A stretch of 64,000 bases of DNA from Candidatus Woesearchaeota archaeon (GTDB lineage: Archaea > Nanobdellota > Nanobdellia > Woesearchaeales > JACPJR01). The stretch's first letter is position 1. The number at the start of each line of letters is the position of its first letter. The position numbers and the translations under genes are program-made. The notes under the pieces were generated by a model that was not told where the DNA came from, ran no database searches, and saw only the letters and a program-made list of their open reading frames with translations. Positions 1 through 64,000 of the stretch are shown here, piece after piece. The stretch lies in contig JACPJR010000010.1 of assembly GCA_016187565.1 (NCBI GenBank), forward strand, positions 1-64,000. Direction: 5' to 3'.

Positions 1-459
1 TGAGTTGTGGCCGTTAACGCTGTACGGATAGTGTCCAAACGGCAGTATGCCTCAGGTCAGCTTCGTTTATTCCTTTAAGAAAGAGCACTTATTATGGTTT
101 ACGCCACCAGTCAGAGACTGGTGGAAAGGTTAGATTATAATGATTCTATACTTTTTATGTAATTCTCTATTCTCTGCTTACTCTTCAGCCGTAGAATACC
201 ATCCCAAAATCTCTACTAAAAAGTAACATTTAAATAGGAGTTCGCATTTATCTCTAAGAACAAAATCAGAAAATTCCCTCGGTGATACCTGTTTTGTGTG
301 TAATCCTTGAAATTTATTCCAAATGTATTCATTTTCGTTGTGATTATAAGTTTGTGGTTATAAGCACTTCGCAAATATTAAAAAACGTAACATTTTAATA
401 GGAGTGACATATAAGTAATTCCCATAAAGTTATATCAAAAAAAGAGGAGGGGGTTGTCC
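1..459. other. Leading intergenic region without a supported gene
   Basis: I see no convincing gene here. Positions 104-112 and 116-124 form a perfect 9-bp hairpin (CCACCAGTC, 3-nt loop). The first 80 bases read open in short pieces in two frames and could be the tail of a gene cut by the window edge, but no motif identifies it. A 19-bp sequence with a TATA-like core occurs twice, at 223-241 and 387-405, with one mismatch. The purine-rich ribosome binding site of the next gene is at 444-450. Confidence 0.6.
223..405 (+). repeat. 19-bp direct repeat with TATA-like core, two copies
   Basis: The sequences at 223-241 and 387-405 agree at 18 of 19 bases. Each has a GTAACATTT start, an A/T-rich TATA-like centre and GGAGT at the end. 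The second copy lies 55 nt before the start of the TrmB-family gene, so it could be that gene's promoter or an operator; the first copy would then be a second promoter or binding site. That role is inference. Confidence 0.45.
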
Positions 460-1278
460 ATGATTGTTAAAGAAGAATTTTTAAGCAAATTGAGAAGATA
501 TTTCTCGCTTAATCTTTACGAAGTTAAAATCTGGGCCGCGTTACTTTCACGGGGCGTTTCAACTGCAGGAGAATTAAGCGATATTGCGAATGTTCCTCGA
601 TCCAGGAGTTATGATGTCTTGGAATCTTTGGAGCGTAAAGGATTTGTGGTTATGAAATTGGGCAAGCCCATCAAGTACATCGCTGTTCCTCCCAATGAAG
701 TTGTTGAGCGTGTCAAGCGAAATATGCATGAGGATGCTGAACACAAAATAAAACGATTAGAGGAATTGAAAGAGACTGAAGTTCTTGGTGAGTTGAACGC
801 ATTACATTCTCAAGGTGTTGAGCTGGTTGAGCCAAGCGACCTTTCAGGAAGCCTTCGCGGGAGACATAACCTCTACAACCATCTTGAATTAACGATTAGA
901 AACGCAGAAGAAATGGTTACGATTATGACCACATCACAGGGACTTATGAGAAAAATCGAGGGGTTAAAGCCAACGTTTGAACAACTGAAAAAGCGTGGAG
1001 TAAAAATTCGTATTGCAGCACCCTTGACAAAAGAAACAGTAAATGCAGTGAAGGACATACTTGAAGTCGCTGAAGTTCGACATACCGATGCAAAAGCGAG
1101 ATTTTGCGTTGTCGATGGCAAAGAACTGATCTTTATGGTGCTTGACGACAAAGAAGTGCATCCAACTTATGATGTTGGGATCTGGGTCAATACACCGTTT
1201 TTTGCATCTGCCCTTGAAACCTTGTTCGAAGTTGCTTGGAAGGATATGAAACCAGCAAAGGTTGTGCTGAAACTATAA
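460..1278 (+). CDS. TrmB-family transcriptional regulator
   Basis: A 272-aa protein with an N-terminal winged helix (about residues 1-75, reading LNLYEVKIWAALLSRG then an ELSDIANVPRSRSYDVL recognition region), a short charged helical linker, and a C-terminal domain of the type that binds sugars in TrmB proteins. In the family, members are ligand-responsive repressors or activators of sugar uptake and glycolytic genes; no target can be named here. ATG 460 is chosen over TTG 454 because GAGGAGG at 444-450 is at normal distance only from 460. No transporter lies nearby, so it may act on distant genes. The stop codon lies inside the first copy of the 97-bp repeat. Confidence 0.85.
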   Translation: MIVKEEFLSKLRRYFSLNLYEVKIWAALLSRGVSTAGELSDIANVPRSRSYDVLESLERKGFVVMKLGKPIKYIAVPPNEVVERVKRNMHEDAEHKIKRLEELKETEVLGELNALHSQGVELVEPSDLSGSLRGRHNLYNHLELTIRNAEEMVTIMTTSQGLMRKIEGLKPTFEQLKKRGVKIRIAAPLTKETVNAVKDILEVAEVRHTDAKARFCVVDGKELIFMVLDDKEVHPTYDVGIWVNTPFFASALETLFEVAWKDMKPAKVVLKL

Positions 1279-1370
1279 TAGAAAACCTAAATTTTTAATA
1301 TTATTTGTTAGGTTTTCTAGTACATAATAGAGGAAAAAACATATTAAATACCATTGTCCTCTATTATATA
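1274..1370. repeat. 97-bp double-hairpin repeat, copy 1
   Basis: It consists of two adjacent hairpins, one with a perfect 12-bp stem (TAGAAAACCTAA with its complement) and one with an 11-bp stem (ATAATAGAGGA with its complement). The outer ends TATAATAG and CTATTATA are inverted repeats. Copy 2 at 3923-4019 has exactly the same length and differs at 4 positions by my count. The left end overlaps the stop codon of the TrmB gene. It may be a small mobile element or a bidirectional terminator. Confidence 0.85.
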
Positions 1371-1454
1371 AGCCATAAAACATTTTTATTTTTTCTTCAT
1401 ATTTTATTTTTCTCTTTTCTGTTGTAATCTTTCTTAACCAAAGCTGCTTTTCAA

Positions 1455-2165
1455 CTATAGCTGCTCAGCTTTCACAATCTCTTGTATCTCTTGGTCAGAG
1501 ATAGCACACCCTTTGAGTTTTACTCCCCAAAGAAGTCCCTCGATGAGGGTTTTTCGAGGCTCTGGAATCTGCGCTAGATATTTATCAAAGAACCCTAGTT
1601 CAAATCCGATAGTTACTAACTCTGTTGATCGAATAACCGGGATATTCATGAGGGCTGTCTGTAGGCCCACAACGTTTATTTCGTTCATGGTTACTTTAGT
1701 GTGTAATTTGCTCTCGAGATGGTAGACCAGATCTGTTGGAGATTCAAGGACCATTCGTGTTGTTCGTTCATCAATAACAATAGCATCTGCATGCAAAAGC
1801 GCAGCAGCAGCTAGCGTTTCAATCTCTCCGATATGCATGATTCTCATCCAGTTTCCTCGGGCACGATAAAGTGTATTCGCAAGTCCGAGTAATTCGAGTG
1901 TTTTTTGATGAAGCTTTTTGGAGTCAATAACCATTAATGTATCAAGAGAGATCTGTTGTAATATCTGCAATGCCTCAAATTTAAATCTCTTTGACAGAAG
2001 CGGCTTGTCAACAACTTCTTTCCTTACTACTGGAGTAATCAAAAATTCACCTCGAAACTTGTCTTTGAGAAGTGGAAGAATCTCGAGGAGATTATTCGTA
2101 GCGAGACTGATAATCGGGCCTGCATCAAAAACCAAACGTTTTGGCTGAAGAGTTCTTTTTTCCAT
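1455..2165 (-). CDS. PIN-domain protein (putative ribonuclease)
   Basis: A 236-aa protein with PIN features: an N-terminal FDAGPIISL strand carrying the first acidic residue, GEIETLAAAALL in the middle, and AIVIDERTTR with further acidic residues. PIN domains are Mg-dependent RNases found in VapC toxins and in rRNA-processing proteins. At 236 aa it is longer than a typical VapC (about 130 aa); the extra part is a C-terminal helical segment (residues 150-236). It lies 64 nt downstream of the 180-aa gene on the same strand, which may be its partner. The substrate is unknown. Confidence 0.75.
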   Translation of the reverse strand: MEKRTLQPKRLVFDAGPIISLATNNLLEILPLLKDKFRGEFLITPVVRKEVVDKPLLSKRFKFEALQILQQISLDTLMVIDSKKLHQKTLELLGLANTLYRARGNWMRIMHIGEIETLAAAALLHADAIVIDERTTRMVLESPTDLVYHLESKLHTKVTMNEINVVGLQTALMNIPVIRSTELVTIGFELGFFDKYLAQIPEPRKTLIEGLLWGVKLKGCAISDQEIQEIVKAEQL

Positions 2166-2229
2166 GGTTTATTTTTTGACTCTGTAATCCTTTGTTTGAT
2201 TTTTTAGGTCCTTACAGGATTATAGGATC

Positions 2230-2772
2230 TTATTGAAATAATCGTCGCGCAAAAGATAACCGTTCCTCCACACCGATACGTGGTTTCTGACGATCAACAA
2301 TTTTTGTTTTGCCTATATATTCCATTAACTCCCATTGTGAAATACCAAGAACTTGGGCAGCCATTGCCGTGCTTAAGCCGTGCTCAAATAATTTTGATCC
2401 CTTCTTGACATCAGCATACTGAATAACCTCGTCGACAAATAGTTTCAACCGTGCATCATGTCTTCCAATGAGGCGAAATATTTCTTTTATTGTTTGTTTG
2501 TAGTGTTTAATTTTTTCACGGATCAAATAGCGATTTGCCTTAAGGAGCAGAGGGATTACCTGAATCTGTAGTTCCCGGTTGCCGTCTTCAATAACTTTAA
2601 ACAGCGCATATATGGCAACAGCTATAGACACCGAATACTCATCTTGAAATATAGAAGCATTGTGGATGGTTTGATTACTTAACAACTTAAGTTTTTGAGC
2701 ATCATTTTTTTGGAGCGCATGGGCTGCATTGAGAAGTATAGCGTTTATATCCTTTTTTACGGTGAGATTCAT
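2230..2772 (-). CDS. Helical protein with C-terminal HTH-like segment, unknown function
   Basis: I do not recognise a named family. The 180-aa protein is predicted mostly helical. Residues about 130-160 (LSTAMAAQVLGISQWELMEY) look like a helix-turn-helix or a small regulatory fold. It is encoded between tyrS and the PIN gene, all on the minus strand with about 64-nt gaps, so co-transcription is plausible. Placement just before a PIN gene suggests an antitoxin-like or adaptor role. This is inference from context, since the protein is larger than usual VapB antitoxins. Confidence 0.6.
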   Translation of the reverse strand: MNLTVKKDINAILLNAAHALQKNDAQKLKLLSNQTIHNASIFQDEYSVSIAVAIYALFKVIEDGNRELQIQVIPLLLKANRYLIREKIKHYKQTIKEIFRLIGRHDARLKLFVDEVIQYADVKKGSKLFEHGLSTAMAAQVLGISQWELMEYIGKTKIVDRQKPRIGVEERLSFARRLFQ

Positions 2773-2836
2773 GTTTTTTTAGCGGATATTTAATGGGCGT
2801 TTGTAGGAAAATATATTAATTTTCGCAAAAAATTGT

Positions 2837-3886
2837 TTACTTTTGTTTCTCCATATCGGGAAATGCTTTGCCCATAAGCCCTTCTTTTCCTTTCATATGC
2901 ATTCGTACTAATTCGAGCAGGACATTAATTTCTTTTGCAACAGCGTTCTTTAAATCCATGGGATGGAGTCGCTGTGCTAAATAATCTTTTTCCAAATCAT
3001 CGTAGTTCTCATAAGAAAGATTTCCACCATACTTTGGCGATCGTTCAACAATAAATCTTTCATTTGCGTCGCTCTTATTGACCATAATAACCTGTTTCAC
3101 AAAAGCAAGGACACCGTTTTCCTCAACACCTACAGGGCAGTGAGCCGCTTGAATTTTTTTCTTGACCGCATCTGCATCATCAATGACATCAATTTTTGAT
3201 TTGTTATCTGAAGCAGACATCTTTGTACCGGTTAATCCTGGAAGCATTGGGGTCATAACCTCAATCCGTGGCTTATAGCCCAGAAGCGGTAAATTCTCGC
3301 GAGCAAAGGCTAAAATCTTTCTCTGATCTATACCACCATACTGAATATCAACGTCAAGATACTGTTCATCAAGAACCTGCAACAGGGGATACATAAATCC
3401 GCTTAATCGTGGGTGTTCGCCAAACCGAACAACGCCGGCTGCAGCGCGCTTACATCGTTCAAAAGTATTCAACGCAGCAAGACGATACATATCTAAGGTA
3501 TAATCTTTTTGTAATTGAAACTCACTTCCACGGACAAAGGTTAGTCGCTTCGTATCTACATGCAATGATTCCAGCATTGCTGTAATAACTTCTTTATAAT
3601 ATTCTACTCTTAAGTCTAGTAATTCAAAAGGAGATTTTCGATCATCTAAGTGCGCATGAATGTCGGCAAGCAGAATGATAAACTCAAAATCTGCGTTAAG
3701 AAAATCTCCTACCTTCATTAAGGGAATGTAATAACCGAGATGTACTCTTCCTGTTGTTGCAAGCCCAATATACGCTCTGGGATGTTTTTTCTTTGTTAAG
3801 AGCTCTCGCAATTCCTCAACGGTAATGATTTCTTGGGTATTCCGCATCACCAGTTGCAATCGAGCATCAACATCTTTCTGATCCAT
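2837..3886 (-). CDS. tyrS: Tyrosyl-tRNA synthetase, archaeal type
   Basis: A 349-aa class I aminoacyl-tRNA synthetase that charges tRNA-Tyr in the cytoplasm. Residues 46-51 (GRVHLG) are the HIGH-type signature, 184-190 (GGIDQRK) the ATP/tyrosine pocket motif, and 222-226 (KMSAS) the KMSKS signature. The length and lack of an S4 C-terminal domain match the archaeal/eukaryotic form. A GGGAG ribosome binding site precedes the ATG. It is the first gene of a possible minus-strand operon with the HTH-like and PIN genes. Copy 2 of the 97-bp repeat lies just upstream of its start. Confidence 0.95.
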   Translation of the reverse strand: MDQKDVDARLQLVMRNTQEIITVEELRELLTKKKHPRAYIGLATTGRVHLGYYIPLMKVGDFLNADFEFIILLADIHAHLDDRKSPFELLDLRVEYYKEVITAMLESLHVDTKRLTFVRGSEFQLQKDYTLDMYRLAALNTFERCKRAAAGVVRFGEHPRLSGFMYPLLQVLDEQYLDVDIQYGGIDQRKILAFARENLPLLGYKPRIEVMTPMLPGLTGTKMSASDNKSKIDVIDDADAVKKKIQAAHCPVGVEENGVLAFVKQVIMVNKSDANERFIVERSPKYGGNLSYENYDDLEKDYLAQRLHPMDLKNAVAKEINVLLELVRMHMKGKEGLMGKAFPDMEKQK

Positions 3887-3922
3887 ATTCTCCCTGTTGT
3901 AATCTCCTACAAGATCTATAGT

Positions 3923-4019
3923 TATAATAGAAAACCTACATTTTTAATATTATTTGTTAGGTTTTCTAGTATATACTAGAGGAAAAAACATATTAAATAC
4001 TATTGTCCTCTATTATATA
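3923..4019. repeat. 97-bp double-hairpin repeat, copy 2
   Basis: Near-identical to 1274-1370 with the same length and orientation. Each of the two stems carries one mismatch relative to copy 1 (first stem 11 bp, second stem one interruption). It sits between the divergent tyrS and large surface-protein genes, so it is not simply a terminator shared by converging genes. Confidence 0.85.
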
Positions 4020-4045
4020 TGCTTATGTTGAGCAAAGAAGAAACA

Positions 4046-4053
4046 TTTATAAA
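4046..4053 (+). promoter_or_regulatory. TATA box for the 1750-aa surface protein gene
   Basis: TTTATAAA is followed about 60 nt later by ATG 4113. Transcription starting about 25 nt downstream would leave a leader of about 35 nt containing the AAAAGAGG ribosome binding site at 4095-4102. This gene therefore has a leader, unlike many others in the window. Confidence 0.6.
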
Positions 4054-4112
4054 CCTTTAGTTCTCTGGAGAGTATCAGAGTCATCAATATTCCTAAAAGA
4101 GGCGCATTTTGT

Positions 4113-7100
4113 ATGAATCTTGGGAAGAATGGGCAGCATCAGGGTTACTGTTTTTTCTTATCTTTCTTGTTGAGTATCGCCTTTCTTCTTCTGTATTTAC
4201 CATTGGTTTCTGCGAACACGTATGTTACTGATCTTAATGTGATTCTTTCCAAGACCGTCTATACCCTTAATGAATCTCTTGAGTTAAAGGGTACGGTTTA
4301 CTTATCAAACTTCTCAACCAATGGTAGCGTTGTTCAAAATCATACTGAAGTTGCGAATGCATCAATTAATATTTCAGTCATCAATAAAGCAAGTGGTGTT
4401 GTTATCTCCTCAACAGGACTTACTGGTTCTGCCACAGGGACATTTTATTCACAGAGCAGTTATTTTTCCAATGCAACCAGAATTACGGCACCATCTACGT
4501 CAGGAAACTATTATCTCCGTGCCAATTACACCGATCTTGCAGGAACGGATTGGTGGACACAGATTGAATTTGAGGTTGCAAATCAAAGCGTTGATAAACT
4601 CATTGCGAGTACCGATAAGTCTGCATATAATCCCAGCCAGACCATGCAACTCTTTGTTGAAGCCATTGCAGAAATTAACGATGAGATCACGTTTATTCAA
4701 AATGTTTCTATCAATGGGTCTATCCGTAATAGTGCAAAAAGTGTTTTGAGTTCCTTTTCTTGTAATACAAGTACAACGGGGAAATGTACGGTTACAACAA
4801 CAGCTCCGTCATCTTACGGAACGTATATTGTTGAAGTCAATAATTTTAAAGGATTCTCTTCCTTCACTGTAAAACCTTTTGATGCAATCCTTTCAGTGAA
4901 GGATGAATTGGCACAAAGCATCAAAGGAACATTTACGACTGATGAGCGAGCTTCTTTTGAAGTCACGGTTCTTACCAATGCAACTAATGAAACTTATCGG
5001 TTTAACGGAACGGTTACTGATAAAACTGGAAACATAGCAAAGAACATTAGCACAACTCTTCTTAATAGTACCAATGGGTATGTTAACCGATTTACCACAA
5101 CCCTCGACGCCATTAACTTTCAACCAGGAACGTACTTTGTTACGATCAATATCACCAACCAAGATGGCACGATGATTCAGCGTACAACATCGTTCCAACT
5201 TCAGACATGGGATTTAAGCTTACAAAAAAGTGATCTTGACTCAGGATTTGCTTATGAGTATAGCGTCTTTGCCAACGCTACTATTGCCTTTCAGCTCTTC
5301 CCTACCTGGCGTGCGAATGCTTCCATCATTAATTCGATTAATACCACCACGTCCATGACACTCTTATTAAAGGATGGTCTCGACAATGCTATCTCAAGTG
5401 CAAATGCCACGTGGAACGCAAGTTGTGGAAAAGAAGGATGTTACACCTTTTCGCTGATCAGCCCTTCAAGTGCAGGTAAATATGTTATTTTGGTGGCGGT
5501 TTCCTTTAACAATCATGAGAATATCGTAACCAAGCCCATACGTGTTATTACCACGATGTTATCATCACTTTCAACCAATGGAGAAGGATCTTTAAAGGAG
5601 TTGTTCGGTACACAGGAGCCAGTATATATTACGTTTACTGCACAAAATTCTACAGGAACGGTTCTTTTGAGTGATGCACGTGTCGTCTCTGTTACTTATG
5701 GGAATGGTACTGAATTATCCTATCTTCAAGTTAATGCCTTTGATTCAGTGAACCTCAGCAATAACGACTCAGAATGGGCATGGAACGCTACAACACAAAA
5801 ATTAAAGTTAGACCCACCAAGCGAGGGTGGACTTTACACGGTTTATATTAGTGCTGATAATGGGACTAGTGCAACAGCTGCTTCTTTTATCATTAATCCC
5901 TATGATGTTTGCCTTGTTCCTAAAAATACACCTGGGCAGGCTGGTGGATCAACCGGATACTATTATGTCTGGCATTTCAAGACGACTGATACGATCTACT
6001 TTGAAATGAAAGTTGCTGAGGCAAATAATCCGACGGGCCGTGCAAGTTTTAGCAATGCAACGAATAGCTCGTACGGTATGGGGCAGGCATGTACCTTAAA
6101 TACCCAAACCCAACAAGCAGTAACCAATGCTACGATAACTATTGTCGAGGTTGTTCAGCGTGATACCGGAAAGGTATTTGTGTTAAATGCCTCACAATCA
6201 AGCTGTCAGGCAGATAACAGCCAGGGAAGTTATACCTGTACGATTAAAGCCCTCCAGGATTGGGATGGGGGGAGCTATAGCGTTACCTTTTTGATTACTG
6301 GCCAAAATGGCCAAACCCAAGACGTTGCATACGGAGGTTTTGAGGCGCGGGCATTTTATCTTTATGGTTATGCCTTAAATTGGCGTAATAAACCGACAAA
6401 CAACATCAGCTTGAATGTCTATATGTATGAGGCAGGGAATAACTGGTGGGGCAATTATGGGAGTGGGGGTTTAAGTGGTACATTAACGGTAAAAAAAGTC
6501 CGCTATCAAGGAAGCCCGGGTCAGTGGATTTGGCCACCTATCGAATATGCTTATAATGTTTCACAATTAAATACGTCGACAGTTACGAATGGACAAGGGA
6601 ATATAACTCTTCCTGTTACCTTCGCTCCTGGAGGAGAGTGGAAACCTGGCTCGTATAGCGTTACCCTCCAAGGTACCGATAGTGGTGGAACAAGTGATTA
6701 TGGAGATGCATGGTTTGAAATACGCCAATGGGAGGTTTATGCTTCACCTGTTGAATGTTCAAGTGGAAGTTGTACGTCGGTGTACAACATTAATTCCAGA
6801 AATAATATCAGTCTGTACGTGACTATTCAGAACGCGGGAGAATGGGGACAAAGCGGTAATTCTCTCGGAGGTAATGTGAGTGTGCGGGTTAAGAAACTTC
6901 AGGATTGTCGTAAATGGCCTTGTGCAGATTTAAACGAAAGCAGCTACACAGCAACAAACATTACTGTAAGCACCTCTAATGGATGGTATTGGAGTGGTTC
7001 TATCAATACGGCATATCTCATCAATTTAACCCCCACCTCCGGGACATGGGGAACTGGTTATTATCAAGTTGTTCTTGATGTCAACGATTCAGAAACAGGA

Positions 7101-9365
7101 AGCGGGTGGTTTAATACCATTGCCTTTTATGCAGAAGCCCAGCCAACTGACGCTACAGGAAGTAATTGGAAGTATAGCATCAAGAACAATGAACCTATGT
7201 ATTTCAAAGTGACAACGGCAAGAAGCCAGAAAAGTGGTTCTTATTACTCTTCTTACACCTCGAGCGATTATCTTAACACGACTATTGTTGATGCGGTTCT
7301 CAGAAGGTGGGATTCACAAACCTATCAACAAGTTGAATACACCTACCCTGAACAGTTTAATATAACTATTGTTGGAGGCGGCACAACGATCAATGGGACC
7401 AAGATAATTAATTTGTCCTATACAGGAGGAACGTGGCCCTCAGGATACATGAATGGAGAACTAACCCTTCGTGACAATGAAAGCCAAACAGCAACAGCAT
7501 GGCTCTGGTTTGATGTAAAGCCCTTCCGTGTTGAGGTAACAACACCTTCATACTCTATAGATGCAAGTGCCTGTGTGAATGGTACGATTAGCATCCGTGA
7601 ACCGGACTGGTCAAACAATGCCCTGCTTTCAGGTACGTATCGTATCATCTCGGTTATAGAGTCATCATGGCAAGGCTCATATTCTTCTGTCACCAATTAT
7701 ACGAATATAACCCCTTCAGGGACCTTTGGCGGGAATAGTAGCTTTAGTGTCTGCCCCAATAACGGAGCGTGGGGAAGCGGGAGCTGGGGAAATTACCATT
7801 ATTTAACTATCCAAGTTGCTGATGCCCAGAATAATATCCAAGAAGGCTGGCTTTCCTTTAGAGCAGTTCCTTTCCAGATTAGCTGGGGAACGCCCATTGG
7901 TGGTACGAACATTCCAAAATCTAATAATATTACGGTTTCGGTTAGTGTTCAAACAAGTAGCGGATCAGCAGCAACAGGAAACTTAACCAGCATCTATCAA
8001 TGGAGGTATGACTCGTATATAAGCACCCTAGAGTACTATAACTTTTCTGTTGGTAATTGTAGCACGAGAAATGCAGGAGTAACCCGATGTCAAATTACCG
8101 GTACGCAGAATTTGACCATTTATCCGCCATCTGGTTCATGGAGAAAGGGATACAATTATTTGACGACCCTTTGGAGTTCTTCCACAGATGCAACTTCAAC
8201 AATAGAAAATTATGGTGGAGTCTGGTTTAATGCTAATGATGTCTATACCGGATGGGGAAGCGGTGTTGATATCAATGGAAACTGGAAATATAATTTCGGT
8301 CTTGATGAGAACCTTAGCCTAAGATTATATGTGAGAGATGTATCAAATAACCCTGTAACGGTTAATGTCACTAAAGTAGAATATTCTACACCCTCTGAAA
8401 GTTGCTGGAGTGACAGTTGCAGGGCCTACAGTACTGCCACGTTTGATCGTGTTGGTTCAAGTACGACAAATCTTAGCGACAATGCGATTATCCGGATCGT
8501 TAAACCCTCAGCCACTAACTGGACTCGAGGATATATTTATGTGCGTGCAACTGTAAATGGTTCAAGTGGTTATGCAGTTATTGATGCAGGAAGCGTTTAT
8601 GTAAAGGACCTTGCCGGACCAACCATTAATGTCACGTCACCAGCAACAGGAACTACGTTTACTGGTCTAACCGGTGCAATAACAACAACTTTTCCGATTA
8701 ACTGGACAACGACAGAAGACGCGACCTGTTACATTTATGTTGTGAATTACGATAACTTTTACTCATGGTACTGTCCGGTATCGTATACGTGGTATAATAT
8801 TAGCTCGACTGTCTATTGTAACAACACCGTCTATCGTGGTTCAACATATATTTATGATTATGCTGGTAGTTATTACCGCTCATGGAGCGATGGCTCGTCT
8901 TATGGATGGACGTCTGCAGCAACCGGTCTCACTACCGGAGGAAGAAATCATTCCTTCGCTTACGGTAATGCTATACTTTTACCTCAAGATTACGGCGTAC
9001 AGATCTATTGTTCTGATATTGATTGGAACTATGCCTATGGTTGGTCAGTGTTTAGATACTCTTCGCGTGCAAATGTCACACTTGGGAGCCCTTCAAACAA
9101 TGTAATCATTAATATGACGAATCCAACGCTGAACTACACGCTTGCTGGACCTGCCTCAGCAAATTGTAGTCTCTATAGCAACAAAACAGGAACATGGGCA
9201 ATCAACACAACGAGTAGCTCGGTTACTCGTGGACAGCGATCTTTTACAACCCTTTGGAGAAATGGAACGTTCCTTTGGAATGTCTACTGCATTGACACAA
9301 CAAATACCACAAATACGGATTGGGGAGATCAAAATTGGACATTTACCAATAATTATACCGGGTAG
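4113..9365 (+). CDS. Giant secreted surface protein with Ig-like repeats
   Basis: A 1750-aa protein with an N-terminal signal sequence (hydrophobic core about residues 13-33, cleavage near VSANT). The rest is a string of beta-rich Ig/MG-like modules of roughly 100-130 aa. Recurrent phrases are a GxWxxGYY turn, SYSVTLQ-type strands, and domain ends such as WFEIRQW, WFDVKPF and SFRAVPF. NxS/T sequons are very dense, so heavy N-glycosylation is likely. I see no C-terminal membrane anchor or sorting signal. It could be an S-layer, adhesin or matrix protein held by other partners. The start is supported by AAAAGAGG and the TATA box. A mobile structured element begins 14 nt after its stop. Confidence 0.85.
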   Translation: MNLGKNGQHQGYCFFLSFLLSIAFLLLYLPLVSANTYVTDLNVILSKTVYTLNESLELKGTVYLSNFSTNGSVVQNHTEVANASINISVINKASGVVISSTGLTGSATGTFYSQSSYFSNATRITAPSTSGNYYLRANYTDLAGTDWWTQIEFEVANQSVDKLIASTDKSAYNPSQTMQLFVEAIAEINDEITFIQNVSINGSIRNSAKSVLSSFSCNTSTTGKCTVTTTAPSSYGTYIVEVNNFKGFSSFTVKPFDAILSVKDELAQSIKGTFTTDERASFEVTVLTNATNETYRFNGTVTDKTGNIAKNISTTLLNSTNGYVNRFTTTLDAINFQPGTYFVTINITNQDGTMIQRTTSFQLQTWDLSLQKSDLDSGFAYEYSVFANATIAFQLFPTWRANASIINSINTTTSMTLLLKDGLDNAISSANATWNASCGKEGCYTFSLISPSSAGKYVILVAVSFNNHENIVTKPIRVITTMLSSLSTNGEGSLKELFGTQEPVYITFTAQNSTGTVLLSDARVVSVTYGNGTELSYLQVNAFDSVNLSNNDSEWAWNATTQKLKLDPPSEGGLYTVYISADNGTSATAASFIINPYDVCLVPKNTPGQAGGSTGYYYVWHFKTTDTIYFEMKVAEANNPTGRASFSNATNSSYGMGQACTLNTQTQQAVTNATITIVEVVQRDTGKVFVLNASQSSCQADNSQGSYTCTIKALQDWDGGSYSVTFLITGQNGQTQDVAYGGFEARAFYLYGYALNWRNKPTNNISLNVYMYEAGNNWWGNYGSGGLSGTLTVKKVRYQGSPGQWIWPPIEYAYNVSQLNTSTVTNGQGNITLPVTFAPGGEWKPGSYSVTLQGTDSGGTSDYGDAWFEIRQWEVYASPVECSSGSCTSVYNINSRNNISLYVTIQNAGEWGQSGNSLGGNVSVRVKKLQDCRKWPCADLNESSYTATNITVSTSNGWYWSGSINTAYLINLTPTSGTWGTGYYQVVLDVNDSETGSGWFNTIAFYAEAQPTDATGSNWKYSIKNNEPMYFKVTTARSQKSGSYYSSYTSSDYLNTTIVDAVLRRWDSQTYQQVEYTYPEQFNITIVGGGTTINGTKIINLSYTGGTWPSGYMNGELTLRDNESQTATAWLWFDVKPFRVEVTTPSYSIDASACVNGTISIREPDWSNNALLSGTYRIISVIESSWQGSYSSVTNYTNITPSGTFGGNSSFSVCPNNGAWGSGSWGNYHYLTIQVADAQNNIQEGWLSFRAVPFQISWGTPIGGTNIPKSNNITVSVSVQTSSGSAATGNLTSIYQWRYDSYISTLEYYNFSVGNCSTRNAGVTRCQITGTQNLTIYPPSGSWRKGYNYLTTLWSSSTDATSTIENYGGVWFNANDVYTGWGSGVDINGNWKYNFGLDENLSLRLYVRDVSNNPVTVNVTKVEYSTPSESCWSDSCRAYSTATFDRVGSSTTNLSDNAIIRIVKPSATNWTRGYIYVRATVNGSSGYAVIDAGSVYVKDLAGPTINVTSPATGTTFTGLTGAITTTFPINWTTTEDATCYIYVVNYDNFYSWYCPVSYTWYNISSTVYCNNTVYRGSTYIYDYAGSYYRSWSDGSSYGWTSAATGLTTGGRNHSFAYGNAILLPQDYGVQIYCSDIDWNYAYGWSVFRYSSRANVTLGSPSNNVIINMTNPTLNYTLAGPASANCSLYSNKTGTWAINTTSSSVTRGQRSFTTLWRNGTFLWNVYCIDTTNTTNTDWGDQNWTFTNNYTG

Positions 9366-9378
9366 TCACCAAAAATCA

Positions 9379-9544
9379 AGCTTCATCCAAAAATCCGCTA
9401 ACGCTTAAGTTAGCAGCTTCAAAGTCCTTGATGGTATCTTTGAAGTCCGACATTCCCCGTAAGGGACATCCCCCTTGTCGGTTGGATTCAATCATTTGAT
9501 GGGACTTTGACTTGAGGCTGCTAACCCTTTTTTTGGATGAAGCT
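9379..9544 (+). mobile_element. Structured MITE-like element, copy 1, with 9-bp target duplication
   Basis: The ends AGCTTCATCCAAAAA (9379-9393) and its exact complement (9530-9544) form 15-bp terminal inverted repeats. Inside are GTTAGCAGC (9409-9417) with GCTGCTAAC (9517-9525), TCAAAGTC (9419-9426) with GACTTTGA (9503-9510), and CCGACA (9447-9452) with TGTCGG (9476-9481). These enclose a CCCCGTAAGGGAC core that can form a GTAA tetraloop. The flanks CAAAAATCA at 9370-9378 and 9545-9553 are identical, as expected of a target-site duplication. It has no ORF. It matches the reverse complement of 45492-45654. Confidence 0.85.
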
Positions 9545-9621
9545 CAAAAATCATTAAAACATATTAAGAAGATTGATTCCTTCATTATCAAATTCAAATT
9601 GCGTTAAAAAAAGAGGTGGAG

Positions 9622-10929
9622 ATGGTGTATCAACAAAGTACAGAAAGATGCATGCGTAGCATTGGCATTTTTGTTTTATGTTTCTTCTCTTTCCTGATTA
9701 TCCTTCCACAAAGTATTGCAGTAGCAGATTTGGAAGTCGTTGCCTTTTCCTGTAGCCCCGATGAAGTCGCTTTGAATGATCAATTCTCCTGTACAGCAAC
9801 CATTCAAAATACAGGAGATGCTGCTGGAAATTTAGGAACAGCAACCCTCTATCCTGATAGTACGAGTTGGCTTGAGGACTCTAATTATCTTGAAACCATT
9901 AATACTAATGTTAATTCAGGTGCTACTGTAGAGGTTGTCTTTGATTCGTTAAAGGGAAAAAAGACCGGAGCTAATGGGTTCTCAAAGATTATGATTGGTG
10001 AGGTTACTGACACCTATGTTGCCGATAACAGCATCGAAGTCAATGTCATCAATCTCTTGTTGCTTGTCAATTCATCTGCCACAAGCGGGTCTTCGAGCAG
10101 TACCGTTCGCGTCACAGCGCAAACAACAACCGGGGGGAATGCAGATATTACCATGACCTTTTCCGTAACTGCTGGAGACTGTAGTATCGGAAGCCAGCTT
10201 TCTTCGGTTACCACAAACAATACTCAGGATGGCCAGACGGTCTCTCATACATGGACGGTTACGTTAGGAACAGCTAACTGTAGCTATACGGTTACTGCAG
10301 AAGCCCAGAGCAATCCTGATGGGTCTGCAAGCAAAAGCGACGCTGCAAGTGGCACAATAACTCTTAGCTCCTCAGACTCTGATGATGATGACTCTAGCCC
10401 TGGATCGACAAGTAGTGGGGGAGGAAGTGGAGGAGGATTTCAAACCACCAAAAATACGACTATTGCCTGTGCAGATGGTATCGATAATGACAATGATACC
10501 CTTATTGATCTCAAAGATCCTGGATGTGAGTCCAATCTAGATATTGATGAAACAGATAAAAAGATATGTACTCAATCGTGGGCGTGTAATGATTGGGACG
10601 AATGTTTCGAGGGCAGACAAACACGAACGTGTACTGAAAGCAACGATTGCCTTACAAAAAAAACAGAGGGGCTTGTCGATCAAGTTATTGAAATAACTCC
10701 GCCGGATGAAAAACAACCATGTTTATGGGTAGAAACAACTAATGAAAGCCAAGAAATAAAGCCTCAAAATGCAACCGGGAAGATAAAAGGGGTTGCATCT
10801 GATGTTAAAGAACTGGCAACAGGAGAAGAGGCACCTGCATTTTGGACCGTACTCTTGGCAGTTTTTGTTTTCGTCGGTTTGGGAATTTATATCTACCTGT
10901 ACATCTTTGCCAAAGAATGGAAAAAATAG
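9622..10929 (+). CDS. Membrane-anchored surface protein with CARDB-like and Cys-rich modules
   Basis: A 435-aa exported protein. It has a signal sequence (about residues 10-35), then a CARDB/Ig-like domain beginning ADLEVVAFSCSP. A Ser/Gly/Asp-rich linker follows (about residues 250-275), then GIDNDNDTLIDLKDPGC, which resembles a calcium-binding thrombospondin type 3 repeat. Next is a segment with spaced W and C (SWACNDWDECFEGRQ) resembling a TSP1-type repeat. A C-terminal transmembrane helix (about 405-428) ends in positive charges. ATG 9622 is preferred to GTG 9616 because GAGGTGG precedes it. It is the likely partner of the upstream giant surface protein, although the mobile element separates them. 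Confidence 0.8.
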   Translation: MVYQQSTERCMRSIGIFVLCFFSFLIILPQSIAVADLEVVAFSCSPDEVALNDQFSCTATIQNTGDAAGNLGTATLYPDSTSWLEDSNYLETINTNVNSGATVEVVFDSLKGKKTGANGFSKIMIGEVTDTYVADNSIEVNVINLLLLVNSSATSGSSSSTVRVTAQTTTGGNADITMTFSVTAGDCSIGSQLSSVTTNNTQDGQTVSHTWTVTLGTANCSYTVTAEAQSNPDGSASKSDAASGTITLSSSDSDDDDSSPGSTSSGGGSGGGFQTTKNTTIACADGIDNDNDTLIDLKDPGCESNLDIDETDKKICTQSWACNDWDECFEGRQTRTCTESNDCLTKKTEGLVDQVIEITPPDEKQPCLWVETTNESQEIKPQNATGKIKGVASDVKELATGEEAPAFWTVLLAVFVFVGLGIYIYLYIFAKEWKK

Positions 10930-11044
10930 GGATCTCTAAGATATTTTTGTGAGTTTTCCTGATAAACTTTTGGAGCGATATCTTTATAAAGCTATGATGC
11001 TCTCTTCTTGAGTTGTTCTCTACGAACTTTAGAGAAAGATATCC

Positions 11045-11722
11045 ATGACAAGACCCTCTCTGAAATCCCCGGACAAGAATGCTAAGGAACGAGAAGAACC
11101 AGACATAGTCACGGCTATGAGTAAACTAAGTGATGGAGAAAAAATTGAACAGGGCATGATGTATGGTCGGGTTATTATTGAGATGTTGGGAAGACCAAAA
11201 GAACATCTTGAAAAGACCTTTCGTGACTTCATTGGAGCCCTCCATCATGATCAGAAGCTGGATATTAAAAAAGTAGATATTGCTGAATCCCAAGAAGTGG
11301 AGGATGGTATGTACAGTATTTTTGCAGAGGTTGAACTCTGGTTTGCCGATGTTCCTAAAGTGGGGGCATTTTGTTTGGACTATATGCCTTCAAGCATTGA
11401 ACTGATAGAACCTGAGGAACTGGTGTTTGATGCCCACGAGCTTTCCAACTATTTCAACGATTTTCAGGCAAAGCTCCATAGCCTTGATATGCTCGCAAAG
11501 AACCTTCAAGCCCAAAATAAGAAATTGATGGACAACTCGTTAACATTAATACGAAATGTTGTCCTTGTTTCGGTTCAGCAAAAACCGAAAACACTTGAGG
11601 ATCTTGCAAAGAATGTTGGTCTTGATGCGGCACAATTAAAACCATTTATTGAAAAATTAGTAAAGGATAAAATTCTTCAAAAAGAAAATGAGATGTATAG
11701 CTTAGGGGTGGCTGGTCTATGA
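11045..11722 (+). CDS. Conserved protein with C-terminal winged helix, partner of ScpB
   Basis: A 225-aa protein not recognised by name. The middle (about residues 60-130) is mixed alpha/beta. Residues 170-225 look like a winged helix (KTLEDLAKNVGLDAAQLKPF). Its last 4 nt overlap the start of scpB, so the two are translationally coupled. In bacteria ScpB acts with ScpA and SMC; this gene does not look like a kleisin, but the context suggests a role in chromosome segregation or DNA binding. TATA-like TTTATAAA lies near 10983. Confidence 0.6.
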   Translation: MTRPSLKSPDKNAKEREEPDIVTAMSKLSDGEKIEQGMMYGRVIIEMLGRPKEHLEKTFRDFIGALHHDQKLDIKKVDIAESQEVEDGMYSIFAEVELWFADVPKVGAFCLDYMPSSIELIEPEELVFDAHELSNYFNDFQAKLHSLDMLAKNLQAQNKKLMDNSLTLIRNVVLVSVQQKPKTLEDLAKNVGLDAAQLKPFIEKLVKDKILQKENEMYSLGVAGL

Positions 11723-12390
11723 AGGATTACACCATGAAAGATTACACCCGAGAAGTTGAAGCCATCCTTTTTGCTGCAGGCAGGCCTTTAAGCCTTCAGG
11801 AGATTTCCCGTCTTTGTAATGTACGAACACTTGAGCCAATGAAGAAAGCGCTCCTTGCTCTTCAGCAAGAATATGAGAAAAAAGGTAGTGCATTGATGGT
11901 TGTTGAAGAGGCTAAGGAAACAGGAGATACAGAAAATAAGCAGAGTTCATGGAAAGTAACGATTCGTGAACAGTTTATGCCGTTAGTGCAGCAGATTGTT
12001 CCTCAAACCGAGCTAAACCGGCCAGTCATGGAAACATTGGCGGTTATTGCCTGGAAACAGCCAGTCTTACAGTCACTGATTATCAAAGTAAGATCAAGTA
12101 GTGCTTACGACCATATCAAGGAACTTGAGGACTTGGGCTTTCTTACAAGACAGAGGAAAGGAAGATCCATGCTTTTGAAATTAACGCCAAAGTTCTTTAG
12201 CTATTTTGATCTCAAAGGCTCACAGGATGCACGGGCCTTGTTTAAGGATATAAACGCCTCGGCAAACATCCAAAAGAAAGTTGAGGAGTTTAGCAAATCT
12301 GATCAAGACCAAGAGCCAGAACCCTCTCCGACTGACGTTCCTCCAGACGACAACAAGCCAGTAGAACCTCCGGTGAAAGATGCCCCGTAA
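11719..12390 (+). CDS. scpB: Segregation and condensation protein B
   Basis: A 223-aa protein with the two winged-helix modules of ScpB: REVEAILFAAGRPLSLQEIS near the N terminus and LNRPVMETLAVIAWKQPV followed by LEDLGFLTRQRKGR. In known systems ScpB dimers bind the kleisin ScpA of the SMC complex, which compacts and separates chromosomes. No ScpA or SMC gene lies in this window. The C-terminal 50 residues are acidic and Pro-rich. The gene overlaps its upstream neighbour by 4 nt, and a small zinc-ribbon gene starts inside its 3' end. Confidence 0.9.
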   Translation: MKDYTMKDYTREVEAILFAAGRPLSLQEISRLCNVRTLEPMKKALLALQQEYEKKGSALMVVEEAKETGDTENKQSSWKVTIREQFMPLVQQIVPQTELNRPVMETLAVIAWKQPVLQSLIIKVRSSSAYDHIKELEDLGFLTRQRKGRSMLLKLTPKFFSYFDLKGSQDARALFKDINASANIQKKVEEFSKSDQDQEPEPSPTDVPPDDNKPVEPPVKDAP

Positions 12391-12535
12391 TACGCTTCTC
12401 TTGAGATGCCCACGATGCAAGCAGACCATGAAATACCAACCGCAAGGAACAATGCTTGCTCAAAAAGTAAAGCGTTGCGTGTATTGTAATTTTAGCATGA
12501 AGGTTACTCATTGTGTGGTAAAGAAAGTATCGTAG
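12380..12535 (+). CDS. Small zinc-ribbon protein
   Basis: A 51-aa ORF that starts inside the last codons of scpB. It carries LRCPRCKQTM and, 17 residues later, RCVYCNFSMK, giving two CxxC pairs typical of a single zinc ribbon. A GGTGA ribosome binding site at 12372-12376 and the overlap suggest co-expression with scpB. Such mini-proteins often bind nucleic acid or subunits of larger machines. No function can be assigned. Confidence 0.7.
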   Translation: MPRNTLLLRCPRCKQTMKYQPQGTMLAQKVKRCVYCNFSMKVTHCVVKKVS

Positions 12536-12562
12536 TTTAGATTGGACACAGGGGGATGAATT

Positions 12563-13600
12563 ATGGCAGCAAAATTCCCAGAGCGACTGGAACATTTAGT
12601 AGTACTTGGCTATGATGTCGGCGAACATGCAGGACAACGGCCCCTAGGGATTCTTCGTAGCCGTGACTTACGAAATCATGTAAACGGACTTTCTTCGGAT
12701 CCTCGTACCTTAGGAAAGGCAGTTCTTGCATTGGTTGATGATTATGCTCGGTTTTGTGCTCAAAATCCTGATGAGGTCAATCCTCGACAATCGTTTAATG
12801 AAGGTTTGCGGAGGATAACGAAAGGAGGGATTAGATACTCAGGCGACATGTCTGTGATTTTCTCTACAGAAAGGTCATCTCTTGATTTTTTCGACCTTGT
12901 TTCCCAGAGAGGTTACCATCTTGATTATGAGGGATCGGGGTTTGTTCTTCCACCCATGTTTGAGGTAAGCGAGTCTGTTCTTACCTCGGGCATCACTGTG
13001 CCAGGGAATGGCGAATATAGAGAAAAAACAAAGATAATGGATGGAAGAGAGGTTTGTTTCCGTGAATTTGGTGATCGTATGTATGTTGAGACTACAGCCG
13101 AGACAAGCTATCATGGAGATGGGTTTAGTCTTCATCGTATCCATTCTCCGTATTTCCAACCAACAACACCACGTATTGATACAAAGGTGCGAGGAGAACT
13201 TCAAGGAATTTATTTTTCGCTCGCAAATAGTCTCATGAGTGGAGCAACACCATGGGGTGTTATCCCCTCTTTGGAAACACAGCTCTCTCGTTTGGACCAA
13301 GCAGCTATTGCAAATCCAGAGCTTCGCGCAGAAATCCATCGTGTACTGGGTAATTGTTATGCATGGTGTAACAATGCTGAGACTGCCCGATCACATTATG
13401 AACAGGCTTTATCACTTGATCCTGAGGGGAAGCGTCTATACCTAGGAAAGCGTTATCTCTCATTAGGCGATCCACAGAAAGCAGCCTCGCTCTTTGGAGC
13501 AGCTATGATCCATGATGATCTCTGGACAGGAATTCGAGCGCTTCCTCATTACCTTCACGCCTGTTACCAGACCATGACCGGCAATCTGCAACAGAGCTAG
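12563..13600 (+). CDS. Protein with C-terminal TPR repeats, unknown function
   Basis: A 345-aa soluble protein. The N-terminal 230 residues match no family I recognise. The C-terminal part (about 255-325) has TPR-like helices, including AEIHRVLGNCYAWCNNAETA and HYEQALSLDPEGKRLYLGKR, which in other proteins mediate protein contacts. GGGGGATG a few bases before ATG 12563 is a good ribosome binding site. It follows the scpB cluster by 27 nt and may belong to that transcript. Confidence 0.65.
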   Translation: MAAKFPERLEHLVVLGYDVGEHAGQRPLGILRSRDLRNHVNGLSSDPRTLGKAVLALVDDYARFCAQNPDEVNPRQSFNEGLRRITKGGIRYSGDMSVIFSTERSSLDFFDLVSQRGYHLDYEGSGFVLPPMFEVSESVLTSGITVPGNGEYREKTKIMDGREVCFREFGDRMYVETTAETSYHGDGFSLHRIHSPYFQPTTPRIDTKVRGELQGIYFSLANSLMSGATPWGVIPSLETQLSRLDQAAIANPELRAEIHRVLGNCYAWCNNAETARSHYEQALSLDPEGKRLYLGKRYLSLGDPQKAASLFGAAMIHDDLWTGIRALPHYLHACYQTMTGNLQQS

Positions 13601-13648
13601 TAACTATGATCCTCCTGTCGCAGAATCACCTTTTTGAGTACCCAATGA

Positions 13649-13658
13649 TTTATAAATA
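13649..13658 (+). promoter_or_regulatory. TATA box giving a leaderless start at 13680
   Basis: TTTATAAATA lies 22-31 nt before ATG 13680, and no ribosome binding site precedes the ATG. This is the pattern of an archaeal leaderless transcript and fixes the start of the next gene. Confidence 0.65.
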
Positions 13659-13679
13659 CGGAGTGTTTCTAGCTCCCCC

Positions 13680-14222
13680 ATGAAACAAAAGCCCATGCAT
13701 AAAGAATATGTTTATGAGGTAGAGCAGGCTATTCAAGCAATCCATGACGGAAGCTTTGAACATCCCTTTTTGCAGGTTTCTGATCATAAAGAACAGTCAT
13801 ATGATCTCAAGGAGGATATCCCTTCGCCCATTCCTTTGGTTCAGACATCTTCTTCTACCTATGCTCTTGATGAACGTGCTCATCCGCACTACAATGCTGA
13901 TTATCTCCAGCAGCGTGAGGAGATGCTTGCAGATTGGTCATTACGGGTTCCTGGCAAACATGTTTCCAGGCTTCCGGTTACCATGATGGGTGGTATTTTG
14001 GGCTTTACTTACCTCGGAGCAGGGCAGATGACCTTACGAGATGATCTTGTGGGAGAACGAAGCCGAGAAGTGGATGTGCACGAAAGTATTCATACCCCTG
14101 ATGAATACGAAACAAGAGTGTTAACGCGTTGGATCTTAACAAAAGAACCAAACACCTACCAGCAAGAGAGCTTTACCCAGACACGATCATACGGACATTC
14201 GGGAAGTTTTTATTATCATTGA
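13680..14222 (+). CDS. Unknown protein with HExxH motif (possible small metallopeptidase)
   Basis: A 180-aa protein. Residues about 134-145 read VHESIHTPDEYE, an HExxH zinc-binding motif with an acidic EYE seven residues on, as in minimal zincins. Just before it is a mildly hydrophobic glycine-rich stretch (MMGGILGFTYLGAG). The N-terminal 75 residues are low in structure and the C-terminal tail is Ser/Tyr/His-rich. There is no signal peptide. It could be a minimal metallopeptidase, but HExxH alone can occur by chance, so the enzyme call is tentative. The start fits the TATA box at 13649-13658. Confidence 0.6.
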   Translation: MKQKPMHKEYVYEVEQAIQAIHDGSFEHPFLQVSDHKEQSYDLKEDIPSPIPLVQTSSSTYALDERAHPHYNADYLQQREEMLADWSLRVPGKHVSRLPVTMMGGILGFTYLGAGQMTLRDDLVGERSREVDVHESIHTPDEYETRVLTRWILTKEPNTYQQESFTQTRSYGHSGSFYYH

Positions 14223-14259
14223 AGATTATATTTCTTCGGGTGTTTAAATCTCGCCATTA

Positions 14260-14730
14260 TTATAATGGTAAATATGCACGTACGGGTACTAATCTATCGG
14301 TAAGTTCGAGAATTCTTAATGGTCTCCCATCCATCATGGTGGTTTCGCCTGTCCTAAAATGAGGCTCGTTTGTGGCAATATCAATATAGTTTCTTGAAAT
14401 TCTAGCTGCTTGCGCAACCTCATCATAAGGCAGAGCAGCGAACTGTCCAATTCTTGCAGTAAGATCGAGGAAATGAGCTATAACTGGATTAGATTCATAG
14501 CTTCCAATGTTCATGATTGCTGCACCCAAAAGCATCTCAGCAGTTTCCCTCGTCATTGGTACAGGCACTTCTCCAGAAAAAGCTCGTAATGGGCTATTCC
14601 CTGTTAAACTATCAACCATCACTTCATCAATACCAAACCTTCCATTCAACCGAGAAGTCATATCGGTAAAAAACAAAGAACTATAGCCTGTCTGTTCTCT
14701 ATCCATTCCAGCGCCACCGGTTACAATCAT
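14260..14730 (-). CDS. Unknown 156-aa protein
   Basis: No family recognised. It is a soluble alpha/beta protein with a conserved-looking start (MIVTGGAGMDREQTGYSS) and a helical centre. A purine-rich AAGGA site precedes the ATG and the gene begins 12 nt after the PPC-domain gene on the same strand, so the two form an operon. No catalytic motif is evident. Confidence 0.55.
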   Translation of the reverse strand: MIVTGGAGMDREQTGYSSLFFTDMTSRLNGRFGIDEVMVDSLTGNSPLRAFSGEVPVPMTRETAEMLLGAAIMNIGSYESNPVIAHFLDLTARIGQFAALPYDEVAQAARISRNYIDIATNEPHFRTGETTMMDGRPLRILELTDRLVPVRAYLPL

Positions 14731-14741
14731 TTTGAGCGTCC

Positions 14742-15170
14742 TTATTCTTGAAGGTTAAGAAGCTTGAGATTAAACTCAGGGTTTATTGTTCTCGTAACGG
14801 GGCTGGGTAATATGGTAACCATGATTTCCACAGTAATGGCTACTTCTGCTTCGGTGAGATGGCCACCGTAGGTTTTGTGGTCTTTATCGGCAATAGTGGC
14901 ATGGGCATGAATCATGGGCTCCCCACTAGCAAGACTGAAGTTACCCGTTACATTCACTAATTCATACATGGCAGGACCAAACACCTTGGTGTCATACGCT
15001 CGCTTTGTCGATGAGAAGTAGCTGAGAGCAACATTCGTTACACCACCAATGCCCGTAAAACTACCAGCCATAATCTTTTCGCGCGCAGCAAACTCGCGTA
15101 ATGATGCGATGACTTTTTCTCCTTTTTCGAGAACAACGACATAATTCTGATCGAACTTTTTGTAGCGCAT
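14742..15170 (-). CDS. PPC/DUF296-domain DNA-binding protein
   Basis: A 142-aa protein that is essentially one PPC (DUF296) domain. It carries GSFTGIGGVTNVALSYF, PMIHAHATIADKDH, and GGHL, which contains the last histidine of the family's metal-binding cluster. The same fold is the C-terminal part of plant AT-hook proteins, and in bacteria and archaea it occurs alone as a trimeric protein of uncertain role, sometimes metal-binding. It heads an operon with the 156-aa unknown gene. A TATA-like element lies near 15226-15238 on the minus strand. Confidence 0.85.
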   Translation of the reverse strand: MRYKKFDQNYVVVLEKGEKVIASLREFAAREKIMAGSFTGIGGVTNVALSYFSSTKRAYDTKVFGPAMYELVNVTGNFSLASGEPMIHAHATIADKDHKTYGGHLTEAEVAITVEIMVTILPSPVTRTINPEFNLKLLNLQE

Positions 15171-15307
15171 TTTTACTTTGTTTTTGCTTCCTCTTCAATA
15201 GGGGATGTTTGGTGTTGGATAAAAACCTTTTTATTAAATTGCCCATTATCCGTACCCTTATCCATCATACGATAGGTGTTTAGGATGGTATTCAACGAGG
15301 TGGGAAT

Positions 15308-15997
15308 ATGCGTGTAGAAACCCTCAATCAAGGAAACATTTCACATAGCCGGGGAGTTATGCTCGTAGCATATGGGCCAACTCCTGGATTGAGCAGTAGC
15401 ACTCCAGAGGCATGGAATTTTTTTGAAATGATTAACCGATATAACCACGTTGTTGATTCTCTGCCTAGTTTTGGTTTTTATCCTCAGACCCCTTCAGCCA
15501 TTCCTTATGACCAAAATGGAATAGAAAGGGTACTTGTAATGTTTGCCAAAGAGAATATGTCGGAAAGAGGCGTACCTTATCAAGGAGGGTATATCATTGA
15601 GGAGAAGCCATACGCTGCTGAAAGTAGGAGGTATGCGCTGGTTCCGCCACCAGATATGGATACGGTAAGTTCAAAACACAGTTATTTTGTTGAGTTTAAG
15701 GATCTTGGAGCTTCATTGGGAAAAGGTATATCAGAACTTCCTGTCGCTTGTGTTCGTTATGGTCATGTCGTTGGTGCTGTTCATTTTCTGTGTGCTCCAC
15801 GAGCGGCGCTTCCTACACTCACCGAGGGAGAGGTGCGGGAAACATTAGCAGAGGTTATCCAATTGACCGGGACGAGGAAGATCGAAGTGCCCCCACAATC
15901 CCTCAATGATTTCTTCACCATGGAAAGACCGTACTTTATCAACACCCGGCCTCGTGAGATGATGGCAGACATGCCGGTGCGCTTCATGAGAGGATGA
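15308..15997 (+). CDS. Unknown 229-aa protein
   Basis: No family recognised. It is a soluble protein with a glycine/proline-rich N-terminal third and a C-terminal alpha/beta part. The start is supported by GAGGTGG at 15297-15303. It is transcribed away from the PPC operon and precedes tRNA-Gly. Its composition is ordinary for the window. Confidence 0.55.
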   Translation: MRVETLNQGNISHSRGVMLVAYGPTPGLSSSTPEAWNFFEMINRYNHVVDSLPSFGFYPQTPSAIPYDQNGIERVLVMFAKENMSERGVPYQGGYIIEEKPYAAESRRYALVPPPDMDTVSSKHSYFVEFKDLGASLGKGISELPVACVRYGHVVGAVHFLCAPRAALPTLTEGEVRETLAEVIQLTGTRKIEVPPQSLNDFFTMERPYFINTRPREMMADMPVRFMRG

Positions 15998-16066
15998 ATC
16001 TAACCTCTATGTCCCACGTTCGATCATAAGGTATTTATAGTTTGCTGCCTTTCTTAGAACGGTTGT

Positions 16067-16180
16067 ACGGCTGTAGTCTAGCGGCAGGACACGACCCTCC
16101 CATAACCTTAGCGTACCATATCCTGTGGGTAGTGTTGTTGAAGAGAGGTCGGGACCCGGGTTCAAATCCCGGCAGCCGTA
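16067..16180 (+). tRNA. tRNA-Gly(CCC) with a 43-nt intron
   Basis: Acceptor ACGGCTG (16067-16073) pairs with CAGCCGT (16173-16179), with discriminator A at 16180. The T arm is CCGGG-TTCAAAT-CCCGG (16156-16172). The anticodon stem CGACC (16092-16096) pairs with GGTCG (16147-16151). The loop holds CCC at 16099-16101, preceded by T33 and followed by A37. About 43 nt (near 16103-16145) interrupt the loop after position 37, the canonical archaeal intron site. The mature length would be 71 nt. CCA is not encoded. Confidence 0.9.
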
Positions 16181-16219
16181 TGTTCTATTAATAGAAGATT
16201 ACCCGAGGAGGAGGATACG

Positions 16220-16576
16220 ATGAGAATGTTATCTCTTGTTTTACTGACCATACTCTTTGGTTTTTCTATTATCTTGGCTGGATGCGTCTCAGACAAATCA
16301 GCGAATAAATCGGTTGCGTTTTCCTCGCTGGATGATTATTACGCATCGATTGATTACTCGTGTACCAGTGATGCAGATTGTGCAATCAAGGATGTACACA
16401 ACTGCTGTGGCATCTATCCGCAATGTGTTAATAAAGATGTAGCAGTATCGCCTGAATTTGTCGATCAGAAATGTCAAGAGGAGAACATGAGCAGCATCTG
16501 TGGTTTTCCTTCAATCTCCTCGTGCAGCTGTATTAATCAACGTTGTGGAGGGAGCAATATTTATAAAGCAAGGTAG
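16220..16576 (+). CDS. Small Cys-rich lipoprotein
   Basis: A 118-aa protein with a signal sequence ending in a lipobox (IILAGC, Cys at about residue 22), so it is probably lipid-anchored on the outer face of the membrane. The mature part has about eight cysteines (for example CTSDADCAIKDVHNCCGIYPQC) that likely form disulfides. A strong GAGGAGGAGG site precedes the ATG. Secreted Cys-rich modules like this occur in many DPANN surface proteins; its binding partner is unknown. Confidence 0.75.
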   Translation: MRMLSLVLLTILFGFSIILAGCVSDKSANKSVAFSSLDDYYASIDYSCTSDADCAIKDVHNCCGIYPQCVNKDVAVSPEFVDQKCQEENMSSICGFPSISSCSCINQRCGGSNIYKAR

Positions 16577-16595
16577 ACAACCTTGATCGAATACC

Positions 16596-17726
16596 ATGGC
16601 TTACGTTGATGTTTTAGAGTATTCTTTGCTCGGGAATACCGTGAGAGAGTATATTTTGTCTCTGTTGATACTTTTAGGATCGTTTATTGTGGGAAAAATG
16701 TTCTATTCTCTTTCGAAGAACCAGATACGAAAGATAACCGCAAAAACAAAAACAAAATTTGACGATATCTTTCTTGAAGTGGTCGAAAAACCGCTTGTAG
16801 CCCTGATGGTTATCTTTGGATTCTATTTTGCCATGCACGTGCTTGTGGTTAACGATTTAGTTTGGAAGGTGTTCTGGGGAATTTTTGTTGCTGCCGTAAC
16901 TCTCGACGTTGCCTATTTTGTTCTGAAATTCCTTGATGCCATGATCCTCGAGTATATTGTGCCCATCACTGAAAGGACAGAGTCAAAACTTGACGATCAG
17001 CTCATTCCAATCTTGCGGAAGACAACGAAAGTGATTGTTATCATTATGACTGTCTTGGTTATGCTGGCTAACTTTGGCTATAATATTACCTCTATCCTTG
17101 CAGGTCTCGGTATTGGTGGACTGGCATTTGCCTTAGCAGCCCAGGATACCTTGGGCAATATGTTTGGATCATTCTCTATTTTTGCGGACAAGCCATTTCA
17201 CGTCAAGGACCATATCATTGTTGCGGGTTATGATGGGACAGTAGAAGAAGTGGGCATGCGAAGCACCCGAATTAAGACTCTTGAAGGAACAGAGGTTACT
17301 ATTCCTAATAAGCTCGTTGCAAATGCAGGCATTGAAAACATCTCACGCAGAGCAGGAAGAAAAATCAAGACCATGATTGGGTTGACCTATGATACCCCTG
17401 CCGCGAAAGTAGAGGAAGCAATTGCCACCATTCAAGATGTTTTGAAAAACACCAAAGGGATTAAAGAGGAATCTTTCGTATTCCTCGATGACTTTGGAAC
17501 ACATTCTCTCCAGATTCAGTTTATCTATTGGATAATCTATGATGTAGATTTCGGAAAAGCTATGGCAGTTAAGAACCAAGTCAATCTTATGGTCAAGCAA
17601 CGAATGGAGTCAGCAGGCATTACCTTAACATCCCCAACCCAAGCCCTTCCTGTAAAGCCCTCTGTTCCGACCCTTTCTGCAGCTACTCCGGCTGAGGCAC
17701 TTCCTCAAAAGTTAAAGAAAAATTAA
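16596..17726 (+). CDS. mscS: MscS-family mechanosensitive channel
   Basis: A 376-aa membrane protein with about five transmembrane helices in the first 190 residues. The pore-lining helix follows (GIGGLAFALAAQDTLGNMFG, about 170-190), then the beta domain with VEEVGMRSTRIKTLEGTEVTIPN and a C-terminal alpha/beta domain. It opens under membrane tension and releases solutes on osmotic downshock. The final 30 residues are a Pro/Ala-rich tail. It lies 19 nt after the lipoprotein gene and 16 nt before the radical SAM gene. Confidence 0.93.
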   Translation: MAYVDVLEYSLLGNTVREYILSLLILLGSFIVGKMFYSLSKNQIRKITAKTKTKFDDIFLEVVEKPLVALMVIFGFYFAMHVLVVNDLVWKVFWGIFVAAVTLDVAYFVLKFLDAMILEYIVPITERTESKLDDQLIPILRKTTKVIVIIMTVLVMLANFGYNITSILAGLGIGGLAFALAAQDTLGNMFGSFSIFADKPFHVKDHIIVAGYDGTVEEVGMRSTRIKTLEGTEVTIPNKLVANAGIENISRRAGRKIKTMIGLTYDTPAAKVEEAIATIQDVLKNTKGIKEESFVFLDDFGTHSLQIQFIYWIIYDVDFGKAMAVKNQVNLMVKQRMESAGITLTSPTQALPVKPSVPTLSAATPAEALPQKLKKN

Positions 17727-17742
17727 AGAAAAAGGCGTGATT

Positions 17743-18999
17743 ATGCTTTATCAATCCGGTCATTACCAGTATGCGCAAGGTCCTATTCGGCCACCGAGTG
17801 AACAGGGAAGCCTTTTTGTGCTTGTCCAACAAAACTGTGCCTTTAGTTGTTCTTTCTGCGGGCTGTATAGAAAAGGAAGGTATACTCCCCGATCTCCAGC
17901 TGACATCGGTGCGGACATCCAAGCGATGGAGGCAATCTATCACGACATTAAAGCAGAGTCGTTCAGCCTAGGTTTAGGAGGAACCGTTACTCATGAGGTT
18001 ATGGAAGCTATTGGAAGACCATGGGTTGGTCCATTCATGCTCAGGAAAAATGGTGTTGTTGATGGCGAAGTAATTCAGGCTATGTTTGATCCCGGGTTCT
18101 TTGGAGATGAACGATTGCGAAGCTATTTGTATGTCGCAGATTGGATTGGTGCTGACGCAAGGAATGTTTTCCTCCAGGATGCGGATGCATTAACCGTTCC
18201 GACCCGTACACTTATACCTGTTCTTACCCAACTTCAAGGAACCTTTCCATGGATCGAGCGGGTTACTACCTATGGTACGGGGACGAGTACCTCTCGGAAG
18301 ACCGTTGATGAGCTTCAGGAGCTATATGGTTTAGGATTACGCCGCGTTCATGTTGGTCTCGAATCGGGTTCTCCGCAATTACTTCAGTTGGTTCATAAAG
18401 ATACTGATGTTGAACATCTCAGACAAGGCGGATTAAATGTTAAAGCAGCAGGTCTGTCGCTCTGTTATTACGTGATTCTTGGATTATCCGGACGAACATT
18501 TGGTGGGCACGATCTTGTTGAGGAGCATGCTGTTGAGACTGCTCGTGTTATCAATGAAGTGAATCCAGAGGTTGTGCGATTCAGAACCCTTGCTCTACGC
18601 CAAGGAATTCCGCTCTATAGACAGCAACAGAAAGGCACTTTTGTTTCTATGAATGATGATGAGATTGTTCGTCAAGAACGTTTGCTCATCGAGCACCTCG
18701 ATAGTCGATTTACCGGAGAAATCGTCAGTGATCATACCACCAACCTCCTTATGGAAGTACATGGAAAAATGCCTGATGATAAAACTAGAATAATGAGTAC
18801 TATTGACGGATACCTTTCCCTTCCTGCTGAACAACGGGCTGCATTCCAGTATGGACGGAGACGTGGTTTTTACCGGACGCTTCGAGATCTTGAAAAACCG
18901 GCTCCGGGTAATGAAGGAGTACTGGGGAAAGCAACACAACTGCTTCGATCAGGAAAACTTGAGAAAACTCTTCGTCAAGAAATGGCTCGTATGGTTTGA
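17743..18999 (+). CDS. Radical SAM enzyme, unknown substrate
   Basis: A 418-aa protein with the radical SAM cluster CAFSCSFC near residues 31-38, which would hold a 4Fe-4S cluster and cleave S-adenosylmethionine. Further along are GLGGTVTHEV, a TYGTGTSTSRK stretch and VHVGLESGSPQLLQLVHK, the glutamate/glycine strand common to the Elp3/YgiQ-like branch of the superfamily. There is no B12 or TRAM domain. The substrate cannot be inferred from the neighbours (MscS upstream, nothing downstream). ATG 17743 fits AAAGG at 17731-17735; GTG 17737 is the alternative. Confidence 0.8.
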   Translation: MLYQSGHYQYAQGPIRPPSEQGSLFVLVQQNCAFSCSFCGLYRKGRYTPRSPADIGADIQAMEAIYHDIKAESFSLGLGGTVTHEVMEAIGRPWVGPFMLRKNGVVDGEVIQAMFDPGFFGDERLRSYLYVADWIGADARNVFLQDADALTVPTRTLIPVLTQLQGTFPWIERVTTYGTGTSTSRKTVDELQELYGLGLRRVHVGLESGSPQLLQLVHKDTDVEHLRQGGLNVKAAGLSLCYYVILGLSGRTFGGHDLVEEHAVETARVINEVNPEVVRFRTLALRQGIPLYRQQQKGTFVSMNDDEIVRQERLLIEHLDSRFTGEIVSDHTTNLLMEVHGKMPDDKTRIMSTIDGYLSLPAEQRAAFQYGRRRGFYRTLRDLEKPAPGNEGVLGKATQLLRSGKLEKTLRQEMARMV

Positions 19000-19203
19000 T
19001 GCCGACAATTATCTTTTTCTCGATATCGTTTTGGAATACCTGGCCTTGATACCCAGGGAAAAGGGAATCAAAACAGTTTTGGACACAGTCCTTTGTTATA
19101 GTTGAGCCCCCATATCCCTGATTGGTATGGCCGTGGCAACCTGCCTAAGCATCTCTATCGGATTTTTGCTCTATTGAGGTTATTTACGTTCATCTCTTTG
19201 TGC
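19000..19203. other. Intergenic gap between convergent genes
   Basis: About 200 bases separate the ends of the radical SAM gene and the minus-strand gene ending at 19204. I see no ORF with a start signal. There is one weak hairpin (CCATA with TATGG near 19108-19130). Confidence 0.4.
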
Positions 19204-19767
19204 TTATCTTGTTGATTTAAACCTTTGCATATCAACTTCCCCTACTTGTTCAAACATGGTATTCAAACCTAAGGTAAGACTGGCGTCATCCCCAATTCTG
19301 CTATGCGTATAGGGAAAGATAATCCACTGCTTATCATGTTCAGCAAAAGGATTGACGAAATACAAACTCAGGAATCTTCGTTCTTTGAGGGCGTTCCAAT
19401 GCTGGAGAACTGCTTGCAGATTTTCCTTGGTATTGAGGAGAACTATTCCGATTGATTTTGTTGTTTCGTAAGGAACAAGAAGTTTAGTCAGGTCATCAAC
19501 AACAGGAGCAATAATAAATAACTGTTCTTTATCTTTATAGTTCACTTGTAGCGTATTTGCAGTTTTTTCTAGCCCAACGATCTTTCGAAGCATAAGGTCT
19601 TTATGTTTGATAAAGCCTTCAATCCACCCCAGGAGATCTTGGCTGATCTCCTCAGTGGTACGTGTTTTGTTTACCATGGGTATGATCTGCTTTATTTTTC
19701 TAATCCTTGTTTCTTTAGATTTCAGCCCCCTTATAAATGTCTTGCTATCAGTTGATGTAGGTATCAT
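19204..19767 (-). CDS. Unknown protein in HTH/membrane operon
   Basis: A 187-aa soluble protein of unrecognised family. The N-terminal third is basic and helical; the C-terminal part is alpha/beta with strands such as SIGIVLLNTK and RFLSLYFVNPF. Its ATG overlaps the stop of the upstream HTH gene in a TAATG arrangement, so it is translationally coupled to it. It may be the effector or modulator of that regulator. No catalytic residues are evident. Confidence 0.6.
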   Translation of the reverse strand: MIPTSTDSKTFIRGLKSKETRIRKIKQIIPMVNKTRTTEEISQDLLGWIEGFIKHKDLMLRKIVGLEKTANTLQVNYKDKEQLFIIAPVVDDLTKLLVPYETTKSIGIVLLNTKENLQAVLQHWNALKERRFLSLYFVNPFAEHDKQWIIFPYTHSRIGDDASLTLGLNTMFEQVGEVDMQRFKSTR

Positions 19768-20039
19768 TATAAGCCGAAAACATCCGAGAACTCTTTGATT
19801 TTCTTAAACTCACTGATATAGTGGTAACCTTTTTCAGTAATCGCGTAGTATTTAACGTTTTTTTCCATGGTTTCAACGACCATTCCTCCTGCTATGAGCT
19901 CTTTTAAATAGAGCTTCATCTTCTGGTGGGAAAGATTTGATTTGTACAGCAGATGGGTCGGTTTAATCTTGCCGCCTTTTACTTGGATTGAGGTCAAAAT
20001 ATCATTGACAATCTCAATCTTTGTTCGTCGTTGTGCCAT
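19767..20039 (-). CDS. Archaeal winged-helix transcriptional regulator
   Basis: A 90-aa single winged-helix domain of the small archaeal type that resembles ArnR/Sso10a-like proteins (IKPTHLLYKSNLSHQKMKLYL as the HTH, then the wing, then YAITEKGYHYI leading into a C-terminal helix). It likely binds DNA as a dimer through the last helix. It sits between a polytopic membrane protein gene 36 nt upstream and the coupled 187-aa gene. Confidence 0.82.
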   Translation of the reverse strand: MAQRRTKIEIVNDILTSIQVKGGKIKPTHLLYKSNLSHQKMKLYLKELIAGGMVVETMEKNVKYYAITEKGYHYISEFKKIKEFSDVFGL

Positions 20040-20075
20040 GCTTGTTATTCGAATAATTCGCTGAGCTAATCACCT

Positions 20076-20759
20076 TCAACATTTCTTAGTAATACATCGG
20101 TATGCATAGAGGAGTATCAAAAATCCAATAAGTTGCAATGCTTCTGCAATGGCATACGCAGTTACGGTATACGCTAATAGGATGAACAAAATTTGGCTGA
20201 TGAGCAGTGTGGTAAACGCAATAGCAACGGGCAATGTGGTCTGTGTCTTCTCATGGATGTAATGATAATAATATTTACCCACGATAACCAAGAGTAATAC
20301 AATAGAGGTTAGGTGAAAGACAAAGTAAGAATTGTAACTAAAGATCGTTGTGATGAATATAAAATACGTTAATACATAAAATATTTTCTGGTCACGTATA
20401 CGTAGTACAATCGCTAGGATGATCAGATAGCCAAAGAGCATCGAAAACCGATGAAGAAAGAGTCCAACAAGATTGATCCATTCTATCTGTTGTGGAACAT
20501 ACTGTGTTATCACCACAGAACCAACCATTTTTGTCTCTAAATCATTGACAAAAACCAAGGTATGGGCTACCATTTTCAAGGCAAATGAAAAGCCAATGGA
20601 AAGAAAAGCACCGGCAAACATAAGGAACTGTTTTTGTGCGGTGTATTTGTATGCACGATAGCTAAAAAATGCGATGAGAAACGCAACGACAAGCGCGATC
20701 ATCTCAAAGACGACATAAACTCCCCTGAACCAGGGTAAGGTGATAAAATATTCGGTCAT
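20076..20759 (-). CDS. Polytopic membrane protein (about seven helices)
   Basis: A 227-aa protein with about seven hydrophobic segments and few charged loops. The first helix (VFEMIALVVAFLIAFFSY) and a histidine in the third helix region (LKMVAHTLVF) are notable. I do not recognise the family; similar short seven-helix proteins occur next to archaeal HTH genes, where they may act as membrane sensors. It is first in a three-gene minus-strand operon. A TTTAAAAAG-type TATA element lies about 25 nt before the start on the minus strand. Confidence 0.7.
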   Translation of the reverse strand: MTEYFITLPWFRGVYVVFEMIALVVAFLIAFFSYRAYKYTAQKQFLMFAGAFLSIGFSFALKMVAHTLVFVNDLETKMVGSVVITQYVPQQIEWINLVGLFLHRFSMLFGYLIILAIVLRIRDQKIFYVLTYFIFITTIFSYNSYFVFHLTSIVLLLVIVGKYYYHYIHEKTQTTLPVAIAFTTLLISQILFILLAYTVTAYAIAEALQLIGFLILLYAYRCITKKC

Positions 20760-20907
20760 TATCTCCCCCTTACGTTCTAACTTTTTAAATGTTCCTCTTA
20801 CCTCTGGTATAAGGAACTTCGATTCTATGAGAAAAGCATGACACGTTATAAAAAGATTATGAATTATGAAAAAAATAAAAATTAAAAAAAAAGAAAATTG
20901 CTCTCAA

Positions 20908-21147
20908 TTAAGAGAGAGTATAGTCCATTGTAGGCAACTGGCTTCTGTTAACCGGAAATTCGATACAATGAACACCTACAGTCTGGTTGCTTCTGGTCAT
21001 GTTACCACAAGGGGTTCCATTAAGGTTTACCGAATCTCCAGGTGGAACACTGCCAAACACTGAGATGCTTGTTACCAGCACCGCTACCACAACTACCGTT
21101 AAGATGGCTATCTCTGCCACCCTTCTTTTATTTTTTATATCTCCCAT
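20908..21147 (-). CDS. Small exported single-helix protein
   Basis: A 79-aa protein with a short basic N terminus, one hydrophobic helix (about residues 12-32, EIAILTVVVVAVLVTSISVF) and an outer domain with two cysteines and NxS/T sequons. The N terminus resembles a type IV pilin-like class III signal (charged residues then a hydrophobic stretch), so a small pilin-like role is possible but unproven. GGAGGT lies 7 nt before the ATG. Three TGGAACA repeats lie upstream. Confidence 0.65.
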   Translation of the reverse strand: MGDIKNKRRVAEIAILTVVVVAVLVTSISVFGSVPPGDSVNLNGTPCGNMTRSNQTVGVHCIEFPVNRSQLPTMDYTLS

Positions 21148-21236
21148 TTTTTACCTCCGCCCATACAAAGAAACAGAAGACCTATCAAAGTGACAAGCCT
21201 TCTGTTTTATTAAGGGCTTTGGTGGAGAATAAGGAG

Positions 21237-21276
21237 TGGAACAGAATATTAAGGTATAGTGGAACAAGATGGAACA
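21237..21276 (-). promoter_or_regulatory. Three TGGAACA repeats upstream of the small exported protein gene
   Basis: TGGAACA occurs at 21237-21243, 21260-21266 and 21270-21276, the last two 10 bp apart (one helical turn). On the minus strand they read TGTTCCA and lie upstream of a TATA-like CTTAATAAAA near 21212. This layout fits operators for an activator, possibly the adjacent membrane-anchored HTH protein. That link is inference. Confidence 0.4.
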
Positions 21277-21282
21277 AGCCGT

Positions 21283-22290
21283 TTACTGATGTTTAAACCA
21301 TTCAGTAAGCCTAACAAGGTTAGAATTTCCAATTGCCAATACTTCGACAATTTTTTTTTGCTGTAATTTTCGTAGTGTTCTCGATAAAGTGCTTTTGGGC
21401 ATACCCGTTACGACTCTAATCTGGTTCTGTGTTACCTTTTCTCTGTTTTGGATAATTGCTTGAATAATCATTTGTTCTGTAGGGGAGAGGGTACCCAGAA
21501 TAGATTTCTGTGTTGGTGACAATGTCTTTTTTTGTTTACTCTTCATAAATATCCAACTACTGATTCCAAGTCCAAGGAGAAGAAGTACACTCCCGATAAT
21601 TTTCCAGGGTAAAGAGGCAAACAAATTTTCTTTCACTTTTTTGTTTGAGCGTCCAACATCAACATTTGGAGAAGAGGAAGGTATACTCTTTTTTCCCTGT
21701 AGTTCATAATATACTACAAGTCGATTGCTCTCATTATTGGTAATGTCCTCTAGATAGATATTCAGTTTGTCATCTTCTTGACGGTTTACCACAAAACCAT
21801 TTGTATCAACGGACTGAATAGAAGTATTTTTAGGAAAATAGAGAGTAAAGAGCCAATCTTCCACTGCAAAAGAGCTTAGAAACGTGAAATCAAATTGCCA
21901 ACGTCCACGATTTTTAATGGTGAATTCATTCGTAAGGTACTCTACTGAAAAGGTGTAGATTTTTTCTTGGCGTGAAGGAATTATACGTATAACTCCCTCT
22001 TGGTAAGTAAAATTAAGCTCCCCCTCCCAATCATAAACCCTTACTGACTCTGTTCGAGGGATAGTAACGCTAATAGTAGGGATAGTTGTGGTATCGAGAT
22101 AATAAAAATCTCTGACAAGTGCAGATCCAAAATAGTCTAAACTGATCTCTGTTTCCCTTAATGAAATTGATCCTTGTGCCTGAACCCCTTCTGTTTGCAC
22201 AATAACCGTTCCTAGAAGAATGACTAAGAGTAACCAACGTGACCAAGGTACTCCTTTTGATTTGTCAGAATCTGCTTTTATTGGTTTCAT
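21283..22290 (-). CDS. Membrane-anchored sensor with cytoplasmic winged helix
   Basis: A 335-aa protein. Residues 18-40 are a signal/anchor helix, followed by an extracytoplasmic beta-rich domain (about 40-225) with sequons. A second transmembrane helix follows (about 230-250, IIGSVLLLLGLGISSWIFM), then a cytoplasmic MarR/IclR-like winged helix (about 265-335, with LSPTEQMIIQAIIQ and TGMPKSTLSRTLRKLQQ). The layout is that of a one-component transmembrane regulator that senses outside and binds DNA inside. It follows the Cys-rich surface protein gene by 5 nt, so the two are probably one signalling unit. Confidence 0.8.
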   Translation of the reverse strand: MKPIKADSDKSKGVPWSRWLLLVILLGTVIVQTEGVQAQGSISLRETEISLDYFGSALVRDFYYLDTTTIPTISVTIPRTESVRVYDWEGELNFTYQEGVIRIIPSRQEKIYTFSVEYLTNEFTIKNRGRWQFDFTFLSSFAVEDWLFTLYFPKNTSIQSVDTNGFVVNRQEDDKLNIYLEDITNNESNRLVVYYELQGKKSIPSSSPNVDVGRSNKKVKENLFASLPWKIIGSVLLLLGLGISSWIFMKSKQKKTLSPTQKSILGTLSPTEQMIIQAIIQNREKVTQNQIRVVTGMPKSTLSRTLRKLQQKKIVEVLAIGNSNLVRLTEWFKHQ

Positions 22291-22295
22291 TGTCC

Positions 22296-23549
22296 TTACG
22301 GTGCAAGTGTTAAGGTGATCTCTCCGATACCTTGAATGCTTCCAACAAGCAGTCCGTTGTTACGATCAAGCCTCATTTGAGAAGTATCCCCTTCTTTCTG
22401 AAGACTGAAGCTTATGATATCTAAAGACTCATGCACATTATAAAGGAGATAAAGCTCGTCTTCAACTCGCAAGAACCCACTATAGTAAAAGGAAGCATTA
22501 ATCTCCTCAGAAGAGCTTTCCAGTTGCTCAAGATTTGCTTTTGGTACTTTTATTTTCCTTGTGATAAGAATTTTGATCTTTTTGTTATCTAAATCGGGTG
22601 CAATGCCTGTGGCTTTTATTCGTTCACCAATTCCCACATTTGTCTGATTATAGAACGTAGATATATTCCGTTGAAGATCAGTACTTTGATCGGGCTGATA
22701 GGTAAGAGTGTTAAAAAAGATAATTGTTTGTCTATGCGTAGATGTAGTCGTAGGACTGGCATCGATTACGTCATGAGGCGCACTACCTTTTTGATTATCG
22801 CTTGCTGCGTCAAGTTCTTCTGTCAACGAATTAAGTGGTTCGGGTGTCGTTTTGCTCTTGTTCTCCTGAGAGGTATTCTCAGGAGGGGTTGGATCTTCAC
22901 AATCGTCTGGGCAATTTAACCATGTCTCATTTTGATCACACGTTCCATCGCCACAGATTGAGCTATTTTGTGGAAGAAAGCCACATGCTCCTTCTTGACA
23001 AGTTGCATTATACTCACTACAGCTAACCGTTTCTTTGAATAAATAAGTGTCATTGAGACAGGAGTATTCAATAAGAACCTCGTTCTGACAGTAATCAGTA
23101 ATAGATCCGTTTGAAGAATTAACATACCCTTTGAGAAAATAATTAGATCCGTTATCAGTTTCATAACAAAAACTCGGCTGAGGTTCTTTACAGTCCTTTG
23201 GGCAATTTAACCATGTCTCATTTTGATCACAGGTTCCATCGCCACAGATTGAGCTATTTTGTGGAAGAAAGCTACATGCTCCTTCTTGACAAGTTGCATT
23301 ATACTCACTACAGCTAACCGTTTCTTTGAATAAATAAGTGTCATTGAGACAGGAGTATTCAATAAGAACCTCGTCCTGACAGTAATCAGTAATAGATCCG
23401 TTTGAAGAATTAACATACCCTTTGAGAAAATAATTGGATCCGTTATCAGTTTCATAACAAAAACTCGGCTGAAAAGCTGAGATCGTAGCTAAGAAGATAA
23501 TTACTAGGCTAAAGCTTGCTGCTACCTTAACCAAAGATGTTTTATACAT
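22296..23549 (-). CDS. Cys-rich surface protein with a near-identical 97-aa tandem duplication
   Basis: A 417-aa exported protein with a signal sequence (residues 1-26). Residues 27-123 and 124-220 are the same 97-aa module with only four differences. Each module ends in SICGDGTCDQNETWLNCP, the CGDGxC...E...CPxDC motif common in secreted bacterial and DPANN proteins. The C-terminal half (about 250-417) is beta-rich and ends in a hydrophobic strand without a clear anchor. It is immediately upstream of the membrane-anchored HTH gene on the same transcript and may be the ligand-binding or cell-contact partner of that sensor. Confidence 0.8.
   Translation of the reverse strand: MYKTSLVKVAASFSLVIIFLATISAFQPSFCYETDNGSNYFLKGYVNSSNGSITDYCQDEVLIEYSCLNDTYLFKETVSCSEYNATCQEGACSFLPQNSSICGDGTCDQNETWLNCPKDCKEPQPSFCYETDNGSNYFLKGYVNSSNGSITDYCQNEVLIEYSCLNDTYLFKETVSCSEYNATCQEGACGFLPQNSSICGDGTCDQNETWLNCPDDCEDPTPPENTSQENKSKTTPEPLNSLTEELDAASDNQKGSAPHDVIDASPTTTSTHRQTIIFFNTLTYQPDQSTDLQRNISTFYNQTNVGIGERIKATGIAPDLDNKKIKILITRKIKVPKANLEQLESSSEEINASFYYSGFLRVEDELYLLYNVHESLDIISFSLQKEGDTSQMRLDRNNGLLVGSIQGIGEITLTLAP
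22890..23471 (-). repeat. 291-bp in-frame tandem duplication
   Basis: Positions 23181-23471 and 22890-23180 are two adjacent copies of a 291-bp (97-codon) unit. Only a handful of bases differ, giving D/N, S/G, K/D and K/E changes. The near identity indicates a recent duplication or ongoing homogenisation. Confidence 0.9.
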
Positions 23550-23663
23550 TGCATAACTCCAAGCCCTCGTTTAGGGCGAGAAAAGCTCTGCATATATAAA
23601 TGTTTTAGTTAGATGCCTTTTTTAGACAAATTTAATAAGAAAGAAAAGTCTCCATGAGGAAAT

Positions 23664-23857
23664 GGACCAGTAGCCTAGCCTGGTAATGCTTACGCTTATT
23701 TCATACGCAAAAAGCACCTTGTTATTTGCAAGGTCTTTGCAGCAGAGGCGTAAGCTTTGGGTACATAGGGCGACAGCCTCCTATGCAGAGGAAGTGATCT
23801 TGTTGCTTCCTTCTCGAAGTGAGCTGTAGGTCGGGAGTTCAAATCTCCCCTGGTCCG
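23664..23857 (+). tRNA. tRNA-Arg(CCT) with two apparent introns, one in the D arm
   Basis: Acceptor GGACCAG (23664-23670) pairs with CTGGTCC (23850-23856), with discriminator G at 23857. The T arm is GGGAG-TTCAAAT-CTCCC. The anticodon stem ACAGC (23773-23777) pairs with GCTGT (23823-23827), and the loop carries CCT at 23780-23782. The D stem GCCT (23673-23676) pairs with GGGC (23768-23771) only if about 80 nt (near 23688-23767) are removed. That insert closes on itself with GCTTACGC/GCGTAAGC. About 38 nt (near 23784-23821) interrupt the anticodon loop after A37. The mature length would be about 76 nt. Intron ends are uncertain by a few bases. Confidence 0.8.
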
Positions 23858-23864
23858 CTAGTTC

Positions 23865-24047
23865 GGAAGATTCCGTAGGAATCTTCCTCGTTTCTTTCTA
23901 TACTCAAAGACATAAATAATTAGACAATGTAGTCTTTTCGTAATACACGAGAAAATCCGCATGGATTTTCTGTGCCCCAAAAATGTCTTACATTTTTGAG
24001 GGAGCAAAAGCCAATCTTATTTTGTCTAAACATTTGTGTCTTTTGCT
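23865..24047. other. Cluster of consecutive hairpins between tRNA-Arg and parA
   Basis: This gene-free stretch holds perfect hairpins GGAAGATTCC/GGAATCTTCC (23865-23887), GAAAATCC/GGATTTTC (23951-23970) and CAAAAATGT/ACATTTTTG (23978-23998). It also holds longer-range pairs TTAGACAA (23920-23927) with TTGTCTAA (24022-24029) and AGCAAAAG (24003-24010) with CTTTTGCT (24040-24047). The last two would cross as a pseudoknot. It could be terminators of the converging tRNA and parA transcripts or a structured RNA. Confidence 0.5.
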
Positions 24048-24092
24048 ATATTAAATCTTTTCAGAACAAGAATGTGAAGAAGAACACCTAAG

Positions 24093-24845
24093 TTATGCGT
24101 AATAAAACTCTTTCTCAATAACCGTATTCACCAGCTTCAAATAATCTTTTGCGCCCCGTGAGCCTTTGGCATAGTCAAAGATGGTTAATCCTTTACTGGG
24201 AGCTTCTTTGAGCTTCGAGTTAATTCCTATAGGCTCGACGACAATACCATTGTAGCCCTTCTTAATTTCATTCAAGGTCTGGACACAGATTTTATTTCTT
24301 TTGTCGTGTAGGGTTGGAATAATTGCCGTGACCTTTAAGGTGTGTTCAAAAAGCTCGTTGAAGTTATCAATCGTGGCAACCATCTTCTTTAAGGCATCGA
24401 GACCAAGATAGTCTGTTGAGACTGGAATAAATGCCTCATCTGCATAGAGAAGCGCATTTTGATTAAGGAGATTAATGGATGGTGGACAGTCAATGAAAAC
24501 ATAGTCGTAATCCTGCACTGTCCGCATTGCTTTGCGTAAGGCCAACTCACGATTTGGTTGTCCTGAAAGGATCAGCTCGGCCTTTGCCAATGTTTTATCA
24601 CTCGTAATAAGGTGAAAGTCCTTGGTTAGTTCAACCATGCATTTTTTTGGGTTTTCGCCTTCTGCAAGAAGATGGTATATATTCTTATCAGCACGTGCAC
24701 ACAAACAGGTACTAACATTTCCCTGAGGATCTAAATCAAGAAGTAAAACGCGCTTTCCTTTATTGGCAAGTCCTGCAGCAAGATTAACAGTTGTTGTTGT
24801 TTTTCCGACGCCTCCTTTTTGATTGATGATGCATATCTTGCGCAT
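24093..24845 (-). CDS. parA: ParA/Soj-type ATPase
   Basis: A 250-aa deviant Walker ATPase (KGGVGKTTTT, about residues 9-18). It also has LLLDLDPQGNVSTCL (switch I/Walker A' region), DYVFIDCPPSINLL (Walker B) and PVSTDYLGLDAL. ParA proteins move chromosomes, plasmids or large assemblies by ATP-dependent dimerisation on DNA. No ParB gene is adjacent; the hairpin cluster lies just downstream. It is a chromosomal orphan ParA here, so the cargo is unknown. Confidence 0.9.
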   Translation of the reverse strand: MRKICIINQKGGVGKTTTTVNLAAGLANKGKRVLLLDLDPQGNVSTCLCARADKNIYHLLAEGENPKKCMVELTKDFHLITSDKTLAKAELILSGQPNRELALRKAMRTVQDYDYVFIDCPPSINLLNQNALLYADEAFIPVSTDYLGLDALKKMVATIDNFNELFEHTLKVTAIIPTLHDKRNKICVQTLNEIKKGYNGIVVEPIGINSKLKEAPSKGLTIFDYAKGSRGAKDYLKLVNTVIEKEFYYA

Positions 24846-24942
24846 AACTACACCTCATTTTATGCTAGGAACAGCAGAGCAGGGAGAGGTGGGTATTATT
24901 TAAATGTTTCTATCCCCAAGTAAAGACGTTTTTCTTTCCTCT

Positions 24943-24969
24943 GGTTGCTAACTCTTTTTGGATGAAGCT
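24943..24969 (+). mobile_element. Solo right end of the structured MITE-like element
   Basis: GGTTGCTAACTC followed by TTTTTGGATGAAGCT matches the last 29 bases of the element at 9379-9544, apart from a C-to-T change in each arm and a T run two bases shorter. No left end or conserved core is found in the preceding 100 bases. It is probably a decayed or truncated copy. It ends about 25 bp before the TATA element of the translin gene. Confidence 0.6.
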
Positions 24970-25023
24970 TATGAAGTCAGGAAAGGGCAAACCTTTTTAA
25001 AACAGGCATCCATTTGTCCTTTG

Positions 25024-25611
25024 ATGAAACCGATGATCAATCAACAAGATTTTCAAAAGCTGAAAAAGGCCATTGCATCATACGATGCTAAACGAGAAGA
25101 ACTTATCAAGAAAAGTAGGGATATCGTTGTTTTATCCAAGCAGATCATTTATGCGATTCACCGTGGTGACATGAAGCGTGCCTTGGAACTTGTTCCTCAC
25201 ATAACCGAGCTCATTACCGACCTTAAAACCGGTGGACATGCCCATTCCGGATTAACGTCTGAAGGCTTTTATCGTATGGCTATGCAAGAGTATGTTGAAG
25301 CCCTGTGCTATTATGAATTTATGGTAAAACAGTCGGTGCCCAATGCCCAATCGCTAGGGGTTGAACCTGAGGAGTATTTACTCGGTATCTGTGACCTCTA
25401 TGGCGAACTTGTCAGGAAAGCTATTAATGCAAGCATTGAGGGAAATGACGAACTTCCAGTCATTATCCGTAGTTTTCTGCTTGAGTTGTATGGCCAATTA
25501 CTCTTATTTGACTTCCGCAACACCGATCTTCGGAAAAAGTTCGATGGTCTGAAATACAGCCTCACTAAGATGGATGAGTTGGTCCTGAGTATTAAGAATA
25601 AACAACACTAA
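25024..25611 (+). CDS. Translin-family protein
   Basis: A 195-aa all-helical protein with the translin pattern: a long first helix carrying YDAKREELIKKSRDIVVLSKQ, then FYRMAMQEYVEALCYYEF, EEYLLGICDLYGELVRKAI and a C-terminal KFDGLKYSLTKMDELVLSIK. Archaeal translins form octamers that bind RNA or single-stranded DNA, and some have RNase activity as in the C3PO complex. ATG 25024 is preferred to TTG 24958 because TTTTTAAAAC at 24994-25003 is a TATA box at leaderless distance. The upstream alternative would also start inside the mobile-element remnant. Confidence 0.88.
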   Translation: MKPMINQQDFQKLKKAIASYDAKREELIKKSRDIVVLSKQIIYAIHRGDMKRALELVPHITELITDLKTGGHAHSGLTSEGFYRMAMQEYVEALCYYEFMVKQSVPNAQSLGVEPEEYLLGICDLYGELVRKAINASIEGNDELPVIIRSFLLELYGQLLLFDFRNTDLRKKFDGLKYSLTKMDELVLSIKNKQH

Positions 25612-25641
25612 GAACAAACACCATGATCGGGTCGAGCTATC

Positions 25642-26637
25642 ATGTCAAAAAATCCCGTACTTCAAAGAGATGCTGTACTTGCTAGTGCAGCAATGCTCGT
25701 TCTCAAAACATGTTTAGGGGCAACAAAGAGTGATACGGTTCTTGTTATTACTGATCATTTGACGAGAAAGATCGGAGAAGCCCTTGCTCATGCAGCACAA
25801 AAGTGTTGTCAAGAAATCGATCTAAAGGAAATACCTCCCTTGGTAAGGAATGCACAAGAGCCTCCTGAAACCGTTGCTCGACAGATGCAGGCTGCTGGTG
25901 TCATTATTTTAGCAACGGCAAAATCTCTGTCCCATACGAAAGCCCGGAGGGATGCTACAGCCAAAGGAGCACGCATTGCAAGCATGCCAGGTATTACTGA
26001 AGCAATGATGGCCCGAGCAGTCATGACCGATTACCCTAGAATGAAAGTACGGACAGAAAAGCTTGCCAAGGCTCTTGAAGGTGCCCATACCCTGCTTATT
26101 ACCACAAGTTTGGGAACCAACCTCGAGATGTCTATTCGAGGAAGAAAAATCTTCAGTGATACAGGCTTGTATACCTTGCCCAAGCAATGGGGGAATCTAC
26201 CTGCCGGAGAGGTGTGTTTAGGTCCTTGTGAAGGTGTCACAAATGGCATTTTAGTGGTAGATTCTTGCATGGGAACAGGATTATTGTCAAAACCTATAAA
26301 AATAAACATCAGAAAAGGTGTTGCTATTGCCTTTGAAGGTAGTAATGGTAATGATGAAGAAGCAAAGGTGATACAGGCCCAGTTTGATGGCTTTGGTGAA
26401 AAGGGCTATAGTGTGGCAGAACTAGGGATAGGAACCAATGCAGATGCGAAGCTTACCGGTCTTATCCTTGAAGATGAGAAAGTATTAGGAACTGCTCATG
26501 TAGCCCTTGGAAACAATCTTTCATTTGGTGGTAGTATCGATGTTCCGGTGCATATCGATGGTGTGTTTACAAAACCAACCATCATTGTTGATGGGAAGAC
26601 TATCATGCATGAGGGGAAATTGCTTATTCAGGATTAA
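25642..26637 (+). CDS. M29-type aminopeptidase-like protein
   Basis: A 331-aa protein related to the leucyl aminopeptidase / M29 and NicX superfamily. Supporting segments are SDTVLVITDHLTRKIGEAL, a middle VRTEKLAKALEGAHTLLITT, and a C-terminal metal-ligand region GYSVAELGIGTNADAKLTG, LEDEKVLGTAHVALGNN and GGSIDVPVHIDGV. Conserved Glu, His and Asp of the dinuclear metal site lie in these stretches. It probably trims peptides in the cytoplasm. It begins 30 nt after the translin gene. Confidence 0.82.
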   Translation: MSKNPVLQRDAVLASAAMLVLKTCLGATKSDTVLVITDHLTRKIGEALAHAAQKCCQEIDLKEIPPLVRNAQEPPETVARQMQAAGVIILATAKSLSHTKARRDATAKGARIASMPGITEAMMARAVMTDYPRMKVRTEKLAKALEGAHTLLITTSLGTNLEMSIRGRKIFSDTGLYTLPKQWGNLPAGEVCLGPCEGVTNGILVVDSCMGTGLLSKPIKINIRKGVAIAFEGSNGNDEEAKVIQAQFDGFGEKGYSVAELGIGTNADAKLTGLILEDEKVLGTAHVALGNNLSFGGSIDVPVHIDGVFTKPTIIVDGKTIMHEGKLLIQD

Positions 26638-26725
26638 TCAATAGGTCATTATCCATCATTACCCTGCACCATTACTCATCATAATTTCCGGCAGTCATTC
26701 ATGTATATTACTAGGGGAATAACCT

Positions 26726-29464
26726 ATGATGAAAACAGTTCCTGTAGCAACAACCTTAGAGAGACTTCTTCACTTTACTGAAACCGTCTATGAACCGTGG
26801 CGTGATCATACTGCTTTGCGTTCTCGTTTTGCGAGTGATCTCCATGAGAGGGGACTTCTTTCTCCGGTAAATCTTACCCTTGCAGCACAGAGCATTGCCT
26901 TGCTTGAATTAGGAAGAGGGGGAGGAGATCTACCGCTGTCATCGGATTCTTCATTAGCATCAATCCAACCAATTGCAGAAAAACTTGAATCGTTCTTATT
27001 TGATATCAGCGCTTCACTGGTTTATACACCTGAACATCTACAACGACTTATTGATGAAGGGCCTCTTGAACTTTCGCAGCGCTCAGTTCTTGATATGAAG
27101 GGCAGGCTTAACCGTTATCTGCGAAATCTTCTGTTACTGAATGATGTCTGGTATCAACATCCTGAACACCGAGATGAACTCCGTGGAGAGATGTATCATC
27201 GGATGCAGGATCAATTTGCTGGGGAATTTGACCTTCAGGCTTATGCAGGGCAATTAAGTGGAAAAAATTATCTCGTAGCAGAACTCCCTCAACAAACGCT
27301 CGAAGCAATCTTGCAGGATCTTTTCCTTGCAACAACCCATACAAGAGCGAAGCTTCAAGCGCATCTCAATGAAGTCTCACGAACTCTTTATGGCGGAGAG
27401 GTAGTTCGTAGTGAACCAACCACTGCAAGGTTACGTACGCTTCTTACTGCATATGATCCCCATCATCCACTTTCTGACTGGGCAACGATTGAACTAGCAA
27501 AACGGATAGTTACCTCAGATGCCCGTCTTTTGCATCTTGTGCCTGAATATTTTTCTTCTGAATATTTTGCTCATTTGCGTAAACAGATCGTAAACGTTGA
27601 CGGTTATGAAGGGCGTATTGGCGGAAAAACCGCAGGAATATTTTTTGCAGCCCCTATTATTCATAGAGAGATGGGTGATGACGCACGATATCTGAGAGAT
27701 CCACACCAGTTTGTTGTTGACACCTCTATCTCTGATGCTTTCTTTACCCACAATAGACTTCTGGGTGATATCAATCAGATGAAGTGGACCTATGCTGGCG
27801 CTGTTCACAGTAATATTGATGGAGACATTGAGGATGCCAAAACAAAGATTGAAGATTTACAGCAAAAAATCCTTGCAGGAGAATTTCCTTCTGATGTTGT
27901 TCAACGATTGAGACGGGCGTATGGAGCGCTTCCTTCGGTTCCCCTTGCCGTGCGATCATCGAGCCTTCTTGAGGATGGGGTTAATGCACCATTTCCCGGT
28001 GTTTATGAGACCGTCTTTGTTCCAAACGCATCTCCAGATCAAGAACAGAATTTTGCTGCACTATTGCATGCAATTAAAACCGTTTATGCAAGCGTTCTCT
28101 CCCCAGGAGCTTTCCAGTATCGCCTAGATACTGATCTTCTTAATGCAGATGAGCGGATGGCAGTTCTTGTGCAGGAAGTACAGGGACATCGAGAGGGAAG
28201 GTACTTCTTTCCTGACCTTGCTGGTGTTGTTTTCAGTCGAGCAACACGGGCACCAGACTCAACTCTTGATCTTAAAAAAGGTTGTGCGCGAATTGTTGTT
28301 GGCTTAGGTACACGGGCCGTGGACATTGATGATAATGCCCATCTTCTCTATTTTCAGCGACCAGCAATTAATCCTACCACAGAAGATCAACGTGGGAGAT
28401 ATGCACAACATCGTGTTGATGTTATTGATCTTGAAGACAACAGTTTTCGCACACTCCCGGTTAAAGAGTTCCTTGATTCAGTCAGCCCATCTGGACTTCG
28501 GGCTAGTGGATTGCCCGTGGTTATGGATCGTGATGATGGTATTGTCCGGCCGTATCCGCCATTTCATAATTCTGGCCATCCATTGAGCCCTTACTGTGAT
28601 ATTGCAAGAGCCTATGGTAATTCTCAGAGAGAAGGAGCACTTCGTCATGGAATCCGTATTATCGAAAGAATGAAGGATATATTACGTACTGCATATGATC
28701 GTGATGTGGATCTTGAATTTGCAATTAATTTTGTCACTTCCCCAGATGCAGTTGATGGATGGAGCTCGTCAGTCAGCCTTGTCCAATGCAGGCCACAGTA
28801 CAACAAGCCAGGAGATCGACCTGCAACGATGCCCTCTCTTACCAATGGAAGTAATCTTACTGTCCTTTACCAAAGTACTACCCCAGAAAGTAATGGCTCT
28901 GTCCCAAACATTGAATATCTTTTGGTTGTTGATCCCTCTCGTTATGCAACACTTGGTCCGCAGGGATGGTCAAAACTCTCTATGCTCATAGATGTTATTA
29001 ACCGTCACTATGCCCATGAAGCAGTTGCATTGGCTGCACCAGGACGATGGGGATCTACGCATCCAAATCTTGGTGTTCCTGTACGCTATGAACAGATTAA
29101 TAATACTCGTGCAATGATTGAGATGGTCCGTCAAGGAAATGAACCAACCAATGGTTCACATTTTTTTCAGCAGATAGAAGCACGAGGAATCCATATGGTC
29201 ACGATGTATGTACGGGACGGAGATACGAGCAGTTTACTCTTTCCTCCTCTTGAGGGAGCACCAAATCTGCTCTCTAGCGATAAACGCTTAGCAAACTTTT
29301 CTGACCTAGATCCCGCTGTTCGCCTCCTCCATGTTCCTGCAGCAACTCATGAACAGTGTCTCCATCTTGCTATGAATTATGGAAACAGACCACCACAACC
29401 AAATGTCTTGATCTATCTCGGACCTAAATCTGAAGGAAACAATAACCACAATCATGCTCATTGA
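26726..29464 (+). CDS. PEP synthase/PPDK-type ATP-binding protein
   Basis: A 912-aa protein. Residues about 290-600 match the ATP-binding N-terminal domain of PEP synthase and pyruvate phosphate dikinase: GYEGRIGGKTAGIFF (294-307), AVRSSSLLEDG...FPGVYET (408-429) and VLVQEVQG (480-487). I see no phosphohistidine domain or PEP/pyruvate TIM barrel, so it cannot be a complete PEP synthase. The first 280 residues and the C-terminal third are unlike known PPS enzymes, and the tail is Asn/His-rich. It may phosphorylate another substrate, as in related nucleotidyl- or phosphotransferases. It is a conserved DPANN-type oddity worth naming only at domain level. Confidence 0.75.
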   Translation: MMKTVPVATTLERLLHFTETVYEPWRDHTALRSRFASDLHERGLLSPVNLTLAAQSIALLELGRGGGDLPLSSDSSLASIQPIAEKLESFLFDISASLVYTPEHLQRLIDEGPLELSQRSVLDMKGRLNRYLRNLLLLNDVWYQHPEHRDELRGEMYHRMQDQFAGEFDLQAYAGQLSGKNYLVAELPQQTLEAILQDLFLATTHTRAKLQAHLNEVSRTLYGGEVVRSEPTTARLRTLLTAYDPHHPLSDWATIELAKRIVTSDARLLHLVPEYFSSEYFAHLRKQIVNVDGYEGRIGGKTAGIFFAAPIIHREMGDDARYLRDPHQFVVDTSISDAFFTHNRLLGDINQMKWTYAGAVHSNIDGDIEDAKTKIEDLQQKILAGEFPSDVVQRLRRAYGALPSVPLAVRSSSLLEDGVNAPFPGVYETVFVPNASPDQEQNFAALLHAIKTVYASVLSPGAFQYRLDTDLLNADERMAVLVQEVQGHREGRYFFPDLAGVVFSRATRAPDSTLDLKKGCARIVVGLGTRAVDIDDNAHLLYFQRPAINPTTEDQRGRYAQHRVDVIDLEDNSFRTLPVKEFLDSVSPSGLRASGLPVVMDRDDGIVRPYPPFHNSGHPLSPYCDIARAYGNSQREGALRHGIRIIERMKDILRTAYDRDVDLEFAINFVTSPDAVDGWSSSVSLVQCRPQYNKPGDRPATMPSLTNGSNLTVLYQSTTPESNGSVPNIEYLLVVDPSRYATLGPQGWSKLSMLIDVINRHYAHEAVALAAPGRWGSTHPNLGVPVRYEQINNTRAMIEMVRQGNEPTNGSHFFQQIEARGIHMVTMYVRDGDTSSLLFPPLEGAPNLLSSDKRLANFSDLDPAVRLLHVPAATHEQCLHLAMNYGNRPPQPNVLIYLGPKSEGNNNHNHAH

Positions 29465-29542
29465 TAGATTCATAGTTTATTTCATGATTTATGTCTTTGA
29501 GTATAACTGCAATCAGGGACTTTGTTACCCTGCTGCCAAATC

Positions 29543-29550
29543 TTTATATA
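29543..29550 (+). promoter_or_regulatory. TATA box for coaE
   Basis: TTTATATA ends 22 nt before ATG 29573 and there is no ribosome binding site, giving a leaderless start for coaE. Confidence 0.6.
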
Positions 29551-29572
29551 GAAGTGTTGCTCTCAATAGTTT

Positions 29573-30130
29573 ATGATTGTCGCTGTTACGGGAAAAATTG
29601 GTTCAGGAAAGACAACCGTCTGTAATATTCTCAAGCAACAAGGGGCACATGTTATCCATGCTGATCATGTAGGGCATCAACTTTTGAAGGCTCCTGAAGT
29701 CAAACAAAAGCTCAAAAAGACCTTTGGTACCCATGTTTTTACTAAGGGGAAGGTTGATCGAGAAAAACTAGGAAACCTTGCATTCTTCAGCAATGCTGCG
29801 CTTCACGAACTGAACAACATTATTCATCCACATTTGCGTAAGGCAATTCAAAAACAGGTTCAGGAGAAAAAGAAACAAAAAAAATTGATCGTTATTGATG
29901 CAGCCCTTTACAAAGAGCTGAAGCTTGGTGATTTGACTGATGTTACTGTTCTTGTACGAGCGAAAAAAAGAACGCTTCAGAAACGTAACAAAAAATATCC
30001 ACCGCACAAGTTCCATCGCATCTTTCACACCCAGCACATGCCCAAGGCAGACCATGTTCTTGAAAATAATGGAACAAAACAAGCCCTTCGAAAGGATGTC
30101 CTTACCTTATATGAGGTTCTCCTTGCGTAA
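29573..30130 (+). CDS. coaE: Dephospho-CoA kinase, bacterial type
   Basis: A 185-aa P-loop kinase: GKIGSGKTT at residues 7-15, HADHVGHQLL, NIIHPHLRKAI and VIDAALYKEL in the order typical of bacterial CoaE. It phosphorylates dephospho-CoA to coenzyme A. Many archaea use an unrelated GTP-dependent enzyme for this step, so this gene may be of bacterial origin. The next gene (coaD) encodes the preceding step, so the last two steps of CoA synthesis are adjacent. Confidence 0.88.
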   Translation: MIVAVTGKIGSGKTTVCNILKQQGAHVIHADHVGHQLLKAPEVKQKLKKTFGTHVFTKGKVDREKLGNLAFFSNAALHELNNIIHPHLRKAIQKQVQEKKKQKKLIVIDAALYKELKLGDLTDVTVLVRAKKRTLQKRNKKYPPHKFHRIFHTQHMPKADHVLENNGTKQALRKDVLTLYEVLLA

Positions 30131-30210
30131 GCATCTTATGAGTGACTTATCTTATTGATAACGGTTGATAAAGGATTTAAAGATAATCTCTGAAAGATGA
30201 TCTCTACCCT

Positions 30211-30684
30211 ATGAAAACAGCTATTTATCCTGGAAGTTTCGACCCGATTACCAATGGGCATCTCGATATTATTCATCGTTCTCTCCATCTTTTTGATAAG
30301 CTGATTGTTGCCATTGGTGATAACCCAAAAAAGAGGCCCCTGTTTACGATTGCTGAGCGAAAAGCCTTTATCGAGGAATCGACCAGGAAGTTGCCTGTTA
30401 CTGTTGACGTTTTTCATGGGTTATTGGCAGATTACTGTGCGCAGAAAAAATGTTTTATCATTGTTCGTGGTCTACGCGCGGTGTCACATTTTGAATATGA
30501 GTTTCAAATGGCATTGATGAATCGTCAACTTCAACCTCAGCTTGAAACCGTGCTTTTTATGACTGACAAAGAATACTTCTATCTGAGCTCAACACTTGTC
30601 AAAGATTTGGCAAAAAATGGTGCTTCTGTTGATGGTTTAGTCCCACGGATTGTTGCAAAGCATCTCAGGCACAAGTTTGTATAA
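30211..30684 (+). CDS. coaD: Phosphopantetheine adenylyltransferase, bacterial type
   Basis: A 157-aa nucleotidyltransferase with GSFDPITNGHLDII (the T/HxGH ATP motif), KKRPLFTIAER, IVRGLRAVSHFEYE and YLSSTLVKDLAKNG, all hallmarks of bacterial CoaD. It makes dephospho-CoA from 4'-phosphopantetheine. Archaea usually carry a different PPAT family, so horizontal transfer is likely, as for the coaE gene next to it. A TATA-like ATTTAAAG lies about 30 nt before the start. Confidence 0.95.
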   Translation: MKTAIYPGSFDPITNGHLDIIHRSLHLFDKLIVAIGDNPKKRPLFTIAERKAFIEESTRKLPVTVDVFHGLLADYCAQKKCFIIVRGLRAVSHFEYEFQMALMNRQLQPQLETVLFMTDKEYFYLSSTLVKDLAKNGASVDGLVPRIVAKHLRHKFV

Positions 30685-30747
30685 TCGAAAAATCGAAACA
30701 AAAAACCGAAATTATTTTAAATCATCCTCGGTTTTCTGCTTTCCCAC

Positions 30748-30821
30748 GGGGGCGTAGCTCAGACTGGGAGAGCGCACGGCTGAAGACCGTGATGTCCTGG
30801 GTTCAAATCCCAGCGTCCCCA
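30748..30821 (+). tRNA. tRNA-Phe(GAA)
   Basis: Acceptor GGGGGCG pairs with CGTCCCC (one G-T pair), with discriminator A at 30821. The anticodon arm CACGG-CTGAAGA-CCGTG carries GAA, and the T arm is CTGGG-TTCAAAT-CCCAG. The 74-nt gene has no intron and no encoded CCA. A T-run at 30824-30830 is a likely terminator. Confidence 0.95.
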
Positions 30822-30858
30822 CCTTTTTTCCAAGCATTACTTCCTATTATAGCTCGCA

Positions 30859-31500
30859 TTACTCCTTTCTCATTACCCCTTGAACATTTCGGAAATGGAG
30901 CTTTACCAGAAGATGGAGGGGAATAGTACCTTTCTTTGCCTGTTCTAAGGCCTCTTGCACATGCGTGCTTCCCTTCGGAATAGGAAATCCTGCTAACTTT
31001 GTAAGTTCTTGCAGCTGCAAGAGCGCAGCATCTCGCGCAATGATTGAAGCAGCAGCTACTTCAACATATTTTTCTTCTGCTTTTGTTACGATAATATCCC
31101 CAACCGTACAACCAGGGTACTGGTCAACCACATGCACTATTTTTCCACGTTTCGTTGTGTATTTTCCCCTCAGCTCATCGGCGCATTCACGATGAAGTTT
31201 GTTCAAAAGTGACGTAAGGATGACTTCACCATCACGTTGATTGTACTCTTCGGGATAAACATTGCGAATACTCCACTGAAATTTTTGTTTTATAACCTGT
31301 GCCAGTCGATGGACAACAAGATCAGAAATCTTTTTAGAGTCCTTTACTCCTAGTTCTTGGAGTTGTTTTCTTTCTTCTGGTCCTGCCATAACTGCGGCAA
31401 CAACAATACCCCCAAAGGTATCTCCCTTCAGTGCTTCGTCACTGCCTATGATAAGGTGCATGTGTGTTTGTATTGTTGGCAGAACTTCTTTTTTTTCCAT
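30859..31500 (-). CDS. Ribonuclease H type 2 (HII/HIII)
   Basis: A 213-aa RNase H fold enzyme: IGSDEALKGDTFGGIVVAA carries the first Asp-Glu pair, VHVVDQYPG the next Asp, and EVAAASIIARDAALLQL the conserved AxxxxARD helix. It cleaves RNA in RNA-DNA hybrids and removes misincorporated ribonucleotides. The GSDExxxGDxFG form is closer to RNase HIII than to typical archaeal HII (GIDEAGRG), but the N-terminal TBP-like domain of HIII is missing. TATA TATTTATA near 31522-31529 supports a leaderless start. Confidence 0.82.
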   Translation of the reverse strand: MEKKEVLPTIQTHMHLIIGSDEALKGDTFGGIVVAAVMAGPEERKQLQELGVKDSKKISDLVVHRLAQVIKQKFQWSIRNVYPEEYNQRDGEVILTSLLNKLHRECADELRGKYTTKRGKIVHVVDQYPGCTVGDIIVTKAEEKYVEVAAASIIARDAALLQLQELTKLAGFPIPKGSTHVQEALEQAKKGTIPLHLLVKLHFRNVQGVMRKE

Positions 31501-31599
31501 GGGAACTGACGAGGAGAGAGGGTATAAATACTTTTGTTTTCTTTACTATTTTGGAAGCTACAAACATTTATAAATGAGGAGAGGATACATACTGTTACA

Positions 31600-31953
31600 A
31601 TGGAGCTGGTAAACCTCCTCATGAAAGGTCCTTCTCGAAAAATGTCATTGGGACTCTCGGGCTTAGCACTTATCACTGCCGTGGAATCTTGCGACCTAGG
31701 TTATCGTGAATTAAACTTTAAGCCAGATGGGATATATAAATGTAGACCAAAAGAAGGTCAACAAGGTCAAACATATAGATTTGATAGTGGAGATAGCAGA
31801 ACAGTAGTATGGTTTGGTCAAAACCGCGGCATTGAATTCTATGATCAAATCTCTGGTGAAGTTGTAAGATTGTATGAAAACTCCAATCTTCCATATAATT
31901 GCGAATGCATACAACCCAAAGAAGAGAGTAATGCAGAGTCTACGAAACTTTGA
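31600..31953 (+). CDS. Small putative lipoprotein
   Basis: A 117-aa protein with a short hydrophobic N-terminal segment (MSLGLSGLALITAVESC, Cys at about residue 31) that reads as a lipoprotein signal. A small beta-rich outer domain of about 85 aa follows, with three further cysteines (YKC and YNCEC). TATA TTTATAAA at 31567-31574 places transcription at ATG 31600. The longer frame from 31534 is therefore not used. No function is recognised. Confidence 0.55.
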   Translation: MELVNLLMKGPSRKMSLGLSGLALITAVESCDLGYRELNFKPDGIYKCRPKEGQQGQTYRFDSGDSRTVVWFGQNRGIEFYDQISGEVVRLYENSNLPYNCECIQPKEESNAESTKL

Positions 31954-31967
31954 GTTTTCACTTTCAC

Positions 31968-32480
31968 ATGGATGACGTTGATATTATTGACAAGAATGAA
32001 AAAGTGCTTCGCGTTGTTAGTACGGATGTTGCTCATGCCCAGCACCTCCTTCATCGTGCTGTTGGGATTGTGCTCGTCAATAGTAAACATGAAGTACTCT
32101 TACAGCTTCGAAAAGCAACAAAATACCAGTATCCTCTTTATTGGTGTGACTCTGTTGCAGGCCATGTTGATGCAGGTGAAATGCCAGATCATGCAGCTGT
32201 TCGTGAGATGCAGGAAGAACTTGGAGTTCAGGTTCCACTGGAGTTTGTTGGAAAGATTATCATTAATGAACCCGAGGAGCACGAACTCTTAAGTGTTTAT
32301 TTTGGTAGAACTGATGGGCCTTTTGTATTGCAGGAAGAAGAAATGGAAGAAGCTACTTTTTTTCCAGTTGCTTTCTTAAAACAGTGCCTCGTTCAAGGAA
32401 AGCAATCACAAAAGTCCTTGAAAATGACACCCCATCTTCGTGAGTCTTTGAAACTTGTTTTTGCAAAGTATCCTCTTTAA
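31968..32480 (+). CDS. Nudix hydrolase, IPP isomerase-like
   Basis: A 170-aa Nudix protein: GHVDAGEMPDHAAVREMQEELGV is split around the Nudix box residues G, E, REMQEE. It starts with MDDVDIIDKNEKVLRVVS, typical of the isopentenyl-diphosphate isomerase-like/YfcD group (DxxxxxGxxxR). Candidate roles are isoprenoid isomerisation or nucleotide-derivative hydrolysis. The family alone does not decide, although archaeal lipids need IPP isomerase. It starts 14 nt after the lipoprotein gene. Confidence 0.78.
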   Translation: MDDVDIIDKNEKVLRVVSTDVAHAQHLLHRAVGIVLVNSKHEVLLQLRKATKYQYPLYWCDSVAGHVDAGEMPDHAAVREMQEELGVQVPLEFVGKIIINEPEEHELLSVYFGRTDGPFVLQEEEMEEATFFPVAFLKQCLVQGKQSQKSLKMTPHLRESLKLVFAKYPL

Positions 32481-32624
32481 TCCTCGTTAACGAACTTTTC
32501 AAGTCTCTTCGGAGATTATTCCTATCGGAATTTATTTTTCACACATATATTTATATGGGACTCTCTTTCTGGCACACCTTCATTTGAGCATTGTTTGACC
32601 GTTGAAAAGTTGGAAGGTGATTTC

Positions 32625-33944
32625 ATGACGATTATTATTGATCCAGGTTATAGAGAAGTTGCAGAAGTAGAGTTCTTTCGGAGGCATCCGGATGTATATT
32701 CTACAGCGGTTGCTGCAGGAATTGTTCAAAAACTTGCAGAAATTGCAGCACGTAAGGGTCAGCTTCAAGGTTTTCGTGCAGATCTGAATGTGCAGTCCTC
32801 AGCACGAACTTTGGATGCAACTTCGTCTCCACCGTTTCCCATTAATGTTAGTATTGCCGGCCAATTGATGATTCCAGAAGACACCCCTTTAGAGCAAATT
32901 GCTCGGGATGTTGTTGTCACAACACTAGACAATGCAGGTTATTTTCGTGACGGCGATTTTCATCCAGATCATGTTAATGTTGATATACGGCACATTACTC
33001 CACAAGGTATAGTTCTCAATGGCACCACAAAGCAAAACAAATTTGCCGATAGCTGTATAGTACATGGCCATTACCTTGCAGATCCTTACGGTATTGATGG
33101 TACCTTTCCCAGTTTAGGTATCGCTTCCGCCATTGATAGACTATTGGCATTGTATTTTCAAGGCTCTCCTGAATCACGGCCAGACGGCAAAGTTCATGTA
33201 ACCGTACGTTATACACCAAACGGTTTTGTTTGTGATGATACCCATGACGTTTATGTTTGTGATGATGCCCATGGCGTTTATGTTTCACTTGCACACCAGA
33301 AGGGAGTTTCTCCTGCATTTTTTCATGCCGTGCAGGACTATCTTGCTGATAATCTTTCTCGATATCATGTTTCTAGGGGCGCGATTGCTGTTAATGCTGG
33401 CGGGGATTTTAACGAATACTTTCTTCGTGTTGATGCTGGCGTGAGTAAAGTAAAAGACTCAGTGATAGCCACGGGGGGTATTCATCAGCATGGAACTGAT
33501 GCTGTTTGGGGAAAATGTTTATGGAAAGCAAGTTCAACACTCTATCCCTATGCATATGCCTTAGCTCGTGCAGTCAGTGAAGCGACGCGTGCACAATATG
33601 CTGCAGTTCGATTGCAGGCACAGCATAATCAAGAACAGATCGTTGTGCAGATAGAAGATCTTGATCCAGCTCTTGCACATTATGACACCCGTGAATTAGG
33701 ACAACTCAGAGAAAGAATGACGCATGCGCTTTCCAGAGCAGGTACTTGTACAGACCCTAGTCCAATTCCTCTTGATCGTAATGGTATTCGTGAGATACTG
33801 GGGATGCCGGTAACACTTGACACTTATCGAACATTTAACGATCCGCAAGGATTTCATGATCCTGACAAACCATGGAAATCCAGAAATGACGAGCTTGTGG
33901 ATCGCGTTTCAACTGCATTTTTGAGATACGACCTTCATGTCTGA
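32625..33944 (+). CDS. Degenerate MetK (S-adenosylmethionine synthetase) family protein
   Basis: A 439-aa protein that aligns along its length with bacterial-type MetK. RRHPDVYS (residues 19-26) stands where MetK has GHPDK. RPDGKVHVTVRY (185-196) matches the RPDAKSQVT strand with its lysine. VDAGVSKVK (269-277) and WGKCLWKAS (295-303) match the GDAGLTGRK and SGKDPTKVD segments with both lysines. The GDQG loop is absent (VHGHYLADP instead) and HPDK has become HPDV. It may be an altered MetK or a paralogue with another task. A 27-bp tandem duplication encodes VCDDTHDVY/VCDDAHGVY. GGAAGGTGA supports ATG 32625. Confidence 0.7.
   Translation: MTIIIDPGYREVAEVEFFRRHPDVYSTAVAAGIVQKLAEIAARKGQLQGFRADLNVQSSARTLDATSSPPFPINVSIAGQLMIPEDTPLEQIARDVVVTTLDNAGYFRDGDFHPDHVNVDIRHITPQGIVLNGTTKQNKFADSCIVHGHYLADPYGIDGTFPSLGIASAIDRLLALYFQGSPESRPDGKVHVTVRYTPNGFVCDDTHDVYVCDDAHGVYVSLAHQKGVSPAFFHAVQDYLADNLSRYHVSRGAIAVNAGGDFNEYFLRVDAGVSKVKDSVIATGGIHQHGTDAVWGKCLWKASSTLYPYAYALARAVSEATRAQYAAVRLQAQHNQEQIVVQIEDLDPALAHYDTRELGQLRERMTHALSRAGTCTDPSPIPLDRNGIREILGMPVTLDTYRTFNDPQGFHDPDKPWKSRNDELVDRVSTAFLRYDLHV
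33229..33285 (+). repeat. 27-bp tandem duplication inside the MetK-like gene
   Basis: Two adjacent 27-bp units encode the nonapeptides VCDDTHDVY and VCDDAHGVY (residues 202-219). They differ at a few bases. The insertion lies just after the strand equivalent to MetK RPDAKSQVT, in a loop region. Confidence 0.75.
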
Positions 33945-33967
33945 ATTTGCCTGATAGAGAATACTTT

Positions 33968-35074
33968 TTATTTTTTTATAACTATATCATTAAAAGAGCT
34001 TGACATCTTTGTTAAGACTTCATAGCCATCTTTCTTGACGAGAACGTCATCTTCAATGCGTATCCCATAAGCATTCGGAAAATAAATGCCTGGTTCTATC
34101 GTAATAACCATTCCTTCCTGTAAAACATCCACCGATGTTTTACTGATATTTGGACCTTCATGGACATCCATACCAAGACCATGGCCAGTACTATGGATGA
34201 AATACTTTTCTCCCAGAACCTTTCGGGCTGCTTGGTCAACGTGTTTTGCTGGTGTTCCCTCCCGCACTTGGTGCAGGCTTGCCTCTTGAGCTCGCATAAC
34301 ACCGAGATATGCTTGTCGTTCTTTTTCAGAAGGATTTCCTACATAAAAAGTGCGAGTAATATCTGAGCAATAGCCCTTATATCGTACACCGACATCAATC
34401 ACTAAAAATCCGTTCTGAAGAACTTTTCGCTGAGGCACATAATGGGGCATTGCTCCGTGTTTTCCCGATGCAACAATCATTGGAAATGCAGGTTCTACTC
34501 CTCGCTGCTTCATTGCAGCTTCCATAAAGGCTACAACATCCTGTTCAGTAACAAATTCCTTTTTTTTCTTACTGAGGAAGGCTTTTACTTCTTGGATAAT
34601 AGTTGTCGTCATTGCACATGCCCTCTTAATGAGAGCAATTTCTTCTTTTGTTTTTACCATCCTCAGAGCACGCAAGGCCTGACTCATATCGATTTGTTTT
34701 CTTCCTGTTGCTTTACGTATCGCTTGAGAACTCAACAATGACAACGCTGCATAGTTTACTCCTATTTTTTCTATTTTTCTTCCATTATTTTTTCTAGGCA
34801 AGGCAAAAAACTGTTTTAAGAATCCCGGTTTCCATTCTTTGAGGATTATCTTTATGGTTTTCTGCGACAACACTCGCTGAACGCGTTCATATTCCAGCGA
34901 AGGTACTGCAAAAAGAGCACTCCCCTTGTTTGGAACAATCAGCAATGCATATTCGACCTTGATGTTTGTGTAGTACACCATATGGGGATCTATACTGTTC
35001 CCATCATTCATCAGAATGAGATAGTCTATTTTCTTCTCATCAAGAATTTTTTGTAGATGTTTGATACGCGTCAT
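33968..35074 (-). CDS. pepQ: Xaa-Pro dipeptidase/aminopeptidase (M24)
   Basis: A 368-aa creatinase-fold peptidase with a small N-terminal domain and a pita-bread catalytic domain. The five metal ligands are visible: DVGVRYKGYCSDITRTF (two Asp), HSTGHGLGMDVHEGPN (His), VITIEPGIYF (Glu) and GIRIEDDVLV (Glu). It removes residues before proline. The start at 35074 (MTRIKHLQ) is chosen because the longer frame would overlap the PmbA gene, which ends 4 nt upstream. It is the last gene of a three-gene TldD-PmbA-PepQ operon. Confidence 0.92.
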   Translation of the reverse strand: MTRIKHLQKILDEKKIDYLILMNDGNSIDPHMVYYTNIKVEYALLIVPNKGSALFAVPSLEYERVQRVLSQKTIKIILKEWKPGFLKQFFALPRKNNGRKIEKIGVNYAALSLLSSQAIRKATGRKQIDMSQALRALRMVKTKEEIALIKRACAMTTTIIQEVKAFLSKKKKEFVTEQDVVAFMEAAMKQRGVEPAFPMIVASGKHGAMPHYVPQRKVLQNGFLVIDVGVRYKGYCSDITRTFYVGNPSEKERQAYLGVMRAQEASLHQVREGTPAKHVDQAARKVLGEKYFIHSTGHGLGMDVHEGPNISKTSVDVLQEGMVITIEPGIYFPNAYGIRIEDDVLVKKDGYEVLTKMSSSFNDIVIKK

Positions 35075-35078
35075 GTTG

Positions 35079-36347
35079 CTAATGGTAGCTTTGGGTAAAG
35101 TGCACACCTTTACAGGCAACTGGTCCTGTATAGACTCCATTGCGTTGTTCAATCTCTTTTCCTATGGCAATGATGTTTTGCATAACCTCGGCCATCTTAC
35201 CATGGATCAATCCACCTTTGACAGGAATCTTTTCTCCATTCTTGAGATAATATCCATGTTCCATGGTCACTGAAAATGCTGTTGTTAATGGATTACTCGT
35301 GTGAGATCCCATGATGTGATCAACAATTAAACACTCATCAATCGGAAAAGGTGATCCTTTCATAATAATGTTTCTAAAACTTATGCCTTCGGTGCTTGCA
35401 TTTCCTGTGCTTTCACGATGATGATGTTTTCCGGTGTTGTAATCGTAGATAAAGTTTTTCAAAATACCGTCATGTATAAGACTTGTTCTTTGCATGGGTG
35501 TTCCTTCGGCATCAACCAGATGAGAATGGATACCATAATCCAAAGTTCCATCATCAATCAGGGAGACCTGTGGCGAGCAGATACGTTCTCCTAATTTTTT
35601 TGTAAACAACGATTTTTTTTTCACAACATTTCTTCCATTAAGATTGTCAAGGAAGGCGTTCTGAAGTAAGTCACCAAATACATTTGGCATAAACATAACT
35701 ATGGTTGGTTTTTTCTTAAAGGGCTGAGCATCAAGAAAGGTATGAGCTTTTTCTTTAATCGTTTGAGCGAAAGATCCTAAGCCGAAGTATCGATGGTCAT
35801 TCATGCTATCCCAGTAGGTAGCAATTTTCCCGTCTTTGGCAATGGCTCCTGCACCTATCGCAAACTCTGTTGATTCCTCATGCGTTTCAACACCATTTGA
35901 ATTCATCAAAACCGTAGCATTTCTTGCAGAAGAGACACCGCCCTCGCTTAACGTCGTTCGCTCATCATGAATGTCCTCAATCATATCGGTCGCATATCTC
36001 ACTAAATCACCAGGGGATAACTGCAGAACTTTTTTATCGCACAGTTTGACCTGTTTACTTTTTTTTGGTTCTGGGATTCCATAAAAATAGTCTAACTGAG
36101 TACTTGCCTTTGCAATTTTCAAAGCGTTTTTTACCAGCTCAGGACTGTACTGATTGCTGTAGGAGAAACCTTCCTTTCCATTGATCCAAACTTTGACAAG
36201 ATATTTATGACTCAAATCAGCATCATAGGTGTGAATCGTATTATGCTTGACATCGATACTTTCTTCTTGTGATTCTTCTATGCGAACAAGAGCATAATCT
36301 GCTTTTTTTTCAGCTTCCTTGAGTAATTTCGTTGCTTCGTTGAACAT
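35079..36347 (-). CDS. pmbA: TldE/PmbA-family protein
   Basis: A 422-aa TldE-like partner of TldD. It has the family's N-terminal domain with YALVRIEESQEES and HNTIHTYDADLSHKYLVKVW, and a C-terminal DYNTGKHHHRESTGNA region. In known cases TldD and TldE form a heterodimeric zinc protease acting on unfolded or modified peptides, with TldE lacking the zinc motif. That fits the absence of HExxxH here. The start 36347 (MFNEATKLL) follows the stop of tldD by 4 nt. Confidence 0.9.
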   Translation of the reverse strand: MFNEATKLLKEAEKKADYALVRIEESQEESIDVKHNTIHTYDADLSHKYLVKVWINGKEGFSYSNQYSPELVKNALKIAKASTQLDYFYGIPEPKKSKQVKLCDKKVLQLSPGDLVRYATDMIEDIHDERTTLSEGGVSSARNATVLMNSNGVETHEESTEFAIGAGAIAKDGKIATYWDSMNDHRYFGLGSFAQTIKEKAHTFLDAQPFKKKPTIVMFMPNVFGDLLQNAFLDNLNGRNVVKKKSLFTKKLGERICSPQVSLIDDGTLDYGIHSHLVDAEGTPMQRTSLIHDGILKNFIYDYNTGKHHHRESTGNASTEGISFRNIIMKGSPFPIDECLIVDHIMGSHTSNPLTTAFSVTMEHGYYLKNGEKIPVKGGLIHGKMAEVMQNIIAIGKEIEQRNGVYTGPVACKGVHFTQSYH

Positions 36348-36351
36348 GGTA

Positions 36352-37749
36352 TTAAGCTTTTCCGCCAATAATTGCTTTTCCAACAACCATGGGAGGACAA
36401 TTTCCAATAACTGGTACATACTGTCCTCCTTTTCCACAATAACCCGGGGAACCTTTTCCATAGGTATTCCCAATGGCGCGTATGTCGTACAAGGTACGCA
36501 ACGTATTTCCTAGTAATGAGACTCCCTTGACAGGCTCGGTAATTCTGCTGTTTTTTATCTTGTATCCCATTTGCGCAGAAAAATGAAAATCTCCAGTTGG
36601 CGTATCTGCTTGACCACCACGAGAACCGATAAGATAGAGACCGTCTTTAACTTTTTCTGCTAATTCTTCAAAACGATGATCCCCCTTTTCAAGATAGGTA
36701 TTGGACATACGAACCTGGGGAAGGTATTCCACGCTTTGTGCTCGTGCATTTCCGGTCGGTGATGTTCCGTATGCAGCAGCAGTTTCCCGAGTATGGAGAA
36801 GGTTCTGCAAAATACCATGTTTTACCATTGATGTTTTTTGTGCAGGTACTCCTTCGTCATCATAAAAGTAGCTGCCCCATAATCCTTTGAGCGTTGGATC
36901 ATCGCTGATGGTTAAAAAGGAAGGAGCAATCTGTTTTCCGAGTAATGCTTGAAGGCAACTTTCCTTTTGAAGTACAATGTCTGCCTCGGTGGCATGACCA
37001 ACAGCTTCATGGATAAGCACTTCAGTGAGCTGGGGATCACATAATACCGGAACCATGCCCCCTTTTGGTACTCTTGCTTTGGTAAGGATACATGCATTTT
37101 TGTAGGTAGATGCCATTACCTCGGGAAGGGCTTTTGTTACTTCATATCCCATGACTCCACCCGCCCGTTCATCAAAGGTTTCCAATGTTTTATTTTTTAC
37201 CGTCATTGAAGCACTTACTGCAGCATAGGTTAACTGCTGATGGATTTCTGTTCCTTCGGCATTCCAAAAGCTTGAGTCTTTTATACTATCTGAATAAGAA
37301 ACCTGCACACTTTTGACGAATTTTCGTTGAAGATATTCGGTTGTTGCTGCAACGATGTGACTCTTTTTTTCTTCTAAGGAGATAGTGTCGGGCGCAATCT
37401 TCACCAGACTTTTTTTTTGTCCACTTCTTGGATGTCCGACCCACACGCTTCGTGTTGCAGGAGACCGTGTCATGGAGGTGTTTAACGATTTCGCAATACT
37501 CATAGCTTTTTTTATTGATTTAGCGAGCGAAGTCCCGTCACTAGAAACAAAACCCCATCCATTTTTATACAGAACCCGGACAGAATGTCCGTTTTTTTCT
37601 CCAAGGACAATATCTTTTGTTTCTTTATTCCATGCATTAAGTGCTGTTGTTTTGATTGTTTCGTTTCGAATTTCCCAGTACGTGATTGAACGATCAGCAA
37701 ATAAACGGAGAAGTTTTCTTTCCATGTTTTTCTCATAACGACTGCTCAT
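36352..37749 (-). CDS. tldD: TldD metalloprotease
   Basis: A 465-aa TldD protein with HEAVGH (about residues 246-251), the HExxxH zinc motif of the U62 protease family. A C-terminal GGQADTPTGDFHFSAQMGY region is also present. It forms the catalytic half of the TldD/TldE complex. It starts the operon that continues into pmbA and pepQ with 4-nt gaps, a peptide-degradation module. Confidence 0.94.
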   Translation of the reverse strand: MSSRYEKNMERKLLRLFADRSITYWEIRNETIKTTALNAWNKETKDIVLGEKNGHSVRVLYKNGWGFVSSDGTSLAKSIKKAMSIAKSLNTSMTRSPATRSVWVGHPRSGQKKSLVKIAPDTISLEEKKSHIVAATTEYLQRKFVKSVQVSYSDSIKDSSFWNAEGTEIHQQLTYAAVSASMTVKNKTLETFDERAGGVMGYEVTKALPEVMASTYKNACILTKARVPKGGMVPVLCDPQLTEVLIHEAVGHATEADIVLQKESCLQALLGKQIAPSFLTISDDPTLKGLWGSYFYDDEGVPAQKTSMVKHGILQNLLHTRETAAAYGTSPTGNARAQSVEYLPQVRMSNTYLEKGDHRFEELAEKVKDGLYLIGSRGGQADTPTGDFHFSAQMGYKIKNSRITEPVKGVSLLGNTLRTLYDIRAIGNTYGKGSPGYCGKGGQYVPVIGNCPPMVVGKAIIGGKA

Positions 37750-37787
37750 TTATTACCTTTTCTGTTCTAAAAAAACAAAGCGAAAGC

Positions 37788-37796
37788 TTTTTATAG
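37788..37796 (+). promoter_or_regulatory. TATA box for the Era-like GTPase operon
   Basis: TTTTTATAG lies 24-32 nt before ATG 37820 with no ribosome binding site, giving a leaderless first gene. Confidence 0.6.
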
Positions 37797-37819
37797 TCAT
37801 ATCTGATCCAGAAATACTT

Positions 37820-38452
37820 ATGCTTGCCGTCTTAAAACAGTTTATCAACAAGGTATTTCGTGATATTTTCCGAAAAAAGAGGCACATCAAATTGGGGTTG
37901 TACGGACCGCCAAATGCAGGAAAAACAACACTGGCAAATAAGATTTGTACTGACTGGCTTGGAGAAGAAATGGGAACGGTTTCTGACATTCCCCATGAAA
38001 CCAGAGAAATTCAGATTAAAGAACAGATTAATATTAAATCAAACGGTAAAGAGCTCTCTTTTAACCTTGTTGATACACCCGGGATTGCAACCAAGGTTGA
38101 CTTTGAAGATTTTCTCAAAAGCGGATTAAATGAAAAAGAAGCAAAAAAACGTGCAAAAGAAGCGACAAAAGGCATTGTTGATGCAATCAAATGGCTTGAT
38201 GAAATGGATGTTGTCATTATTGTCCTTGATGCTACCAAAGACCCGTACAGTCAAGTGAATATTACTATTGTCGGAAATCTCCAGGCTCGTAATATTCCGG
38301 TGATGATTATTGCAAATAAGATTGATCTGAAAAAGGCTGATTTAAAGCGAGTCGAGAGTGCATTTCCTCAGTATCCGGTCGTCGGCATTTCAGCAAAATA
38401 TGGGACCCAAATCGAAGCATTTTATGAGTCCCTCTTCACGGTTGCAGGATAA
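37820..38452 (+). CDS. Era-like GTPase (archaeal, Arv cluster)
   Basis: A 210-aa small GTPase: GPPNAGKTT (G1, about residues 30-38), VDTPGIATK (G3) and IANKIDLKKAD (G4), with ISAKYGTQIEAFYESLF at the end (G5). There is no KH domain. Next come DUF2073 and DUF2072 zinc-ribbon genes, a conserved archaeal trio related to bacterial OLE-RNA-associated proteins OapB/OapC (database names ArvB and ArvC, from memory). An RNP-related or membrane-linked GTPase role is therefore possible. Confidence 0.85.
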   Translation: MLAVLKQFINKVFRDIFRKKRHIKLGLYGPPNAGKTTLANKICTDWLGEEMGTVSDIPHETREIQIKEQINIKSNGKELSFNLVDTPGIATKVDFEDFLKSGLNEKEAKKRAKEATKGIVDAIKWLDEMDVVIIVLDATKDPYSQVNITIVGNLQARNIPVMIIANKIDLKKADLKRVESAFPQYPVVGISAKYGTQIEAFYESLFTVAG

Positions 38453-38472
38453 TACCAAAAAATAACACCAAA

Positions 38473-38886
38473 ATGATAACCCTCCAATTTATACCGTATG
38501 CAGAGATCGAACAGCTCGGAACTGCAAAACGTATTAAAAAATTGTTGGACCTTGTTAAGGATAACAAGATTGTCTTGCTTGAGGGTCGACTGAAGAAAGA
38601 AGAAGAAGCAGAGCTCATCAAACGGACAATGGAAGAAATTAACGACCATTTTAAGGGGATTGAGTTATCGGTAATATATCCCAGCGATAAAGATAGCGCA
38701 GCGTTTTTTCAGTTTTTTCAAAAATTCAGAAAAAGATTTATCAGCCTGTTATTAGGCGATCGCCAAGGGTTTACCATTATTGGGCCAGCAAATATTGTGA
38801 AGGAGATCAAGAGAGATCCTGAACAAATACAGCTCCTTACTGACGACGAATATCTCAGAAGAAAACTCGGTGGTTCTCGAAAGTAA
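38473..38886 (+). CDS. DUF2073 protein (OapB/ArvB family)
   Basis: A 137-aa protein with the family pattern IQFIPYAEIEQLGTAKRIK-like start (here LQFIPYAEIEQL), LLEGRLKKEEEAELIKR and SLLLGDRQGFTIIGPANIV. In Bacillus the OapB relative binds the large OLE RNA; the archaeal partner RNA is not known. It follows the Era-like GTPase by 20 nt. Confidence 0.8.
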   Translation: MITLQFIPYAEIEQLGTAKRIKKLLDLVKDNKIVLLEGRLKKEEEAELIKRTMEEINDHFKGIELSVIYPSDKDSAAFFQFFQKFRKRFISLLLGDRQGFTIIGPANIVKEIKRDPEQIQLLTDDEYLRRKLGGSRK

Positions 38887-38974
38887 GACTAGCAGCAAGA
38901 CAAATTGTTTGTAGTTGGGTAAATCACCCAAATCATCGTAACTTACAGAGAACAAATCTTCTCTAGAGGTCAAC

Positions 38975-39370
38975 ATGCCGCATCAATGTGTTCGTTGTGG
39001 ATCTATTTATGAGGATGGATCTAAAGCAATTTTAGAGGGATGTACTTGTGGAGGTAGATTTTTCTTTTTCATCAAAAAAAAGACCTCAGATGCAGCAGAT
39101 ACAGGTGCAAAGGAACTTCCTCTCCAACTGACGCAAGAAGAAAAAGAACACATTGAGCAGGATGTGTATGATCTCATTGGCAATGACATCGACCGTTCAA
39201 AGCCCGTTGTTCTTGATTTGGAGGCTATAAAGATTGTCAAGCCAGGACAATATGAGCTCGATCTGGTCAATATCCTGAAACAGCATCCCTTGATCTATAA
39301 ACTTGAGGAAGGAAAGTATATCATTGATCTTCCCTCTACCTTCCAGCTTATGCGATCAAAAAAGAAGTAA
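38975..39370 (+). CDS. Zinc-ribbon protein (DUF2072, OapC/ArvC family)
   Basis: A 131-aa protein with an N-terminal zinc ribbon, CVRCGSIY...GCTCGGRFFFF. A charged middle and a C-terminal segment with QYELDLVNILKQHPLIYKLEEG follow. The gene order GTPase-DUF2073-DUF2072 is conserved in archaea. AGAGGT at 38964-38969 supports the ATG. Confidence 0.82.
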   Translation: MPHQCVRCGSIYEDGSKAILEGCTCGGRFFFFIKKKTSDAADTGAKELPLQLTQEEKEHIEQDVYDLIGNDIDRSKPVVLDLEAIKIVKPGQYELDLVNILKQHPLIYKLEEGKYIIDLPSTFQLMRSKKK

Positions 39371-39407
39371 AACCCACAAAATATAAACGAATATAAACGT
39401 TGGTTTT

Positions 39408-40010
39408 ATGTTGATGGTTATGCGACTGATTATTACAAGACATGGTGAAACTGAAGAGAATGTAGCAGGTATTTTTCAAGGTCATCTTCATGGAAAACTT
39501 TCAGATGTAGGTATTTCTCAAGCGAAGAAAGTTGCATTACGATTGAAAACTGAGAAAATAGATTATATTTATTCGAGTGATTTAGCAAGGGCTTCAGATA
39601 CAACAAAAGAAATTGCAAAGTATCATCCTCATACACCTGTTGAATTTGTGGAAGAATTAAGAGAAAGATATTTAGGCGAATTGCAGGGAAAGAAAGAATC
39701 AGACCTTGGATTTTCAAAAACCACAAGCGTCGCAGGTCTTTCTCTAAAAAATGGAGAAACGCTAGAGTCATTATTCAATCGTGCTAAAGCATTCTTGCAT
39801 AAGGTTTTAACAAAACGTCCAAATGACACTGTTTTATTCGTAGCTCACAATGGAATTAATAAGGCATTAATAGCAGTCATTACTCATAGGACTCCTGAGG
39901 ACATACAATCAATTGAGAACCTACATAACACCGGCATTTGCATTTTTGACATTGATGAAGATAAACGTCATAAAATCCATCTATTCAATAGTAAACAACA
40001 CCTAGACTAA
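39408..40010 (+). CDS. Histidine phosphatase (phosphoglycerate mutase-like)
   Basis: A 200-aa protein with RHGETEENVAGIFQGHLHGKLSD split as LIITRHGETEEN and FQGHLHGKLSD, then YSSDLARASDTTKEI and FVAHNGINKALI. This is the RHG core with two histidines and the phosphate-binding arginines of the histidine phosphatase superfamily. It could be a cofactor-dependent PGM-type phosphatase; the substrate is unclear. Two TATA-like AATATAAACG elements at 39381-39400 fit starts at 39408 or 39420. Confidence 0.85.
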   Translation: MLMVMRLIITRHGETEENVAGIFQGHLHGKLSDVGISQAKKVALRLKTEKIDYIYSSDLARASDTTKEIAKYHPHTPVEFVEELRERYLGELQGKKESDLGFSKTTSVAGLSLKNGETLESLFNRAKAFLHKVLTKRPNDTVLFVAHNGINKALIAVITHRTPEDIQSIENLHNTGICIFDIDEDKRHKIHLFNSKQHLD

Positions 40011-40048
40011 CAGTCAATTCCAAGAACCTTCTATTGTAGTCCAAGAAC

Positions 40049-41245
40049 TCATCTGCCTGTTTTAATCTCGATGATGTCCCGGTGCTGTAAGGGGTGGTCC
40101 TTACCAACCGGTAGTTTCTTTCGTACATCAATCGCTTTGATGAAGTTCTTGCCAAGATCTTGATGGATCTTAAAGGCAAAATCCAAGGCAGTTGTTCCTG
40201 GTGGCATTAAGAAGCAGTCAGGAAGGACATTTCCGTCTTTGTCCATGAGATTATTTACTCCTCCAGGGAAGATGGCAATCATCCTGAGCAGTGTAAACAC
40301 GGCTGTATCAAGGGCTTGCTGGACTCCTGTTGTTTGATGGATATCAAGGATCGTTCGTTGGATAAAGGACAATGCCTGTTGTTGTTTTTCATTCATCTGT
40401 GTACTGGTTATCTGGAAGGTCTTGTCTCCGGGGACATAGCTAATAAGATGATGCCGTGCTGCCTCACGCAAGGCAAGCTCTGCTTCAGCGCTACAAGGAA
40501 TAAGCGTGTATGCGGGAAAGGTTTTTTGCAACCGCTCAAAGTGTTCTTGTGCTCCAGGAACATCGATCTTATTACACACAATAATCATAGGTTTTGTCTT
40601 TTTTCTCAGCTCATGCGCCAGTTTCAATAATTGATCTTCGCTCCAACTGTTTGGTCTTTCAGGGTCTAATGCAAGTTCTGTTATAACTTGTTCAACGATC
40701 TCTTCAGTTACTTTCAGCCCGCTCAATTGCTTCGCCAGTGCCTTTTGGATCTCTTGCCTTTCTTGAATCATCTGTCGAGCAAAGCGTTCCCATCCTCGTT
40801 TAAGCACGCCTAAATACCAATAATCAAGCTCTTCTTCAAGAAAACGGATATCATTTGTAGGGTCATAGTTTCCTACGGCAATAGGCTCTCCTTTCTCGTT
40901 CGTTGTTCCAGCAACATCTATGACATGGATAAGAGCATCTGCTTGCCGCAAATCATCCAAGAACTGGTTGCCCATGCCAAGGCCTTTATGGGCTCCAGGG
41001 ACTAGGCCGGCAACGTCAATCAAGTCAACAGGGACAAACCGCATATGATTGATACAATAACCAAATCGAGGATTACATTGGACGTTAAATTCATGGTCAA
41101 TACATGCCACACGAACAAATCCACAGCCGTGGTTTGGCTTGATTGTGGCAAACGGATAGTTTGCAATCTCCACTTCTGCCAACGTAGCTGCCTTGAAAAA
41201 GGTTGATTTCCCGACGTTTGCTTTGCCAACAACACCGATAAGCAT
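40049..41245 (-). CDS. ychF: YchF/Obg-type GTPase with TGS domain
   Basis: A 398-aa protein of the archaeal Obg-like family. It has GKANVGKSTFF (G1, residues 7-17), VDLIDVAGLVPGAHKGLG (G3) and VCNKIDVPG (G4), a long helical insertion, then a C-terminal TGS domain (about 320-398). Such GTPases bind ribosomes or act as ATP/GTP switches in translation. Confidence 0.93.
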   Translation of the reverse strand: MLIGVVGKANVGKSTFFKAATLAEVEIANYPFATIKPNHGCGFVRVACIDHEFNVQCNPRFGYCINHMRFVPVDLIDVAGLVPGAHKGLGMGNQFLDDLRQADALIHVIDVAGTTNEKGEPIAVGNYDPTNDIRFLEEELDYWYLGVLKRGWERFARQMIQERQEIQKALAKQLSGLKVTEEIVEQVITELALDPERPNSWSEDQLLKLAHELRKKTKPMIIVCNKIDVPGAQEHFERLQKTFPAYTLIPCSAEAELALREAARHHLISYVPGDKTFQITSTQMNEKQQQALSFIQRTILDIHQTTGVQQALDTAVFTLLRMIAIFPGGVNNLMDKDGNVLPDCFLMPPGTTALDFAFKIHQDLGKNFIKAIDVRKKLPVGKDHPLQHRDIIEIKTGR

Positions 41246-41387
41246 GATGGGAAAAGAAAATTGAGATTCTTCTTAAACTTTGCCCTATTCTCTGATCTTA
41301 TTTTGGACCGGGTACGCAAGTTTTTTCGACGTAGTTACCCTTTTTTAAATCGAAACCTTTATATATTGAAGGATATCGTTATTCCCC

Positions 41388-41984
41388 ATGGTAGAAACGC
41401 AATCAGCCTTTCGTGGCGTCCTTGATTTTTTCTTTGCCATAGGTATTTATGATGTAGTGCTTCCTTTTCTCCTGGTTTTTACCATTATGTTTGCTATCCT
41501 CGATAAAACCAAAGTTTTAGGTGTCGATGAGTATGATGGCAAGAAATATCCTCGAAGAAACCTCAATGCCATGGTTGCTTTCGTTTCCGGATTCTTGTTC
41601 ATTGCCTCAACACGTTTAGTTAGCCTTATCAATCAGGCGGTTGCCAATATTGTCATCCTTGTCATGTTCTCAGTCCTGTTTCTTCTCCTTATCGGAACAT
41701 TTTATTCAGAAAAGGAAGAGGTGTTTTTGGAGGGATGGCAACGGACGGTTTTCGTGATTATCATGTTTGTTGGTATTGTCCTCATCTTTCTCTATGCCAT
41801 TCAGACGGATGAGGGCGAGCCTTGGCTGATGTGGTTCTGGAATGACTACTTGGCAGAGCGATGGGATACTCAAACCGTTGGCTCAGTCATCCTTATGATC
41901 GTGATTGTTGTCTTTATGTTTTATATTGTGCACGAGCCGAAACACAACTCCCAGGGAGGGACACCAACCGAGAAAAAACATTAA
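41388..41984 (+). CDS. Membrane protein, first of three tandem paralogues
   Basis: A 198-aa protein with about five transmembrane helices. The first helix (VVLPFLLVFTIMFAILDKTKVLG, in two parts around residue 30) is nearly the same as in the next gene (VMLPFLLIFTILFAILQKTNVLG). TATA TTTATATATT at 41358-41367 gives a leaderless start at 41388. No enzyme motif. The paralogues sit near a type IV pilus-like block and may be part of its membrane platform; that is inference. Confidence 0.75.
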   Translation: MVETQSAFRGVLDFFFAIGIYDVVLPFLLVFTIMFAILDKTKVLGVDEYDGKKYPRRNLNAMVAFVSGFLFIASTRLVSLINQAVANIVILVMFSVLFLLLIGTFYSEKEEVFLEGWQRTVFVIIMFVGIVLIFLYAIQTDEGEPWLMWFWNDYLAERWDTQTVGSVILMIVIVVFMFYIVHEPKHNSQGGTPTEKKH

Positions 41985-42095
41985 CACCAAGGGTATTAAA
42001 ATAAAAAAATTAATAAGTAACCTCATCTTTTGCAATAAAAAGCTTGTTATGATATCATTTCATGCAACAGGGAGATAAAAAAGGAGGCATTCCCA

Positions 42096-42710
42096 ATGGC
42101 AACAAATGCATATAACCTGTCAAACTTTATCGAAATTATGGAGTCATGGGGATTAACAGACGTCATGCTGCCCTTTTTGCTTATCTTTACTATTCTTTTT
42201 GCTATCTTACAGAAAACCAATGTCCTAGGCCACGGAAAAAAGAACTTTAATGTGGTTATTGCCCTTGTTTTTGCCTTACTGGTGGTCATTCCCCACGTCT
42301 TAGACCAGTATCCGCCTGGCGCAGATGTTGTTGACATAATGAATAGCGCATTGCCCAATGTTTCTATCCTTATTGTGGGCGTGATTATGGCATTAATCCT
42401 CATTGGTCTTTTTGGCGGTGAATCTGTTTGGATGGGAAGCTCCCTCTCTGGTTGGGTAGCTATTATTTCCTTCCTCCTGGTTATCTTTATTTTTGGCGCT
42501 TCTGCTGGTTGGTGGGGCGATCAAGGTTTTATTAATGCACTTGATAATTTCTTTGGTGAAGACTCTGTTGCCTTAGTCATCATTCTTCTGGTCTTTGGTA
42601 TTATTGTCTGGTACATTACTAAAGACGATACTAAATCAGAAGGAGCAGTACGTACCGGTCAGCTCATGGGAGAAATTGGGAAACTCTTCGGCGGCGGAAA
42701 GAGCCATTAG
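42096..42710 (+). CDS. Membrane protein, second of three tandem paralogues
   Basis: A 204-aa protein with about five helices. Residues about 20-44 share the DVMLPFLLIFTILFAI pattern with the upstream gene. The C-terminal tail is glycine-rich and basic (IGKLFGGGKSH). An AAAGGAGG site precedes the ATG. It is followed 6 nt later by the third paralogue. Confidence 0.72.
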   Translation: MATNAYNLSNFIEIMESWGLTDVMLPFLLIFTILFAILQKTNVLGHGKKNFNVVIALVFALLVVIPHVLDQYPPGADVVDIMNSALPNVSILIVGVIMALILIGLFGGESVWMGSSLSGWVAIISFLLVIFIFGASAGWWGDQGFINALDNFFGEDSVALVIILLVFGIIVWYITKDDTKSEGAVRTGQLMGEIGKLFGGGKSH

Positions 42711-42716
42711 CGAACC

Positions 42717-43301
42717 ATGGCAACGCTTCTTGATCTTGGGCTTCTTCAGCATTTCTCACAGATCTTTGCAGCGTTGTTAATTCTTATTCTGGTGTATGGG
42801 GTGCTTCAATATACCAAACTGTTGGGTGATAGCAAAGCAATTCATGGGTTTATTGCCATTTTGATTGCCATTCTCTTTTTATTATCACCAAGCGTCAGCG
42901 ATGTCATTACGGTTATGACCCCCTGGTATGTTCTCTTAGCGCTCTTTTTGGTTTTCTTGCTAATGATTATTAAAGTATTTAACGTCAGTGATGGAGATGT
43001 TCGGGCAGTCTTGAGCAATACGCAAGAGGGTCATCCTGAAATTATTTATACCATTATTGTTATTGGGATCATCATTTTCATCGGGTCTTTGGGAAAGGTT
43101 TATTTTACCGGAGAAACAGAGACAAACATCAATGCCACGACCAAAGGAACAATCGTTGGTGGTGATGTCGGTGAGGAAGAATCTGTTGAGACCTTTTGGG
43201 CAGTAATTTTCCACCCCAAAATGTTGGGTCTTATCTTTATCTTAATGATTAGTATGTTTACTGTTCTGACGCTTGCACGAAGTCCGCGCGTGTATCATTA
43301 G
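42717..43301 (+). CDS. Membrane protein, third tandem paralogue
   Basis: A 194-aa protein with about five helices. The N-terminal helix pair (LLILILVYGVLQYTKLLGDS) mirrors the first two paralogues at the TKVLG/TNVLG position, with lower identity. It is co-transcribed with the second gene. No catalytic residues. Confidence 0.68.
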   Translation: MATLLDLGLLQHFSQIFAALLILILVYGVLQYTKLLGDSKAIHGFIAILIAILFLLSPSVSDVITVMTPWYVLLALFLVFLLMIIKVFNVSDGDVRAVLSNTQEGHPEIIYTIIVIGIIIFIGSLGKVYFTGETETNINATTKGTIVGGDVGEEESVETFWAVIFHPKMLGLIFILMISMFTVLTLARSPRVYH

Positions 43302-43425
43302 GCCATTTATTTCAGGGTAATGTCTTCTGCTTTTGGTCTGGATTTGGTTCTTGCACCTTTTTTGTCAATAAACCACCCTAAAAAAGCAAATATTTATATA
43401 TAAGTTATAATGCATTGCTATTAGT

Positions 43426-44055
43426 ATGGAATGCATAACCATTGCTAAACAACTTGAAGGCATATGGACCGTAGATCAGGTGGCAAAAGAACGTTGCATT
43501 GCGAGAAGTACGGCTATCAAATTGCTTCATCAACTACGAAAAGAGGGGTTCTTACAAAGTTCTGGAGGAGGTAAACAAAAACGCCTCTATTCCATCAGCT
43601 CATTGGGAATTCCTAAGAAAGAAGAAGGGATGTATGATGTTATTAATAGATACTCGAAAGTGACCTTAGCTGAGCCGTACGAACACAAAATAATAGGTAG
43701 GAACATCTCTGTTGAAGAGACCATTGTTCGTGCAATAGCTACGAGAAAGTATCGGTTAATCCTCGCGACTTTAGGATTGTTTAATCAGGTGAAGAACTGG
43801 TATCGTCTCTACTCTTTTGCTAAGCAATATGATGTATGCCATGAGGTAGGGGCACTCTATGATGTTGCACGTACGGCCATAAAAGTACGAAAAATGACTT
43901 CTAAAATCCGGGGTCTTCTGAAAAGCTTTCAGAAAAAGAGACGAAGGTTTATTATTCAAGGATTGCAATCTACTGATTTCCGGGGTATTGAATCAGCGTG
44001 GGGTATTAAGATCCCCTTAAATAAAGGGGACCTTTTGCGTTATAAGGGGGCATAA
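43426..44055 (+). CDS. Winged-helix protein, putative antitoxin of an HTH-NTase pair
   Basis: A 209-aa protein. Residues 1-60 form a winged helix (QVAKERCIARSTAIKLLHQLRKEGFLQSS split around a recognition helix). The rest is basic and helical. TATA ATTTATATATAAG (43392-43404) fits a leaderless start at 43426. The next gene starts directly after its stop. Size, order and partner resemble AbiEi antitoxins of type IV toxin-antitoxin systems. Confidence 0.65.
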   Translation: MECITIAKQLEGIWTVDQVAKERCIARSTAIKLLHQLRKEGFLQSSGGGKQKRLYSISSLGIPKKEEGMYDVINRYSKVTLAEPYEHKIIGRNISVEETIVRAIATRKYRLILATLGLFNQVKNWYRLYSFAKQYDVCHEVGALYDVARTAIKVRKMTSKIRGLLKSFQKKRRRFIIQGLQSTDFRGIESAWGIKIPLNKGDLLRYKGA

Positions 44056-44742
44056 ATGATAAACCTAGAAAACCAGGAAAATTTGTTCCATCTCTTGGGA
44101 AGAGGATTAAAGCAGAAGGGAGACTACTATATTGTTGGGGGCTCTGCAATGCTTTACTACAAGGCAAAGGAGAAAACAAAAGATATTGATATAGTGTGTC
44201 AAACGACGAAAGACAGAGAGATCCTCCTTCAGTTGCTTAAGGATCTTGGATTTAAAGACAGGGAATTTCGTTTTCTCTATTTTAACAAAAAAAATGTTCC
44301 TCTTCTTCTGAGTAGAGGTCAGACGCGCATCGATCTTTTCTATCGAAGAATTATTTGTTTTGATTTGTCCCACGGAATGATTGACCGGATAAGAAAGGTA
44401 TATGAATATGGAAACTTTGTAGCCCATATTGTTGCACCTGAAGACATTCTTCTGTTAAAGTGTGCGACCGAACGTCCAGGGGATCGTGAAGATGCGAAAT
44501 CATTGGTTGACCATTATAATCTTAAGTGGGATAGCATCATAGAAGAAGCCCAAGCACAAACAAGACCCGGTGAGGAACTATTCGTTGTCTTTCTCGATGA
44601 TTTCCTGCATGAACTCAAGGAAGATCTGCATGCAGACGTTCCAAAAGAAGTCCTGAAAAAGATACGGCAAATCGCTGAGAAGGCTTTGATTGAACACGCG
44701 GGAAAGAAGAAGCGATCACGTGTTGCTTTGAAATCGAGATAG
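44056..44742 (+). CDS. Nucleotidyltransferase, putative AbiEii-like toxin
   Basis: A 228-aa protein with a nucleotidyltransferase fold: VGGSAMLYYKAKEKTKDIDIV (residues about 28-48) carries GGS followed by the catalytic DxD, and IVAPEDILLLKC and PGDREDAKSLV are typical of the DUF1814/DUF6036-like group. It begins immediately after the HTH gene (stop-start contact). In AbiE systems the NTase transfers nucleotides to tRNA or other targets and the HTH protein represses and neutralises it. No experimental function is known here. Confidence 0.7.
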   Translation: MINLENQENLFHLLGRGLKQKGDYYIVGGSAMLYYKAKEKTKDIDIVCQTTKDREILLQLLKDLGFKDREFRFLYFNKKNVPLLLSRGQTRIDLFYRRIICFDLSHGMIDRIRKVYEYGNFVAHIVAPEDILLLKCATERPGDREDAKSLVDHYNLKWDSIIEEAQAQTRPGEELFVVFLDDFLHELKEDLHADVPKEVLKKIRQIAEKALIEHAGKKKRSRVALKSR

Positions 44743-44766
44743 AAAAAAAAACGTTTACTCCTCCTT

Positions 44767-45423
44767 TCACTCCTCAGGAGGTCCTTTTTGACGCAGGTTC
44801 TTGGTAATTCGGTTCAACTCATTGACATTTTCAGTAAAGGTTGGCAACACCTTCTGAAAGACCTTCTCCATGGCTTTAATCTCTGTTCCTATACTTACTA
44901 TGTTTTTATCATAGTCACCAATTTTTCCGATAATGGCCTGATGGACTTTATCAAATTCAGCCCGTACATCAGTTATCTCCTGCTCGAGTTTTGAAATCCT
45001 GATATCTACCTTGTCCTTCCATTCAATCATCTTGTTGATGCTCTTGACCAGTTCTTCCCATTTTTCGTCAATAATTGCCTCGGCTAGTTCCTCAATTCTT
45101 TCCTCAGATCCATGTTGAGCGTAGTAGTTTCCACCTGTCTCTTGAGGTTGAGGAGGGTAGTATCCACCGGCTTGATCTTCGGGTTGCATCTGCATGGGTT
45201 GTTCTGGTGGTGGATTTTCAAGAAATTCAGCAGGAATCTCTTCAACACTGCCTTTGATATCTGCCTGATTCATGGCATCAAATATTTCTGTAGGAGCAAA
45301 TCCTTGTTGGCGCAGCGTTTGGACAATCTGATTGTTACTAAAGCCCTGCTGCCGCATATTAATGACTTGATCAATAGGGGGGCCAGACGGTCCTGGTTGT
45401 GCAAAGCGATCATTACTGGGCAT
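44767..45423 (-). CDS. Coiled-coil protein with UBA-like N terminus (pilus-block accessory)
   Basis: A 218-aa protein. Residues about 18-55 (VINMRQQGFSNNQIVQTLRQ) look UBA-like. The middle is Pro/Gln-rich, and the C-terminal 110 residues form a coiled coil (RISKLEQEITDVRAEFDKVH). TATA on the minus strand near 45467-45474 and AGAGGT precede the start. It is separated from the upstream coiled-coil gene by the second mobile element. It probably interacts with the ATPase or membrane protein of the pilus block; this is inferred from position. Confidence 0.65.
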   Translation of the reverse strand: MPSNDRFAQPGPSGPPIDQVINMRQQGFSNNQIVQTLRQQGFAPTEIFDAMNQADIKGSVEEIPAEFLENPPPEQPMQMQPEDQAGGYYPPQPQETGGNYYAQHGSEERIEELAEAIIDEKWEELVKSINKMIEWKDKVDIRISKLEQEITDVRAEFDKVHQAIIGKIGDYDKNIVSIGTEIKAMEKVFQKVLPTFTENVNELNRITKNLRQKGPPEE

Positions 45424-45491
45424 GGTACCTCTTTTTTTCTTTCTGCTCGTACTACCTACGGTTATATGTTTTTAAACCTTTCCTTTCCTCA

Positions 45492-45654
45492 AGCTCCATC
45501 CAAAAAAGGGTTAGCAGCCTTCAGTCAAACTTCCTTTTTATCAAGCGTCCAGCTGAGAGGGGGGACGTCCCTTACGGGGTCTCTCAGCTTTACTGGAAAG
45601 AAGCAAGAAGTTTGAGCTGCTAACCTGAGCGCTAGCGAATTTTTGGATGGGGCT
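45492..45654 (-). mobile_element. Structured MITE-like element, copy 2, with 9-bp target duplication
   Basis: Read on the minus strand it matches the plus-strand element at 9379-9544. Termini are AGCC(C/T)CATCCAAAAA-type and TTTTTGGATGGAGCT, and GTTAGCAGC and GCTGCTAAC are internal. The hairpin GCTGAGAG/CTCTCAGC (45581-45588 with 45552-45559) encloses the same CCCCGTAAGGGAC core. A second stem is CAAACTTC/GAAGTTTG. The flanking 9-mers CTTTCCTCA at 45483-45491 and 45655-45663 are identical; the right one includes the stop codon of the gene ending at 45661. No ORF is present. Confidence 0.85.
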
Positions 45655-45660
45655 CTTTCC

Positions 45661-46158
45661 TCAGAGGGCCAGAGGTTCCTTTTTCTTTGTCTCTGTCTTT
45701 CTCTCCATTGCTTCTTTGCTGCTTGCACGCTCTTCTACGATATCCTGCACCATTTTGACAACTTCTTGTTGAGTCACGAAATTTACTGGTTCCCAGAGAT
45801 TGATGTATCGCTCAAGTACTTTAACGTCTTCTTTCTTTGCAGACTCTCGCAGCTCAAGGATCAATAGCTTTACTTTATCTTTGACATCAAGCAGCTCTCG
45901 CTTCACTGTTTTGAGGTCATCTTGGAGTATTTTTATCTCTGTGGAAGCCTTTTTCTGCGAGCTGAGCATATTCTGCTCGATAACCTGGATTTTTTTTCGT
46001 AAGTTAAGATCACGCTCTTCTTGAATCCTCACTCTTCTTGATAAATTATTTAATTCATTTCTCAGAAGCATAAGGTCATCAGTACTATTCCCTTTAGAGC
46101 CAAAAATTCCTGCTGACTTCTTTTTCTCCTCTTGGTTCTCTTGGTGAGGTTCAAACAT
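45661..46158 (-). CDS. Coiled-coil protein of FlaC/D/E type (pilus-block accessory)
   Basis: A 165-aa protein with a charged coiled coil over most of its length (VRIQEERDLNLRKKIQ and VKRELLDVKDKVKLLILELRE). The end LERYINLWEPVNFVTQQEV resembles the C-terminal motif of archaellum FlaC/D/E-like proteins. It lies on the minus strand, divergent from the FlaI-like ATPase gene; a TATA-like CTATATAAA near 46208-46220 fits both directions. The mobile element lies 6 nt beyond its stop codon. It likely tethers or regulates the ATPase. Confidence 0.7.
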   Translation of the reverse strand: MFEPHQENQEEKKKSAGIFGSKGNSTDDLMLLRNELNNLSRRVRIQEERDLNLRKKIQVIEQNMLSSQKKASTEIKILQDDLKTVKRELLDVKDKVKLLILELRESAKKEDVKVLERYINLWEPVNFVTQQEVVKMVQDIVEERASSKEAMERKTETKKKEPLAL

Positions 46159-46312
46159 CTTCTCTTTCTCTTATGTTCTCGACAGTACGTGGGTGAATAA
46201 ACTCTGATGAATAGCAAATTTTATATAGTGTCTACTCTCATAGTCTTCGGAGAGAATAGAAGGGGATCTCCATAATAAATGTTGTGTTAGTATAGTTGAG
46301 TGGTGCCAGTTC

Positions 46313-48601
46313 ATGGAAAAAAAAGAGGATACCTACGAACTTATCCGTGAGGGAGAAGATACCATTATGCGGATTGATTATAGCAGTTCCTCTCATATTC
46401 CTTCACTAGAGGATGATGAGCTCTGCATGTCTCGGACCGTTGATAAGATTGTTGAAGCTGGACCAATTTCTAAAATCGTCTTTACTCAAAAACGGGACTA
46501 TGAATATGACTATAGCCAAACCCAACTCTTGGTTGAGATCTCCCGCCTTGTCCATCAACTGGTCAAGCAACGAGTTTTAGCAACCTATTTTTCTGCACAA
46601 AACCCAGCTACCGACAGGAATTATACCCTCCACTACAACGAAGCACAGGAACTGCTCTATCATCGTTTAAAAGCAGATCCTTTAGGGGCATATGTCGAGC
46701 TTAAACGCATTCTGAGAAGAGAGAGAATCGTCCTTGATAAGGAAACAGATCAACAGATGGCTTACTATACCCAACGTTATATATCTTTCCTTACCTTTGT
46801 GTTGAGTAAGCTTGACCAGACAAAACTGCTTAGTTTGGCAAAGCCCCACTTGAGTGGCTTTAAGATGGGAGAACGTGATGTTTATCGAAAGCTCTTCTAC
46901 CCAACCATAAAACCTGATTTTATGTTTACCAAACTGATGGCTTCTTACCCAACCGATGGTGAGGAGCTTGATAATTATGTGGTTAATGAAGACACTGAAA
47001 TTACGGTCTTTAAGCTGCCTGACAGTGTCCAGTATGTTTATCATATGATGCCTCCTGAATTTAAGTTAACTGAAGAGAAGTATGAACTGTTGGACATGGC
47101 AAGAAAAATCATGTCGGAGCATCAACCGAAAAAATCAGAATTTGTCGACCCAGAACGGATGCGGCAGGTTTTTTTTAATGTTGGCCGTGATCTTTTAGAA
47201 GAGTTATCTGCATATAGAGGTGTTACGCTTCGAAGTAAGGATATTGAAAAATTAACTAACATTCTAGTGCGTTATACGGTTGGATTCGGGTTGATCGAAG
47301 TTCTTTTGCAGGACGAAAGAATTCAGGATATCTCGGTTAATAGTCCTATGGGTCAAACGCCCTTGTTTATTGTACACAGTCAATACGGGGATTGCGTTAC
47401 CAATATTATTCCAACACCGACCGAAGCAGAATCCTGGGCATCAAAGCTCCGTATGATTTCAGGTAGGCCCTTAGATGAGGCAGATCCTATCCTTGATACA
47501 GAACTTGAGCTTCCTGGTGCAAATACCAGAGTTTCTGTTATTACGCAACCCTTAGACCCTAGTGGATTGGCATATTCTTTTCGACGTCATCGTGATCGTC
47601 CGTGGACCTTGCCCTTGTTTATCAAAGCAGGGATGATTAATCCATTAGGGGCAGGTCTCATCAGTTTTCTGGTTGATGGAACAAGAACTATTCTTATTGC
47701 AGGAACACGAAGTAGCGGAAAGACCAGTTTTATGACCAGTGTTATGGTTGAAATCATGCGAAGAACAAGGGTTATTACTATCGAAGATACCTTAGAATTA
47801 CCAACGAATGCACTACGTAAATTAGGCTACAACATTCAACCGATGAAGGTAGCAAGTGCACTTTCCCGGGAGAGTGCTGAAGTAAATGCATCAGACGGTA
47901 TTCGAGCGACCTTACGGTTGGGAGATTCTGCATTAATTGTTGGTGAAGTTCGAAGTAAGGAAGCAGTTGCTTTGTACGAGGCTATGCGCGTCGGTGCTGC
48001 TGCTAATGTTGTTGCTGGTACGATTCATGGCGACTCTCCGTATGGGGTGTATGACCGTGTGGTGAATGATATAGGCATTCCCAAAACGTCTTTTAAGGCA
48101 ACAGACATTATTATCGTAGCAACACCAGTAAAATCTGCTGATGGCATTCATAGCACCAGAAGGATTACGCAAATTACCGAAGTGAGAAAAAAGTGGGATA
48201 AAGACCCATTACTGGAGCATGCCTTTGTTGATCTTATGAAATATGACGTCAAAACAGATCAGCTTGTCCCTCAAGATGCACTTACTACCGGAGATTCTGA
48301 TATTCTGAAAGATGTGGCTGGAAATATCAAGGAATTTGCTGGAAACTGGGACGCAGTCTGGGAGAATATTGTTCTTCGAGGAACCATGAAACAGCTATTG
48401 GTAGACTATGCAGAGAAGACAAATGATAATGAGCTCCTTGAAGCTCCCTTTGTCATTAAGGCAAATGATCTTTTTCATGTTCTTTCGGAAAATGTACGAG
48501 AAGAAGTAGGATTCCCCGATCCAAAACGAATTTTGTTTGAATGGGAAGAGTGGCTCAAAGGAGAGATGAGAAAACGAGTGATGTACACGAAAAATGCCTG
48601 A
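46313..48601 (+). CDS. GspE/FlaI-type secretion ATPase
   Basis: A 762-aa ATPase. Residues 1-330 are an N-terminal region specific to this lineage. Then comes the secretion ATPase domain: GTRSSGKTS (Walker A, about 464-472), VITIEDTLELP (aspartate box), DSALIVGEVRS (Walker B, about 537-547) and AANVVAGTIHGDSPYGVYDR (His box). It would drive assembly of a type IV pilus, archaellum or adhesin-like filament with the membrane protein encoded next, whose start overlaps by 8 nt. Confidence 0.92.
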   Translation: MEKKEDTYELIREGEDTIMRIDYSSSSHIPSLEDDELCMSRTVDKIVEAGPISKIVFTQKRDYEYDYSQTQLLVEISRLVHQLVKQRVLATYFSAQNPATDRNYTLHYNEAQELLYHRLKADPLGAYVELKRILRRERIVLDKETDQQMAYYTQRYISFLTFVLSKLDQTKLLSLAKPHLSGFKMGERDVYRKLFYPTIKPDFMFTKLMASYPTDGEELDNYVVNEDTEITVFKLPDSVQYVYHMMPPEFKLTEEKYELLDMARKIMSEHQPKKSEFVDPERMRQVFFNVGRDLLEELSAYRGVTLRSKDIEKLTNILVRYTVGFGLIEVLLQDERIQDISVNSPMGQTPLFIVHSQYGDCVTNIIPTPTEAESWASKLRMISGRPLDEADPILDTELELPGANTRVSVITQPLDPSGLAYSFRRHRDRPWTLPLFIKAGMINPLGAGLISFLVDGTRTILIAGTRSSGKTSFMTSVMVEIMRRTRVITIEDTLELPTNALRKLGYNIQPMKVASALSRESAEVNASDGIRATLRLGDSALIVGEVRSKEAVALYEAMRVGAAANVVAGTIHGDSPYGVYDRVVNDIGIPKTSFKATDIIIVATPVKSADGIHSTRRITQITEVRKKWDKDPLLEHAFVDLMKYDVKTDQLVPQDALTTGDSDILKDVAGNIKEFAGNWDAVWENIVLRGTMKQLLVDYAEKTNDNELLEAPFVIKANDLFHVLSENVREEVGFPDPKRILFEWEEWLKGEMRKRVMYTKNA

Positions 48602-50756
48602 TGATCAAGAACTTCAATCAATTCTTCGTCGATTTAAGCAAGACTTACAGCAAAAACTTAATGAGCAAACTCTTGATGATCTTCCGCATGCTTCTCGGGA
48701 ATACAAGGAATTCAAGGCATCGTACATGCCGAAACATATGACGTTCTATGAAAAAGCGTGTAATTTCAGTGAGCGGATTCTCCAAATTAAGCCGAATAAA
48801 GAAAGCGAGGCAGTATTACAGGAATCTATCAGTATTTGTCACCTTGATATTACGCCTACTGGAGCATTGAGTTTTGCTATTCTTGGTCCTATTTTTTTCA
48901 TTATCATTTCACTGCTTTTGAGCTTTGTCGTTCCAGTGATATTAGGAGCAAATCCAAGTATTTTCCTTGCAATTTTTAGTATTCTTGTTGGTCTTGCCTG
49001 CATTATCATTTTGCAACGGATCCCCGAATATTTTGCAAACAATTGGCGATTAAAGGCCAGCAATCAAATGGTACTGTGTATTTTTTATGTGGTTATGTAC
49101 ATGCGTCATACATCAAATCTTGAACGGGCAATTGAGTTTGCATCCGAGCATCTTTCTCCACCCCTTTCTATTGACTTGAAAAAAGTGCTTTGGGATGTAG
49201 AGAGTGAACGCTATGAATCCGTTAAAGAGTCCCTAGATATGTACCTTGAGTCCTGGCGAAAGTGGAATCTTGAATTTGTTGAGTCATTCCATCTTATTGA
49301 GTCCTCACTCTATGAGGGATCTGAAGCACGACGATTAAGTCTGTTGGATAAATCTCTCGAAGTCATGCTCGAGGAAACCTTCGAGAAGATGTTGCATTAT
49401 GCCCATAACTTAAAGTCACCTTTAAACATCTTAAACATGCTTGGTATCATTCTTCCGGTTTTAGGTCTTGTCATCTTGCCTCTTGTTGTCAGTTTCATGG
49501 GTAATGTCAAATGGTATCATTTGGCAGTCCTCTATAATATCTGTATTCCATTGGCGGTGTATTATCTTGGCAAAAGTATTCTTTCTAAGCGGCCTACAGG
49601 GTATGGTGATACTGATCTTTCTGAAGAGAACCCTGAACTCAAAAAATACCGTAAACTGATCATTCCTCTGGGATCACAAGAAATAAAGATCAGTCCGCTT
49701 TGGCTAAGCATCATTGTTTTTTCATTTCTTTTTTTGATAGCCATTTCTCCTCTTCTTATCCATCGACTTAATCCTGACTTTGACCTACGATTTGCGGATG
49801 GGAAATTTGTTCTTTTGGATTATCGTGCAAGTACGTTAAACCCTGATGAGACCATAGGGCCATTTGGATTTGGTGCAGCCATTATCAGCTTATTTTTTCC
49901 TCTGTCATTTGGTATTGCCATTGGCCTCTATTACAGTCTGCGTTCGAAGAATGTCTATGCCATCAGAAACCGGGTCAAGGAACTCGAGCGTGAATTTGCC
50001 TCAGCCCTTTTTCAGTTAGGGAATCGTTTAGGGGATGGCCTGCCTGCTGAAATTGCCTTTGGAAAGGTAGCAAAGGTCATGGAAGGAACAACTTCAGGAA
50101 AGTTCTTTGAGCAGGTAAGCACCAATATTAAGAGTTTGGGAATGAATGTGGACGAAGCTATCTTTGGGCAGAAGAGTGGTGCAATTGTTTATTTTCCCTC
50201 AAAACTTATTGAAAGTTCTATGAAAGTCTTAGTTGTATCGGTAAAGAAAAGCCCGAGGATAGCGGCAAATGCTATTATTAATATCTCGAACTACATTAAG
50301 CAGATCCATCGCGTTGATGAACGCTTGAAGGATATTATGGAAGATGTCATTACCTCGATGAAATCCCAGGTTGCCTTTTTAGCGCCAGTTATTGCAGGGA
50401 TTGTCATTGGTATTACTTCTATGGTCTCTACCATTATTGGAAAGCTTGGCCAGCAGATGGCAACACTTCAGGTAGAGGAGGGAACCCCTATTACGGGGAT
50501 GGTTGGATTGTTTCACGATGGTGTTCCGACGTATTATTTCCAATTGATGGTTGGCATCTATGTGGTACAGGTCGTGTATATCCTCTCTATTCTCGTCAAT
50601 GGCATTGAAAATGGCTCTGACACGTTAAATGAGGAATATCTCCTTGGAACATACCTCATACGAAGCACGCTTTTATACTGTGTTATCTCGCTCTTAGTAA
50701 TGGTTGTCTTCAATATTATTGCCGTAAATATCATTGGCACGGGTATGACCGGATAA
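48594..50756 (+). CDS. FlaJ/TadC-type membrane platform protein
   Basis: A 720-aa polytopic protein with two type II secretion F (T2SSF)-like helical domains separated by transmembrane pairs (SFVVPVILGANPSIFLAIFS, VLGLVILPLVVSFMG, PVIAGIVIGITSMVSTII). It is the inner-membrane platform that the ATPase drives. The double domain suggests an internal duplication. Its first 8 nt overlap the ATPase gene. Confidence 0.9.
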   Translation: MPDDQELQSILRRFKQDLQQKLNEQTLDDLPHASREYKEFKASYMPKHMTFYEKACNFSERILQIKPNKESEAVLQESISICHLDITPTGALSFAILGPIFFIIISLLLSFVVPVILGANPSIFLAIFSILVGLACIIILQRIPEYFANNWRLKASNQMVLCIFYVVMYMRHTSNLERAIEFASEHLSPPLSIDLKKVLWDVESERYESVKESLDMYLESWRKWNLEFVESFHLIESSLYEGSEARRLSLLDKSLEVMLEETFEKMLHYAHNLKSPLNILNMLGIILPVLGLVILPLVVSFMGNVKWYHLAVLYNICIPLAVYYLGKSILSKRPTGYGDTDLSEENPELKKYRKLIIPLGSQEIKISPLWLSIIVFSFLFLIAISPLLIHRLNPDFDLRFADGKFVLLDYRASTLNPDETIGPFGFGAAIISLFFPLSFGIAIGLYYSLRSKNVYAIRNRVKELEREFASALFQLGNRLGDGLPAEIAFGKVAKVMEGTTSGKFFEQVSTNIKSLGMNVDEAIFGQKSGAIVYFPSKLIESSMKVLVVSVKKSPRIAANAIINISNYIKQIHRVDERLKDIMEDVITSMKSQVAFLAPVIAGIVIGITSMVSTIIGKLGQQMATLQVEEGTPITGMVGLFHDGVPTYYFQLMVGIYVVQVVYILSILVNGIENGSDTLNEEYLLGTYLIRSTLLYCVISLLVMVVFNIIAVNIIGTGMTG

Positions 50757-50776
50757 CCATCTAATGATCCCGAGTT

Positions 50777-51010
50777 ATGAACATGACAACCATGACTTTA
50801 GCAGTTCCATCTGAATTAAAGAGCAAGATGGATACATTCCCGGAGATGAATTGGTCAGAAATAGCAAGGCAAGCGTTTATGCAGCGTGTTAAAGATCTTG
50901 AATTCTTGAAGAAATTCAAGGAAGACAGTACTCTGACAGAAGCAGATGCACTACGCCTTGGCGCAGAGCTCAACAAAAACTTAGCTAAACGGTACAAAAG
51001 AAGGACGTAA
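50777..51010 (+). CDS. RHH-type antitoxin-like protein (VapB family)
   Basis: A 77-aa protein: TTMTLAVPSELKSKMDTFP then NWSEIARQAFMQRVKDLEFL is a ribbon-helix-helix DNA-binding pattern of VapB-type antitoxins. A flexible acidic/basic tail (TEADALRLGAELNKNLAKR) is of the sort that wraps a toxin. No PIN or other toxin gene is adjacent (the next gene is a Nudix hydrolase), so it is an orphan or its partner is elsewhere. ATG 50777 or 50783 are both possible. Confidence 0.75.
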   Translation: MNMTTMTLAVPSELKSKMDTFPEMNWSEIARQAFMQRVKDLEFLKKFKEDSTLTEADALRLGAELNKNLAKRYKRRT

Positions 51011-51070
51011 ACATTCACCAATATCCACATTCCACCATACACATATAAACCCCTCCATTTTTCTTGGTGT

Positions 51071-51523
51071 ATGCATGATATGCACCGTATTGTTAAGTAT
51101 GGTCTGGTAACCTTTCGTGATCATTCTTTTTTGATTAATAGAAAGTATGGTACCAAATGGTTTCTGCTTCCCGGCGGCAAGCCAGAACATGGAGAATCTG
51201 CTCTTGATTGTCTGGTGAGGGAAATTGCAGAAGAGCATGGTTGTGAAGTCCTTCGGTCTTCACTTAAGCTCCTTGGCACGTTTGAAGATCGTGCAGCAAA
51301 CGAGCCAAATACCATCATTAGCATAACGGTTTATTCTGGGGATATTGAAGGAGAACCGACAACCCAGAGTGAAATTCAAGAGTTACGTTGGTTTGGCATC
51401 AACGACGACGAGACTGTACTTTCTCCGGTATTACGGAATAAAATTCTACCTTTTTTGAAAGCAAAAGGAGATTTCGGATATTTAAGGGATAGCATGAAAA
51501 AACAGCGAGATACAAAGATTTAA
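51071..51523 (+). CDS. Nudix hydrolase
   Basis: A 150-aa protein with the Nudix box GGKPEHGESALDCLVREIAEEHGC (G, E, REIAEEHG residues at the right spacing). It hydrolyses a nucleoside diphosphate linked to X; the substrate cannot be told. TATA ACATATAAAC at 51041-51050 supports a leaderless start at 51071. Confidence 0.88.
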   Translation: MHDMHRIVKYGLVTFRDHSFLINRKYGTKWFLLPGGKPEHGESALDCLVREIAEEHGCEVLRSSLKLLGTFEDRAANEPNTIISITVYSGDIEGEPTTQSEIQELRWFGINDDETVLSPVLRNKILPFLKAKGDFGYLRDSMKKQRDTKI

Positions 51524-51555
51524 ATTCTTTGATTTTTTGATATGTCTTGACCACC

Positions 51556-52146
51556 ATGGTAACAGCCCGTAATGATGACGAGCTTCTGGAAAAGATTTCT
51601 CTCTTAGAAGCACAACGGCTTGCGTTATTGAACCATATCGATAGACTGAAACAGAAGCAGGTGAGACCAAGTCACCATCCCACTGAGCAGAAGGTTATTC
51701 TTCATGCAACCCTCAAAGAATCCTATGAACAGCTTCATGCCATAGAAGAAAAACTCCGCTATCTTGAAGAACAGTATCGATTGCAGAAATATCTCCCGCT
51801 CCAGTACGGGGTTCTTATCCTGCTTTTGGTTGGTCTTCCTTTCCTTCTTGAGCCGAGACTTACGGGTTTTGTTGTTGGCGAGCAAATTTCTGAAAGTCTT
51901 TCTTCATTTCGTTTTGTCCTCACTATTATCTTTATCGTTCTTTTTCTCGGCGGCCTACTTCTTGTTGGTTATCGAGCAAAATTACGGAAAGAAGCAGGAG
52001 CGATTACTATTACCTCTCCTCAAATGAGGCAAACTTCTCCGGTTACGGTTGCGAATGCTGGAAAGATCACTCATCGGGTTGGTTCTGAGTTATGGATCGA
52101 TGCAGATCTTCAACGCCTTCGTGAAGAACTTATTAAAAAGCTATAG
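51556..52146 (+). CDS. Coiled-coil membrane protein, unknown
   Basis: A 196-aa protein with an N-terminal coiled coil (about residues 8-75), then two transmembrane helices (about 85-105 and 120-143), and a C-terminal cytoplasmic part. No family recognised. ATG 51556 is preferred to TTG 51547. It lies 60 nt before the aIF2-beta gene and 32 nt after the Nudix gene. Confidence 0.6.
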   Translation: MVTARNDDELLEKISLLEAQRLALLNHIDRLKQKQVRPSHHPTEQKVILHATLKESYEQLHAIEEKLRYLEEQYRLQKYLPLQYGVLILLLVGLPFLLEPRLTGFVVGEQISESLSSFRFVLTIIFIVLFLGGLLLVGYRAKLRKEAGAITITSPQMRQTSPVTVANAGKITHRVGSELWIDADLQRLREELIKKL

Positions 52147-52205
52147 ATTTAAAAAGACAGCGCTAATCCTTACTCGTAGAATAAGAACAATTACCGCGAG
52201 GATAT

Positions 52206-52607
52206 ATGGATTACGAACAACTCCTTGAACGGGCCCATAGCCGTATGCCTGAATCAGTAAAGATTGCAGAACGTTTTGAAATTCCCAAAATCAGGGGACA
52301 TATTCAGGGGAATAAAACCATCATCAGTAACTTTAGTCAGATCGTTGGTGTCCTCAATCGAGATAGCGCACATATCCTGAAATACATTCTCCGCGAGTTA
52401 GCTACGCCTGGCGAACAGAGAAAAGGAGCTGTTTTTGTCGGAAGAAAGGTAAGTGCGAGTGTTATTAACGAAAAAATCAGAAAGTATGCTCAGGAATTTG
52501 TCATCTGCCGTGATTGTGGTAAGCCAGATACGAAAATTGTCAAGGAAGGGAAGGTTTCGTATCTCCAATGCATGGCCTGTGGTGCACGTCATCCGGTGAA
52601 GATATAA
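52206..52607 (+). CDS. Translation initiation factor aIF2 subunit beta
   Basis: A 133-aa protein with the aIF2-beta core: PRIRGHIQGNKT-like (here PKIRGHIQGNKT), VNRDSAHILKYILRELATPG-like (LNRDSAHILKYILRELATPG) and a zinc ribbon CRDCGKPDTKI...LQCMACGARH. It delivers initiator tRNA as part of the aIF2 trimer. GAGGA at 52197-52201 precedes the ATG. Its length equals the family's usual size. Confidence 0.95.
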   Translation: MDYEQLLERAHSRMPESVKIAERFEIPKIRGHIQGNKTIISNFSQIVGVLNRDSAHILKYILRELATPGEQRKGAVFVGRKVSASVINEKIRKYAQEFVICRDCGKPDTKIVKEGKVSYLQCMACGARHPVKI

Positions 52608-52656
52608 TTAATCTATTATAGAAAAGGAGTTCTTTTTCCGGTTACTTTAATAACAT

Positions 52657-53505
52657 TTACTGTAAGATCTTATAGAAGGTATCGAAGATAGGGGCGTCGG
52701 TAGTTACGGGCATGAAGGTAATACCCATTTTGTCACACATATCTTGAATTTGGAAAACATGCTCTTTAAAGCGATACTTGTACATCTCTTTCATGCGTCT
52801 GCTAAAGTACGTTCGCAACACGTTTTTTGTTTCTGAATCGTAAAGCATGACATCGCCTTCAAGTTGGAAATCGATTTCACTCGGATCGAGCACCTGAACA
52901 ACAATGAGTTCATTCTTTCGGAGTGCAGCCAGAGAGTCTTTTAATTCATCAACATCAAACAAAAAATCAGAAAGAAGGATCAGAAGAGACTTTGATCTGA
53001 TGCCGCTTCCATAGGGAACAAGGTTATCTTCAAGCTTTGATTTTCCCTCTATTTTTAATTTGTTGAGATAGTCAAGGATAGACAGAAGATGGTGAGACCC
53101 TCTTCCGGATTTAAACATGGTGAGTTCTTCTGCAAAGGTTGCCAGACGAAACCGTTCGTTGTTCTTCATTGCCATATAAGCAAATCCTACACCAATCATA
53201 GCAGCATAATCAAACTTGGTTATTCCTGCACCAAAATCCATGCTTGCGCTTCGGTCGAGGAGGATATGGACGGTTAGGTTACGTTCTTCTTCGTAATGCT
53301 TAATGTAGAACTTATCTGTTCTGGCGTAGAGCTTCCAATCAATTTTTCGGAAGTCATCTCCCTTAACATAATCTTTGTAATCTTTGAAAGTTAATCCCTG
53401 ACCAAAGCTTGTTGATGCCCGTGAACCGCTGTAATTAGAGGTAATCCTCTTTCTGATAATCAAATTGAACTTATCCAATTGTCGAAGGAACGTTGTATCA
53501 ATCAT
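52657..53505 (-). CDS. DUF58 protein with vWA-like domain
   Basis: A 282-aa protein: the N-terminal part carries GQGLTFKDYKDYVKGDDFRKIDWKLYAR, the DUF58 signature, followed by a vWA-like fold with LLDRSASMDFG (MIDAS, about residues 85-92). It lies 46 nt after MoxR on the same strand. MoxR-DUF58-vWA clusters serve in assembly of metal-dependent or adhesive complexes in other organisms. Confidence 0.9.
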   Translation of the reverse strand: MIDTTFLRQLDKFNLIIRKRITSNYSGSRASTSFGQGLTFKDYKDYVKGDDFRKIDWKLYARTDKFYIKHYEEERNLTVHILLDRSASMDFGAGITKFDYAAMIGVGFAYMAMKNNERFRLATFAEELTMFKSGRGSHHLLSILDYLNKLKIEGKSKLEDNLVPYGSGIRSKSLLILLSDFLFDVDELKDSLAALRKNELIVVQVLDPSEIDFQLEGDVMLYDSETKNVLRTYFSRRMKEMYKYRFKEHVFQIQDMCDKMGITFMPVTTDAPIFDTFYKILQ

Positions 53506-53551
53506 AGGGATAGATGAACCTTATTTCATGTTTGGTGGTATCTTTGGAGCA

Positions 53552-56077
53552 TCAGAGATGTTTTTCAATGACATGTTTAATGACATCATCGACTGACATA
53601 CCCTTTCGCTCTGCCTCAAAGTTAAGAATAATCCTATGCCGGAGAATAGGGTAGGCCATGTACTCGAGATCCTTTGCACTGACATATTTTCTTCCGTTAA
53701 CCAGAGCATGGGCTTTTGCCGCTAATACCAAGCCAATAGTAGCTCTTGGCGAGGCACCATACTCGATAAGTTCTTTCATATTTCTGGTGGCAACAATCAA
53801 TCCAATGGCCTTTTTCTGGATGTCCTCTGCTATTGGCACTTGACGGGTTAATTTTTGCAGCAGTAAAATTGATTGCGCAGAGAGCTTAACCTTGAGTTCT
53901 GGTAGTTCCTGTGCAGAGGCATAACGCTTTACGATTTCTTCTTCATCTTTCTCAGGAGGATATCCTAGTTTAATCTTTAGGAGAAAACGATCACTTTGTG
54001 CTTCAGGTAAGGGGTAGGTATTATGGTTAATCCCGCATGCACCATATCCCGCAAGGTAATTTTGATGTTCGGGGACGGTTAAGCCGAAAGCAACCCCCGT
54101 AGAGGGGACATAGGTTATTGATTTAACTTTTTCATAGAGAACATCTTCACTCAATAGATGCTCAAAATAGGAGAGAAGACCGTTTGCTTCCGCAAGGTGA
54201 TTCGCAGAGGTTCTTTCTAAGGTACTCAGAATCTGCTGAGCATGCTTGCTCTTGCCCGTCGTATAGAGGTTCCAAATGTGGTTTTTTGAGATCGCCAACT
54301 CAGTTGATATTTTTGTCAGAGGCAGGCCAATAGAAGCAGCAAACCTTCTTGGATTTGTATGAAGAAGCTCAGCAAAACGGGGATTGGCTCTTTGGGTAAG
54401 TTCATTTCGTATATCTCCAACCATCTGCTGAAGCGAGTCCACACTCATCACGATTTCTCCTTCTTTAATACCCTTATAGCTTCCATACCAAGAACGTGCA
54501 ACGAACCTTTTCCTTTCTGGAAGTGTATGAAAGCTATTCATGCCGAGCAATGCAACGAGCCTCAAAACACACTCTCGTTTTACTGGAACGACACGAAAAC
54601 TCGATCTTGCTTTCTTGGTGAGATCAAAAGAAGCAATCTTAGCGTCATCGATCCACCCAACATTCCTTAGGTAGTGAGCAAAGTATTTTCCCTGAATCTT
54701 CAGACGATAGATTCGCCCATCATGGTGCACCCAGGAGAGTATACCCAAACGCAAGAGCATATAGGAAAGAACGTTTACATCTTCCTTCTTTTTTTGGGTA
54801 AAATGAATCTTATTCTCTCCAATTGATGATTCAAGCGAGACAAAGGTTTTGACAAATTCTGCCAGGAGCTCTTTTGGCCATGCAATGAACCATGAAGGGA
54901 TATGCTTATTTTTCATGGATTCTACGCCAAAACGTGCCTGAAGATATTCAACTAAAGGCTTTGAATAAATACGGGCATAGGAACAACCTCTTCTCTCTGA
55001 GAGATGCACCTTTAGGCCATACCCTTGAGAGATAGAAACAAAGCGTTGCAGTGCGTCAGGATAGTTCTTTTGGCATACCTCCACGCATTTTTCCCCGACA
55101 TATCCATCCGATAAAACAAATGCAATCCAGAACGCAAAATCTTTATCAAACGGCATCTGTGTTACTGGCAGGTGCTTGATGCGACCTATCATTTCCTCAT
55201 GGCTTGGAGGAACGATTTCATCTATTTCGGGAATTCGTGCAGGGCTTACCAAGTAATCCTGTTTAGTGAGCTCTTCAGCTTTTTTCCAGAGAATTTCCCC
55301 TCGGTCATTAACAAGAAACGGATGATTTTTTGTAACCGTAATACTTCTTCCTGTAGCACTGGAAATGGTTATCATCTCGCCCTGATACGGAAGCGTATAC
55401 AGATAGCAAGACTTTTTCTCAAGCTTTCCCTGAGCGTTTAACGCAAAGGTCCATCCATTAACCGCATAGAGTTTTCTTCCGTCTTTATCTTCCAGAAGCT
55501 GATTGTCCTTTGCCAATGCAAGGAGAGTTTCACCAGTTTGGAGTATTCCATTGATGAACACGGGTTGATCCAATGCTAGACTTCCCTCTTGCTCAATGGG
55601 GTTTTGCGTCGCTAAGACAAAGAAAGGCTCGTCTAATTTCAGGGTTTGATTTCCTACAGTTACTTGCTTTTCCTGCATTGCCTCTAATAGCGCAGATTGT
55701 GTTTTCGGTGTTGCCCTATTGACTTCATCAGCAAGCACAATGTTTGCAAAGATAGGTCCTTTATGGAAGTTAAATACTTTTTTTCCATTCTGTTCATCGA
55801 TAACATACGTCCCGATGATATCGGAGGGCATCAAATCAGGAGTATGCTGGATTCTGCTGAATTTAAGATTGAGAACCTCTGCAAGCGTTCGGATCGTTAG
55901 TGTTTTTCCAAGTCCGGGATAGCTCTCCAAAAGCGCATTTCCTCCGCAGAGCAGGGTTACAAAAATCTGCTCAATTGCTTCGTCCTGGCCAACGATAACC
56001 TTCTTTATTTCTTCCTTGACATCACTAAAGGTTTCACCCAACTTTTCAAGATTCTTAATACGATCTAGTTCTTTCAT
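53552..56077 (-). CDS. moxR: MoxR AAA+ ATPase interrupted by an intein
   Basis: The mature protein is about 320 aa in two exteins. The N-extein (165 aa) carries the Walker A SYPGLGKTLTIRTLAEV, Walker B NIVLADEVNRATPKTQ and QNPIEQEG. The C-extein (155 aa, from TYPLPEAQ) carries ALPEGRT-like sensor 2 residues (GASPRATIGLV). The intein (521 aa) lies between G and T of EQEG/TYPLPEAQ, a conserved loop. ATG 56077 is chosen (MKELDRIK): GGTGAG precedes it, and the longer frame from 56116 would run into the upstream gene. MoxR usually remodels vWA proteins, which are encoded next to it. Confidence 0.93.
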   Translation of the reverse strand: MKELDRIKNLEKLGETFSDVKEEIKKVIVGQDEAIEQIFVTLLCGGNALLESYPGLGKTLTIRTLAEVLNLKFSRIQHTPDLMPSDIIGTYVIDEQNGKKVFNFHKGPIFANIVLADEVNRATPKTQSALLEAMQEKQVTVGNQTLKLDEPFFVLATQNPIEQEGSLALDQPVFINGILQTGETLLALAKDNQLLEDKDGRKLYAVNGWTFALNAQGKLEKKSCYLYTLPYQGEMITISSATGRSITVTKNHPFLVNDRGEILWKKAEELTKQDYLVSPARIPEIDEIVPPSHEEMIGRIKHLPVTQMPFDKDFAFWIAFVLSDGYVGEKCVEVCQKNYPDALQRFVSISQGYGLKVHLSERRGCSYARIYSKPLVEYLQARFGVESMKNKHIPSWFIAWPKELLAEFVKTFVSLESSIGENKIHFTQKKKEDVNVLSYMLLRLGILSWVHHDGRIYRLKIQGKYFAHYLRNVGWIDDAKIASFDLTKKARSSFRVVPVKRECVLRLVALLGMNSFHTLPERKRFVARSWYGSYKGIKEGEIVMSVDSLQQMVGDIRNELTQRANPRFAELLHTNPRRFAASIGLPLTKISTELAISKNHIWNLYTTGKSKHAQQILSTLERTSANHLAEANGLLSYFEHLLSEDVLYEKVKSITYVPSTGVAFGLTVPEHQNYLAGYGACGINHNTYPLPEAQSDRFLLKIKLGYPPEKDEEEIVKRYASAQELPELKVKLSAQSILLLQKLTRQVPIAEDIQKKAIGLIVATRNMKELIEYGASPRATIGLVLAAKAHALVNGRKYVSAKDLEYMAYPILRHRIILNFEAERKGMSVDDVIKHVIEKHL
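54020..55582 (-). other. Intein within MoxR, with degenerate LAGLIDADG endonuclease
   Basis: The 521-aa insert starts with Ser (SLALDQPVF) and ends in GINHN followed by Thr, giving the splicing residues Ser1, His-Asn and Thr+1. Splicing-domain blocks are visible at both ends (LPYQGEMITISSATGR, VTKNHPFLV, and VAFGLTVPEHQNYLAG). The centre holds a LAGLIDADG endonuclease: FVLSDGYVGE keeps its acidic residue, but the second motif reads FVKTFVSLESSIG and has lost it. A helix-turn-helix-like segment follows (LTKISTELAISKNHIWNLY). The endonuclease is probably inactive. Confidence 0.9.
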
Positions 56078-56090
56078 GATTCTCACCTTA

Positions 56091-56915
56091 TCATCCGGTT
56101 GTCTGATCCTCTGCATCCCTGAGCAACGTAAAGTAACTCTTCACGAGTTCCTGTTGTTCTCGTGGAATATTCTCCTGGTATGCCTCTTGTGCTGCAATAA
56201 AAACATCTTCAGGATAGTCGTTCTTCAATGCGTTTGCATCTTCATCTTGAACCTGATCAAAACTAATGTCATCCTGTAATGATTGAATCTCAATAACTAA
56301 TTCCTCATCTCCCAGCAATGCAAATGACGCATCCCCATAGATCTGCGTATATTCCTCACTTGTTTTCGCACTGTCATTGAGGTAAATGGGCACAAGCGGT
56401 GGTTTTGTAGGTCCACTTTGCCATGGGAAGAGGTCTTTTATATTAAAATCAAGGGTTCTTTGCCATGCAGGTACGCGAATATTAACTGAGGAAGCGTAGA
56501 TGACAAAAAAAGAGACGAGAAATATTGCAAAGATCTTCACAAGCATTCGGTTAATACTCATGAATGAGGAAGTCTTTACCGCTCGTACTTTGAGTGCAAC
56601 ATCGTAATGCAAGGCTCGTGCCATGAATGTTTGTTGATTGATATTATCTGCAGAGGTCCGTAACATTTCACGCAGCGAGGGATATTTTTCCTCCACGAGT
56701 GTTAAACGTATTCTTTTCAGGCTGTAGATCGTATTCGCAATAAAGAAAAGAATCAATGCTACACCAACCAAAAAAATGGGAATACGAAGCATGGAAAAGA
56801 GAAGGTACGTCATGAGGAAAAACAGTACTGCGTTGAGAAATACTTCTATGAAGAACATCTTCAGGATTTCTCCTTTCAATTCCCGAAAAACTCTCAGGAT
56901 TCCTGCGCCTTCCAT
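56091..56915 (-). CDS. Membrane protein of the MoxR-vWA operon
   Basis: A 274-aa protein with about three transmembrane helices (residues 20-58 paired, about 120-140) and an extracytoplasmic/cytoplasmic domain. ATG 56915 is supported by a minus-strand TATA-like element at 56937-56946, which gives it a leaderless start and a possible internal promoter. No family recognised. It lies between the coiled-coil gene and moxR. Confidence 0.65.
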   Translation of the reverse strand: MEGAGILRVFRELKGEILKMFFIEVFLNAVLFFLMTYLLFSMLRIPIFLVGVALILFFIANTIYSLKRIRLTLVEEKYPSLREMLRTSADNINQQTFMARALHYDVALKVRAVKTSSFMSINRMLVKIFAIFLVSFFVIYASSVNIRVPAWQRTLDFNIKDLFPWQSGPTKPPLVPIYLNDSAKTSEEYTQIYGDASFALLGDEELVIEIQSLQDDISFDQVQDEDANALKNDYPEDVFIAAQEAYQENIPREQQELVKSYFTLLRDAEDQTTG

Positions 56916-56968
56916 TCTCTGCTTCAACTCTTTTGTACTTTTATAGCACTCACATCGACACTAATTCT

Positions 56969-57496
56969 CTATTGATTACAATTTTCATCAAGGGCATCAA
57001 AATCTTTTTTGAGCTCATCATATAGGCCTTGTAAATCGTTGAGGGAAGTCGTTATTGTTGTGATATTGTCTTGCAGCAGTTTATTGCTTTCCTGGGCGCT
57101 TATCAAGGCATCATTTGTTTGACGAAGCACGACACTTGAGTCGTTCAGTTCTTTCTTTTTCTGTTCAATGTCTGCATTAAGCGTGCTAATCTCAACCATT
57201 AATCCTTCTTTGGTTGTTTCTAGCTCTGAACTTTTATTGACATAGAGCTTGTCATAGTACCCTAAATCCTTCAGTGACGTTTGAAGTGAGGCAAGGGTCT
57301 GATTATACTTGTCTTTATAAACTACTAACTCCTCGCTCACGTTATTGTAGGCTAGGGACTTTTCCTCAACTTGCCCAGCCATTTCAGCAAGTTTTGTTTG
57401 GAAATGGATGGTCTGCAGAGCAATACCTCCAATAATCAATAACAGGACAAAGAGCAATACCGTATTCACGTTTTGTTGAATTAATCGTTCTCCCAT
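56969..57496 (-). CDS. Coiled-coil protein with N-terminal membrane anchor
   Basis: A 175-aa protein with one transmembrane helix (residues 12-30) followed by a long coiled coil (about 35-165) with heptads such as LTAEIEQKKKELN-like (LNADIEQKKKELN). It sits one nt after the vWA gene and could be a periplasmic-side tether for the vWA proteins. Confidence 0.65.
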   Translation of the reverse strand: MGERLIQQNVNTVLLFVLLLIIGGIALQTIHFQTKLAEMAGQVEEKSLAYNNVSEELVVYKDKYNQTLASLQTSLKDLGYYDKLYVNKSSELETTKEGLMVEISTLNADIEQKKKELNDSSVVLRQTNDALISAQESNKLLQDNITTITTSLNDLQGLYDELKKDFDALDENCNQ

Positions 57497-57497
57497 A

Positions 57498-59918
57498 TTA
57501 ACCTCGGTGATAGGTTCGTATTCTTCGAATACTTACTTCAAGCAAAAAAAGAGCTGATGCAAGCCCGACAAAGTGCCAACGGTACAGGACTTTTTGAACC
57601 TTCATACGCTTTGAACGAGCCTTGGCGTGCTCTACGATAAGATCCGCCTGAGGAGATTTAAATATTTTTCCTCCCGTCATGAGCGCAAGATTCTCTACGT
57701 CAGGGTTATTCCCCAATGCCTCGAATTCACGTTCATAATTTACCGCATATACCTTACCAAGAACCTCATGGAAGCCTTTCGTTGTTGGCGTTACGGTACT
57801 GACATAGATATCCTCATCAGATTTGTAAAAGGTAAATCCTTCTGCTTCAGGAAACTTCTCTGCCTTGACGACGATAGTTGTTGGTGTATTTACTCGTGTA
57901 TCACTTACCTGGACATAGGTTTCTTTATTTCGTTCTGGATCCCCTATTGCCCAGTTAATGGTCTTTGCCATGACCCTTGAGTTCTTTTGGGTAAGCAGGT
58001 AGCCGAGCGGATCTTCTTCGCCAAACGCAGTTATTGTAGCTACTCTTCCTAAACCATACCTCCAGACGGTTAGTCCGGGCTCTCCAGTTTGTAAGGTAAT
58101 TAAGGAAAGCGCATTTGATTTCGGAACAACATCGTTATATCCAGCAACCGTGGCATCGATTGATGCTCCTTGGGTAATGAAATGGTTGGCATTCAAAATC
58201 GCAAGTGTGTACTCTGTCTCTAAACTTTCATCATCGCTTTCGCCAAAGAGAATCTTTATTTTGTTGTTGGCATCTGCCTGAAAATAAACACCATTACACT
58301 GTTCTGCGATACGTTTCATAACGTTTACCTCAGTGTCTTCTCCAACACCGACCGTATAAATCTTTATTGAACCCTTGCATGCTTCTTTCATGAAGTCAGC
58401 AGTAAAATGGAAATAGGGATCCATACCATCTGAGATAAGAATAATGTTTTTATCCCCTTTTGTTTCAAGCAGCATATCGTATGCCATTTGTAGTCCTGCA
58501 TAAATCAGTGTTTGCCCCTCGTTAATGAGTCGTGGAATACGATCTTGAAGTACTGCCTTGTTGCTCCACAAGGTTTGGATAGGAGCTACTTCATAGGCCT
58601 GGAGATTAAAAGCAACTACGCCTACTTTGTTATTGACATTAATACTGTCGAGAACAGAAAGCGCTAGGGCCTTCTGGACGTCTCCCTTTGCGGTTCCGGA
58701 GCCACTTTCAAGATTGCCCTTACCACTCCCCGAGATATCAATAGCAATGACAATATTGGCTGTTGATCGTTGTTTTTCTCCGGTTCCCACATAGACGGGC
58801 AAAAAGCTTTCAAATTCAGAGTTTTTATAATCACCAAGATCAAAGGAATTCTGACCTCCGATGACCACTAATCCGTTTCCATTATCAAGGTATTCCCTGA
58901 GTAAGGTCATATTCTGGATACGTTCAGCTCGTATGTCTTCTACTATTACCGCGTAATATTGGTTGAGTTCTTCCTTATCTTGGGGGAAGAATGGTTTTTT
59001 GGTTACGTCATAAAGCACGGTGATGAAATCATTTAATTTTGTTTCTTTGTCAGTGATGTACAGTATTTTTGGTTTCTCTACGACGGTAATGCTCTTAGAG
59101 AACAGATCATTACGGGAAAGTGTATCATCTACCCGTATACGGGCAGTCATTTGATGAGTACCTAAACTCAAGGCTTTGGTAACGGGAATGCGCAATTCAG
59201 TAACCCCCTCACCCATACTAACTTCTTGATCCAGAATGGTTTCATTATCGAGATTAAGGGTCAAGAGTATTGCTGTTGAAACTTCTTCTTCTTTTGCGCT
59301 TTTAATAACAACTGCAAAACCATTATCAATATCTGCAACAGTCTTTGATGGACCTTCAATCGTTACTGCAAAATCCTTTTTTTCGGGTTCGATCTTAAGG
59401 ATATTGATGGTTGCGTTGATGTTTCGTGCAAATAGAGCAATTTCTGATAATGTTGTGCCATAGTTGTTTTGTCCGTCGCTTACCACCAGGAGGTTGCTGT
59501 CTCTTCCAAGGTATTGAAGGATTCCATCACCGATATCAGAAATCGTGTCATGGCCAATAGTTCCTGTTCTTACGGGCAGTTGTTGCTCAATCTGGTCTTT
59601 AAGCTCGTCAACAGAGGCTGTTTGATACAGGCTATAAGATGACGAGTTATCAGTAAGGAGGGTAATGGTCGGATCACCTTCTATTTCTTTCTCTTGTTCG
59701 GTAAAGGGCGTTGCGAGTGCAATTCCCAATGAAATAATCGTTAATCCCCGTAAAATACCGATAAACATTTTATCAGCTTTTCTTCTTCGGACGAGCTTTT
59801 TGTAATTCTCAAGGTCTGTTTCCCGTATCTTTACAAAATCATAGACGAGGATAACAAAGAGAATTAAGAGTGCAGGAATAATCAACAGAAGAATTTTGGG
59901 ATAAAGAAAACTGATCAT
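57498..59918 (-). CDS. Large vWA-domain membrane protein (BatB/CoxE-like)
   Basis: An 806-aa protein with N-terminal transmembrane helices. A DSSSS-like TDNSSSYSL segment follows, then a second vWA-like region with AIDISGSGKGN (MIDAS, about residue 395). There is a C-terminal transmembrane helix (about 780-800). ATG 59918 is chosen: its first base is the last base of the upstream stop (TGATG overlap), and TTG 59924 is unlikely. With its upstream neighbour it forms a BatA/BatB-like pair served by MoxR. Confidence 0.8.
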   Translation of the reverse strand: MISFLYPKILLLIIPALLILFVILVYDFVKIRETDLENYKKLVRRRKADKMFIGILRGLTIISLGIALATPFTEQEKEIEGDPTITLLTDNSSSYSLYQTASVDELKDQIEQQLPVRTGTIGHDTISDIGDGILQYLGRDSNLLVVSDGQNNYGTTLSEIALFARNINATINILKIEPEKKDFAVTIEGPSKTVADIDNGFAVVIKSAKEEEVSTAILLTLNLDNETILDQEVSMGEGVTELRIPVTKALSLGTHQMTARIRVDDTLSRNDLFSKSITVVEKPKILYITDKETKLNDFITVLYDVTKKPFFPQDKEELNQYYAVIVEDIRAERIQNMTLLREYLDNGNGLVVIGGQNSFDLGDYKNSEFESFLPVYVGTGEKQRSTANIVIAIDISGSGKGNLESGSGTAKGDVQKALALSVLDSINVNNKVGVVAFNLQAYEVAPIQTLWSNKAVLQDRIPRLINEGQTLIYAGLQMAYDMLLETKGDKNIILISDGMDPYFHFTADFMKEACKGSIKIYTVGVGEDTEVNVMKRIAEQCNGVYFQADANNKIKILFGESDDESLETEYTLAILNANHFITQGASIDATVAGYNDVVPKSNALSLITLQTGEPGLTVWRYGLGRVATITAFGEEDPLGYLLTQKNSRVMAKTINWAIGDPERNKETYVQVSDTRVNTPTTIVVKAEKFPEAEGFTFYKSDEDIYVSTVTPTTKGFHEVLGKVYAVNYEREFEALGNNPDVENLALMTGGKIFKSPQADLIVEHAKARSKRMKVQKVLYRWHFVGLASALFLLEVSIRRIRTYHRG

Positions 59919-61729
59919 CAGCAATCGCCTCGTAGTTTGATGTAGATGAGCTCAAGGAGAATGAAAACAATGCCCGCAAAAATAAACCACAGATCTAATT
60001 CTTTTTCATCCTCTTTTTGGGATTTGAGAAGATCGTATCCTTCAGAACGTACCGTGTTTATCGTACTTACTGCACTCACGTCAGATTCTTCCAGGTTGAC
60101 AAGGTTAGCACTTATTATTCGGTCATTGTACTCATAGATACCTGATTCATCCAAAACAAGACGTGATTCTTTACGCGTATCTGTTGGAGTTTTTATCTCT
60201 GTTTCGGTTTCAAAAGTAATGATCTCTCCGGTGTGGTGATTTAAGCTTTGAACCTCAACACGATTACTCAGAAATTGGACAGCGTTATACCAAAACAGTG
60301 GATAGCTCGGCGTTAGTTTAAAATCAGCATGGTTATCCATGATACCATAGTAGAGGATCTTGCCGCTACCATAGCTTTGGGTTGTAATGATGGGATTATT
60401 ATTCTCGGTAGTTACTATGCTTACTACTCCCTGCTTTTCATTGCCTTTAAGGTATTCTTCAACAAACCCAAACTCAATATCTTCAGTAAAGGGAACATCA
60501 GTGCTTTTTTTCAGATAGGTGCGATTGTTGCCTTTTTCGGTAAAGCTTAAGGGAAGCAGATCAGTAATGCCTAGTAAGAAAAGGTCATCCTGGGCAGCAA
60601 TAATCAGCGATGACCCTTGTTGGACAGCATCTTCTATCGCCATAAAGGTACTGGGTAGGGTCAATGTTCTGTCAATACCTTTCACGACAATAATATCGTG
60701 GTCAATATCCTTAATAGTGGCAGGTGGTTCGATGATGGTTATATTTACCTTTGGAACCGATGATAATGCATAGTACAGATGATTTCGTGGTTGATTGGTG
60801 ATCATCAATATACGGATTTGATTTTGCTCTGGCGCGCTTAGATAGAAGGTGTTATCCAACGAAAAACTATCCCTTCCCAGAAGGCTTATGGTTGTTGTAT
60901 TCGGTGGTGTGACAAAGGTATAAGGCTCAACAAATTTTGGTTTAATAGGTACTCCTTCGACCTTGCCATTGATAGAAACAGTGACATTTTCTTCTCGGGT
61001 ATTATAATTTTTGATATAAACAGTTGTCGTATCCTCAGCTGCTTTTACCTCGACAATGCCAACATTCATTGTTGGTTCAGAAACATCGATAAGGCTAACC
61101 GCAGCACCTTGCGCTTCAAGGGTTTTACGTGCAATTTCCACTTCATCTCCCTTGGATTTAAAATCACTAAGTACAATAACTTCAGTGTTCTCTTTGAGCA
61201 ATCCTCCTGCAAAGAGCATGGCATCACTGACATCTCCTGGTGCATCAGTTGGTGCTAAACTATTAAGGATAAGCTTTGTTTCTTGACGTCCTTTTTCCTC
61301 CCCCTTTAAGCTGGGTAATACCGTTGCAAGGATAACGGCATTCTGTTCTCCAAGATGGTCTTTGGCAAAGTCAATGGCACTTGCAAAACGTGTTTTTCCG
61401 TTCTGGTCTGTTTGCATTGATGCAGACCCATCAATAACCAAGATGACATTCTTTGTCGAGATCTCTTCGCTTCCCCAGAAATATGGTCGGGCAATGGCAA
61501 GTGCAAGGATCAGTAAGGCAAGAAGTTGTAAAAAAAACAGCAGATCAAACAAAAAGGTTTGAAAAAAGGCATTATTTTTGAAGTTTTTATCTCCTTTAAC
61601 AAGAAACATCAATGATGGAATAACCTTTTTTCTGGGCTTTGGTCTGATTAAATAGAGAATAATAAAGGGGACAAGGATGAGAAGTGCATATAATCCTTGT
61701 GGATTCAGGAAATACTGCTCAAGCACCAT
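59918..61729 (-). CDS. vWA-domain membrane protein (BatA-like)
   Basis: A 603-aa protein with two N-terminal transmembrane helices (residues 13-30 and 60-80). A vWA domain follows whose MIDAS DGSAS is at 100-104, then a long extracytoplasmic region and a C-terminal helix (WFIFAGIVFILLELIYI). It is the first gene of the MoxR-vWA operon, which runs to moxR and DUF58. Its leader has a hairpin that can mask the ribosome binding site. Confidence 0.85.
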   Translation of the reverse strand: MVLEQYFLNPQGLYALLILVPFIILYLIRPKPRKKVIPSLMFLVKGDKNFKNNAFFQTFLFDLLFFLQLLALLILALAIARPYFWGSEEISTKNVILVIDGSASMQTDQNGKTRFASAIDFAKDHLGEQNAVILATVLPSLKGEEKGRQETKLILNSLAPTDAPGDVSDAMLFAGGLLKENTEVIVLSDFKSKGDEVEIARKTLEAQGAAVSLIDVSEPTMNVGIVEVKAAEDTTTVYIKNYNTREENVTVSINGKVEGVPIKPKFVEPYTFVTPPNTTTISLLGRDSFSLDNTFYLSAPEQNQIRILMITNQPRNHLYYALSSVPKVNITIIEPPATIKDIDHDIIVVKGIDRTLTLPSTFMAIEDAVQQGSSLIIAAQDDLFLLGITDLLPLSFTEKGNNRTYLKKSTDVPFTEDIEFGFVEEYLKGNEKQGVVSIVTTENNNPIITTQSYGSGKILYYGIMDNHADFKLTPSYPLFWYNAVQFLSNRVEVQSLNHHTGEIITFETETEIKTPTDTRKESRLVLDESGIYEYNDRIISANLVNLEESDVSAVSTINTVRSEGYDLLKSQKEDEKELDLWFIFAGIVFILLELIYIKLRGDC

Positions 61730-61744
61730 CTTTTTTTACTTCTG

Positions 61745-61771
61745 CCTCCCCTATACCGTGAGGAGGGGAGG
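61745..61771 (-). promoter_or_regulatory. Hairpin that can mask the ribosome binding site of the vWA operon
   Basis: On the minus strand CCTCCCCT (61771-61764) can pair with AGGGGAGG (61752-61745), which is the only Shine-Dalgarno-like sequence before ATG 61729 (15-nt spacing). The hairpin could make translation temperature- or factor-dependent. The spacing is longer than usual, so the site may also be unused. Confidence 0.35.
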
Positions 61772-61844
61772 TGATATTTATGTTTTTGTAAAATCAAAGA
61801 GAAATTTGGACAGTTTTTGAAGTCCAGAGGAAAGAAACGATATG

Positions 61845-61854
61845 TTTTATATAG
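61845..61854 (+). promoter_or_regulatory. TATA box for the metallophosphatase gene
   Basis: TTTTATATAG lies 22-31 nt before ATG 61876; there is no ribosome binding site, so the start is leaderless. Confidence 0.6.
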
Positions 61855-61875
61855 CAACAAGTCTTTTTTCTTCTG

Positions 61876-62745
61876 ATGACACGGTTCGTGTATACTGCCG
61901 ACTTACACGGCAATAGCAACCAATACCAAACATTGGTACAGTACGCTCAAGAAATCCGGGCATCCTGTATTATCCTTGGGGGAGATTTAGGGTCTAAAGC
62001 AGGAAGTGGGGATTTTATTGCCCAACAGCATCACTTCTTTCAAGAGGTCTTTTCTCAACTCTTTATCCCTTATTTTGAGGTAGTCCCTCAGGGAAAGGTG
62101 TTCTACCTTTTGGGGAATGATGATTGTCAATGTCATCTGGACGTATGTGAGCAGTATCCAAAAGAACGTTTTGTTCTCTTACATAACCATCGTTCTGTTT
62201 TTTCAGGGCTTAATCTTATTGGTTATTCGTGTGTGCCTCTTACTCCCTTTGGCATAAAGGATTGGGAAAAATTTGATCTCACCGATGTTCCTGAGCAATT
62301 TATCCATGCACATACAGTTCGTACAGCTCATGCTCGTCTTTCGGGCTATAAAAGTACACCTCAGGGATGGCAATCCTTCCAATTTCTTCCCTCGATGGCA
62401 GCCACTGATTCTATCCAACGAGATCTTCAGTCAAGTCTCTTTCTTGAGCATCCATCAACAACAATCTACATCATCCATACTCCACCCTTTGGCACAGCCC
62501 TTGACCAGATTTCTCGTGATGTTCATGTTGGCAGTATTGCACTCCGTTTATTTATTGAAAACACCTGCCCTTTGCTCACGCTTCATGGTCATATCCACGA
62601 AACCGTTGATATCTCTAGTCAGTTTCAGGAAAGGATAGGAAAAACCCTCTGTTGTTCTGTAGGGAATTATCCCGAAAGTAAGAAATTAGCTGTTTTAGTA
62701 GCGGATTTTTCCGATGTCACTAAGATCAAAAGAATTCTGCTATAA
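61876..62745 (+). CDS. Metallophosphatase (calcineurin-like)
   Basis: A 289-aa protein with the phosphoesterase blocks VYTADLHGN (D-x-H), LGGDLGS (GGD), LLGNDDC (GND), IHTPPFG and LHGHIHE (GHxH). These carry a dinuclear metal centre. It likely hydrolyses phosphomonoesters, phosphodiesters or dinucleotides; the substrate is unknown. Divergent from the vWA operon. Confidence 0.88.
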   Translation: MTRFVYTADLHGNSNQYQTLVQYAQEIRASCIILGGDLGSKAGSGDFIAQQHHFFQEVFSQLFIPYFEVVPQGKVFYLLGNDDCQCHLDVCEQYPKERFVLLHNHRSVFSGLNLIGYSCVPLTPFGIKDWEKFDLTDVPEQFIHAHTVRTAHARLSGYKSTPQGWQSFQFLPSMAATDSIQRDLQSSLFLEHPSTTIYIIHTPPFGTALDQISRDVHVGSIALRLFIENTCPLLTLHGHIHETVDISSQFQERIGKTLCCSVGNYPESKKLAVLVADFSDVTKIKRILL

Positions 62746-62771
62746 GCCAATGTTAAAAGGTTTATTTAGCT

Positions 62772-63047
62772 TCATAAATACCTAATATCAAAGCTCGTAA
62801 ACTTTCCTGTATACTGCTTTTCCGTAACCTTAACGCTTGTTACGTTTGCGAGCAATGACCCTTTGTGACACCATACAATAAACTGTTGCAGGGTTTCCTC
62901 ATAACCTTCAGCAACTACCTCTACTGCATTGTTGGGAATATTTCGTACCCAACCGGTTATTCCCAGATCTTGTGCTTTCTGTTTGGTGCTATAACGGAAA
63001 GAAACTCCTTGTACTCTCCCTGTAATGATAAGATGCACCTGTTTCAT
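62772..63047 (-). CDS. acyP: Acylphosphatase
   Basis: A 91-aa protein with GRVQGVSFRYSTKQKAQ and GWVRNIPNNAVEVVAEG, the acylphosphatase signature with the catalytic Arg and Asn. It hydrolyses acyl phosphates. The start at 63047 (MKQVHLIITG) is chosen since a 91-aa length matches the family and the upstream extension is not part of it. Confidence 0.93.
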   Translation of the reverse strand: MKQVHLIITGRVQGVSFRYSTKQKAQDLGITGWVRNIPNNAVEVVAEGYEETLQQFIVWCHKGSLLANVTSVKVTEKQYTGKFTSFDIRYL

Positions 63048-63145
63048 GGTATGCCTTCGGTATGCCTTCTCTTGGGTGTTTCTGTTCCATTTAAGCGTTG
63101 TGGTTGATGGAAAATTCAAAAGAGAATATTTTTATCAATAAAATA

Positions 63146-63155
63146 TTTATATAAG
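63146..63155 (+). promoter_or_regulatory. TATA box for the terminal protease gene
   Basis: TTTATATAAG lies 19-28 nt before ATG 63174 and no ribosome binding site is visible, so the start is leaderless. Confidence 0.55.
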
Positions 63156-63173
63156 ACTACTTCAACGCGACGG

Positions 63174-64000
63174 ATGGTTATGAAAAACAAACTCCTAATG
63201 TCGCTCTTTTTGTGCATACTGTTTTTTTGGGTTCCTATTGTTAGTGCTTATGGGGGAGAGGTTATTCCCTTGCTTGAACCAACGGTCCCAGAAGGAAACC
63301 TTCTGCCTGAGAACGATACACTTCATATACGAAACAGATTAGTTGCTATCGATTTTGCATTATTGCCGAACGCTTCCACAGCGGCAGACGAACTTATATT
63401 AAACCTCTTTGAAGATGCTACCTTCACGGCAACGTTGGAAGAAACAACAGTATCAGATTCGGGTGGATTCTTATGGAAAGGTCATATAGAGGGTCATAAT
63501 TACAGTCGGGTTATTTTAGCAGTTTCTGATGAGTTTGCAACAGGAAATGTCATTATAGATAACCTTTTCTTTCAGATTCGTCCTTTGGGGAATGGCGTCC
63601 ATGTGGTATATGAAATTAATCAGTCGGCATTTCCTTCTGAGGCAGAGCCATTGGAGAATGGAGATGAGAAAGCATCTGAAGATCCTTCAGATATTCAGGA
63701 TGACGACGGTTCAGTTATTGATGTACTCGTTGTTTATTCTGATGATGCAAAAAGAGCTGCAGGAGGGACGCCACAAATTCACCAGTTAATTGATATTGCA
63801 GAACAAGAAACCAATGATGGGTATCGTAACAGTAACATCGATCAGCGAATAAAAGTGGTTTATAAATCTGAATTGGAATACACGGAAACAGGAAATGCAG
63901 AAGCTGATGTTCGTCGTCTTCAAGATCCCGGCGATGGCCAGCTTGATGAGGCTCATACCTTACGGGATATTTATGGAACAGATGCAGTTATTTTGATTGT
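63174..64000 (+). CDS. Secreted zinc metalloprotease, reprolysin-like (partial)
   Basis: The frame is open to the window end (275 codons seen). It has a signal sequence (MVMKNKLLMSLFLCILFFW, cleavage near VSAYG), a propeptide-like region, then DDGSVIDVLVVYSDDAKRAAGG, the start of a metallopeptidase M12B-like domain common in secreted bacterial and archaeal proteases. The HExxHxxGxxH zinc site must lie beyond the window, so the call rests on this strand only. Confidence 0.6.
   Translation, partial: MVMKNKLLMSLFLCILFFWVPIVSAYGGEVIPLLEPTVPEGNLLPENDTLHIRNRLVAIDFALLPNASTAADELILNLFEDATFTATLEETTVSDSGGFLWKGHIEGHNYSRVILAVSDEFATGNVIIDNLFFQIRPLGNGVHVVYEINQSAFPSEAEPLENGDEKASEDPSDIQDDDGSVIDVLVVYSDDAKRAAGGTPQIHQLIDIAEQETNDGYRNSNIDQRIKVVYKSELEYTETGNAEADVRRLQDPGDGQLDEAHTLRDIYGTDAVILI

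Follow-up and report, generated by a model that had tools for sequence, protein, structure and literature searches.

The IS903 group of the IS5 family has short inverted repeats starting GGC and makes 9-bp target-site duplications. The bcr1 repeats of Bacillus cereus, of about 155 bp, are dispersed, structured and thought to be mobile. QMITE2 of Coxiella burnetii is described as a short element with inverted repeats of 23–29 bp, direct repeats of 7–9 bp, a stable hairpin transcript and small RNAs (PMC10969869). The archaeal examples given in that source, a review of prokaryotic MITEs, come from other groups only (PMC10969869). TMECO or BoxC is an intergenic motif of the intrastrand triplex type, for which no association with mobile elements was found (PMC4666352). 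Our literature search for papers linking Woesearchaeota or DPANN archaea with MITEs returned none.

Here we describe repeats from a Candidatus Woesearchaeota genome, first met in a window of 64,000 nucleotides (the whole stretch of DNA that was analysed). We consider it highly probable that they are non-autonomous MITEs of a Woesearchaeota insertion sequence (IS) of IS4/IS5 type, moved by its transposase and carrying a selected fold, most likely at the RNA level. G000 denotes the window's own genome and other G-labels the genomes compared; L-labels denote loci and C-labels contigs.

Copies in the window and across the order

Copy 1, a MITE of 166 bp and of subfamily A, occupies positions 9379..9544, where the minus strand is the sense direction of the parent IS. 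Its terminal inverted repeats (TIRs), AGCTTCATCCAAAAA at 9379..9393 and TTTTTGGATGAAGCT at 9530..9544, are perfect over 15 bases, and the target-site duplication CAAAAATCA stands on its left (9370..9378) and on its right (9545..9553). In its interior, arm 1 is formed by GTTAGCAGC (9409..9417) and its partner side GCTGCTAAC (9517..9525), while the core stem P3 is formed by CCGACA (9447..9452) and TGTCGG (9476..9481); covariation was seen in both stems (see below). The core, CCCCGTAAGGGAC at 9455..9467 on the plus strand, is a C-run with the G-runs of the other strand on its flanks. Copy 2, of 163 bp and of subfamily B, lies at 45492..45654, with the plus strand as the IS sense direction and with the duplication CTTTCCTCA on the left-hand (45483..45491) and right-hand (45655..45663) sides. 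Its core is at 45567..45579 on the minus strand, and its core stem is GCTGAGAG/CTCTCAGC where copy 1 has CCGACA/TGTCGG. These are the only two exact matches of CCCCGTAAGGGAC in the window, one per copy. The sequence-only reading had reported two full copies with these termini, arms and core, flanked by perfect and mutually different 9-bp repeats; all of these are present, exact to the single base. A solo right end (GGTTGCTAACTCTTTTTGGATGAAGCT, 24943..24969, plus strand) directly upstream of a gene is probably the remnant of a third copy, and similar solo ends occur on the G000 contigs C14, C26 and C2. Elsewhere in the window, a tRNA match (16067–16180) spans 114 bases and hence probably marks an intron-containing tRNA gene, and an ORF of 417 aa (22296–23549) has a long internal repeat (CYETDNGSNYFLKGYVNSSNGSITDYCQ twice).

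In the whole of G000 (1.94 Mb, 35 contigs), BLAST with copy 1 gave 12 matches of subfamily A, nine full-length and three truncated; subfamily B has two full copies, copy 2 among them, and subfamily C has four. Together the three subfamilies have 15 full-length copies, with solo ends in addition, and all 15 are intergenic, i.e., placed between ORFs. Elements of subfamily A are near-identical outside a highly variable stretch of about 17 bases, which lies on one side of the internal loop (window 9426–9447 and its counterpart in L002–L009). A coding reading of the right half, in which FEAANLSVSELLDEA is in frame in G000, was rejected as frame and stop are not conserved elsewhere and L186 has a stop.

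The relatives compared were 353 genomes of the Woesearchaeota order and 172 sampled genomes of the same class outside it. The terminal pattern TTTTTGGATGRAGCY was found in 44 of the 353 genomes, belonging to 37 genera, where single matches may be due to chance; the reversed control pattern of the TIR gave no match in the same 353. With a complete element defined by two perfect 10-bp inner ends lying 116–146 bases apart, 51 places were obtained in 12 genomes of 12 genera and 8 families of the order, and none in the 172 genomes outside it. Matches in a named genome collection were likewise Candidatus Woesearchaeota. The length of the complete elements is mostly 161–167 bp even where the interior has diverged; sizes of 131, 143, 156, 206, 336 and 378 bp were also observed. 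No element match was obtained in phage and plasmid collections, nor any transposase match in plasmids, and a match in a viral contig (L075) was dismissed as chance similarity within a phage DNA polymerase gene. One locus of G118 (L116, 813–1146) holds a MITE with a nested palindromic insertion of about 170 bp (CTCTGTCCCGAAT...ATTCGGGACAGAG), which has CTTTAAAC repeats on its flanks; in L114, a copy without this insertion, its empty site can be seen.

Probable parent insertion sequence and evidence for transposition

A complete IS of 1183 bp was found in G248 (L161, 1454–2636) with the duplication TACAGCTTT on both sides. Its ends are the TIR of the MITE, and it codes for a DDE transposase of 314 aa and of IS4/IS5 type. 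In G000, several contigs end in one common repeat bounded by the MITE terminus, and the assembly is broken at IS copies at contig ends of C2, C14, C17, C19, C21, C23 and C35. The end of C19 and the start of C17 are paired by the 9-bp duplication GTTTTTGCT, the end of C35 and the start of C21 by ATTTTTTGC, and the starts of C23 and C14 by GGCGCCATC. This pairing of flanks points to one multicopy element with MITE ends, unassembled between them, and the matching duplications allow three joins between contigs to be proposed. The ORFs near the solo TIRs of G000 yielded no transposase, since the assembly does not resolve the multicopy IS.

The left end of the unassembled IS of G000 codes for the N-terminus MGKAKIRLNPQIDSIRNRVLLERGIKILLS, which recurs at a contig end in G131, a genome of another family; MGKAKIRLNPQIDSIRN denotes the putative parent transposase of G000, which an element of about 1.2 kb is expected to encode. 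With MGKAKIRLNPQIDSIRNRVLLERGIKILLS as query, full ORFs of 316–317 codons were retrieved in G050 and G248. The transposase matches Pfam DDE_Tnp_1 (5.7e-17 and 1.4e-20), and the motif YHQRSKVEAVFSALK/YNQRSKVEAVFSALK, which we take to be the Y(2)R(3)E(6)K signature of IS4/IS5 transposases, was read directly in L161 and L155. The best NCBIfam model is transpos_IS5_2 with 88.3 and 90.9 bits, below the equivalog cut-off of 140, and the IS is therefore named IS5-like only. Judged from the shared ends, an IS of the L161 type is probably the parent of the MITE, and its transposase most likely moves the MITE in trans. The MITE and the IS have their termini in common and little internal sequence, so that an origin of the MITE by simple internal deletion of the IS is no more than a possibility. 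The transposase gave no match in the MITE-rich genomes G118, G247, G168 and G032, where the mobilising enzyme may have been lost, have diverged or lie outside the assembled sequence. Two genes adjoining a TIR, an rve gene in G008 (L143) and a DDE gene in L094, were discarded as lying outside the element.

The different perfect flanks of the two window copies had been taken as a signature of transposition, and this claim holds in new data. Taking the element as bounded by 16-bp ends with A or G as the first base, we examined 59 TIR pairs from many genomes, one of which is a false pairing, leaving 58 copies. Among the 59 pairs, the 9-bp duplication is exact in 31, has at most one mismatch in 39 and at most two in 45, whereas among 236 controls, taken at offsets slightly farther from the element, not one had as few as two mismatches. 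The target sequences are mutually unrelated and A/T-rich in the middle. At one place where G133 and its congener G018 are syntenic, G018 is without the MITE and also without a gene and about 1 kb, the locus being rearranged and its remainder diverged. It thus gave no clean empty site, and none was found in the remaining loci examined. The mobility of the MITE family is well supported by these sequence comparisons. In the proposed mechanism, the parent IS (1.18 kb) would make the 314-aa DDE transposase, which would recognise ends of about 16 bp (GGCTTCATCCAAAAA/TTTTTGGATGAAGCC, starting with A or G) common to the IS and the MITE of about 165 bp. Both would then be inserted via 9-bp staggered cuts, in G000 between genes.

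Pairing of the interior and the core

The interior of the MITE would fold as a nested hairpin with arm 1 beside the termini, further arms and a G/C-rich core hairpin. In an alignment of 29 elements over their full length, arm 1 has changed on both sides, and independently, at several column pairs. The pair 24/141 is AU in 15 elements and GC in 12, 25/140 is GC in 18 and CG in eight, 27/138 is AU in 24 and GC in four, and 28/137 is UA in 13, GC in 11 and CG in three. Variants of arm 1 include GGTTAGCAGC/GCTGCTAACC, GGTTGCCATC/GATGGCAACC, AGGTTGGCACC/GGTGCCAACCT and GGTTAGCGGC/GCCGCTAACC; those of P3, whose letters change freely and still pair, include CCGACA/TGTCGG, GCTGAGAG/CTCTCAGC, GTTGGAC/GTCCAAC and AGCTGACA/TGTCAGCT. 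As the RNAalifold consensus missed most inner stems owing to uncertain alignment, tests were made per element. For 23 dissimilar elements, the mean longest perfect stem of arm 1 is 8.6 bp with its own sides versus 5.8 bp with swapped sides, and that of P3 is 5.5 bp versus 3.1 bp. None of 2000 permutations reached the observed pairing sum for arm 1, and none of 2000 for P3, in a test that ignores relatedness; the many different stem sequences across families make inheritance of a single pairing an unlikely account. The covariation first noticed between the two window copies is thus confirmed, and homologues with unpaired stems, which would have spoken against it, are not the rule: most of the 23 elements have perfect arms of 9 to 11 bp with different sequences. 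P3 is weak (2–4 bp) in L134, L127 and L123, so that its pairing is not universal. Compensating changes that preserve pairing suggest that the fold itself is what is selected, and the fold of the MITE is probably under selection on this comparative evidence.

Fold energies are 3–8 s.d. under those of mononucleotide shuffles, and the mean folding energy is −60.4 kcal/mol for the sense strand versus −57.9 kcal/mol for the complement. In folds of the IS-sense strand made without G-U pairs, the single stem mismatches are G-U in four cases and A-C in one; the complement strand gives the mirror result, with A-C in six and G-U in one. This lean towards G-U hints weakly at RNA in the sense direction, the mismatches being few and the lean not significant. 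An Rfam search gave nothing above threshold except tRNA. For the folded core, we put a role at the RNA level at about even chances.

The hairpin might instead act as DNA and have no function as RNA; the transposase or a host factor would then need it, as a cruciform or single-strand hairpin, for synapsis or excision. Arm 1 begins a few bases inside the TIR and hardly varies in its outer half (GGTT../..AACC), as in a subterminal protein site, and the near-constant length, kept across families, suggests geometry. Nevertheless, TIR-bounded elements that have no core (L130/L103, L131 and L141) show 9-bp duplications with 0–1 mismatches, from which it follows that movement can probably proceed without the core; an IS copy in G121 (C36) has no core either, and the lean towards G-U, weak as it is, favours RNA. 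A purely DNA-level role is on balance unlikely in our estimate, and we return to the RNA-level fold as the preferred reading. Upon read-through from a neighbouring transcript, the RNA of the element would fold into a stable rod that ends, whichever way it is read, at the T-run of the TIR. Transcription could thereby be stopped or insulated and insertions be made less harmful; that the rod insulates its neighbours in this way is the reading which we prefer, as an inference.

The core is not confined to the MITE. A core of related pattern (GGGAGGG, then two to ten bases, CC, four further bases and GGGAAACCCGAGTAG) is found in the right end of the IS of G000 and in long intergenic palindromes without TIR in G052, G053, G233, G242 and G341. 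Stand-alone palindromes around position 1500 of L062, L064, L061, L065 and L068 have a three-way-junction layout with the conserved core GGGAGGG..CC..GGGAAACCCGAGTAG, and in L062 and L064 two of them adjoin. Since the core occurs in palindromes elsewhere and is missing in the IS copy of G121, it may spread separately as a module. It could then be a separate palindromic parasite that invaded an ancestral element with TIR ends as well as the 3′ region of the IS, and that is also free-standing in several Woesearchaeota genomes. For the stand-alone palindromes, however, neither a duplication nor an enzyme was found, and arm 1, which is part of the MITE, covaries as well, so that we regard such a parasite as quite doubtful.

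With its conserved G/C-rich core close to the right end of the IS, the element is also loosely like the omega RNA scaffold, or guide RNA scaffold, of a TnpB-type nuclease, which it would then have to carry. Such an RNA-guided system is extremely improbable: the TnpB/Cas12f zinc-ribbon (PF07282) is absent from the genome, Rfam gave no match for the core, the gene of the parent is a DDE transposase, and TIRs with 9-bp duplications are unlike the duplication-free insertion of IS200/IS605. The same duplications exclude REP/RAYT or IS200 palindromes, i.e., hairpins of Y1 transposases that insert without duplication. An IS200 origin of the core was also rejected, as the IS200-like copies of G000 itself have unrelated ends. 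G000 has five IS200-like TnpA genes or fragments without TnpB (L024 1192–1635, L055–L059).

In most versions of the core, both neighbouring G-runs are possible partners for the C-run. A swap test of this dual pairing gave 2.38 for own and 1.98 for swapped runs (5 of 5000), the runs being often mis-assigned, and is no more than suggestive of a core with two alternative pairings. A bolder proposition is that the MITE lineage is a structured RNA of near-fixed length, selfish or domesticated, in at least eight archaeal families, with compensating stems and a C-run/G-run core switching between two pairings, moved by an IS5-like transposase and also found as stand-alone palindromes; we offer it tentatively, as a possibility that is more likely to fail than to hold.

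Comparison with known systems

The element is of an ordinary kind, a MITE with its IS, although in this lineage the family is a new one. It is short (mostly 161–167 bp), non-coding and multicopy, with 15–16-bp TIRs and duplications, and it has termini in common with an autonomous element (the IS of L161, and the contig ends of G000 with the same N-terminus). The sequence-only reading had known no described family with this combination. As to the kind, this needs softening: MITEs of IS5-like IS are known, and structured, sometimes transcribed MITEs with 7–9-bp repeats are on record, as for QMITE2 (PMC10969869). As to the family, which is new in the lineage, it holds. Above the ordinary, and unusual, is that the fold and the near-constant length are kept across at least eight families. 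MITEs are commonly viewed as short-lived deletion products, whereas the Woesearchaeota MITE keeps its size and fold across families, and it permits a direct test of selection on the RNA or DNA fold of a MITE. In practical terms, the parent IS accounts for several breaks between contigs of the G000 assembly and the MITE is a repeat family usable for annotation.

By description, bcr1 resembles the Woesearchaeota MITE in size, dispersal and structure but is bacterial and has other termini and another duplication length. QMITE2, also compared by description, is alike in its inverted repeats, short direct repeats and hairpin, while its terminal repeats differ and the passages searched in its source report no compensating changes across host families (PMC10969869). 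The likeness to TMECO or BoxC lies in the intergenic position and in a C-run with two G-runs, where one run can pair with either neighbour; the order of runs is C-G-G there and G-C-G in the MITE core, which is shorter and lies within a transposon (PMC4666352).

The closest likeness in enzyme and ends is to the IS903 group of the IS5 family: a DDE_Tnp_1 transposase with the Y(2)R(3)E(6)K (YREK) motif, IS5_2 as the best model, inverted repeats starting GGC and 9-bp duplications, a tentative placement made by features, with the score under the NCBIfam IS5 equivalog cut-off. From that group the Woesearchaeota element differs by its terminal sequence GGCTTCATCCAAAAA, by the lower IS5_2 score and by the covarying fold in its MITEs and in some of the IS copies.
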